Part shown: one piece after another, positions 1-33,228 of the stretch
How the letters are laid out: every line of letters begins with the position of its first letter
How positions within the stretch are numbered: the stretch's first letter is position 1
Origin: a virus
Direction: 5' to 3' (one strand)
IMG/VR virus record: IMGVR_UViG_3300018059_000740
Coordinates: 1-33,228 of that record
DNA: 33,228 nt
Notes under the pieces: generated by a model
The model's database searches: none
Told to the model about the DNA's origin: nothing
Seen by the model: only the letters and a program-made list of their open reading frames with translations
Program-made: the position numbers and the translations under genes

Positions 1-47
1 TAAGTTGAATCCTGAAGATGGAACATTCGAATTCAGCTGGGAATGAC

Positions 48-863
48 ATGCGTTTCATTGTCTACAAACATACCAACAAAATCAATGGCAAGTCGTATCT
101 GGGTTTCACGTCTTATACGATAGATGAACGTTGGAATCAACATGTACGAGCAAGTCGGGGAAAACGAAAATCGTTATTCTTGAATGCTTTAATTTCGTAT
201 GGAACAAGTGACGATGTTTGGTTGCACGAAACTTTGGGAACATATGATACAGAGCAAGAAGCGAAATTAGCAGAGATATCTTGGATCGCTCGTCTCAAGA
301 CGAATGGATTACGAGAAGGGCACGTTGGCTATAACATGACAGACGGCGGTGACGGAACTCGTATGTTAGGTCCTGCCAATCCGATGTTTGGAAAGAAAGG
401 ACCATTGTGTCCTAGCTACGGAAGAAAACATACAGACGATGCACGCAAGCGAATTTCAGAATTCCACTCAATCTTTAAGAATACAGATGAGTGGAAAGCA
501 TTCATGACCCAGCTCCACACTGGAAGAGTTGTGTCTGAAGAAACACGCAAGCAAATCAGTGAAACTAAACAGGGTACAATGACTGGAGAGTTGAATCATG
601 CCTACGGAAAAACATATCGTACAAAAGAAACACATCCTGAATGGGCTGAAAAAATTAGTATTGCTCTAGAAGGTGATAAAAATCCGTTCTTCGGTAAGCA
701 ACACTCTGATGAGACGAAAGCTATAATTTCGAAGAAAAAGAAGGGTCGAAAGAACCCTAAAACTCCTGAATGGGAAGCCAAGCGAGCTGCTTCATACAGT
801 AGAAATTGCGCGATAAAACGATTTAGAAAAGCATCAAGGAGATGGTTCTGTGGGAAAATATGA
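48..863 (+). CDS. GIY-YIG homing endonuclease with NUMOD3 repeats (HEG1)
   Basis: The N-terminus is a GIY-YIG nuclease domain: the paired strands read VYK and, about 12 residues later, SYLGFT, followed by the conserved Arg of DERW. The C-terminal half holds NUMOD3-type DNA-binding motifs (NPMFGKKG, SYGRKHTDDARKRIS, NPFFGKQHSDETKAIIS). Such proteins are site-specific mobile endonucleases. I prefer the ATG at 48 because the domain begins there and GGGA lies 6 bases upstream; an in-frame ATG at 18 would add ten residues. The 3' end overlaps glf by 14 bases. Base usage is AT-richer than in glf. A stretch AYGKTYRTKETHPEWAEK is nearly repeated in the unrelated-nuclease HEG at 3592-4380. Family call is confident; the cleavage site is unknown. 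Confidence 0.9.
   Translation: MRFIVYKHTNKINGKSYLGFTSYTIDERWNQHVRASRGKRKSLFLNALISYGTSDDVWLHETLGTYDTEQEAKLAEISWIARLKTNGLREGHVGYNMTDGGDGTRMLGPANPMFGKKGPLCPSYGRKHTDDARKRISEFHSIFKNTDEWKAFMTQLHTGRVVSEETRKQISETKQGTMTGELNHAYGKTYRTKETHPEWAEKISIALEGDKNPFFGKQHSDETKAIISKKKKGRKNPKTPEWEAKRAASYSRNCAIKRFRKASRRWFCGKI
836..843 (+). promoter_or_regulatory. Ribosome binding site that fixes the GTG start of glf
   Basis: AAGGAGAT lies inside the end of the upstream endonuclease gene, about 8 bases before the GTG at 850. It is one of the best Shine-Dalgarno matches in the window and supports a GTG start for the mutase, whose Rossmann fold begins right after. Confidence 0.7.
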
Positions 864-1980
864 TCTAGTGGTAGTCGGTGCAGGTCTCTGGGGGAGCACT
901 TACACTTATTACATGAAACAACTTGGCAAGAAAATTCTTGTCATCGATAAAGCAAACCATATCGCAGGAAATTGTTACACCTACAATGATGGTGGAATCA
1001 ATGTCCACGTCGCAGGACCCCACATTTTCCACACGTCAAACGAGCGGGTTTGGAATTTCATGAACAAGTTCGCGAAGTTCAATCACTTCGTGAATCGACC
1101 GAAGGTCATGCGGAATGGAAAGATCTATTCCTTCCCAATCAACCTCCTCACCTTGTACCAAGTCTGGGGCGTAAGGACACCAGAAGAGGCCAGGAAGAAG
1201 CTTGATGAAGTCAAGGCTGATATCCCCAACCCGAAAAATCTCGAGGAGTGGTGCCTCTCCCAGGTCGGAGAAGAGATCTACGATCTGTTCGTTCGCCACT
1301 ACACGGCGAAGCAATGGAAGACAGATCCAAAGAATCTCCCAAGCTTCATCATCAGACGTCTTCCCATTCGTTTGACGTTCGACGACAACTACTTCACGGA
1401 TCCGTACCAGGGAATTCCGATCGGCGGATACACCCGCATCTTTGAACAGATGTTAGATGGTGTCGAAGTTCAACTTGGCGTGAATTTTTTCGAAGAGAGG
1501 ACTCGTTTAGAGAACATGCTCAAATCGGACGGAAAGTTGATCTACACTGGTAGACTCGACGCGCTATTCGATTACGACCAAGGAGAGCTCCCGTACCGAA
1601 ATCTCCAGTTCGACCACAAGAGGCTTGAGATTCCCGACTTCCAGGGAAACGCAGTCGTGAACTACAACGACCCAGACGTAGCGCACACGAGAGTCACCGA
1701 ACACAAGCATTTCGAGTTCGGAACGCAGGACCATACGGTCGTTAGTTACGAGTATCCCATTGATTACGACAGGAACCACACACCGTTCTACCCGATCAAC
1801 AATGAAGAGAACGATGCTTGCGCGCGTGCGTATAGTGCACGAGCTGAATCTGATGGAATTATTGTCGGTGGACGTTTAGCCATGTATCGTTACATGGATA
1901 TGCATCAAATTGTGCCCTCTGCGATGCACAGATTTGAAAAAGAAACAGGACTCAAGATCGATTACATGGGAAGACTATAA
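850..1980 (+). CDS. glf: UDP-galactopyranose mutase
   Basis: A flavoenzyme of the UGM family that interconverts UDP-galactopyranose and UDP-galactofuranose. The FAD-binding Rossmann motif is at residues 7-15 (VVVGAGLWG), followed by the acidic strand end IDKANHIAGN. The family signatures AGPHIFHT, HYTAKQWKTDP, IPIGGYTRIFEQML and the C-terminal YRYMDMHQIVPSAM are all present, and 376 aa is full length. It begins with GTG and overlaps the upstream HEG. It is followed after one base by an unknown gene and then by ugd, so it probably belongs to a sugar-nucleotide operon. The first ~150 and last ~180 bases look AT-richer than the centre. In bacteria Glf feeds galactofuranose into O-antigens; its role in a phage is inferred, not shown. 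Confidence 0.95.
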   Translation: MGKYDLVVVGAGLWGSTYTYYMKQLGKKILVIDKANHIAGNCYTYNDGGINVHVAGPHIFHTSNERVWNFMNKFAKFNHFVNRPKVMRNGKIYSFPINLLTLYQVWGVRTPEEARKKLDEVKADIPNPKNLEEWCLSQVGEEIYDLFVRHYTAKQWKTDPKNLPSFIIRRLPIRLTFDDNYFTDPYQGIPIGGYTRIFEQMLDGVEVQLGVNFFEERTRLENMLKSDGKLIYTGRLDALFDYDQGELPYRNLQFDHKRLEIPDFQGNAVVNYNDPDVAHTRVTEHKHFEFGTQDHTVVSYEYPIDYDRNHTPFYPINNEENDACARAYSARAESDGIIVGGRLAMYRYMDMHQIVPSAMHRFEKETGLKIDYMGRL

Positions 1981-1981
1981 A

Positions 1982-2704
1982 ATGGCATTTGATTTCATCC
2001 AGAAGAAATTCGACAAATACGTTGACGAGACAGCGAACAGAGTTTTTAACACAGCATGCAATCAGCTCATGGCTTTGCCGTTAATATCGCCTCTTGTCAC
2101 GACAGTCACAACGACCATGGTTCCAGAACCACATTTCTTGACCAACGTCACATCTCGTGTGAAGGATCTATTTTCGCATGCAGGAATGCACGCTGAGATC
2201 CTTTTTGATTCGAATGGAATGTCGGTAGAGTTCAAAATGAATGTCTTCGACTCTCAGGAAGTTCTTGAATCCGAACACATCGACGATTTTTTCTGGAGTA
2301 GAAGTCCTGGTAAGTTTGTCAATAAAATGACAGGGCAGCCTGTCATGCTTGCTTCATCGCTTGCGCAAGGACCAACATTTGATGGAACAGTCAGAGAATG
2401 GTACGAGTGCCTCGTTGAAACTTGCATCGATGCGAGCAATCGAATCCATGAATATACGAAGGACAGTCCTGCAGAAATCATCCGTTGTGGACCAGATGTT
2501 CTTACGATCTTCGAATGCTCTGTGCTTTATCGTCCATCTTTTAGCGTAGATAATAACTCATCTCCGTACGAGGGAATGCTCTCCAATCGATTCAAAGTCA
2601 TCAAAGATATGTCGATGGAACGCAATAAGATTGAAGTATCTCGAGTTCGAAACAATAAAAAGTCGTTTTCTATCGTCACTGTTATGGACATGAACATCAT
2701 CTAA
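1982..2704 (+). CDS. Unknown protein between glf and ugd
   Basis: 240 aa starting MAFDFIQKKFDKYVDE, with the ATG one base after the glf stop. The frame is open upstream, but that part lies inside glf and has no plausible start signal. The centre is mixed alpha/beta with an acidic stretch (SEHIDDFFW), and the C-terminus is basic and beta-like (FKVIKDMSMERNKIEVSRV). There is no signal peptide, clear membrane segment or known catalytic motif. I do not recognise a family. Position suggests co-expression with the sugar-nucleotide genes, but a virion protein is equally possible. Confidence 0.8.
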   Translation: MAFDFIQKKFDKYVDETANRVFNTACNQLMALPLISPLVTTVTTTMVPEPHFLTNVTSRVKDLFSHAGMHAEILFDSNGMSVEFKMNVFDSQEVLESEHIDDFFWSRSPGKFVNKMTGQPVMLASSLAQGPTFDGTVREWYECLVETCIDASNRIHEYTKDSPAEIIRCGPDVLTIFECSVLYRPSFSVDNNSSPYEGMLSNRFKVIKDMSMERNKIEVSRVRNNKKSFSIVTVMDMNII

Positions 2705-2711
2705 AGTAAAC

Positions 2712-3629
2712 ATGAAGAAATCAATCGGTTGCATCGGAAATGGATTCGTCGGCGGAAGCTTAACAACTGTTATGGCTGAGAAGGGATTCGACGTTTACGT
2801 TGCTGACAAGTCGGGAAAACTCGCCACGGGAGGAAAGCTTCCAAACTACGGTGGAGGAACAGATGAATTGGTGCATTTCTGCAATGACCAAAAGGATTTC
2901 TCAGGGGTCTACTTTGTCTGTGTGCCAACACCCATGTACGAGGACGGTAGCTGCGATACGTCTATCGTCGAAGGTGTTCTCACGAAACTCGCTTCGATTC
3001 CTGGAAAACGCATCGCTGTCATCAAGTCTACCGTTCCTCCCGGGAGCACGGAAAAATGGAACAAGCAATTCGAAGGAACAGGTTTGCGTGTCGTGTTCTG
3101 CCCCGAATTCCTGACAGAAGCCAACGCTTTGGACGACATGCGAAATCAGTCCAGGATCGTTCTGGGGGGCCCCAGGCCCCATATCAATGCTGTCAAGCAG
3201 GTGTTCCAGACAGCCTTTCCTAAGGTACCGATCATCAAGACCAGCTCCACTACTGCTGAGATGGTGAAATATACGTCTAATGTGTTTCTTGCAACGAAAG
3301 TGGCACTAGCAAACGAACTATCGCAAATTTGTGAAGCTTTAGATGTAAAGGGAATGAATATTGACTACGATAAAGTCGTAGAGTACGCTACTCTTGATCC
3401 AAGACTTGGCAAGTCGCACTGGTCAGTTCCTGGTCCAGATGGCAAAAGAGGTTTTGGACTTTCATGTTTTCCAAAAGACATTAATTCGTTGATGAATATT
3501 GCTAAATCTCTAGGAATAGACCCTAAGGTCATGTCAGGAGCTTGGAACAAAAACTTAGAAGTTCGTCCAGAGAAAGATTGGGAGTTGTTAGTTGGTCGCG
3601 CTGTTACAGATAAGAAAACGAAAATTTAG
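2712..3629 (+). CDS. ugd: UDP-glucose 6-dehydrogenase, short form lacking the C-terminal domain
   Basis: NAD-dependent oxidation of UDP-glucose to UDP-glucuronate. The Rossmann motif GNGFVG is at 9-14, CVPTP at 70-74, KSTVPPGST near 105-113, CPEFLTE at 130-136, KYTSN at 187-191, and the catalytic-Cys motif GFGLSCFPKD is at 247-256 with Cys252. Only about 50 residues follow the Cys, whereas family members usually continue for well over 100 more through a third, UDP-binding domain. From about 3250 the codons become clearly AT-rich, unlike the GC-rich 5' part, and the 3' end overlaps the next HEG by 38 bases. Either this is a naturally short phage form, or the end was replaced when the HEG invaded. 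Confidence 0.9.
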   Translation: MKKSIGCIGNGFVGGSLTTVMAEKGFDVYVADKSGKLATGGKLPNYGGGTDELVHFCNDQKDFSGVYFVCVPTPMYEDGSCDTSIVEGVLTKLASIPGKRIAVIKSTVPPGSTEKWNKQFEGTGLRVVFCPEFLTEANALDDMRNQSRIVLGGPRPHINAVKQVFQTAFPKVPIIKTSSTTAEMVKYTSNVFLATKVALANELSQICEALDVKGMNIDYDKVVEYATLDPRLGKSHWSVPGPDGKRGFGLSCFPKDINSLMNIAKSLGIDPKVMSGAWNKNLEVRPEKDWELLVGRAVTDKKTKI

Positions 3630-4380
3630 CTCGTATCGTCGTCCAATCTTTTTAGTCTGTAGAATTTGCAGAGTGCTCAAGAGAACTAAGCCGTCTGCTC
3701 TTTTTACTTCATTTTGTTGTAGTAGGCAATGCGCAGACATTCGAGCAAAGACTATTTTTAAAGGGCCCAGAAATCCAGCATACGGGAAGGTCTACCGTAC
3801 AAAAGCTACGCATCCAGAATGGGCACAAAAAACTTCTGACACCCATAAAGAACATGGAACTCTCGTGGGAGACAAAAATCCCATGAAGAATTCTGCAGTC
3901 GCAGCCAAGATGTCTAAAACACGCCATGCGAATGTAACATCAGATCCAATCTATCGTGCTGCTAGGGCTGCTTCTGCACGACAAAATTGGAAAGATGGGA
4001 AATACGACAGCACAGCTGTCGGCAAGTGTAAATGGTACGAACATACGACATTTGATAAAACTCTCGTCAAATTGCAAGGAACATGGGAAGTTGCTTTTGC
4101 AAGACGTTTAGATGAACTTAAAGTAGAATATGTTCCACATCATGGAAGATGGGAATACATCGGCGAAGACGGTTTCGAACACACATACTATCCAGATTTC
4201 TACATTCCAATGTGGGATGTTTTCGTCGATGTGAAGGGCGCTTTTTGGAATGATGAACAGAAAAACAAATTAGACTTCGTTCGAAAAAGTAACACTGACA
4301 AGACGGTCGTTGTTGCAACGAAAGATGTCTTAGACGAATGGTCGGTAGATACGAAGAAAGCTCAATCAGATCTTCTTTAG
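3592..4380 (+). CDS. Zinc-finger homing endonuclease with PD-(D/E)XK-type nuclease domain (HEG2)
   Basis: The N-terminus has a zinc-finger-like Cys set (CRIC at 23-26, CC and C at 42-47). The middle has a NUMOD3-like block AYGKVYRTKATHPEWAQK (63-80). The C-terminus looks like a PD-(D/E)XK nuclease: WE at 165-166, YYPDFYI with Asp202, then FVDVKG with Asp213 and Lys215. The TTG start at 3592, with GGGAG upstream, lies inside ugd; no ATG fits better. The gene is AT-rich and meets the minus-strand gene at 4377-4583 tail to tail with a 4-base overlap. The central block is shared with the GIY-YIG gene at 48-863, so the DNA-binding module seems to have moved between nuclease types. Confidence 0.75.
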   Translation: MVALLQIRKRKFSSYRRPIFLVCRICRVLKRTKPSALFTSFCCSRQCADIRAKTIFKGPRNPAYGKVYRTKATHPEWAQKTSDTHKEHGTLVGDKNPMKNSAVAAKMSKTRHANVTSDPIYRAARAASARQNWKDGKYDSTAVGKCKWYEHTTFDKTLVKLQGTWEVAFARRLDELKVEYVPHHGRWEYIGEDGFEHTYYPDFYIPMWDVFVDVKGAFWNDEQKNKLDFVRKSNTDKTVVVATKDVLDEWSVDTKKAQSDLL

Positions 4381-4583
4381 AACCGCAAAGCAGAACCATC
4401 AAGGATCACATTCCCATGGAACATGGGATTACTTCCGACTGTGAATGTGAACACTGTAGTCTTCAGTTCTAGAGATAGGTTTTGAACGTGTCCGATGTCT
4501 TCAATCCGGTTCAACGGTTTTACGGGTACGTCTCCCGGAAAACTCATCGTGAACGAAAGCAGCAGACCGAGACCGTTGATCAC
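4377..4583 (-). CDS. Small unknown protein coupled to the gene at 4580
   Basis: 68 aa. The GTG start overlaps the TGA stop of the preceding minus-strand gene in the sequence GTGA, a classic translational coupling. It has a short hydrophobic start (GLGLLLSFTMSF), then a beta-rich region (LKTTVFTFTVGSNPMFHGNVIL). I do not recognise it. Convergent overlap with HEG2 at its 3' end suggests the HEG inserted next to it. It could be the remnant of a longer gene cut by that event. Confidence 0.55.
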   Translation of the reverse strand: MINGLGLLLSFTMSFPGDVPVKPLNRIEDIGHVQNLSLELKTTVFTFTVGSNPMFHGNVILDGSALRF

Positions 4584-5065
4584 TTGAACTTTTCGAGAGG
4601 CGTAGAGTACTTGTCGAACATCGTCTGTTGCTTCTTTTTCTCTGCTTGTTCTTGGTCAAAATCAGTATCCTTGAACTGGGGAGCACCCACCGTCGGTGTA
4701 CCCGGTGGAGTACCTCCTTGGGAGTATTCGTCTGCCAATGCTTGCGTGCTCTTGCCAAAGGTTTCTACTGGATCTTGCGATTTCAACCATGTTTGAATAG
4801 CTTCAGGTGCGAGAATTTCTCCTCTGTCGGCGAGAATTTTAGCAATTGCAGAAGCTCGTTGAGCATTCGGATTGTTACCCTGCAGGTTAGCCTGGGCCAG
4901 CGCTCTCTCAGACGGATCGATATTGTGAACACCGGACGCAGGTTCAGTTCGAGCCTGCTGCATCGCATGCGTAGATGGTGCCCTTTGGGTAGCTACAGGT
5001 CCGAGCTCTACGATGATACTTTTGACAAGCTGCCTCAACTCAAGGATCGTTACGGACTTCTTCAT
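4580..5065 (-). CDS. Unknown protein with LxxLRxLVK-type N-terminal peptide
   Basis: 161 aa from the ATG at 5065 (MKKSVTILELRQLVK). An in-frame upstream extension to 5113 is possible but runs through an inverted repeat. The N-terminal helix ends SIIVE and is followed by a Pro/Ala/Gln-rich, low-complexity body, then a charged C-terminus (DQEQAEKKKQQTMFDKY). The same kind of peptide starts the gene at 5966-6952. No Shine-Dalgarno is seen; instead TACTTAT lies 10 bases before the ATG. A virion-internal or scaffold-like protein is possible. The function is not known. Confidence 0.75.
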   Translation of the reverse strand: MKKSVTILELRQLVKSIIVELGPVATQRAPSTHAMQQARTEPASGVHNIDPSERALAQANLQGNNPNAQRASAIAKILADRGEILAPEAIQTWLKSQDPVETFGKSTQALADEYSQGGTPPGTPTVGAPQFKDTDFDQEQAEKKKQQTMFDKYSTPLEKFK

Positions 5066-5090
5066 TGCAGTGTCTATAAGTAGTCGATTC

Positions 5091-5119
5091 TCTAGGCAGT
5101 TGGTAAACACCAACCTAGA
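5091..5119. repeat. Inverted repeat between divergent genes (possible operator)
   Basis: The arms GTTGGT (5099-5104) and ACCAAC (5109-5114) enclose AAAC. They extend outward as TCTAG (5091-5095) and CTAGA (5115-5119) with a 3-base bulge. The repeat sits between divergent genes, just upstream of a perfect TATAAT, where a repressor could control both directions. Confidence 0.45.
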
Positions 5120-5130
5120 CAGGTTATAAT
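5100..5130 (+). promoter_or_regulatory. Probable sigma70-type promoter for the Cas4-like gene
   Basis: A perfect -10 TATAAT lies at 5125-5130, with TTGGTA as a -35 candidate at 5100-5105 and a 19-base spacer, slightly long. The expected start near 5137 gives a leader of about 20 bases before the ATG at 5158. The -35 overlaps the inverted repeat at 5091-5119. Confidence 0.5.
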
Positions 5131-5157
5131 TGGTACGAAAGGTTCATTAGCATACCC

Positions 5158-5955
5158 ATGCTCCCCACAGGAAAAGCCCACATTTCATTCTCTGAGATCA
5201 AAAACTGGAGCGAGTGTTCGTTTCGTCACCACCTCGCATACGTCAAGAAGATCAACAAGTTCGTTCCAAATGTCCATGTTTCTCTGGGCACAGCGACCCA
5301 CAACATTATCGAAAACTTTCTCAAGACTAAGAAAATCGATACAGAGATCGGAAAGAAGTACCTCGAAAAATACCTCGTAGACAACGCAGACCATGAAAAG
5401 TTCGTGAAGTTCGATGTCGAAAAGGAAATGATTAAGGTCTCGTCTATCGCAAACGACGTGCCTGCCTTTTTGGACGAACACTTTCCAGACTGGAAGTATG
5501 AAGATGCTGAAGAGCAACTCTTCGAAGGGCTTGAAAAACTTGTAGAATCCCATGCGGATGTATCTTTCAAGGGGTTCATCGATGCGGTCATTTCTGTTCC
5601 GGGAAAAGGGGGTAAGAAGGTGTATTGGCTCATCGACTGGAAGACGGCCTCTAGACCCTGGGATCGGTACAAGATCGAAGATAGCAAGCTCCAGCTGACC
5701 CTTTACAAGAAGTTCTGGGCTGAAAAACACAAGGTCGATATGAAGGACATCCGTTGTGCTTTTGTCGTCCTCATCAAGGGTGCGAAGCCCGGTAAACACT
5801 GCCAAAAGATCGATGTATCTGTTGGAGATATCTCTGCAGGCAAATCGCTCGTAGTGATCGACAACTTTCTTTCATCCGTGAAAAATGGAATCAAGATCAA
5901 GAATAGATCTGCATGTAAGTGGTGCGACTACCGTGACACAGAAGACTGTCCCTAA
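5158..5955 (+). CDS. Cas4/RecB-type PD-(D/E)XK nuclease with four-Cys cluster
   Basis: 265 aa. The motifs of the PDDEXK_1 superfamily appear in order: an N-terminal Cys20 in SECSFRHHLAY, LGTATHNIIENFL with His48, FIDAVI with Asp142, YWLIDWKT with Asp160 and Lys162, a QLTLY motif at 179-183, and a C-terminal CKWCDYRDTEDC (253, 256, 264). Cys20 with the three C-terminal Cys is the iron-sulfur arrangement of Cas4 and AddB nucleases. Such phage enzymes usually resect DNA ends for recombination or repair. No cas genes or repeats are nearby, so an adaptation role is not suggested. It stands alone on the plus strand, between minus-strand genes, with its own promoter. Confidence 0.88.
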   Translation: MLPTGKAHISFSEIKNWSECSFRHHLAYVKKINKFVPNVHVSLGTATHNIIENFLKTKKIDTEIGKKYLEKYLVDNADHEKFVKFDVEKEMIKVSSIANDVPAFLDEHFPDWKYEDAEEQLFEGLEKLVESHADVSFKGFIDAVISVPGKGGKKVYWLIDWKTASRPWDRYKIEDSKLQLTLYKKFWAEKHKVDMKDIRCAFVVLIKGAKPGKHCQKIDVSVGDISAGKSLVVIDNFLSSVKNGIKIKNRSACKWCDYRDTEDCP

Positions 5956-5965
5956 ATCCGTAGAA

Positions 5966-6952
5966 TCATCTCAGAAAATCTAGATCATTCATCAACTGTT
6001 TGTTGTCTAGTTCCGATTGGAGATACACGATGATCTTGGCCAGCGGTTGTTCTGCTTTGCGCATTGCTCTGGCAATCTTGATGATTTGTAGATCATGTGA
6101 GAAGCTTGCGTTTCCTGTGATAATTCTTTCGATCTTGTGAAAGGCACGGGTTTCGGAAGCCTTTACGACGGCCAATTTCGTTTCCAGTTCTAATGCAATC
6201 TGATCGTTAGTTTTCGCTGCAGGACCAGAAAGCCACCTGTGTTCGAAGATGTACTTCTCCATCCATGAAAGATCTTTAGAGATTTCGGCCCAGCGAGCTC
6301 TAACAGCATGGATGTTAGACTGACCATCCGGTCCTGGGGAACGAAGGAATGCTTCGATGTCCTGTTCAAGGAATTGCCGCAGATCGAAGTCTTCGGGCTT
6401 CTTGGCTCTCATCGGAGCTCCCTTAGAAACCTTCTCTGACGGTGCATGGTAGACAGCCGAATCTGGTTCGTCGTCGAACGTTCCTACGTAGATCGTTTCT
6501 ATGTGGCCGTACGGAGAAGGACGGGTTACGACGTCCCTAACACGAAAGGGACGATCAAGATACTTGACAACTTTTCCGATCTTCTTCCGAGGATCGGAGG
6601 GTTTTTTTTCATTTTCTAGCAAACCGTCGCCGTCGTTGAAAAACTCGGCGCCGAGTTCATTGATCTCGTCGTCGGTGAATTCTTTTGCTTCTGCTTGCTG
6701 AAATTTGATGCCCTTCATGACGTAGTAGTCCCGTAGGAGCTCGGTGATGTCCGACCAATCATCCTGGGATGTGGCCTTTGCAACTGCAGCATGGACAACT
6801 TCTGAGGGCACTTGCATCTTTCCAGAGGCCCATTTGATCAGTTCGATCATAGACAGTTTCTGTTCTGGAGTGACAGGCTCTCTAACGACCAAAGGTGCTT
6901 CGACCAATGCCTTGCGTACGACTAGCCTAAGTTCTTGCAACGAGATACGCAT
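5966..6952 (-). CDS. Unknown protein with LQELRxxVRK N-terminal peptide
   Basis: 328 aa from the ATG at 6952 (MRISLQELRLVVRKALVEA). An upstream in-frame start at 7021 would overlap the divergent HEG and is less likely. The N-terminal helix ending ALVE resembles that of the gene at 4580-5065. The rest is soluble and charged: an acidic stretch (EFTDDEINELGAEFFNDGDG), a beta-like segment (KVVKYLDRPFRVRDVVTRP ... HIETIYVGTFDDEPDSAVYH) and C-terminal helices. There is no Shine-Dalgarno, but TACTTAT lies 9 bases before the ATG. It converges with the Cas4-like gene. I do not recognise the family; a packaged or structural protein is an inference from the N-terminus only. Confidence 0.8.
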   Translation of the reverse strand: MRISLQELRLVVRKALVEAPLVVREPVTPEQKLSMIELIKWASGKMQVPSEVVHAAVAKATSQDDWSDITELLRDYYVMKGIKFQQAEAKEFTDDEINELGAEFFNDGDGLLENEKKPSDPRKKIGKVVKYLDRPFRVRDVVTRPSPYGHIETIYVGTFDDEPDSAVYHAPSEKVSKGAPMRAKKPEDFDLRQFLEQDIEAFLRSPGPDGQSNIHAVRARWAEISKDLSWMEKYIFEHRWLSGPAAKTNDQIALELETKLAVVKASETRAFHKIERIITGNASFSHDLQIIKIARAMRKAEQPLAKIIVYLQSELDNKQLMNDLDFLR

Positions 6953-6971
6953 TTTCGTACAATAAGTACGG

Positions 6972-7859
6972 TTGAAGAATTGCTCTAGGTGCGGGAAAAG
7001 ACATTCTAGAAGAGGAGCCAAGTTCTGCTCAGAAGAGTGCTTCTACGTTCATAGGAAGGAATATTGTAGGGCAAAGAGTGAAGCTCCTCAAAACATGACA
7101 GAACGGATCTGTCCTCATTGTTCGAAGAAGCACATGAGGAACAAGTTCAAAACGGGGAATTTTTGCGATAGAAGCTGTGCAGGGAAGTTCTACATTGCGA
7201 ACGGGTCTTGTGAAGAATGGAGACTGAGGAAGAACCCGAAGAAAGGACTTCATGTTTCTTGCGTCGTTTGTGGGCAAGGATCGTTCTATGTGAAGTTGGT
7301 TCACATCTTAGAAGATCGTCGAAAAACGTGTAGCCCAACTTGTCGTGGTGAGTACATGAGCTGGCTGTGGAAATTTTATGGTGCTCCGTCAACTGGAACA
7401 GTTGCAACGGAAGAATCCAAACAGAAACAGCGCGACACATGGATGAAGAACTACGGAGTTCCAAATGCCTTTCTTGTCAAACAACAGGGTAACGAGTCAT
7501 CTATCGCGAAGAAGTTCTACGACACTCTAAAATTGTACGTCCGTGACGATCTTGAGTACGAACAATTGATCGAGTCGAGATATTATGCTGACGTACAGGT
7601 AAAAGCCCAAAAGATCCTAGTAGAATTCTACGGTGACTATTGGCACATGAATCCTGCGAAGTACGCAGACGATTTCTACAATGCCAAAAAACACCAGACA
7701 GCCAAACAGATTCGAGAGCGGGACTCAGAGAGAAAACGATGGTTAGAAGAACGTGGGTACAGAGTGATCATAGTCTGGGAATCAGACTGGCACTCGCAGC
7801 AGGAAAGCGTGCTAGATTTTCTTCGATGGAGCATGAGTGAAAGTGGCGCAAAAGTATAA
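6972..7859 (+). CDS. Zinc-finger, Vsr-like (EDxHD) homing endonuclease (HEG3)
   Basis: 295 aa with three zinc-finger-like units: C4-C7/C19-C23, C47-C50/C65-C69 and C97-C100/C120-C124. A middle segment carries the YGVPNAF motif common in such genes. The C-terminus matches the Vsr-like EDxHD homing nucleases: ILVEFYGDYWHMNP (Glu218, Asp222, His225), IRERDSERKRWLEERGYRVIIVWESDW. The TTG at 6972 is the first possible start, after an in-frame TAA at 6963. Only 19 bases separate it from the divergent gene at 6952, so it has little room for a promoter. The last 23 bases overlap the glycosyltransferase gene. Confidence 0.85.
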   Translation: MKNCSRCGKRHSRRGAKFCSEECFYVHRKEYCRAKSEAPQNMTERICPHCSKKHMRNKFKTGNFCDRSCAGKFYIANGSCEEWRLRKNPKKGLHVSCVVCGQGSFYVKLVHILEDRRKTCSPTCRGEYMSWLWKFYGAPSTGTVATEESKQKQRDTWMKNYGVPNAFLVKQQGNESSIAKKFYDTLKLYVRDDLEYEQLIESRYYADVQVKAQKILVEFYGDYWHMNPAKYADDFYNAKKHQTAKQIRERDSERKRWLEERGYRVIIVWESDWHSQQESVLDFLRWSMSESGAKV

Positions 7860-9093
7860 AATCCTTATGTTTTCTGATCACGCGCTCTCGACTTCTGGAG
7901 TTGGGACCCAAAGCAGATACCTCGCTATGAAGCTTATCGATACAGGAAAGTACACCTTCCGGCAGTTCGGTGCAGCCATTAGGCATAGCGATTACAGCAA
8001 CATGCAGCCGCATGAAGATTTCATCATCAAACCAATCGATGGCTTCGGAACTCCCGAAATGATCAGAGTCGCTCTGGCGATGGAAAAGCCAGATGCCGTG
8101 ATGATCTTCAATGATCCTAGGTTTTTCATCCACTTTTGGGAGATGGAGGACGAAATCCACCAGGTGTGCCCTCTAGTTTACTGGCACCTTTGGGACGACT
8201 GCGAATTTCCGCCTATCTACAACAAGCTTTTGTACGATTCGACAGATCTGATAAACTGCATCAATCGTCCCACCCACGACTTTCTCAAGCCCTTGTACCC
8301 TGAAAAGGTGAATTGGGCGCCCCACGGAGTTCCCAGCGATCTTTTTCATCCCCTACCTGATGATGTGATCAAATCCGATAGGAAACTCCTTCTTCAGGAT
8401 CGTCCAGATGATACTCTCATCGTTCTGTGGGTAGCTCGCAACGCTCCCAGAAAGAAGCCAGGGGACGTGGTTTGGGCCTGGAAGCTCTTCTTAGATGAGT
8501 TAGAAAAGAAGCACGGTCATCGAAATGCCCTGCTAGTCATGCACTGCGATCCCTTCGACGTTGAAGGACCGAACATGTTCCAGGTCTTAGATCTGTTCAA
8601 CGTACGAAAAGAAGTGCTGTTCTCCAATGATAAGGTGAACTTCGGAGACATGGCACGGCTCTACAACGCTTGCGATACTCTGATCAATAGAAGCAGCGCA
8701 GAGGGGTTCGGACTGCCGGTTCTAGAGGCTATGATGTGCGGGAAGCCAGTCATTGCCCTAAAGACCGGGGGCCTCACTCGACAGGTCGTGGATTGGAGAG
8801 ATGGTTCTGAAAACGGAATCGCCCTGCCAGTCGAGCTCAGCAGCATGAATGGATCCCAGGCTGTTCCGTACATCATGGATAATTTCGTCACGAACGAAAC
8901 CGTCGTCAAGGCTCTCATGACCATGTACGAAATGGGACCTGACAAGCGGAAGGAACTTGGCAAGAAGGCGATGGAGTACGCCAGTTTCGAATTCAATCTT
9001 GATACCATCACGAAAACATGGGATGAATCTCTCGAAGACTGCATCAAGAATTGGAAGAGTCGGTACAAGCGTTGGGAAAAGGTGACGATATGA
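7837..9093 (+). CDS. GT-B glycosyltransferase, GT4-like (first of two)
   Basis: 418 aa. The N-terminal domain starts KILMFSDHALSTSGVGTQSRYLA, typical of GT-B donors-and-acceptor folds with a Gly-rich loop. The C-terminal domain carries the E-x7-E motif in AEGFGLPVLEAM (Glu289 and Glu297) followed by CGKPVIALKTGG. The GTG at 7837 has GGAG 5 bases upstream, inside the end of HEG3. The stop overlaps the next glycosyltransferase start as ATGA, so the pair is co-translated. The sugar donor cannot be told from sequence; UDP-Galf or a UDP-GlcA-derived sugar is an inference from the glf and ugd genes nearby. Confidence 0.9.
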   Translation: MKVAQKYKILMFSDHALSTSGVGTQSRYLAMKLIDTGKYTFRQFGAAIRHSDYSNMQPHEDFIIKPIDGFGTPEMIRVALAMEKPDAVMIFNDPRFFIHFWEMEDEIHQVCPLVYWHLWDDCEFPPIYNKLLYDSTDLINCINRPTHDFLKPLYPEKVNWAPHGVPSDLFHPLPDDVIKSDRKLLLQDRPDDTLIVLWVARNAPRKKPGDVVWAWKLFLDELEKKHGHRNALLVMHCDPFDVEGPNMFQVLDLFNVRKEVLFSNDKVNFGDMARLYNACDTLINRSSAEGFGLPVLEAMMCGKPVIALKTGGLTRQVVDWRDGSENGIALPVELSSMNGSQAVPYIMDNFVTNETVVKALMTMYEMGPDKRKELGKKAMEYASFEFNLDTITKTWDESLEDCIKNWKSRYKRWEKVTI

Positions 9094-10271
9094 AAACACG
9101 CATTTTGATGCGAGGTCCGTTCCTTTCGAGTTCGGGCTACGGAGTCCATTGTCGCCAGGTTGCAAGGTGGATAATCGATCGAGAAAAGGATTGGGATCTC
9201 GACATCACGTTCCAGGTTCTTCCTTGGGGTCAAACTCCTTGGATCGTCAATCCAGAGTCAGAAAACAATCTGATCGGGAAGATCATCGAACGAACGAAAG
9301 AACCCGGAACGAAGTACGACGTTTCGATCCAGATTCAACTCCCCAACGAATGGGACGTTAGTCTGGCGAACTACAACATCGGAATCACAGCGAGCATCGA
9401 GACAGATCGAGCTAACCCAGAGTGGGTCGTTGCCTGCAACAAGATGAATGGTGTCGTGTTCCCGTCGGAACATTCAAGGAAATCGATCACGAATGTAGGG
9501 AAAATCTCAGTTCCCAATTTCGTCGTTCCTGAAGCTTTTGGTGAAGCGTACGTTAAAGATCACACGACTCTTCCAGATCTGAATCTCACATTCGACACAA
9601 CGTTCAATTTTTTGATCGTTGGTCAATTGACAGCGACGACTCCTGATTCGGAGAGAAAGAACATCCTGAATTCTCTCAAGTGGATTTGCGAAACATTTCC
9701 GAATGATAAGGAAGTTGGTATTATCGTGAAGACCAATTTGGGAAAGCACACGAACATCGATCGACACAACGTCCTCAACATTCTCTCGCAGATCGCCAGA
9801 GAAGTTAGACCGACGCTGTTCCCGAAATTCCATTTGATCCATGGAATGATGACCGATGAAGAGATGGCATCTCTGTACCGGCATCCTTCTGTCAAGGCAT
9901 TTGTTGCTCTGACCAGAGGAGAAGGATTTGGGTTACCGATCCTCGAAGCCGCAGTTTGCGGGCTTCCCATGATTTCGACAGGATGGTCCGGCCACACGGA
10001 GTTCCTGTCCCAAGGTAAGACGATCATCGTAGATTACGACCTCGTTAACGTCCCTCCTGAAAGAGTGGACGGAAGAATTTTTGTTGAAGGTGCAAGGTGG
10101 GCTCGCCCAAACGAATCCGACTTCAAGAAGAAGATCAAGAAGTTCAAGGATAGCTCTTCCATTCCCAAAGACTGGGCTAGAGATCTCCAAGGAAATCTGA
10201 TCGAAACTCATTCGCAAAAGGTGATTGAGAAGAAGTACGACGAACTTTTTGAAGGAGTTTTTAAGCGATGA
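9090..10271 (+). CDS. GT-B glycosyltransferase (second of two)
   Basis: 393 aa from the ATG at 9090 in ATGA with the previous stop; AAAAGGTGA is the ribosome site. The N-terminal motif is RILMRGPFLSSSGYGVHCRQVA. The middle has NIGITASIETDRANPEWV and GVVFPSEHSRKSI. The C-terminal donor domain has ALTRGEGFGLPILEAAVCGLPMISTGWSGHTEF with Glu278 and Glu286 in E-x7-E. Phage and bacterial relatives modify glycans or phage components. It ends in ATGA overlap with a small membrane gene. Two different GT-B enzymes in tandem suggest a two-step glycan. Confidence 0.9.
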   Translation: MKTRILMRGPFLSSSGYGVHCRQVARWIIDREKDWDLDITFQVLPWGQTPWIVNPESENNLIGKIIERTKEPGTKYDVSIQIQLPNEWDVSLANYNIGITASIETDRANPEWVVACNKMNGVVFPSEHSRKSITNVGKISVPNFVVPEAFGEAYVKDHTTLPDLNLTFDTTFNFLIVGQLTATTPDSERKNILNSLKWICETFPNDKEVGIIVKTNLGKHTNIDRHNVLNILSQIAREVRPTLFPKFHLIHGMMTDEEMASLYRHPSVKAFVALTRGEGFGLPILEAAVCGLPMISTGWSGHTEFLSQGKTIIVDYDLVNVPPERVDGRIFVEGARWARPNESDFKKKIKKFKDSSSIPKDWARDLQGNLIETHSQKVIEKKYDELFEGVFKR

Positions 10272-10597
10272 TAGCATGCGTAATGATCATCATCGTATTA
10301 ACGGCTCTTCTGGGAGTATCTGGGTACTTCAACTATAAGTTGGGTAAAACTGTCTTCAAAATGGAAGACAACATTGCAGAATGCATGGAAGAACTCAACA
10401 ACGCACACGCCAGGATCGGAAGAGTACTCAATTTCCCCGTCGGCAGTGACGACCCATTCGTACAGGATGTGATCGAAGCACTGAAGATGGCGAAGAGGGC
10501 TGTTCTTGTCGTTGCCAATAAAATGGTCGATGGATGGAAACAGTTAGATGAGCACCGAACAACCGACAGCACCGCCGGTGAAGAGAAGAATCCGTAG
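10268..10597 (+). CDS. Small membrane-anchored protein
   Basis: 109 aa. Residues 3-21 form one hydrophobic helix (ACVMIIIVLTALLGVSGYF), followed by a probable coiled coil (VFKMEDNIAECMEELNNAHARIGRVL) and a soluble tail with SDDPFVQDVIEALKMAKRAVLVVAN. The ATG overlaps the glycosyltransferase stop (ATGA), and its last 50 bases overlap the late sigma gene. I cannot name a family; it probably sits in the inner membrane with the tail in the cytoplasm. Confidence 0.75.
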   Translation: MIACVMIIIVLTALLGVSGYFNYKLGKTVFKMEDNIAECMEELNNAHARIGRVLNFPVGSDDPFVQDVIEALKMAKRAVLVVANKMVDGWKQLDEHRTTDSTAGEEKNP

Positions 10598-11297
10598 AAA
10601 AGGCGGAAGCGAAGAGGCCCGCAACCTTCGAAAGTACTTCACAGAGAAAACGCAAGAAGCGATAGTTGACATTCAGAAGAGCACTGTCAAGGAAGAGAAG
10701 GACAAGCTCTACGTCGAGAAAGTTCTCCCTGCTTTTCAGAAGCTCGTAGAGAACTTGATCAACATCCACAAGTTCACCGACATTTACGATTCGTTCGATG
10801 ATCTCAAGAGCGATTGCGTCAACTTCTTGTTTGAAACTCTCTCGAAATTCGACTCGACCAGAGGGACGAATGCCTTTTCGTACTTCAACGTCGTAGCAAA
10901 GAACTGGTTGATCATTCGAACTAAGCAGAAGTCCGTCAGGATCAAGCGTTACATTAGCATGGATGATCAAGAAACACTTTCTCAGGGAGATCTAGAAGCT
11001 ATCGAAAGCCACCAACATTTGCCTCCGCAGGATGCTGCTATCGAAAACGATCAGCAGAAGGCCAAGGTCATGAAGACCTTGTACGATATCCAAAAGATGG
11101 TCAAAAATGAAAACGAAAAGGTGTGCATCGAGTCCATCATTCACGTTTTCGAAAACGTGAATCAGTTAGATTTCTTCAACAAGAATGCCATCATGCTCTA
11201 CATTCGTGAGCTATCTGGATTGTCTAGCAAGCAATTGACTTCTACCTTGCAGGTTATGAAGAAGAACTACAAGCTGCTCATCGTCATCGACGAGTGA
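10548..11297 (+). CDS. gp55-like late-transcription sigma factor
   Basis: 249 aa. Region-2-like sequence LINIHKFTDIYDSFDDLKSDCVNFLFETLSKFD, then NAFSYFNVVAKNWLIIRTKQKSVRIKRYISMDDQE, matches the pattern of T4-type late sigma factors (gp55), small sigma-70 relatives that direct RNA polymerase to late promoters. The N-terminus is basic (PVKRRIRRKG). The C-terminus ends in a helical segment (LSGLSSKQLTSTLQVMKKNYKLLIVIDE). The start overlaps the membrane gene. It directly precedes the baseplate block, which such a factor would transcribe. A perfect 24-base palindrome lies in its 3' part. The window also holds an RpoD-like sigma. Confidence 0.8.
   Translation: MSTEQPTAPPVKRRIRRKGGSEEARNLRKYFTEKTQEAIVDIQKSTVKEEKDKLYVEKVLPAFQKLVENLINIHKFTDIYDSFDDLKSDCVNFLFETLSKFDSTRGTNAFSYFNVVAKNWLIIRTKQKSVRIKRYISMDDQETLSQGDLEAIESHQHLPPQDAAIENDQQKAKVMKTLYDIQKMVKNENEKVCIESIIHVFENVNQLDFFNKNAIMLYIRELSGLSSKQLTSTLQVMKKNYKLLIVIDE
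11139..11162. repeat. Perfect 24-base palindrome inside the late sigma gene
   Basis: The arm ATTCACGTTTTC is followed at once by its exact reverse complement, with no spacer. It encodes residues around HVFENVN. With no mismatch in 12 base pairs it is unlikely by chance and could form a cruciform, an mRNA hairpin or a dimeric protein site. Confidence 0.8.
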
Positions 11298-11318
11298 AAG
11301 TTTTCGGTACTTATTTCT

Positions 11319-11735
11319 ATGGCAAACGAACCAGAAATCCCGGAGCTGGCACAGTTCCGAGAGCACGTAGAGCGTCTAGATGAAGGAATTACTAACTTTT
11401 CTGATTTGCTAGATACACTCGATAGTCTTCCAGAGCAAAAAAAGAGCCTCTGGAAAGAAATTTACTACAACGCTATTACCGATCGTCGAGCAGCTTACGT
11501 TCTCTACAATGACTTATTGACAGGTGTTATAGGTCAATCTGCTCAGCACGCTATTCACGGTCCAATTTTGGCGAAGTACATCGAGCGAGTCAGCAGATCA
11601 AACGACCAAATAATCAGGCTCGCTGAATTGGTCGCAGAAGCCCAATCGATGGAAAATTCTTCCATAGACACGAACGACATCTTCAACAAGATTTCAGCCT
11701 CTGCCCCGAAATCGACAGGTAAGTCCAAGAAATGA
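11319..11735 (+). CDS. Unknown helical protein coupled to the baseplate hub gene
   Basis: 138 aa, almost wholly alpha-helical and acidic at the start (PEIPELAQFREHVERLDEGI), with a Ser/Lys-rich end. There is no membrane segment. The ATG lies 4 bases after TACTTAT and has no clear Shine-Dalgarno. The stop overlaps the hub gene start in ATGA, pointing to a baseplate assembly or chaperone role, which is inference from position only. Confidence 0.8.
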   Translation: MANEPEIPELAQFREHVERLDEGITNFSDLLDTLDSLPEQKKSLWKEIYYNAITDRRAAYVLYNDLLTGVIGQSAQHAIHGPILAKYIERVSRSNDQIIRLAELVAEAQSMENSSIDTNDIFNKISASAPKSTGKSKK

Positions 11736-13126
11736 GCACGAAGCAGGCAGGAACCCTCGGTGTAGCCGCTGCCGCTGAGGGAAAATCTACCTCGGCGATG
11801 GCCGGTATCCTCATGGGACAACTCAACTCTGATGGAGGAGAGAGAGTATTCCAAAGGGTGGTCGTCGAAGAAGTTATTTTTGACCCTGCAATGCTAGACG
11901 ACAAGAGACTAGACTCTCTCATCAAGCAGTACGGACTGCAGAATGACCATTTCCTCAAGACAGCTCCTCCAAATACTATCATCGGAAAGCGTGTTATCGA
12001 CTCTTCTTCTGGAACAGAATCAGGAAGCCAGTACTTTTTCCCCTTCTTTTCCAGCCATTTGATGATGCCTGTGAAGGCTGGTGAACACGTATGGGTGTTC
12101 TACGAACCTGGGAAAGCCAAAGATTACGGATTTTGGATCACCCGAATCCACGAACCTCGGAGCATCGAAGATACAAATCATACCCACGCGGATCGAAAAC
12201 ACCATGTCGCATCGACCGTAAGCACCATCGACAAATTCGAGGGCAAGACCACGAAGGTTCCGAGTTTTGCCAACGGTGCACTGGTCGAAAAGGGATCAGA
12301 AGTCAAGAGTATCGCCACTACAGCCTCTTCAGACGGAGACGTAGATGTCTACGAAAAAATGATCAAGAAATCCGATGCCGGAAAAATATCTGACATGGAA
12401 GACGTTCCCCGGTACAAGAAGCGTCCAGGAGACTTCGCTGTCCAGGGTTCGAATAACACGTTGATCGTGCTTGGAACCGACCGAACGGGCTCTCCGGCAG
12501 AGTCTGAAGATGACGCAGACAGGGGAAAGGTGGCAAAGCAAAAGCCGAAGGCGGACCAGGTCGGAAAGTCTGGATCCATCGATATCGTCGTCGGAAGGGG
12601 TCAAAATCCCAAGACGGCTCCCGAAACTGTCAAAAACAGCATCGGAAACACCGAGACTAAGAAGGACGTTACGAACGAAAATGTGGACGAAGGAAACCCT
12701 GACCTAGAGTTCGACCTCGGAAGAATCTACATTTCGATGAAGTCCGATGCGGACGAGAATTTCAACGTTCAACTCAAGGGCATTTCGAAAGATCCTGCTG
12801 GACCGTACGCGGTCATCAAGGTTGATCACGTCCGTATCATTGCGAGGAAGTCCATCAAGTACTTGCTCCAACCGACGAAAGATACTCCAGAAAGCGACTG
12901 TGCAGGTATCGTCATAAAGGATGGTAACATAATCTTCATTCCTTCGACGAGTGGATACGTTAAATTAGGCGGAGAAGACGCCAGCGCCGCTATTCTGTGT
13001 ACACCGTTGGCAGCTCCCGCAGGCGGGACTGTATCAGCTCCGCCGATCGTAAGTACGATTGGAAGTACAGTGGGCTCTGGTGGGGCAAACGGAACGTTTT
13101 CGACGAAAGTACTAATAAAAGCGTGA
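11732..13126 (+). CDS. gp5-like baseplate hub/spike protein with OB fold
   Basis: 464 aa. The segment at about 80-145 (PPNTIIGKRVIDSSSG ... YFFPFFSSHLMMPVKAGEHVWVFYE ... GFWITRIHEP) has the pattern of the N-terminal OB fold of T4-like gp5 hub proteins. A linker rich in charged residues follows, then a beta-rich region (IDIVVGRG, LGRIYISMKSD, VKVDHVRIIARKSIKYLL, GIVIKDGNIIFIPSTSGYVKLGG) compatible with a spike beta-helix, and a Gly/Ser-rich C-terminus. No lysozyme domain is seen. It would sit at the centre of the baseplate and carry the spike. The C-terminal codons overlap the next HEG (GTGA). Confidence 0.75.
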   Translation: MSTKQAGTLGVAAAAEGKSTSAMAGILMGQLNSDGGERVFQRVVVEEVIFDPAMLDDKRLDSLIKQYGLQNDHFLKTAPPNTIIGKRVIDSSSGTESGSQYFFPFFSSHLMMPVKAGEHVWVFYEPGKAKDYGFWITRIHEPRSIEDTNHTHADRKHHVASTVSTIDKFEGKTTKVPSFANGALVEKGSEVKSIATTASSDGDVDVYEKMIKKSDAGKISDMEDVPRYKKRPGDFAVQGSNNTLIVLGTDRTGSPAESEDDADRGKVAKQKPKADQVGKSGSIDIVVGRGQNPKTAPETVKNSIGNTETKKDVTNENVDEGNPDLEFDLGRIYISMKSDADENFNVQLKGISKDPAGPYAVIKVDHVRIIARKSIKYLLQPTKDTPESDCAGIVIKDGNIIFIPSTSGYVKLGGEDASAAILCTPLAAPAGGTVSAPPIVSTIGSTVGSGGANGTFSTKVLIKA

Positions 13127-13977
13127 GCTTCTTGTTCGTCGAAATACATCATTCTTATTGGACAAGAAGCCGGAGATCTACCCAAAGAACGGCTCACCTA
13201 GAATGTGATGAATGCTGTCAAAATTACACAAAACCCTTTACAATAAGCGCTTCTTATAACAAATCTAAAATGACGTTTTGTTCAGTCGCGTGTCAAAATT
13301 CATCGCAGCAATTGGGTGGAACGCTTGACGAACTAAAAAGAAAAGTGTTTCAAGAAAACATGGGTGTCGGCAACCCTTCAAAGGTTCCTGAAACATTAGA
13401 AAAAATACGAGCAACAACTTTCAAGAACTATGGAGTCGAGTACTGTTTACAAAGCCCCAAGATCAAAGAAAAACAGATCAAAACGTGTCTCCAAAATCTG
13501 GAGGTGACGAATCCTTCCAAATCAGATTTTGTCAAACAAAGAAAAGTTGAAACGTGTTTGACAAGATATGGTGTAGATAATCCTATGAAAATTCCCCATG
13601 TGAAAGAAGTATTCCCATGGAAAGAAGTAGCACAAAAAGCCAGTAAAAGTCGAACTCTGAACGGAGTGCAACGAAGCTCTAGACATGAAGACCGTTTCTA
13701 CGAACGTTTGGTCGAAGAATTTTCAGAAGAAAATGTTCTTCGTTGGGTCGCTATCAATGGTTGGACGATTGATTTTTACATCAAAAATCTTGATAGGTTC
13801 GTTGAATTTGATGGCGTTTATTGGCATACAATCACAGATTCATCATCTGTCCAGTCGAAAGCAATCAATGAACAAGTAGCAAGAGACCGAAGGAAGGATC
13901 AATGGTTTAGAGAACGTGGATTTATCCTCGAGAGAATAACTGATCTCGAATTTGAGAATTTTGCGAGGAACGACTAA
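13123..13977 (+). CDS. Zinc-finger, Vsr-like homing endonuclease (HEG4)
   Basis: 284 aa from a GTG at 13123 that overlaps the hub stop as GTGA; the open frame further upstream lies within the hub gene. It has one zinc-finger-like set (C28, C31, C53, C57), repeated motifs of the NPSK / YGVEYCLQS / YGVDNPMK type that are typical of these HEGs, and a C-terminal nuclease with RFVEFDGVYWH (Glu228, Asp230, His235) and ARDRRKDQWFRERGFILERI. It is AT-richer than its neighbours. It separates the hub gene from the proline-rich virion gene, which starts 2 bases after its stop. Confidence 0.85.
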   Translation: MSFLFVEIHHSYWTRSRRSTQRTAHLECDECCQNYTKPFTISASYNKSKMTFCSVACQNSSQQLGGTLDELKRKVFQENMGVGNPSKVPETLEKIRATTFKNYGVEYCLQSPKIKEKQIKTCLQNLEVTNPSKSDFVKQRKVETCLTRYGVDNPMKIPHVKEVFPWKEVAQKASKSRTLNGVQRSSRHEDRFYERLVEEFSEENVLRWVAINGWTIDFYIKNLDRFVEFDGVYWHTITDSSSVQSKAINEQVARDRRKDQWFRERGFILERITDLEFENFARND

Positions 13978-13979
13978 CA

Positions 13980-14918
13980 ATGTCCTTCAATTCGCCAATC
14001 CTCGGACCCAAGGGCATCGGAATGGTCGACGACGACGGGAAGTTGACTGACGATGCTCGGAATGCATTCACAGCGCAAGTACTTCTCCTTCTCGCCGGAG
14101 GAAACAGGGACGGTAAGGGTCCCAAGATATCGTCCCTCCTCGGATTTCCATTTCCGCCCATGCCAGGACCGAAGCTGGTGGATCCGGACAAGCTGCTGTT
14201 GAATCCTCTAGACCCGCTTGGGGACCTATTCTGGTTCGAACCATCTCCGTTGGCTCTTATGATGACTCCTGTGATAATCGATCCGGAGAAAGCGTATCAA
14301 AAGATCATAGTGACCAATCTTTACGAACCCATAGTAAAAATGTTGAACATGGACGGGAACCTCAACGCTCCCCCTCTGTTCGATCCAACGGCATTTTTTG
14401 ACGTGGAGGTCAAGATACCCCAGTTCTTGATAGAACTGAATGCGGCATTGTTAGACCCTAAACTTCAGACCGCATTCGATATCAAGTACAAGGTTGGAGT
14501 TCCGAAACTCGTGGACCTTGCTTTGAAACTTCCGAAGCTCTTCAAAGCGCCTCCCATTCCTCCCGCTGTTCCTATCCCACCCATCCCAGATTTCAACTTC
14601 CTCATATTCCCGGACCTGTTCACGGGAATCCTAAGCATTCCTCTAGAGGTTCTGAAACCCAGTCTTGTGATCAAGTTGATCAGCATGCCACCGTCACCAC
14701 CCGATCTCTTTTTGAAGATCGGATCGATCGTGCTGGATCTCTTTCTCAAGCTTCTAGAAAATCTCGGGCTTTTGGTCATCCTTCCTAAGCTGCTCGTCGC
14801 TACGATAATTGTCATTCTGCAGAACATGGTTTCAATGCTGGTTTGCGACATGATAGGCGTCATATTGGGAACAGGTCAGCTAGTTAAAGCAGCAGGAACA
14901 GTTCTAGGACTGTCATGA
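13980..14918 (+). CDS. Proline-rich, strongly hydrophobic virion protein
   Basis: 312 aa. Repeated proline patches (GFPFPPMPGPK, APPIPPAVPIPPIPDFNF, MPPSPPDLF) alternate with hydrophobic helices. The last 90 residues are nearly all Leu/Ile/Val (IGSIVLDLFLKLLENLGLLVILP, LLVATIIVILQNMVSMLVC, IGVILGTGQ). There is no signal peptide. It lies between the hub and gp25 genes, so a baseplate-centre role is likely. The membrane-like C-terminus would suit a protein that enters the host envelope during injection, but this is inference. No family recognised. Confidence 0.75.
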   Translation: MSFNSPILGPKGIGMVDDDGKLTDDARNAFTAQVLLLLAGGNRDGKGPKISSLLGFPFPPMPGPKLVDPDKLLLNPLDPLGDLFWFEPSPLALMMTPVIIDPEKAYQKIIVTNLYEPIVKMLNMDGNLNAPPLFDPTAFFDVEVKIPQFLIELNAALLDPKLQTAFDIKYKVGVPKLVDLALKLPKLFKAPPIPPAVPIPPIPDFNFLIFPDLFTGILSIPLEVLKPSLVIKLISMPPSPPDLFLKIGSIVLDLFLKLLENLGLLVILPKLLVATIIVILQNMVSMLVCDMIGVILGTGQLVKAAGTVLGLS

Positions 14919-14919
14919 C

Positions 14920-15393
14920 ATGGCTGTAATTTCCTTCAAAAGCGTCGGTAAAACCACGGCAACGATTCAGAATGAAAATCTGGATTCGTCTCCGATCCCT
15001 ATCGGTATTAGAACTCCCGTTCGAGCAGGTATCGTCGAAGTGGATGGAGTCTTTGCCATGCATTACGACATCCCAGACCAAGTGAACGACAACATCAGAA
15101 ATCTCATTGAGACGAACCATGGCGAACGTCTCGGACTGTACGATTACGGTGCTAATTTGCGAGAACTAACCTTCGAAATCACGGCTAAAGAGGATTTTGA
15201 GTCCGAAGTCATGCTCAGGATCAAACGAGCTATTGAAAAATGGATGCCGTACGTTTCCCTCAAAGGATTTGAAATGTCAAACGAGTTAGAAGAAATAGAC
15301 AAAACTGGTGTTGTCAAATTCTCTATAACCTACGATCTTCCCATTTTAAACGTTTCTGACCAAGCTGTCGACATAATTCTCTACGTCTCCTGA
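14920..15393 (+). CDS. gp25/GPW-family baseplate wedge protein
   Basis: 157 aa. The family core is visible: IRNLIETNHGERLGLYDYGANLREL at 59-83 with the conserved Glu-Arg and YGxxL, then a helix (EVMLRIKRAIEKWMPYVSLKGF) and a C-terminal beta sheet (GVVKFSITYDLPILN). gp25 is the lysozyme-like-fold wedge protein that initiates sheath assembly on the contractile baseplate. The stop overlaps the next HEG start (TGATG), and that HEG separates it from its usual partner gp6. Confidence 0.9.
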   Translation: MAVISFKSVGKTTATIQNENLDSSPIPIGIRTPVRAGIVEVDGVFAMHYDIPDQVNDNIRNLIETNHGERLGLYDYGANLRELTFEITAKEDFESEVMLRIKRAIEKWMPYVSLKGFEMSNELEEIDKTGVVKFSITYDLPILNVSDQAVDIILYVS

Positions 15394-16028
15394 TGCTATT
15401 TTACGTCTACATAGATTGGACTCTTGAACAGATCCCTAGACGGTTCTACGTTGGCAAGGGAGATGCTGGGAGGGTGAAGTTTATTCGTCGAAACAAACGG
15501 CATCGTGCTATCTCTAAAGCTTACGGGCAACGCAGAGAGGTAGTATTCTCCACCGATTCTGAAGTTGAAGCTCTACAGATAGAAAAGAAGTTGATCGCAG
15601 AATTCAAGACTCGTGGAGATGTCAAAGGTCAGTGGGGAGCGAATTTCACCGAGGGTGGGGATGGTGTCTGCGGGAGGCTTCATGACGAGAAGACTAAACG
15701 ACAGATTAGCCAAAAGATGGCCGGTATACCGAAGTCGGAAGAAACTCGCATGAAGATGCGAGTTCGTAAAGTCAACAAGCGTGTTGTTCAATATGATTTG
15801 AACGGAAAAGAGATCGCAAAGTTTCCTTCTATCAGTGAAACTATTCATCAAACAGGAATAAGCTCGATTAGTCTCTGTTGCCGTCGGGTAATTAAGTCTG
15901 CTGGAAAATCTGTTTGGAGGTACGAAGGAGATCATTTCGATCCCAAAACTCCGTATGTCTGTACACCAGAGCATCGACAAAAGCTGAGCAAAGCTAAGTT
16001 GAAACAGAAAGAATATCATGGCGTCTAG
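15393..16028 (+). CDS. GIY-YIG homing endonuclease with NUMOD motifs (HEG5)
   Basis: 211 aa. GIY-YIG strands YVYIDW and RFYVGKG lie at 4-9 and 17-23, followed by HRAISKAYG and the acidic helix SEVEALQIEKKLIAEF. A NUMOD3-like block (HDEKTKRQISQKMAGIPKSEETRMKMR) and a NUMOD1-like helix-turn-helix (VVQYDLNGKEIAKFPSISET) follow. The start overlaps the gp25 stop and the end overlaps the gp6 start by 11 bases, so the gene was fitted precisely between two baseplate genes. Confidence 0.92.
   Translation: MLFYVYIDWTLEQIPRRFYVGKGDAGRVKFIRRNKRHRAISKAYGQRREVVFSTDSEVEALQIEKKLIAEFKTRGDVKGQWGANFTEGGDGVCGRLHDEKTKRQISQKMAGIPKSEETRMKMRVRKVNKRVVQYDLNGKEIAKFPSISETIHQTGISSISLCCRRVIKSAGKSVWRYEGDHFDPKTPYVCTPEHRQKLSKAKLKQKEYHGV
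15743..15764 (+). repeat. 9-bp hairpin with GAAG loop inside HEG5
   Basis: AACTCGCAT (15743-15751) and ATGCGAGTT (15756-15764) enclose GAAG. One such repeat may occur by chance in a window this size, so its function is uncertain. Confidence 0.4.
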
Positions 16029-17865
16029 CACAAAAAACGATGCGCTCAAAGCTGTACGACAAAGGCAATACCTCAATAAGGATTTTGACGGGCTTCGAGC
16101 TGATCTGATCGAATACGCTCGGACATTCTACGGAGAGAACGTGAATAACGACTTCTCTGAATCGAGCCTTGGAGGTCTGATGGTGGATATGGCAGCCTAT
16201 GTTGGCGACGTCATGTCATTCTACCTAGATCATCAATTCACAGAGATGGATCCGAATCTCGCTGTGGAAACTGACAACATCGAACGGTTGCTTCGGCGTG
16301 CAGGAGTTGAGATCACCGGTGCATCGCCAGCCGTGGTTATGCAATCGTTCTTCGTGGAAGTTCCTGCTGTATCGGTCAACGGAGTGAGCATTCCAGATTC
16401 CTCTGCCATTCCGATCATCGATGCTGGAACGATCGTCACTTCTGATGGCGGTATCGAATACCTTCTTTTAGACAGGATCGATTACACTCTACAAGATGTC
16501 GACGGCAACTTGAAGTGCGATATCCAGGTGGGAGATGCTTCAACGGACGGAACTCCCAAAAGCTTCATCCTCAAGGGTACGAGCATCTGTATTTCGGGAA
16601 GGCAGACCCAAGAAAGCTTCACGATTGGTTCGTTCGTCGCCTTTAGGGAAATCACGTTGTCCAGCCCGAATGTCACAGAGATCCAATCGGTCTACGATTC
16701 CTTGGGAAACAGTTACTACGAGGTCGGAAGTCTGTCGCAGGACACAGTTTACTCCAGACGTCCGAATGTGGGTAATGACTCTGATCTGGTTCCTGAACTG
16801 CTCGAACTTAAACCAGCTCCCTACAGATACACGAAGGCCACGAACCTCGACAACCGAACTACGACTCTTGTATTCGGAGGAGGATCGGCTGAGACGATAG
16901 AGGATGATGTCATTCCTGATCCGAGTGAATTCGCTCTACCGTTGTACGGAAGAACGACATTCTCTAGGATTAGCATCGATCCGCAGCAACTCATCACCAC
17001 AAGGACCCTGGGTGTAGCTTCGTCCAACGTAACCTTGACCATTAGCTACAGGTATGGAGGAGGTCTGAACCACAATGCCGAGCCCGGAACCATAAGAAAT
17101 GTCAAGGCTATGGCCATGACTTTCCCATCGAACGTAACTTCGGATGTCGCAGCAAGAGTTCGTTCGTCTGCTGAGACCAAGAATGTCAAGAGAGCTTCCG
17201 GCGGAGAAGATCCCCCTGATATCGATGAACTCAAGACCCTCATTCCGAATGCCAGAAATTCCCAAAGTCGAATCGTCACCAAACCTGACCTCATCTCTCG
17301 TATCTATTTGATGCCCGCGAACTTCGGCAGGGTGTTCAGGGCTGCTACCAGGCAGAATGCTAACAATCCGTTAGCATCTATCCTGTACATCATCAGCAGA
17401 GATGAAAATTCTAACCTGATCGTTGCTCCAGATGCTTTGAAGGATAACCTTCGCAAGTATCTGAACGACTACAGAATGATCTCCGATGCTATCGACATCG
17501 TCGATGCTCAGGTCATCAATGTTCGAGTTATCTTCGAAACTACCGTCGATAACTCGATGAACAAGAAGATCGTGCTTCAGAATGTCATCCAGAAGATCCA
17601 GAAGTACTTCAACATCAAGAACTTCCAGATTGACCAACCTCTCATCCTTTCTGACCTGCATAACATCATCTACAACAGCATCGGTGTCCTGTCCGTCAAC
17701 AAGCTGAAGATTGATAACGTCTTCGGAGCTGTCGGGAACAGGGTTTACAGCGATGCTTTCTTCGACATAGATTCGAACACCACCCGCGGAATGGTCGTTC
17801 CATCTCCGGGAGCCATCTTCGAACTCCGGTTTCCCGAGAACGATATTGTGGGAAAAGCAGTTTGA
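16018..17865 (+). CDS. gp6-like baseplate wedge protein
   Basis: 615 aa. The N-terminus DFDGLRADLIEYARTFYGENVNNDFSES, then SLGGLMVDMAAYVGDVMSFYLDHQ, is the signature of the T4 gp6 / Mu gp47 (baseplate J) superfamily. A beta-rich middle follows, and the C-terminal part LRKYLNDYRMISDAIDIVDAQVINVRVIFETTVDN ... VIQKIQKYFNIKNFQIDQPLILSDLHNIIYN is typical of the family end. gp6 forms the wedge ring around the hub. The ATG lies inside HEG5, and its weak ribosome site is AGAAAGA. A 50-base gap separates it from the next gene. Confidence 0.92.
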   Translation: MASSTKNDALKAVRQRQYLNKDFDGLRADLIEYARTFYGENVNNDFSESSLGGLMVDMAAYVGDVMSFYLDHQFTEMDPNLAVETDNIERLLRRAGVEITGASPAVVMQSFFVEVPAVSVNGVSIPDSSAIPIIDAGTIVTSDGGIEYLLLDRIDYTLQDVDGNLKCDIQVGDASTDGTPKSFILKGTSICISGRQTQESFTIGSFVAFREITLSSPNVTEIQSVYDSLGNSYYEVGSLSQDTVYSRRPNVGNDSDLVPELLELKPAPYRYTKATNLDNRTTTLVFGGGSAETIEDDVIPDPSEFALPLYGRTTFSRISIDPQQLITTRTLGVASSNVTLTISYRYGGGLNHNAEPGTIRNVKAMAMTFPSNVTSDVAARVRSSAETKNVKRASGGEDPPDIDELKTLIPNARNSQSRIVTKPDLISRIYLMPANFGRVFRAATRQNANNPLASILYIISRDENSNLIVAPDALKDNLRKYLNDYRMISDAIDIVDAQVINVRVIFETTVDNSMNKKIVLQNVIQKIQKYFNIKNFQIDQPLILSDLHNIIYNSIGVLSVNKLKIDNVFGAVGNRVYSDAFFDIDSNTTRGMVVPSPGAIFELRFPENDIVGKAV

Positions 17866-17916
17866 GCTTCGGTTCAGTATCGGGTACTTACTTAGAGAAG
17901 TCCCCGAGGCAGAACA

Positions 17917-19461
17917 TTGTATCGAATCTTCAAACCAAGTAGCGACACGTACATCACTGACAAGATCGTCAAACGCCTGCACAAAACTACGGCCAACGTA
18001 GGATTAGCTGCGAGCATCGATCTGTTCGTTCTCTATGGAATAACCTTCTCAGGTTCAGTTCCTAATCACGAACTTTCTCGAGCTCTTATCAAGTTCGACC
18101 TGACTGATCTACACGCAGATTACGCTGCGGGCAAGTTTGACATCACAAATCCGACTTTCAACTGCACGTTGAAGATGTTCGATGTCTACGGTGGACAGTC
18201 CACTCCGGACAATTTTAGCCTGCAAGTGTACCCTTTGTCTCGATCCTTTCAAGAAGGTATCGGAAGGGATGTTATCTTCTTTCAAGATTCAGATGCTTCG
18301 AACTTCATCACAGCAACTTTTGATGGATCTACACCCAGCGTATGGTTTCTTAGCGGAGCGAATGCTAAGGGAGCTCTGGGAAATTCCAGCATCGACGTGA
18401 TCTCGACCGCTGATCTCGGAGCAGGGACTGTCAGCTTGACAGTGAGCCAGTCCTTCGTGGTTGGAGATGAAAATTTGAGCGTGGATGTCACAAGAATTGT
18501 TTCTGCCACGCTGGCAGGGCTAATTCCCGACAAAGGATTCAGAGTTTCCTTCAGCGAAACAGACGAAAATGCGTTGGCAACGAAGTTCGTCAAACGTTTC
18601 GGGTCTTCGAATGCGAGCAATCCTTACATCAGACCTCAGCTGATAATGAGGTACAACGATGCTATCAACAGCCATGAATCTAACTTCTTGTTCGATGTGA
18701 CTGGAACTCTCGTTCTCTACAACTACGTTAGAGGAGAGTTGAGAAATTTCGTCTCTGGATCGTCGAATACTGCCCTAACGGGGCAGAATAGTATGCTTGT
18801 GAAGTTGACAACGCCCGTTTCTACCAGCAATGGATTCATCCGGTACGAAACACATGCGTCCGCTTCTCAGCACAGAATTGGATCTAGCAACGTCACTGGC
18901 ATCTATTCTTCGACTTTCGCGCTGTCGTCAAACGATCCATTTCTTCGCACAAAACTTCAGCAATCTGGATCGATAATGTTTCAGCAGGTTTGGACGTCAA
19001 CGGATAGACAAGTTCCGTACTTCAGTGGATCTCTCACGGTCTATCCGAATTTCGGAACAACGGGTCCGGCCACGCCCAAACGTTACAATATCAACATCAC
19101 GAACATGGCAGAAGAGTACACAATCACTGACATTGCTCGCATGCGATTGTTTATATTTGACTATTCATCTCCGATGTTTAAATTGGTCAAAACACCTCTC
19201 GAAACACCTTCGGTGGTTCTAGAAAATGTCTTCTACTCAGTTAGAGATGCGATCACCAATACCGTTCTTGTACCTTTCGATCGAATCTACTCGTCTACCA
19301 AGTTGTCATCGGATAGTGAGGGGATGTACTTCGACATCTGGATGACATCTTTACTTGATGGTCGAGCTTACGTTGTAGACATAATGCTTGTGGAAGGTTC
19401 TAAAGAAACCATCTACAGGAATGTCGGTCCGGCATTTAGAGTTCTCACAGCAGGTGCTTGA
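17917..19461 (+). CDS. Virion protein with DNRLRE-like N-terminal domain
   Basis: 514 aa. The TTG start at 17917 has GAGG 7 bases upstream; no ATG fits. The N-terminus (YRIFKPSSDTYITDKIV ... TTANVGLAASIDLFVLYG, ALIKFDLTDL) has the pattern of DNRLRE-type carbohydrate or surface-binding beta domains. The remainder is Ser/Thr/Asn-rich beta structure with several Gly-Ser linkers. It lies directly after gp6 and is probably a peripheral baseplate or fibre-connector protein. Similar large proteins follow. Confidence 0.75.
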   Translation: MYRIFKPSSDTYITDKIVKRLHKTTANVGLAASIDLFVLYGITFSGSVPNHELSRALIKFDLTDLHADYAAGKFDITNPTFNCTLKMFDVYGGQSTPDNFSLQVYPLSRSFQEGIGRDVIFFQDSDASNFITATFDGSTPSVWFLSGANAKGALGNSSIDVISTADLGAGTVSLTVSQSFVVGDENLSVDVTRIVSATLAGLIPDKGFRVSFSETDENALATKFVKRFGSSNASNPYIRPQLIMRYNDAINSHESNFLFDVTGTLVLYNYVRGELRNFVSGSSNTALTGQNSMLVKLTTPVSTSNGFIRYETHASASQHRIGSSNVTGIYSSTFALSSNDPFLRTKLQQSGSIMFQQVWTSTDRQVPYFSGSLTVYPNFGTTGPATPKRYNINITNMAEEYTITDIARMRLFIFDYSSPMFKLVKTPLETPSVVLENVFYSVRDAITNTVLVPFDRIYSSTKLSSDSEGMYFDIWMTSLLDGRAYVVDIMLVEGSKETIYRNVGPAFRVLTAGA

Positions 19462-19471
19462 AAGTTAGCCA

Positions 19472-22400
19472 ATGACGTTTCGCAATCCACTCATCCCGAC
19501 AAATGTCGATCAGGGAGACTTGATCGACATCGTTAAAAACGGTCGAAGCGTTACCATGCGTGGATCGGATTTCTCTGACACGAATTCGAATTCGACCTCA
19601 TCATTCGCATACGACCCGCCTTCCCAAGGTCTCAAATCGACGCAGCAGCTGAATGTCGATTGGAGTCGCTTCGAAAACCACACGTTCTTTAACTCTGCAG
19701 AAGTCAATACCAACGTTGCATTCGACAAGATGATCAATTTCTTTCCGTTCGACGGAACAAGAAGCGAAGTTGAGAGTTTCTTCGAAAAGATGACTGGTTT
19801 CGAAAAGTACATCTACGATCGTTTTCCCAAGAACAACGGATTTCTCTTCTTCAGCAGCAGCTACATCGTCGTCAAAGACTACACCGGAGGATTGTTTCCA
19901 GAAATTTCAAAAACGAGAAGCGGACAATCGGTCCTAGCTCCTGACAGTTCTTTCACAGTCGAGTTCCAGCTCTACATTCCAACAGTCACGAATGATGTCC
20001 AAGTTGTCTTTCAAAAGATAGTTGGAAGCGACGGCATAACGTCATTCCTGACCCAGTCTACGAACGTGACGTCCGCTCTCGTCGGGATGTGTGTTACTTC
20101 AGGTTCAGCGACAACATCCACCAGCGCATCGTTCGAAAAAGGTAGATTCCATCACGTTGCTTTCGTCTATAACAAGAACGACGGAACAAACTACCTGACT
20201 CTTTACAAGAACGGAAGCCCAATTTCTGTATCTTCTGCGAATGACATAAATAGGATCGCCATGGATTCTGCTCCGCTAACTATCGGAAGCGGATCACAAT
20301 TCAGAATTGGAACTCAAACATTCCTTCCAAAAGAAATTCTCTCAGGAGCGATGGACGAATTTCGCTTTTTTCATTCTGCAAGAACGTCAGAACAACTTAC
20401 AAAGAACGCCTACAAGAGCATCTTCCCAACAGACGATCTGAAGTTGTACTACAAATTCAACGAGCCCACCGGTTCGTTCGGTGCCAGCGAAGCCGACTCT
20501 ATCAATGGAATCGTTCTCGATAGCTCTGGTAAATCCCTTCATTCTTTTGTGACGAACTTTACTCAAGGGCTTCGATCGACAGGCAGTCTTTCCGTACCGA
20601 TGACTTACGAGAAAATTACTCTCTGCCCAATTCTCTTTCCAGGGCATCCCGACGTCGTGAATTTGAACACGAGCTTACTCAACTCTGCGAGCATCTACGA
20701 TTCTATCAATCCAAATCTCATAACCAAACTGCTGCCAGCTCACTACATCATGCAAGGTCGAGAGCACGCAGGGTTGGATAGCGACATGGGTCCAATTTCC
20801 AACGCGTACGGAGGAACTAACATCCCTGGAAAGGGTAAGCTCGGCCAGACCCAACTGCTTCTTTCTATGCTCTACGTTTGGGGTAAGTTCTTCGATGAGA
20901 TGAAACTCTACATCGATGCATTCGCTAAATCAGAAGATGTCGATTACGATCCGAACAAGAGTGCAGCCGACCATTTTCTCCCGTTGTTATTTCAAAAGTG
21001 GGGAGTCAAAATCCCGTCGTTCTTCGTAGATTCTACGATAGAACAGTTCATCGATGCAGAAAATCTGAGACCGGCGATTAGCACAGATAGGAACTCTCTC
21101 CAGTACATTCAGAATCAAATCCTTCGTCGTGTCCTTGTCAACTTGAACGAGATCATCAAGTCAAAAGGAACGCAACACAGCGTTCGTTCGTTCCTTCGAT
21201 CCATGGGATTCGATCCAGACAACAGCTTCAGAATCAAAGAGTATGGAGGACCGACACGTCGTAACCTTTCATTCTCTAGAGAATCAAAAAGCGAAATCGG
21301 AAAAATGCTTGACTTCGTATCTGGAGGATACGTGCAAACCCAGGGATTCTTCAGTTCTTCTAAGTTAGAAACTGGATTTCCAGAGTCGCGAGTGACGCAT
21401 ACGTTCAAATCTGTTTTCCCTCCCCATGGTATTTCTGCCAACGTGAACGATGGTCTTTGGACATCTGGGTCATGGTCTTACGAAGGACTCTATCGTTTTC
21501 CGCAAGGTAGACCGACCCCCGCGACCCAGAGCTTAGTTCGTCTTCAGACGACAGGTGCATTGGCCTCTGCACTCCCTGGCGTCATCTTCAATTTGCTAGC
21601 TATCAGCGGAACGACCGCAGCGAACACTCGCATCGTCCTGTACGGTCGCACTGGATTCCAACCCAGCATTACAGGTGTGCCTCTTCTAACGATGCAACTA
21701 ACAGGGTCTAATATCTTCGATGGAGAAAACTGGAACGTGTCATTCGGAATGAGCCGAAACGATGAAGCCCAGTCGTTGTCATCTTCGTATTACCTTCGAG
21801 CTGCCAAACACAACGTCGGGCAAATAACATCTTACGTTACTCAAACGTACTTCAAAGAACTACAAGGAGGATTTAATCCTGCTGCGAGTGCTCTTTGCAC
21901 AATCACAGGTTCGTATAACGCATCGGGAACATTCCTCGCAATCGGATCAGCTTCTCTTCCTTTGGGAACTAACGCCGCAGCATACGTTTATCTCAACACA
22001 TCCGACGCTACGATACCATCAGAAGTTAGATCGACACACTTCAACGGGCAAGTAGCTCAGATGAGATTTTGGTCTAAGAATGTGTCCAACGTTGAATGGA
22101 ATGAGCACATCAAAAATCCGAAATCATTTGGAGTCCAAGATCCCTCAGCAAACTTTAATTTCGCAATCACTCCTACGGGTTCGTTCAGTCGATTGAGAAA
22201 TGACATCTCGATGGACCAGCAGGGTCGAACGACTAATGCAACTGGAGAAATACTTCTGCAAGACTATTCTCAGAATAATCGTCACATGACAGCAACAAGT
22301 TTTCCGGTGAATAAACAAATTTTCTCTCCAGTCATCTGGAACTACGACTTTATTTCTCCGAACTTCGATGATGGAATCACGAATGAAAAGATTCGAATCA

Positions 22401-22918
22401 GAGGATACCAGTCGTACAACAAAGTTCTAGAAACGCCCTGGGCGCAAGTTTCACCCGTTTACCAAATAGATCCAAGCGAAGCTCCCATGGACGATTCAAG
22501 ATTTTCTATAGAATTCTCTCTGATAGATTCTCTGAACAAGGATATCATCAATATCTTTTCCACTTTGGATGCTATCGACAACGCTCTAGGGTCACCAAAC
22601 CTTGCTTTCGGTACCGACTATCCTGACCTCGAAGCGATCAGAACGGTCTATTTCAATAGGTTGACTGAAAAGATCAATCTGAACAAATTCTTCGATATGT
22701 ACAGATGGTTCGATGCATCTATCAGTTCATTTATCGAAAACATCGTTCCTCGTAAGACAAAATACCTGGGAAGTAACTTCATCATCGAATCTCACATGCT
22801 AGAACGTCACAAAAAAGAATACTTTCACTCTGACATCTACGTGGGAGCGAACGACAGACATTCGATTACAAATGTCTTATTGCTACAGGAGATTTTCGGA
22901 ACAATCGTGAAACACTAA
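19472..22918 (+). CDS. Large baseplate/tail protein with LamG-like domains
   Basis: 1148 aa, the longest gene. Residues about 155-330 form a concanavalin/LamG-like domain (DSSFTVEFQLYIP ... GRFHHVAFVYNKNDGTNYLTLYKNGSPIS ... GAMDEFRFFHSARTSEQL). A helical section at about 410-600 (YVWGKFFDEMKLYIDAFAKSEDVDYDPN, QNQILRRVLVNLNEIIKSKGTQHSVRSFLRSMGFDP) looks like a structural wedge core. A second LamG-like region lies at about 650-900 (GQVAQMRFWSKNVSNVEWNEH). The end is helical again. Its place after gp6 fits a gp7/gp10-type wedge or the VrlC-type proteins of some T4-like phages; that assignment is from memory and tentative. Confidence 0.8.
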   Translation: MTFRNPLIPTNVDQGDLIDIVKNGRSVTMRGSDFSDTNSNSTSSFAYDPPSQGLKSTQQLNVDWSRFENHTFFNSAEVNTNVAFDKMINFFPFDGTRSEVESFFEKMTGFEKYIYDRFPKNNGFLFFSSSYIVVKDYTGGLFPEISKTRSGQSVLAPDSSFTVEFQLYIPTVTNDVQVVFQKIVGSDGITSFLTQSTNVTSALVGMCVTSGSATTSTSASFEKGRFHHVAFVYNKNDGTNYLTLYKNGSPISVSSANDINRIAMDSAPLTIGSGSQFRIGTQTFLPKEILSGAMDEFRFFHSARTSEQLTKNAYKSIFPTDDLKLYYKFNEPTGSFGASEADSINGIVLDSSGKSLHSFVTNFTQGLRSTGSLSVPMTYEKITLCPILFPGHPDVVNLNTSLLNSASIYDSINPNLITKLLPAHYIMQGREHAGLDSDMGPISNAYGGTNIPGKGKLGQTQLLLSMLYVWGKFFDEMKLYIDAFAKSEDVDYDPNKSAADHFLPLLFQKWGVKIPSFFVDSTIEQFIDAENLRPAISTDRNSLQYIQNQILRRVLVNLNEIIKSKGTQHSVRSFLRSMGFDPDNSFRIKEYGGPTRRNLSFSRESKSEIGKMLDFVSGGYVQTQGFFSSSKLETGFPESRVTHTFKSVFPPHGISANVNDGLWTSGSWSYEGLYRFPQGRPTPATQSLVRLQTTGALASALPGVIFNLLAISGTTAANTRIVLYGRTGFQPSITGVPLLTMQLTGSNIFDGENWNVSFGMSRNDEAQSLSSSYYLRAAKHNVGQITSYVTQTYFKELQGGFNPAASALCTITGSYNASGTFLAIGSASLPLGTNAAAYVYLNTSDATIPSEVRSTHFNGQVAQMRFWSKNVSNVEWNEHIKNPKSFGVQDPSANFNFAITPTGSFSRLRNDISMDQQGRTTNATGEILLQDYSQNNRHMTATSFPVNKQIFSPVIWNYDFISPNFDDGITNEKIRIRGYQSYNKVLETPWAQVSPVYQIDPSEAPMDDSRFSIEFSLIDSLNKDIINIFSTLDAIDNALGSPNLAFGTDYPDLEAIRTVYFNRLTEKINLNKFFDMYRWFDASISSFIENIVPRKTKYLGSNFIIESHMLERHKKEYFHSDIYVGANDRHSITNVLLLQEIFGTIVKH

Positions 22919-22919
22919 C

Positions 22920-23708
22920 ATGACTACTATTCCGTTTCTAGAAGGAAAAAATCCTCTCGACACTCCTGTTAGGACATATGTTTCTAACAGCATGAACACG
23001 TCAGCAGTCGATCCTTTTCGTCAAGGAATCGAACTGACGCAGGACAAACATTTTCAACAGGGAATCGCAAAAATCTGGTCGGGTATGCCAGGGCATGTTG
23101 TTGACTTGAACCAATACGGGCAAAGAGACGATGAGATTTTTCCGAATCAGAGATACTTCGAAGAGATCGCTAAGTTCAATCCTGTGCTCTATTTGACGGA
23201 CTATTACTCTAACCAGCCCGTCGTCATAGATTCTGCTGTCAATACAAACGAACATGGGTTCGACGGAATTATAGAACCCCTGACGATCAGAAAGGTAATA
23301 GCGTTCACATCTATCGATGCACCGTTCGAACCACATGGTACGAAAGCCAACCTAGAAAGTGGAAATTTCAACCTATTCAGAAATGCTGACCAGATCATCA
23401 GCAAATACAACTTCAAAGAAGTCTCTCTTGGTGATCATTGGTACGAAGACAATGTCGACATGGTCGGTAGTATTCCAACGAACTTGGGATTCTGGCCCAC
23501 GATTACGACGAGATTGTTAGGATTTGACGACTCTCAAATAAGGGATGGAGTTATACTTCCTATCTCTGCTAGTTTGGATATGCAGGAAGCTTTGAAAGGC
23601 ATGCGACCACCGACAGAAAACTATTTGCCCACAAATATTTTCAGCACCGCGGCTTCCTTATATGATTATCGAGACTGGATCTACCCTGATCCCGTGAAGG
23701 TTACGTGA
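22920..23708 (+). CDS. Unknown virion protein between two large tail genes
   Basis: 262 aa, starting one base after the previous stop. The composition is that of a soluble beta/alpha protein rich in Asn, Asp and aromatic residues (NPVLYLTDYYSNQPVVIDSAV, SLGDHWYEDNVDMVGSIPTNLGFWPTITTRLLGFDD). There is no signal peptide or membrane segment. It is probably a baseplate component by position. I do not recognise it. Confidence 0.8.
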   Translation: MTTIPFLEGKNPLDTPVRTYVSNSMNTSAVDPFRQGIELTQDKHFQQGIAKIWSGMPGHVVDLNQYGQRDDEIFPNQRYFEEIAKFNPVLYLTDYYSNQPVVIDSAVNTNEHGFDGIIEPLTIRKVIAFTSIDAPFEPHGTKANLESGNFNLFRNADQIISKYNFKEVSLGDHWYEDNVDMVGSIPTNLGFWPTITTRLLGFDDSQIRDGVILPISASLDMQEALKGMRPPTENYLPTNIFSTAASLYDYRDWIYPDPVKVT

Positions 23709-23714
23709 GACTAA

Positions 23715-26648
23715 ATGACGCTTAGGGACATTCGTACTAGAAAGAGATTACATGAACTCGATCGCACGAAAGCGAGCTATCCCACAGTAGCACGTACAGG
23801 AGACAAGAACAGAAATGGGAAATTTCCTCTCGTCTTCGACGATACCAACACGGTCATTTTCAAATCAAATGCTTCGATCAGCTATCCCACCACATTCGAA
23901 ACAGGAAGCAAATACCTTACAAGCGACCTACGAAGCGATATCACAATTTTACGAACAGGAACTGTCAATCCATCTGCGGTCGATCCGTGGTTGGTAAGAT
24001 CGTACACGTCAGAACCGCATGCCGCATTCAACGAAAACAAGATTTTCGAATATGATATGCAAAATTCTAAGTTCTTTCTTACGGGATCTAAGAATGAAGA
24101 TGTGGGGATGGGATTTACATCAAATCTTTCTAGCAAAACTATAATTCGTTTTGATCTACCCATGGCATCGAGATATACATTGCTAGACACAACGGCTAGT
24201 GCGTACTACTACGACGTCTCTAGCCGAACGTTTGTCAGGATTCCCAATACGAACCAATATTCACCGGGTGGGGGACTCGGATTTAATGGCGACACTGTGA
24301 ACCACCCACGAAATATTCCGCAACCTAGAGAAGAACTTCTTTTTGGACCTTTGGGGAAATATAGTTCGAATGTATTGAACATAGGAACGGTGTTGTCGCA
24401 AGCGCCTCCACCCCTGCGAGTTACAGAAGTATTCTTCAACAATCTTGCTACAACAAATCTGAATCTAAGCACTACAACACCTAGCGCAAGTCACCAAATT
24501 TCTCTCAATACGATGATTAACCAACCATTTCTTCTTGAGAAATGTGTTATTGAACTTCCTTTTGAAGCGGGACCTGGATGGTTCAACGACAGGACGATGG
24601 TTTCTTGTATCGACGAAAATGTCATTGATCCAGACTACTATACAGATATCGGAGGTCCTGCGATCACTGTCGGATTATTCAATTCTTTCGGTACGACAAA
24701 AGATCTAATCTTGTCAGCGACTATCGTACCGTCTCCGGACAACGTAAAAAGTCTAACTCTAAACAACGTCCACAATCCTCCTTTTTCGTCTTCTATCAGT
24801 AGAGTCATTAGAACTCCAAGCGGATTTGCTACCTTTTCGACGCCTGGTGTTGTTGTTAATCGTCCAAATACAACCACCCAGCAATTCAGCGGATCAGTCA
24901 AAATAGAAATTGAACCGTTCGCTTCTACGGGAATTAGCACGTTATTCCATCGATTAGCACCAGGGTTCGTAGAACAACTGTACTTTAATTCTTCGTTTGA
25001 AAGAAGCAGCATCTTCATCCAAACAGTATGTGGAAGAAGTAAAGTGGGTGGACTAGAAAACCTCACTGGAAGAACAATCTTTGGAAGAACAACCTCTACT
25101 CCCTCTTTTGTAGAAATTCCAAATCCAAGCCTTAGCCTTCACGTCGCTTCAGGAACATCTGGAGTGAATGAAGACATCGTTTATTACACAACAGAAAAAC
25201 ACTCAAAAGCTCCGTACTTGCTATTTCCGCAAGACAAGTTGTTTCTGACCTTGTCGAAATATCGATCTGCGTTCGTCAGCTCATCCAATTTTTCTAATCC
25301 TCCATCTAGATCCCAAGCGACAAATGAACCAAACGCTTTGTATTGGTTCTATCATTCGTCATCTCACGATGTCTCAATTCCCACCGGTACCATTCGGCTT
25401 ACGCTTTACGGCAGCCTTGTACGAGAGAATTCAGAATTCCATGACACGTTGAATTCTCGTCTTGATACCGAACAGATCCATGAGATGATTGGATCAGAAC
25501 CGATAGTAGACGTGTTCGACGTATTCTATTCTACGGAACTTTCGGGTTCGACAATCGATCGATTCATGACGGGAAGTATTTTAACTAAAACTAGCCTCGC
25601 CCGACAAAGGGTGTTTAGTCTTTCTGGTATCGACGATACCAGAAAGACCTTGGTGAATGGAGAGAAGGGAGTTCCATTCGACGATGTTTCTTTAAGCAAG
25701 ATGCTTACTCCTCGTGCTGAAATTGCCACAAATTTCAGAAATATCCAGTGTTCATCTTCCGAAGAAAGATTCTGGGATTCCATGGTCCCTAATATCATTG
25801 ACATTACACGGATCAACAATGGCACGATTCAAGTGAACAGTTCTTTCGCTTCCACGCAGGTTTCGAACGAGATCAGCCTAGACACAGAATCAGCATCATG
25901 CGACAAAGTTTGGACGAAGTCCTTTCCTTTCGAATCGAAGTATTCAACCGTTGCCCGAGTTAATCAGGACAAACTTAGATTCAAAATTTCGAATGATACA
26001 GTGTTCAGAAGTGTGGAAAACCAATTCACAATTGGTTTGCGTCCTGGAGTGGTCGGCGGAAGTCCAGCGGGAACTAACTTTTCTGACACATCACCGGCGA
26101 ATTTTAGGGACCATAAAGACACGACGGGATATTCCACTCTTCAAACTGGATTGTTGACAACAGATCTGTTCAAAATCTACTTTGGTATTGGTGATCTCAA
26201 TACAATGTATTCGTCATCGCTAGGGGCAGGATACATCGGCTCTACTCAACTCGCGTCATATCGAGTGAAAGCTCACGATCAAACTCAAAACTGGGACTAT
26301 CTCCACAAACCCCTGATCAGAGGATGGAAATATGGTCTTGCTTCAGGTTTACCCTTATTCACGAAGGCAGTTTTCGCAAGAAACAGATACGGATTCATGA
26401 GAGACATGCTTGAACAAAGAATTGATACGAAATTCTTAGCTCAAGGAATGAACATTAGAGCAACTGACTCTGTCATTAGGGTCCGCTTCGTAAATTCTAG
26501 CGGGGACTCCGTTCGTCCAGAAGAAACATTCTCTTCCAATCTCAGTTTGGAAGTGACTTCATCTTTGCCGTATTTCGACGACGAAGTTAGAAACAGAGAA
26601 GAACCCATTGCATTCGCAAGGGCTAACCAAAGCATCGTGGTGATCTGA
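23715..26648 (+). CDS. Large virion structural protein, unknown family
   Basis: 977 aa, Ser/Thr/Asn-rich and beta-dominated, with many short glycine turns; the N-terminus is basic (TLRDIRTRKRLHELDRTK). It contains repeated beta segments such as SSKTIIRFDLP and GTIRLTLYGSLV, the kind of pattern seen in lectin-like tail proteins. The C-terminus reads RAHDQ-like through KPLIRGWKYGLASGLPLFTKAVFARNRYGFMRDMLEQRID, which is compact and charged. The stop overlaps the next start as TGATG. Two hairpins, one a 31-base near-perfect palindrome, lie inside its coding sequence. Probably part of the outer baseplate or a fibre base. Confidence 0.78.
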   Translation: MTLRDIRTRKRLHELDRTKASYPTVARTGDKNRNGKFPLVFDDTNTVIFKSNASISYPTTFETGSKYLTSDLRSDITILRTGTVNPSAVDPWLVRSYTSEPHAAFNENKIFEYDMQNSKFFLTGSKNEDVGMGFTSNLSSKTIIRFDLPMASRYTLLDTTASAYYYDVSSRTFVRIPNTNQYSPGGGLGFNGDTVNHPRNIPQPREELLFGPLGKYSSNVLNIGTVLSQAPPPLRVTEVFFNNLATTNLNLSTTTPSASHQISLNTMINQPFLLEKCVIELPFEAGPGWFNDRTMVSCIDENVIDPDYYTDIGGPAITVGLFNSFGTTKDLILSATIVPSPDNVKSLTLNNVHNPPFSSSISRVIRTPSGFATFSTPGVVVNRPNTTTQQFSGSVKIEIEPFASTGISTLFHRLAPGFVEQLYFNSSFERSSIFIQTVCGRSKVGGLENLTGRTIFGRTTSTPSFVEIPNPSLSLHVASGTSGVNEDIVYYTTEKHSKAPYLLFPQDKLFLTLSKYRSAFVSSSNFSNPPSRSQATNEPNALYWFYHSSSHDVSIPTGTIRLTLYGSLVRENSEFHDTLNSRLDTEQIHEMIGSEPIVDVFDVFYSTELSGSTIDRFMTGSILTKTSLARQRVFSLSGIDDTRKTLVNGEKGVPFDDVSLSKMLTPRAEIATNFRNIQCSSSEERFWDSMVPNIIDITRINNGTIQVNSSFASTQVSNEISLDTESASCDKVWTKSFPFESKYSTVARVNQDKLRFKISNDTVFRSVENQFTIGLRPGVVGGSPAGTNFSDTSPANFRDHKDTTGYSTLQTGLLTTDLFKIYFGIGDLNTMYSSSLGAGYIGSTQLASYRVKAHDQTQNWDYLHKPLIRGWKYGLASGLPLFTKAVFARNRYGFMRDMLEQRIDTKFLAQGMNIRATDSVIRVRFVNSSGDSVRPEETFSSNLSLEVTSSLPYFDDEVRNREEPIAFARANQSIVVI
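25618..25648. repeat. 31-base palindrome (15-bp arms) inside the 977-aa tail gene
   Basis: The arm GTCTTTCTGGTATCG (25618-25632), one central A, then its exact reverse complement (25634-25648). It encodes around FSLSGIDDTRKT. No T-run follows, so it is not a normal intrinsic terminator. It is by far the longest perfect palindrome I saw in coding sequence. Confidence 0.85.
26018..26038. repeat. 9-bp inverted repeat in the 977-aa tail gene
   Basis: AAACCAATT (26018-26026), CAC, AATTGGTTT (26030-26038). This length can occur by chance in a window of this size; recorded because the same gene also has the 31-base palindrome. Confidence 0.4.
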
Positions 26649-27700
26649 TGGTTCTTCGAGTTGAAGATATCAAGAAAAATCTCTGGATCATTGTCAAAGA
26701 TAATCGTAGCGGCGAAGTCCAAACTGTTGTACATCTTAATGATACAAAAATCGGAACGACATCTAGTTCTAGGGATTTTGAAGTCACAGGAGAACTAACT
26801 TCTAGAGATGTCACAGTTGCAAGAGACATATCTGTCGCCGGTAGGAGCATGGGGTCTTTAGACTTCGTTCCCATCGTTTCCACAGGAAGGCTGACTCTAA
26901 CATCTGCTGTTCCCATCACGACTACCGACGTTGTTTCAGGCAGTACGTTGTACTACACCCCGTCTGCCGGAGCTCAGATCACATTATGGGATGGTTCTGC
27001 GTGGAGATTGATTTCTTTCGAAGAAAAATCTCTTCCGGTCAACACGTTAGCAGCTAACACCAATGTCGATATCTTCGGATACTTCAACGACACTACACTT
27101 AGTTTAGAATACGGAAGTGCTTGGACTAGTAATACATTAAGATCAGAGGAAATTAGTCTTTTCAATGGGGTTATGTGTAAAACAACAAACCCAACACGTA
27201 GATACATTGGATCTATCAGAACTACCGCATCTGGATTTTTTGAAGATTCAATCTCTAAGAGATTTGTTTGGAATGCCTACAATCAAGTTCCAAGGATTCT
27301 TCAAATTTTTGAATCGACAGATTCATGGACTTATAACACAGCAGCATTCAGACCCTCGCGCGGCACGACAAATAATTGTTTTGAATACATTGCTGGTGAT
27401 GTTGCGACCGCTCTTCGTGCGCAAGCTTTTTCGCTGGCGTCATGTACAGCTGGGCTTTCGTACGCAGCTTCTGGCATCGGAATAGATTCTACCACAGTGA
27501 ACAGCGCACAAACGTGGGGAGCAAACGTAACGACCGTAGCATTCGTACTAATTTCAACGTATAAAGGATATCTGTCTGCCGGCTATCATACTATTACATG
27601 GCTCGAATGTGGTGGTGGTGTTGCCACCCTGTCTTTCTATGGAGATGTTGGGCAACCTACGTTATACCAGTTTGGGATGTACGGCGAAATTATGGGTTGA
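26648..27700 (+). CDS. Receptor-binding-type tail fibre protein
   Basis: 350 aa. The N-terminus is attachment-like (MVLRVEDIKKNLWIIVKDNRSGEVQ). The middle segment (GRLTLTSAVPITTTDVVSGSTLYYTPSAG, AQITLWDGSAWRLISFEE) is a widespread phage tail-tip module. The following RRYIGSIRTTASGFFEDSISKRFVWNAYNQVPR and the SWTY segment also recur in phage receptor-binding proteins, and the C-terminus is a Gly-rich beta domain. It is the last gene of the late structural block, as is common for host-recognition proteins. The start overlaps the previous stop (TGATG), and the stop lies in the loop of a hairpin. Confidence 0.82.
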   Translation: MVLRVEDIKKNLWIIVKDNRSGEVQTVVHLNDTKIGTTSSSRDFEVTGELTSRDVTVARDISVAGRSMGSLDFVPIVSTGRLTLTSAVPITTTDVVSGSTLYYTPSAGAQITLWDGSAWRLISFEEKSLPVNTLAANTNVDIFGYFNDTTLSLEYGSAWTSNTLRSEEISLFNGVMCKTTNPTRRYIGSIRTTASGFFEDSISKRFVWNAYNQVPRILQIFESTDSWTYNTAAFRPSRGTTNNCFEYIAGDVATALRAQAFSLASCTAGLSYAASGIGIDSTTVNSAQTWGANVTTVAFVLISTYKGYLSAGYHTITWLECGGGVATLSFYGDVGQPTLYQFGMYGEIMG

Positions 27701-27712
27701 AAAAACCCATAA
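27690..27712 (+). terminator. Hairpin across the stop codon of the last tail gene
   Basis: TTATGGGTT (27690-27698), GAAAA, AACCCATAA (27704-27712). A 9-bp stem holds the TGA stop in its loop. No U-tract follows on the plus strand, so it may be an inefficient or factor-dependent terminator or an mRNA 3'-end stabiliser. Confidence 0.4.
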
Positions 27713-27730
27713 AAATGCCCTCTGGCGTCT

Positions 27731-27759
27731 GATACATCATATCGCGCCATAGCTATTAT
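27731..27759 (+). promoter_or_regulatory. Weak candidate promoter for the lipoprotein protease
   Basis: TATTAT at 27754-27759 with GATACA 17 bases upstream (27731-27736), only a half match to a -35. A good ribosome site (GAGGGA) lies 8 bases before the ATG at 27779. The 78-base gap between the tail gene and the protease suggests separate control. Confidence 0.3.
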
Positions 27760-27778
27760 CTAATAGAGGGACTTCTAA

Positions 27779-28573
27779 ATGAATCGATACGTTACATTGC
27801 TTCTGCTTGCCTGGGTTTCTGTCGTCGGAGGGTGCATGCACCATACCGAAGTCCGGGTCCCTCTCCCCACCCAGACGAAATCTCAGACAGTGGCCTTGGT
27901 AGAAACCATCGAAGGCCACGTTCAGGTGGGTTGCACCGGAGTGTGGGTCAACGAAGATACGATCCTCACAGCTCGCCACTGCATTGAAGGTTCAGCCAAA
28001 TTGCACTGGTTGCTCAAGATTGAAGACCCTGTCGACCGATTCATCGCGATGTTGACACATCAAGTTCCGGAGTTCGAAGACAAGCAACTCGTTGGAGAAA
28101 ACGCTTACTACATTGTCGAGAGCGAAGTTACCAACGTGGGAGAGAATCCGAAGACCACGCATGCTGGGAAGGTCATAGCGGTCAGCAAAGAAAAAGATCT
28201 TGCCATCATCAAGACGGTTGGACCTCATCCTGTCCATCTCTCTGCGGCAATAGTGACATCCGTTCCCGAAACGGGAGCAGATGTTGTAGTCGTCGGCCAT
28301 ACTAGGGGGCTGTACTACACGTACATGAAGGGAACCGTCTCCAATGTGAGGCAGTCTCTGTCAGATGAGGAAGAGATTTTGGGACCGTACGTCCAGATCA
28401 TCGCTCCGATCTGGTACGGCAATTCTGGTGGTGGAGCATTTACCACGTCGGGGGATCTGATTGGCATCGCATCGTTCATGGTCGAGGCGCCGAACCAAGG
28501 ATTCTTCATTCACCCAGAAACCATCAGGAAGTTCCTCGAGGCGAGTAAGATCACGTACAAAGTTTCCCGGTGA
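27779..28573 (+). CDS. Lipoprotein trypsin-like serine protease
   Basis: 264 aa. The N-terminus is a lipoprotein signal peptide (MNRYVTLLLLAWVSVVGGC), with Cys19 as the lipidated residue and Met at +2, which in Gram-negatives favours the outer membrane. The catalytic triad is complete: His67 in ILTARHC, Asp140 in KEKDLAI, Ser216 in YGNSGGGAF. Cys52 and Cys68 match the chymotrypsin-family His-loop disulfide. An extended insert lies between His and Asp. A secreted, membrane-anchored protease in a phage suggests action on the host envelope, such as degrading surface proteins or blocking superinfection; this is inference. It has its own leader and is followed by an apparent small RNA. Confidence 0.92.
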   Translation: MNRYVTLLLLAWVSVVGGCMHHTEVRVPLPTQTKSQTVALVETIEGHVQVGCTGVWVNEDTILTARHCIEGSAKLHWLLKIEDPVDRFIAMLTHQVPEFEDKQLVGENAYYIVESEVTNVGENPKTTHAGKVIAVSKEKDLAIIKTVGPHPVHLSAAIVTSVPETGADVVVVGHTRGLYYTYMKGTVSNVRQSLSDEEEILGPYVQIIAPIWYGNSGGGAFTTSGDLIGIASFMVEAPNQGFFIHPETIRKFLEASKITYKVSR

Positions 28574-28596
28574 ATGACATCAGATCACCTCAAATT

Positions 28597-28629
28597 CATA
28601 CCATGTAAAAACCAATGTTTCATGGTATG
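28597..28629. repeat. 9-bp inverted repeat downstream of the protease gene
   Basis: CATACCATG (28597-28605), 15 bases, then CATGGTATG (28621-28629). A 10-base palindrome GAAGGCCTTC follows at about 28640. Together they could end the protease transcript without a T-run or form an operator before the promoter at 28662. Confidence 0.5.
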
Positions 28630-28661
28630 GAAGGGCCTGGAAGGCCTTCAGGGTGGCATGG

Positions 28662-28692
28662 TTGACAATCAAAACCTAATTCCTGGTATACT
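28662..28692 (+). promoter_or_regulatory. Strong sigma70-type promoter with extended -10
   Basis: A perfect -35 TTGACA (28662-28667) and -10 TATACT (28687-28692) preceded by TGG, giving an extended -10; the spacer is 19 bases. The expected start is near 28699. No plus-strand coding region follows, only a terminator, so the product should be a short RNA. Confidence 0.65.
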
Positions 28693-28698
28693 CAGATA

Positions 28699-28790
28699 AC
28701 CCAAAAATATTTCCGTAGATACAGAAGGTTTGGTAGGTTAAAGTACAAACGTCCGAGCAGGAGAACCCTGCTCGGACGTTTCGTTTTTCT
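28699..28790 (+). ncRNA. Candidate ~90-nt small RNA
   Basis: It is bounded by the strong promoter at 28662-28692 and the 15-bp terminator ending near 28790. The body (28699-28746) has no ATG and no open frame of note, and includes the purine-rich stretch AGAAGGTTTGGTAGG, which could pair with mRNA. It does not look like a tRNA or a known RNA family that I can recognise. Ends are predicted, not measured. Confidence 0.5.
28747..28790 (+). terminator. Very strong intrinsic terminator
   Basis: AAACGTCCGAGCAGG (28747-28761), loop AGAAC, then the exact complement (28767-28781), followed by CGTTTTTCTT. It is a 15-bp perfect GC-rich stem with a T-run on the plus strand. On the minus strand it lies just past the end of the gene at 28799 and could also stop that transcript, though with a poorer T-run. 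Confidence 0.9.
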
Positions 28791-28798
28791 TGGTGCAG

Positions 28799-29427
28799 CT
28801 ACTTGATGATGACTCTGTTTCTTCTTTGTTTGTTCATCGTAGTCATACGTTCACTAAGAGTTTTTCTATGTTCTGGAGACATGCCTCTCGCAAGATGTGT
28901 TGTTCTAATAGCTTCTTTAGATTTTTCTGAATGTTTCCAGCCCTTTCGGGCTCTATTTGCCGCGCGGATTTTTTCTTTACCTTCTGGACTTTGTTCTTTA
29001 CCAAACCGAGGATTGTTTTCTCCACTAAGCAATTTAGACAATAGCATTTTATGTTCAACACTTAGTGCCCCGCGAACGCATCTCAATTTATTTTTTGATT
29101 CTTCTGTGTGGTAGTGCCCTTTAAATCCTAAAGAAATCCGACCGCCGGGTTCTTGGTTGTATCCTACAGAATAATTTTGACTGTTCAACAGTTTGATCAA
29201 TACAGTTTCTGTATCGTTAGCTGTTTGTACATTATCACAAACAGCAAGTAATTCTATTCGAAGTTGAAATTTTTGTATTTTCGAATTGCGCAGTAAAATC
29301 GTCGCTTAAGATCTCTACGAGCAGAATAGAAATGTTCCTGTAGACGCTTGCGAATTGTTTTCTTTGTTGCGCCAACGTATATTTTTCCATTAGCGACGTT
29401 CGTGATCAGGTAAATCGAATAGATCAT
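28799..29427 (-). pseudogene. GIY-YIG/NUMOD3 homing endonuclease broken by a frameshift (HEG6)
   Basis: The first part, 29427-29254, encodes 57 aa from an ATG: IYLITN and KIYVGAT are the GIY-YIG strands, with RKRLQEHF. It ends at a TAG at 29256-29254. The protein continues in the -1 frame: IELLAVCDNVQTANDTE, then a NUMOD3-rich tail (NNPRFGKEQSPEGKEKIRAANRARKG, HSEKSKEAIRTTH) to the stop at 28799. Inserting one A into TTCGAATAGAA restores an unbroken NFEIELLAVCDN typical of the family, so loss of one base in an A-run is the simple explanation. A canonical -1 slippery heptamer AAATTTC lies just upstream in the right frame, so residual full-length product cannot be excluded. Its start overlaps the upstream gene by 38 bases. 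Confidence 0.85.
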
Positions 29428-29812
29428 TCTTGACAGCCTTTATAACTTCAAAAATGACCTCCGGTAAACTATCAGCTAACGTTTTATATACTGGCCATGA
29501 TTTTCCAATCAATCGAAAACATGTCCCGTACGAAAGACGTCCTAGTTCTTCGACAACAGAATAGTTCATAGAAGAATAAAAAATCGAACAGTAAAAAAGA
29601 GACCAATCACCGATTTTGAGGAACTCAAAAAAATCTCCAGACTGGATTGCGTTCGCGTAAGTTAGCACAATAGAGTCTTTCGAAAGATCTTTTGCAGAGG
29701 GCTTGTGCATTTCGTAAAGCACATTCGCCACGTACGCACGCAGCGTCTCGTCGAACGGTGTCGTTCTCAGTACGTGGTAAACCCAATCTTTCGAAGGACA
29801 AAAAACCGTCAT
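29390..29812 (-). CDS. Unknown protein B of a tandem paralog pair
   Basis: 140 aa. The ATG at 29812 forms ATGA with the stop of the upstream paralog, so I prefer it over a GTG at 29839. The N-terminal half (SKDWVYHVLRTTPFDETLRAYVANVLYEM ... SIVLTYANA) matches the small gene upstream. The C-terminal half (FFEFLKIGDWSLFYCSIFYSS, then YGTCFRLIG) resembles a conserved uncharacterised bacterial family with a GD-x-SLF motif, as I recall it. No catalytic residues or membrane segment are evident. The 3' end overlaps the broken HEG. Confidence 0.75.
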   Translation of the reverse strand: MTVFCPSKDWVYHVLRTTPFDETLRAYVANVLYEMHKPSAKDLSKDSIVLTYANAIQSGDFFEFLKIGDWSLFYCSIFYSSMNYSVVEELGRLSYGTCFRLIGKSWPVYKTLADSLPEVIFEVIKAVKNDLFDLPDHERR

Positions 29813-29991
29813 GGGGTAGGTCTGCTTGCGCACGAGCACGCGTATGCGAGAACAGTCGAATTAATCTGAAATTCTTGCGAACGCAATAAAGAAACGAACA
29901 CGCCCACAACGTAGGCCTTTGTCGTTTCTCGAATCGAAAGTGGATTTACTATCTGGACGAACCAGTCAGTGGATTCCCGAAGAAGGATCAC
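29809..29991 (-). CDS. Short unknown protein A, paralog of the next gene
   Basis: 60 aa from a GTG at 29991 with AGAGG just upstream. STDWFVQIVNPLSIRETTKAYVVGVF and INSTVLAYA align with SKDWVYHVLRTTPFDETLRAYVANVL and KDSIVLTYA of the downstream gene, so the two are paralogous. Here the protein stops where the downstream one continues into a second domain, so it is either a natural one-domain partner or a duplicated, truncated copy. It overlaps the upstream gene by 26 bases and is coupled to the next by ATGA. Confidence 0.6.
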   Translation of the reverse strand: MILLRESTDWFVQIVNPLSIRETTKAYVVGVFVSLLRSQEFQINSTVLAYACSCASRPTP

Positions 29992-30295
29992 TTTCCTCTT
30001 TCTTCGAGTACTGCTTGGTCTTTTTCTCCACGGGTTTTTCTTCTACTGCTGCCGTGCCCATCGTATTGTCAGGCACGTTTGGTACTACCGTCGCTGGATC
30101 GATGCGAACTTGGGTGGGAGCATCGGCCCGTGTATGAGCTTTCGGTAGAGGGATATCAACCACTCCATCGTTCTTCTCACACCACGCGTGAATTTCATTC
30201 AGAGATGTCATTCCCATCTGGGACATCCACTCCTGCAGCGTTTGCTTTCTCCTTCTCAGGAGCTCTGCCAGTGATGTTTTTGCTTTCCAAACCAT
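29966..30295 (-). CDS. Small unknown protein with basic helix and charged tail
   Basis: 109 aa from the ATG at 30295, with AGG about 8 bases upstream. The N-terminal helical part (KAKTSLAELLRRRKQTLQEWMSQMGMTSLNEIHAWCEKN) could be a DNA- or protein-binding fold. The tail is Pro/Lys/Glu-rich (VEEKPVEKKTKQYSKKEESD) and probably disordered. The start lies in the 3' end of the frame that encodes sigma region 4 (overlap 101 bases) but 29 bases after the stop of the main sigma frame. Family not recognised. Confidence 0.75.
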   Translation of the reverse strand: MVWKAKTSLAELLRRRKQTLQEWMSQMGMTSLNEIHAWCEKNDGVVDIPLPKAHTRADAPTQVRIDPATVVPNVPDNTMGTAAVEEKPVEKKTKQYSKKEESDPSSGIH

Positions 30296-30593
30296 CTTTA
30301 TACCTATGCGCCTTTTCTAAGAGATCACCCACCGCCGACTGGAACAGCGAACTCCGAGCCATCTCTTCGATCTGGGACTCTGTCAGATTTGCCCCTGTCG
30401 CCTGAGAGAGCTCTCGGGCCATCTTTCTCATGCCCCGCAAGAGCCAGTTCCTCGCTGAGGAATAGTTCATTTTCCAACCCCGGAGAGCTACTGTCTCCGT
30501 AATCCTCTTGAACTCCATCCCATCTCGGTCCGTCACAGTCGAATAAGTCTGTCTCTTCTTCACTTTCATCCACGTCTCCAAGTAAGTTATCAT
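30195..30593 (-). CDS. Sigma region 4.2 segment in the +1 frame of the RpoD-like gene
   Basis: This frame has no stop from about 30597 to 30195. From DRDGMEFKRITETVALRGWKM through NYSSARNWLLRGMRKMAREL it reads as a helix-turn-helix like sigma region 4.2, and LTESQIEEMARSSLFQSAVGDLLEKAHR continues as good helix. The frame in use by the upstream part of the gene is, here, unlike any sigma. An independent start at the ATG 30593 is possible but there is no ribosome site I can see. I treat it as the C-terminus of the same sigma factor, reached by a shift. The last 101 bases overlap the next gene. Confidence 0.6.
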   Translation of the reverse strand: MITYLETWMKVKKRQTYSTVTDRDGMEFKRITETVALRGWKMNYSSARNWLLRGMRKMARELSQATGANLTESQIEEMARSSLFQSAVGDLLEKAHRYKDGLESKNITGRAPEKEKANAAGVDVPDGNDISE

Positions 30594-31344
30594 CTGTCAT
30601 TGGATAAGATGCTGAATCGCTGGGGTCATCGGAAAGACCATATCGCAACCTCAGAACGACGCTCTCCTTCGGAGAAAGCTCTTCTTCCATGACCTTCCGA
30701 ACGATACCCACCAGCTGTTTCTCAGAGATGCAATCGATGGGGTTCGATCCGAGTGACATGTCCGCAAGCACATCCATCCATCGTTGCTCGTACTCTCCTC
30801 CCGATGAAGAACCTGACTTTCTGGGAGCATCGAGAGAAACGATGGTTCCACTGGCGTCGTTTGCCGCCTTGACAAGGCGGGTAGAAGCACCGGTGGCGCT
30901 GGACAGTTCATCCAGGGTCATGCTATCGTCCTTATCCATCGCATTCTTCATCTTCTTGCAAAGACCGACGATGTGAGCGGGCATTCTGACGATTCTCTTG
31001 TTCTTCGTAAGATGCTGTCCGATGGCCTGCCTGATCCACCAGATAGCGTAGGTGCTGAACCGGAATCCTTTCTTCCAGTCGAAGCGTTCCACGGCTCTCA
31101 TGAGGCCGATGTTACCTTCTTGGATGATGTCGTCCATGGGGATTCCGCGTGTTGCGTACCCCTTGGCGACCGAAATGACCAATCGAAGGTTAGAGTTGAT
31201 AATCTTCTTGCGTGCGGTGGAAGAACCTTCTTCCATCTCTTGAAATAGCTTTGTGCTGTCCGCATGAGCGAGAACAGGCCATTTCTTGAGCTCACGCATA
31301 TACTTCGAGAGAAGGCTCTCGCTTTCAGCGTCTAAGAAACCCAT
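30325..31344 (-). CDS. RpoD-like sigma-70 factor (regions 1.2-4.1 in this frame)
   Basis: The N-terminus has region 1.2 (LLSKYMRELKKWPVLAHADSTKLFQEMEEG), region 2 (NLRLVISVAKGYATRGIPMDDIIQEGNIGLMRAVERFDWKKGFRFSTYAIWWIRQAIGQ), then region 3 (KNKRIVRMPAHIVGLCKKM) and the start of region 4 (LSPKESVVLRLRYGL, 223-237). After that the frame runs into an acidic linker and then a Gly/Pro/Ser/Asp-rich tail with no sigma character (about residues 275-339). The expected region 4.2 helix-turn-helix is found in another frame at 30593-30195. The full factor therefore needs a +1 shift somewhere between 30597 and about 30520, by a mutation, a sequencing error or programmed frameshifting. Primary-like sigma domains in a phage imply redirection of host RNA polymerase. 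Confidence 0.85.
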   Translation of the reverse strand: MGFLDAESESLLSKYMRELKKWPVLAHADSTKLFQEMEEGSSTARKKIINSNLRLVISVAKGYATRGIPMDDIIQEGNIGLMRAVERFDWKKGFRFSTYAIWWIRQAIGQHLTKNKRIVRMPAHIVGLCKKMKNAMDKDDSMTLDELSSATGASTRLVKAANDASGTIVSLDAPRKSGSSSGGEYEQRWMDVLADMSLGSNPIDCISEKQLVGIVRKVMEEELSPKESVVLRLRYGLSDDPSDSASYPMTDDNLLGDVDESEEETDLFDCDGPRWDGVQEDYGDSSSPGLENELFLSEELALAGHEKDGPRALSGDRGKSDRVPDRRDGSEFAVPVGGG

Positions 31345-31380
31345 AAGTTACCGATCTAAGTTAAGGTTAGAAACAGATAA

Positions 31381-31396
31381 TCACTCTTGCGAGTGA
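31381..31396. repeat. 6-bp hairpin between small membrane gene and sigma gene
   Basis: TCACTC (31381-31386), TTGC, GAGTGA (31391-31396), just beyond the stop of the minus-strand membrane gene at 31403. There is no T-run, so it may be a weak attenuator or a chance repeat. Confidence 0.3.
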
Positions 31397-31402
31397 AGTA
31401 CA

Positions 31403-31567
31403 CTACTGTGATCGTTGTTTACGATCTACAATGATTAGCAATATTCCTGCAACGAAGGCAAGAGTCGAGAACACGATCCATGAAACTACATTCGAAGTCG
31501 TAAGCGCAACAATCCCAGATAGAACAACGAGTACAGCTAACGCGTTCATCCACCTGGGATTGGGCAT
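31403..31567 (-). CDS. Two-helix small membrane protein
   Basis: 54 aa from the ATG at 31567 (MPNPRWMNALAVLVV), with AAAAGG 9 bases upstream; the longer upstream frame is not supported. Two hydrophobic helices at about 8-26 and 29-48 are followed by a basic tail (DRKQRSQ). It starts right after the next small membrane gene, with the stop and start 2 bases apart, so they form a pair. Possible holin- or exclusion-like size, but no sequence evidence for either. Confidence 0.65.
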   Translation of the reverse strand: MPNPRWMNALAVLVVLSGIVALTTSNVVSWIVFSTLAFVAGILLIIVDRKQRSQ

Positions 31568-31569
31568 GA

Positions 31570-31677
31570 TTAAGAACCTTTTAGAACACGTGCACTGATG
31601 ACGACCACAAACATGAGAAGTGCTCCGATTGTCAAGCCTGCAAAAAACCACTCTCTCACGATAGCAGTTTCACACAT
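31570..31677 (-). CDS. 35-aa single-helix membrane peptide
   Basis: ATG at 31677 directly after the TAA of the upstream gene (TAAATG), stop TAA at 31572-31570. The peptide MCETAIVREWFFAGLTIGAL continues LMFVVVISARVLKGS: one membrane helix with a basic end. It is below usual gene-finding limits, but the stop/start coupling on both sides supports it. Function unknown. Confidence 0.55.
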   Translation of the reverse strand: MCETAIVREWFFAGLTIGALLMFVVVISARVLKGS

Positions 31678-32007
31678 TTAGTTCCACCAGCGCTTAGGCG
31701 GAGGTTCGGGTTTGTACTCTGGAAGATGGTGTTCTCTCAAGTACTCTTGCCGATCCTCTTCGGTGCAACGCTGTTGATACGCGTAATGGGCGTACCCTCT
31801 CGCATCTCTCACCTGGTACTCGCGCTGCAAGTAGCAGAAATCCATCTCAAGATGGAGGGCATAGTCTCCTCGAGACCTAATCCGTTCGATTTCTGAATGA
31901 AGACGATCTAACCTCATGCGAAGGTCATCGTCCGACATCATGATGATTTCGTCGACAGTGATGCAGTCCGTCTTCGTGATCGGTCTGCGAAGCTTCTTCT
32001 TGTCCAT
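31678..32007 (-). CDS. Small charged unknown protein
   Basis: 109 aa, starting MDKKKLRRPITKTDCITVDE. Helical and highly charged (DDLRMRLDRLHSEIERIRSR, QREYQVRDARGYAHYAYQQR), ending in a proline-rich tail PPPKRWWN. There is no membrane segment, although the two genes after it are membrane peptides. The ribosome site is weak. A 187-base AT-rich gap upstream probably holds its promoter. Family not recognised. Confidence 0.75.
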   Translation of the reverse strand: MDKKKLRRPITKTDCITVDEIIMMSDDDLRMRLDRLHSEIERIRSRGDYALHLEMDFCYLQREYQVRDARGYAHYAYQQRCTEEDRQEYLREHHLPEYKPEPPPKRWWN

Positions 32008-32063
32008 GGACTAAGAACCGTTGCGCTAAGTGGTCAGGGGAAATCCCCAACCTTCTAAGTTAG

Positions 32064-32092
32064 AATGTACATTTTTTTGCGTACTATTGCAA
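32064..32092 (-). promoter_or_regulatory. Candidate promoter for the small-gene/sigma operon
   Basis: On the minus strand TTGCAA (32092-32087) and TACATT (32069-32064) are separated by 17 bases, each a 4 of 6 match to the sigma70 boxes. It lies about 55 bases before the start at 32007, in the AT-rich gap after the methyltransferase gene. Confidence 0.35.
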
Positions 32093-32123
32093 ATTTTTGA
32101 AATCAATAAGATGTTAATGTTGG

Positions 32124-32189
32124 TGAAAATCGATCTTAGCAAACATCATAATGATATCGTACGTTTATACATCGATGAAAATCTATCTC
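32124..32189 (+). repeat. Direct repeat pair in the gap after the methyltransferase gene
   Basis: TGAAAATCGATCTT (32124-32137) and TGAAAATCTATCTC (32176-32189) lie 52 bases apart, about five helical turns, next to the candidate promoter. Could be a pair of regulator sites; AT-rich sequence makes chance plausible. Confidence 0.35.
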
Positions 32190-32194
32190 TTCAA

Positions 32195-33007
32195 TCAAGC
32201 TGCTGAACCAATCTCGTTGATCGACTCTCTCACAGTGTGAGGAATTGCAAGCGCGAGGAGACGTTCCGTTGTCACGCGAATCGCATCAGGATTTTCGTCG
32301 CCGACGATGAACTTTCTACCCGCGAGAGTGGCGGCGACAGCAGTCGTGCCAGATCCAACGAATGGATCTAAGATGATGCCCCCGACTGGAGAAGAAGCGA
32401 CGATGGTCCTCTGCACGAGTTTGACAGGTTTTTGCGTTGGATACGCAGTTCTCTCGCGTGACTGAGTGCCTACGATGGACATCCACCAGACATCTGTAGG
32501 AACTTTACCCCTAGCTGCTTTGACCTTGTCCTTCTGAAGACCGGGAGCCATGTAAGGAATTCTGTCGATATCATCCCAATTGAAGACGTGTGATTTCATC
32601 TGTTTAGCGTATGAAAGTACGACCTCATGTTTTTTGGGGAATATTTTTTTCCCCCGCCCTCCGTAGTCGAAACTCCAGATGATCGTGTTGAGGTGGTTCT
32701 TCTCTCCGAAGATAGGATCCATCACGAGGACGCGCGCGTAGGCTGCAGCTTTCTCGTTGAGATGCAAGTAGATCGTGCCGGTCTTTTTCAGAACTCGATG
32801 GCACTCTTGCATGTGTTCCTTGAGCCACTCGTAGTAGTCTTCTCTGTTGTCGATGTACGATAGACCCTTCGAACTCTTACGAACACGACGTGTATTGAAG
32901 GGAGGATCCGTGAAGATCATATCGACGCTCTCGTCGGGCAAGCTCTTCAAGAGTTCGAGCGCCTTCGCGAGATAAACAACGTTCTCTTCCATGGGAGTAA
33001 AATACAT
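32195..33007 (-). CDS. Orphan DNA methyltransferase, N6-adenine/N4-cytosine beta class
   Basis: 270 aa from the ATG at 33007; a TTG at 33031 and an ATG at 32992 are alternatives. Motif IV is DPPF near residue 34 (SVDMIFTDPPFNTR), and the SAM-binding motif comes at the end (ILDPFVGSGTTAVAATLAGRKFIVGDENPD), which is the beta-class order. The segment AYPTQKPVKLVQRTI lies just before it. No restriction endonuclease is nearby, so it probably protects phage DNA or marks it for regulation. Target sequence not predictable. It follows immediately on the gene at 33032. Confidence 0.92.
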   Translation of the reverse strand: MYFTPMEENVVYLAKALELLKSLPDESVDMIFTDPPFNTRRVRKSSKGLSYIDNREDYYEWLKEHMQECHRVLKKTGTIYLHLNEKAAAYARVLVMDPIFGEKNHLNTIIWSFDYGGRGKKIFPKKHEVVLSYAKQMKSHVFNWDDIDRIPYMAPGLQKDKVKAARGKVPTDVWWMSIVGTQSRERTAYPTQKPVKLVQRTIVASSPVGGIILDPFVGSGTTAVAATLAGRKFIVGDENPDAIRVTTERLLALAIPHTVRESINEIGSAA

Positions 33008-33031
33008 CGCAACCCAGAGAATGTTTAACAA

Positions 33032-33228
33032 CTAAAGGATTTCCCATCCAACATCTATCCATCTACTTCTAAGATGTGAATGGGAGAAAGTCTCGATAGT
33101 CGACGTAGTCTTACCATCAACAATCATTGTTCTAAGCATGATAGCATTATGCCCCGATAACCCAAGAACAACGTACACGTAGGTAGGTGGAGATAGTCTC
33201 TGCATAGACAGAACATCACCAACTTTGA
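33032..33228 (-). CDS. 3' end of a gene continuing past the window, unknown product
   Basis: On the minus strand an open frame runs from the window end to a TAG at 33034-33032. It encodes KVGDVLSMQRLSPPTYVYVV, then LGLSGHNAIMLRTMIVDGK and WIDVGWEIL at the end. The 5' part is outside the window. The stop is directly followed by the TTG that could start the methyltransferase, so the two genes look co-transcribed. Not recognised. Confidence 0.55.
   Translation of the reverse strand, partial: KVGDVLSMQRLSPPTYVYVVLGLSGHNAIMLRTMIVDGKTTSTIETFSHSHLRSRWIDVGWEIL

Follow-up and report, generated by a model that had tools for sequence, protein, structure and literature searches.

A probable bidirectional terminator behind a promoter-like sequence at a convergent gene junction in an uncultured large phage

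Background

Regions between convergent genes are where termination signals are expected (PMC1852404). Short RNAs with promoters of their own are also described from phages: OOP RNA of phage lambda is 77 nt long and is made from its own promoter, pO (PMC12197685), which by analogy shows that phage RNAs of the size and layout considered below exist. Early screens for bacterial small RNAs (sRNAs) searched empty intergenic regions for an own promoter together with a Rho-independent terminator, and conservation served as a further hallmark (PMC9438474). The locus described here, in an uncultured large phage, combines elements of these systems. A sequence-only reading had taken it for an sRNA unit; the analysis below leads to a different emphasis.

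The strand switch

The window, that is, the whole stretch of DNA analysed, is a virus record of 33,228 bp. Over the shared parts compared, it does not differ from a longer contig of 55,589 bp, IMGVR_UViG_3300021090_000026, and the two were merged into a sequence of 68,231 bp (~68.2 kb) for this phage. At the junction, a tail/baseplate (late structural) block on the plus strand meets a minus-strand regulatory block head-on. Plus-strand genes extend to 28573 and minus-strand frames start at 28799, with 225 bp between, so that the site does lie between convergent gene blocks, as had been proposed. The lipoprotein gene said to precede it is also there: the final plus-strand gene (27779..28573) encodes a trypsin-like serine protease (Trypsin_2) with the lipobox VVGGC. 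No homologue of this protease was found in 15 related records searched, many of them fragments, and a search for a donor of the gene gave nothing close.

Read from the protease gene onwards, the 225-bp gap contains a 12-bp dyad, then TTGACA and an extended -10, then about 55 bp without an ORF, and finally a 15-bp hairpin with a T-run. The dyad is near-perfect (CATACCATG(T)AAA..TTTCATGGTATG) and is followed by the palindrome GAAGGCCTTC; together they occupy 28597..28629, unstranded, and could be either an RNA hairpin behind the protease gene or an operator.

On the far side of the gap, 17 bp from the hairpin, is the stop of a GIY-YIG/NUMOD3 homing endonuclease gene (28799..29425, minus strand). 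This gene is split into two reading frames near 29290, with the GIY-YIG part and the NUMOD3 part in different frames, and the frame change is identical in both contigs. It is the first gene of the minus-strand block, followed by a small gene and then a sigma factor gene. The sigma-70 gene (30195-31344, minus strand) has region 2 (regions 2-3 in the relative L143) and is followed by a small HTH-like gene; it appears to be without region 4.2, L143 giving just a truncated region-4 match. The pair formed by the sigma-70 gene and the small HTH-like gene is kept in about 75 related contigs. A likeness between the small HTH-like protein and sigma region 4.2 was seen by eye only, and profile comparison gave no support for it.

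The terminator hairpin

The claimed 15-bp perfect terminator with a T-run was confirmed. The hairpin (28747..28781, unstranded) has a stem of 15 perfect pairs (28747-28761/28767-28781), a 5-nt loop and the tail CGTTTTTC, with the T-run of the plus-strand terminator at 28784..28788. Its terminator score is 27.5 on the plus strand and 20.7 on the minus strand, where the tail, TTTGTACTTT, is weaker and the score still positive. It is the only strong U-tailed terminator in the 68.2 kb of this phage; perfect stems of at least 12 bp are expected 0.03 times on average (30 dinucleotide shuffles of the 68-kb sequence), and the hairpin with its T-tail is far beyond chance. Taken as a terminator, it is ordinary. 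That it scores as a terminator both ways is as expected between convergent genes, and a GC-rich perfect hairpin, a T-run on the plus strand, a positive minus-strand score and convergent genes are all present. By these features, the selected element is best read as a strong bidirectional intrinsic terminator.

A search of viral and genome collections with the hairpin sequence matched only the identical contig, and genome_contigs gave no match. A palindrome in L144 has the same core (CGAGCAGG); as it belongs to the coding sequence of a converging gene, the likeness was judged a coincidence. Separately, perfect hairpins of 9-14 bp are in excess within structural genes, those of at least 10 bp giving 11 counts in 68 kb versus 0.5 in shuffles; examples in the window lie at 11139-11162, 15743-15764, 19503-19530, 25618-25648 and 26018-26038. 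A 15-bp perfect hairpin in the related genome G003 (L113:13553-13590) covers the start region of a gene and is possibly a translational switch.

The promoter-like sequence

Upstream of the hairpin, on the plus strand, are the -35 element TTGACA (28662..28667) and an extended -10, TGG-TATACT (TGGTATACT, 28684..28692). The sequence-only reading was correct about the perfect TTGACA and the extended -10, but it overlooked the spacer between TTGACA and TATACT, which is 19 bp, where the optimum for a promoter is 17 bp; a standard scan with spacers of 16-18 bp rejects this candidate sRNA promoter. It is the only extended -10 promoter with 11/12 consensus bases in the 68.2 kb. In 100 dinucleotide shuffles, promoters matching at least 11/12 with spacers of 15-20 bp occur on average 0.9 times per 68 kb, and those that also carry TG are expected 0.07 times, versus one found. 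For any one terminator, the chance that the 250 bp upstream contain a match of at least 11/12 on the right strand comes to about 0.4%, a figure derived from 2 matches of this quality found in 136 kb of strand, with criteria picked after the site had been seen. By itself, the promoter is only moderately unusual. No spacer, 19 bp included, is preferred among the canonical sigma-70-like matches in 1.6 Mb of sequence from the clade, and most of them are therefore background.

The promoter family that this phage uses can be read from its sequence and serves as a yardstick for the unit, a side result that is perhaps more useful. A two-block search and pattern scan gave eight sites of the form [AT]TGAA[CA]-N17-TG[GA]TANAAT in this phage: L009:13728(-), L009:16801(-), L010:182(-), L010:3937(-), L010:4249(-), L010:9630(+), L010:10851(+) and L010:12474(+). 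All eight are outside the window, to its right (46-65 kb of the merged sequence), and 7/8 are 11-89 bp upstream of an open frame; the family looks like a set of early, host-type extended -10 promoters. The promoter-like sequence at the junction has in common with it a -10 extended by TG and, in the -35, the letters TGA. Because its spacer (19 versus strictly 17) and its -10 (TATACT versus TANAAT) differ, it is a plausible promoter that falls outside the family.

Directional word counts upstream of clade genes brought out GTGCAAAG-like words and ATATTTA and, lower in the list, TGGTATA, which occurs in 14 regions versus 3 in reverse. The GTGCAAAG motif is directional across the clade and precedes TATACT/TATAGT-like boxes by about 18 bp in the upstream regions of genes (L170, L174, L186, L145, L135 and others); motif and box together are probably a promoter of the clade, one whose -35 is unusual. 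In a MAFFT alignment of promoters the TGG motifs failed to line up, and the alignment was set aside.

The promoter is directed at the minus-strand block, leading to the suggestion that it opposes minus-strand transcription or primes DNA replication and that the short RNA is irrelevant. This is highly improbable, given that the strong terminator stands between the promoter and the minus-strand block and that the site has no marked GC-skew switch.

The putative RNA

An own promoter, no ORF, an own terminator and an intergenic position together form the layout that searches for sRNA genes classically look for. A plus-strand transcript predicted to run from A28699 to the end of the T-run (28699..28788) would be about 90 nt long, in line with the span originally given. 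The statement that no open frame lies between also holds: there is no ORF of at least 20 aa from the -10 to the stem. A 41-aa frame that runs through the promoter (28574-28699) was judged to be noise. The 5' part had been described as purine-rich, but by a count made by eye it is only about 58% purine.

A true regulatory sRNA of ~90 nt would act through base pairing of its unstructured 5' 48 nt with phage or host mRNAs. Its own candidate promoter, with an extended -10 like those of the other phage promoters, the strong Rho-independent terminator, the intergenic position, the lack of an ORF and an open, single-stranded 5' part are what such a gene would have, and the earlier reading is partly borne out. 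Other results speak against it. The unit is absent from all relatives examined, in sequence and in structure, these relatives being distant; the 5' part folds no better than random, with no structure outside the terminator; and the spacer departs from the 17 bp of the phage family. Target prediction, which had been proposed for the 5' part, was run on the phage, and 95/150 shuffles gave targets as good as its best ones. The unit has no match in Rfam at the gathering threshold, and a permissive scan gave sub-threshold matches only, including Streptococcus Spd-sr07 (RF02418), which at 26.6 bits (E 0.035) versus a gathering cutoff of 55 is not credible; a literature search on Spd-sr07 found nothing. 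A regulatory sRNA, suggested by the layout, is possible but unlikely. A more specific proposal, a lineage-specific phage sRNA born at a rearrangement junction, made by host polymerase from the extended -10 and acting on host mRNAs, is more doubtful still. If transcribed, the unit would add one small RNA to those known, here from an uncultured large phage and a site that rearrangement created, and would illustrate how small RNAs of this kind arise.

Relatives and the origin of the junction

The baseplate wedge protein finds related contigs at 54% identity; two of these, G002 (309 kb) and G003 (89 kb), have the sigma factor as well, together with the structural protein next to it. The promoter-terminator unit was found neither in these two nor in L143 and G009, which reach the structural/regulatory boundary and have genes that overlap tail to tail there. 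Related phages had been put forward as a check on conservation; neither promoter nor terminator is kept at the corresponding boundary. Related loci totalling 2.04 Mb gave a list of 48 perfect terminators with 10 bp or more, some of them entered for both strands, and an equally good promoter within 150 bp upstream was found for none. The sole candidate at such a distance matches 10/12, lacks TG and was set aside because 14 bp to the stem is too close for a comparable RNA. A 16/17-base match to the 5' part in L126 is coding sequence and at chance level.

In this phage the sigma block comes directly after the junction; in G003 they are separated by about 23 kb that includes tRNA arrays. Compared with the nearest relatives, a marker gene (KQVIVIRKDL..), found at 41.8 kb in the merged sequence, has changed sides. 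Since gene order differs from that of the relatives, the junction is not ancestral. The tRNA arrays of the relatives comprise 26 and 32 genes, in the block beside the strand switch (L111, L113, L114), and one tRNA-Gly was found in this phage by a scan that began beyond the leftmost ~13.7 kb of the window.

One explanation for the pairing of promoter and terminator is that both belonged to an accessory cassette (moron) whose gene was removed when the junction was rearranged. The relative L143 has a cassette of this kind (L143:8350-8850), made up of an AT-rich promoter-like region, a gene for a 76-aa lipoprotein (8498-8728) and a 12-bp terminator, and a junction that is rearranged and bears a split endonuclease gene next to a protease gene lacking homologues in the related records is consistent with such a loss. 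A deletion scar is nevertheless improbable, as promoter and terminator are intact and no recognisable gene remnant lies between them.

Preferred explanation

It is considered just probable that the element is a bidirectional terminator at a rearranged convergent junction, and that any ~90-nt RNA made from the promoter preceding it has no dedicated part in regulation. A rearrangement, as judged from the closest relatives known, would have brought the late structural and regulatory blocks head-on, with the protease gene and the split homing endonuclease gene at the join. The terminator would stop plus-strand transcripts leaving the protease gene and minus-strand transcripts leaving the endonuclease/sigma block. 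Host RNA polymerase may initiate at the plausible extended -10 promoter, with its 19-bp spacer, at a low to moderate level, and the resulting RNA would end at the same terminator, most likely with no dedicated role in regulation.

Support for this explanation comes from the 15-bp hairpin, which has no other strong terminator beside it in the 68 kb, a positive score in either direction and a place exactly between the convergent blocks. The differing gene order, the absence of both elements in relatives, the unstructured 5' part and the lack of a target signal also support it. A terminator is expected between convergent genes in any case, but it needs no promoter in front. Moreover, noise alone is unlikely to have placed TTGACA and TGGTATACT so fittingly (0.07 such sites expected over the 68 kb), and the directional enrichment of TGGTATA upstream of clade genes (14 versus 3) likewise argues against the explanation.

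Comparison with known systems

Measured against the early sRNA screens, the unit has the layout and lacks the conservation, the relatives at hand being distant. It resembles sRNAs encoded behind a gene in that a candidate promoter follows the reading frame, the terminator is shared with the gene and there is no ORF; it differs in being predicted from its layout, in finding no phage targets beyond those of shuffles and in its absence from the relatives examined. Like lambda OOP RNA, the putative RNA would be a short phage RNA of similar size with its own promoter, but OOP is antisense to cII, whereas this unit is antisense to no gene. One feature separates the locus from the bidirectional terminators of bacterial convergent genes, namely a promoter-like sequence that ends 55 bp upstream of the stem. 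It shares with them the perfect GC-rich hairpin, the A-rich and T-rich sides, the tail-to-tail genes and the two-way terminator score.
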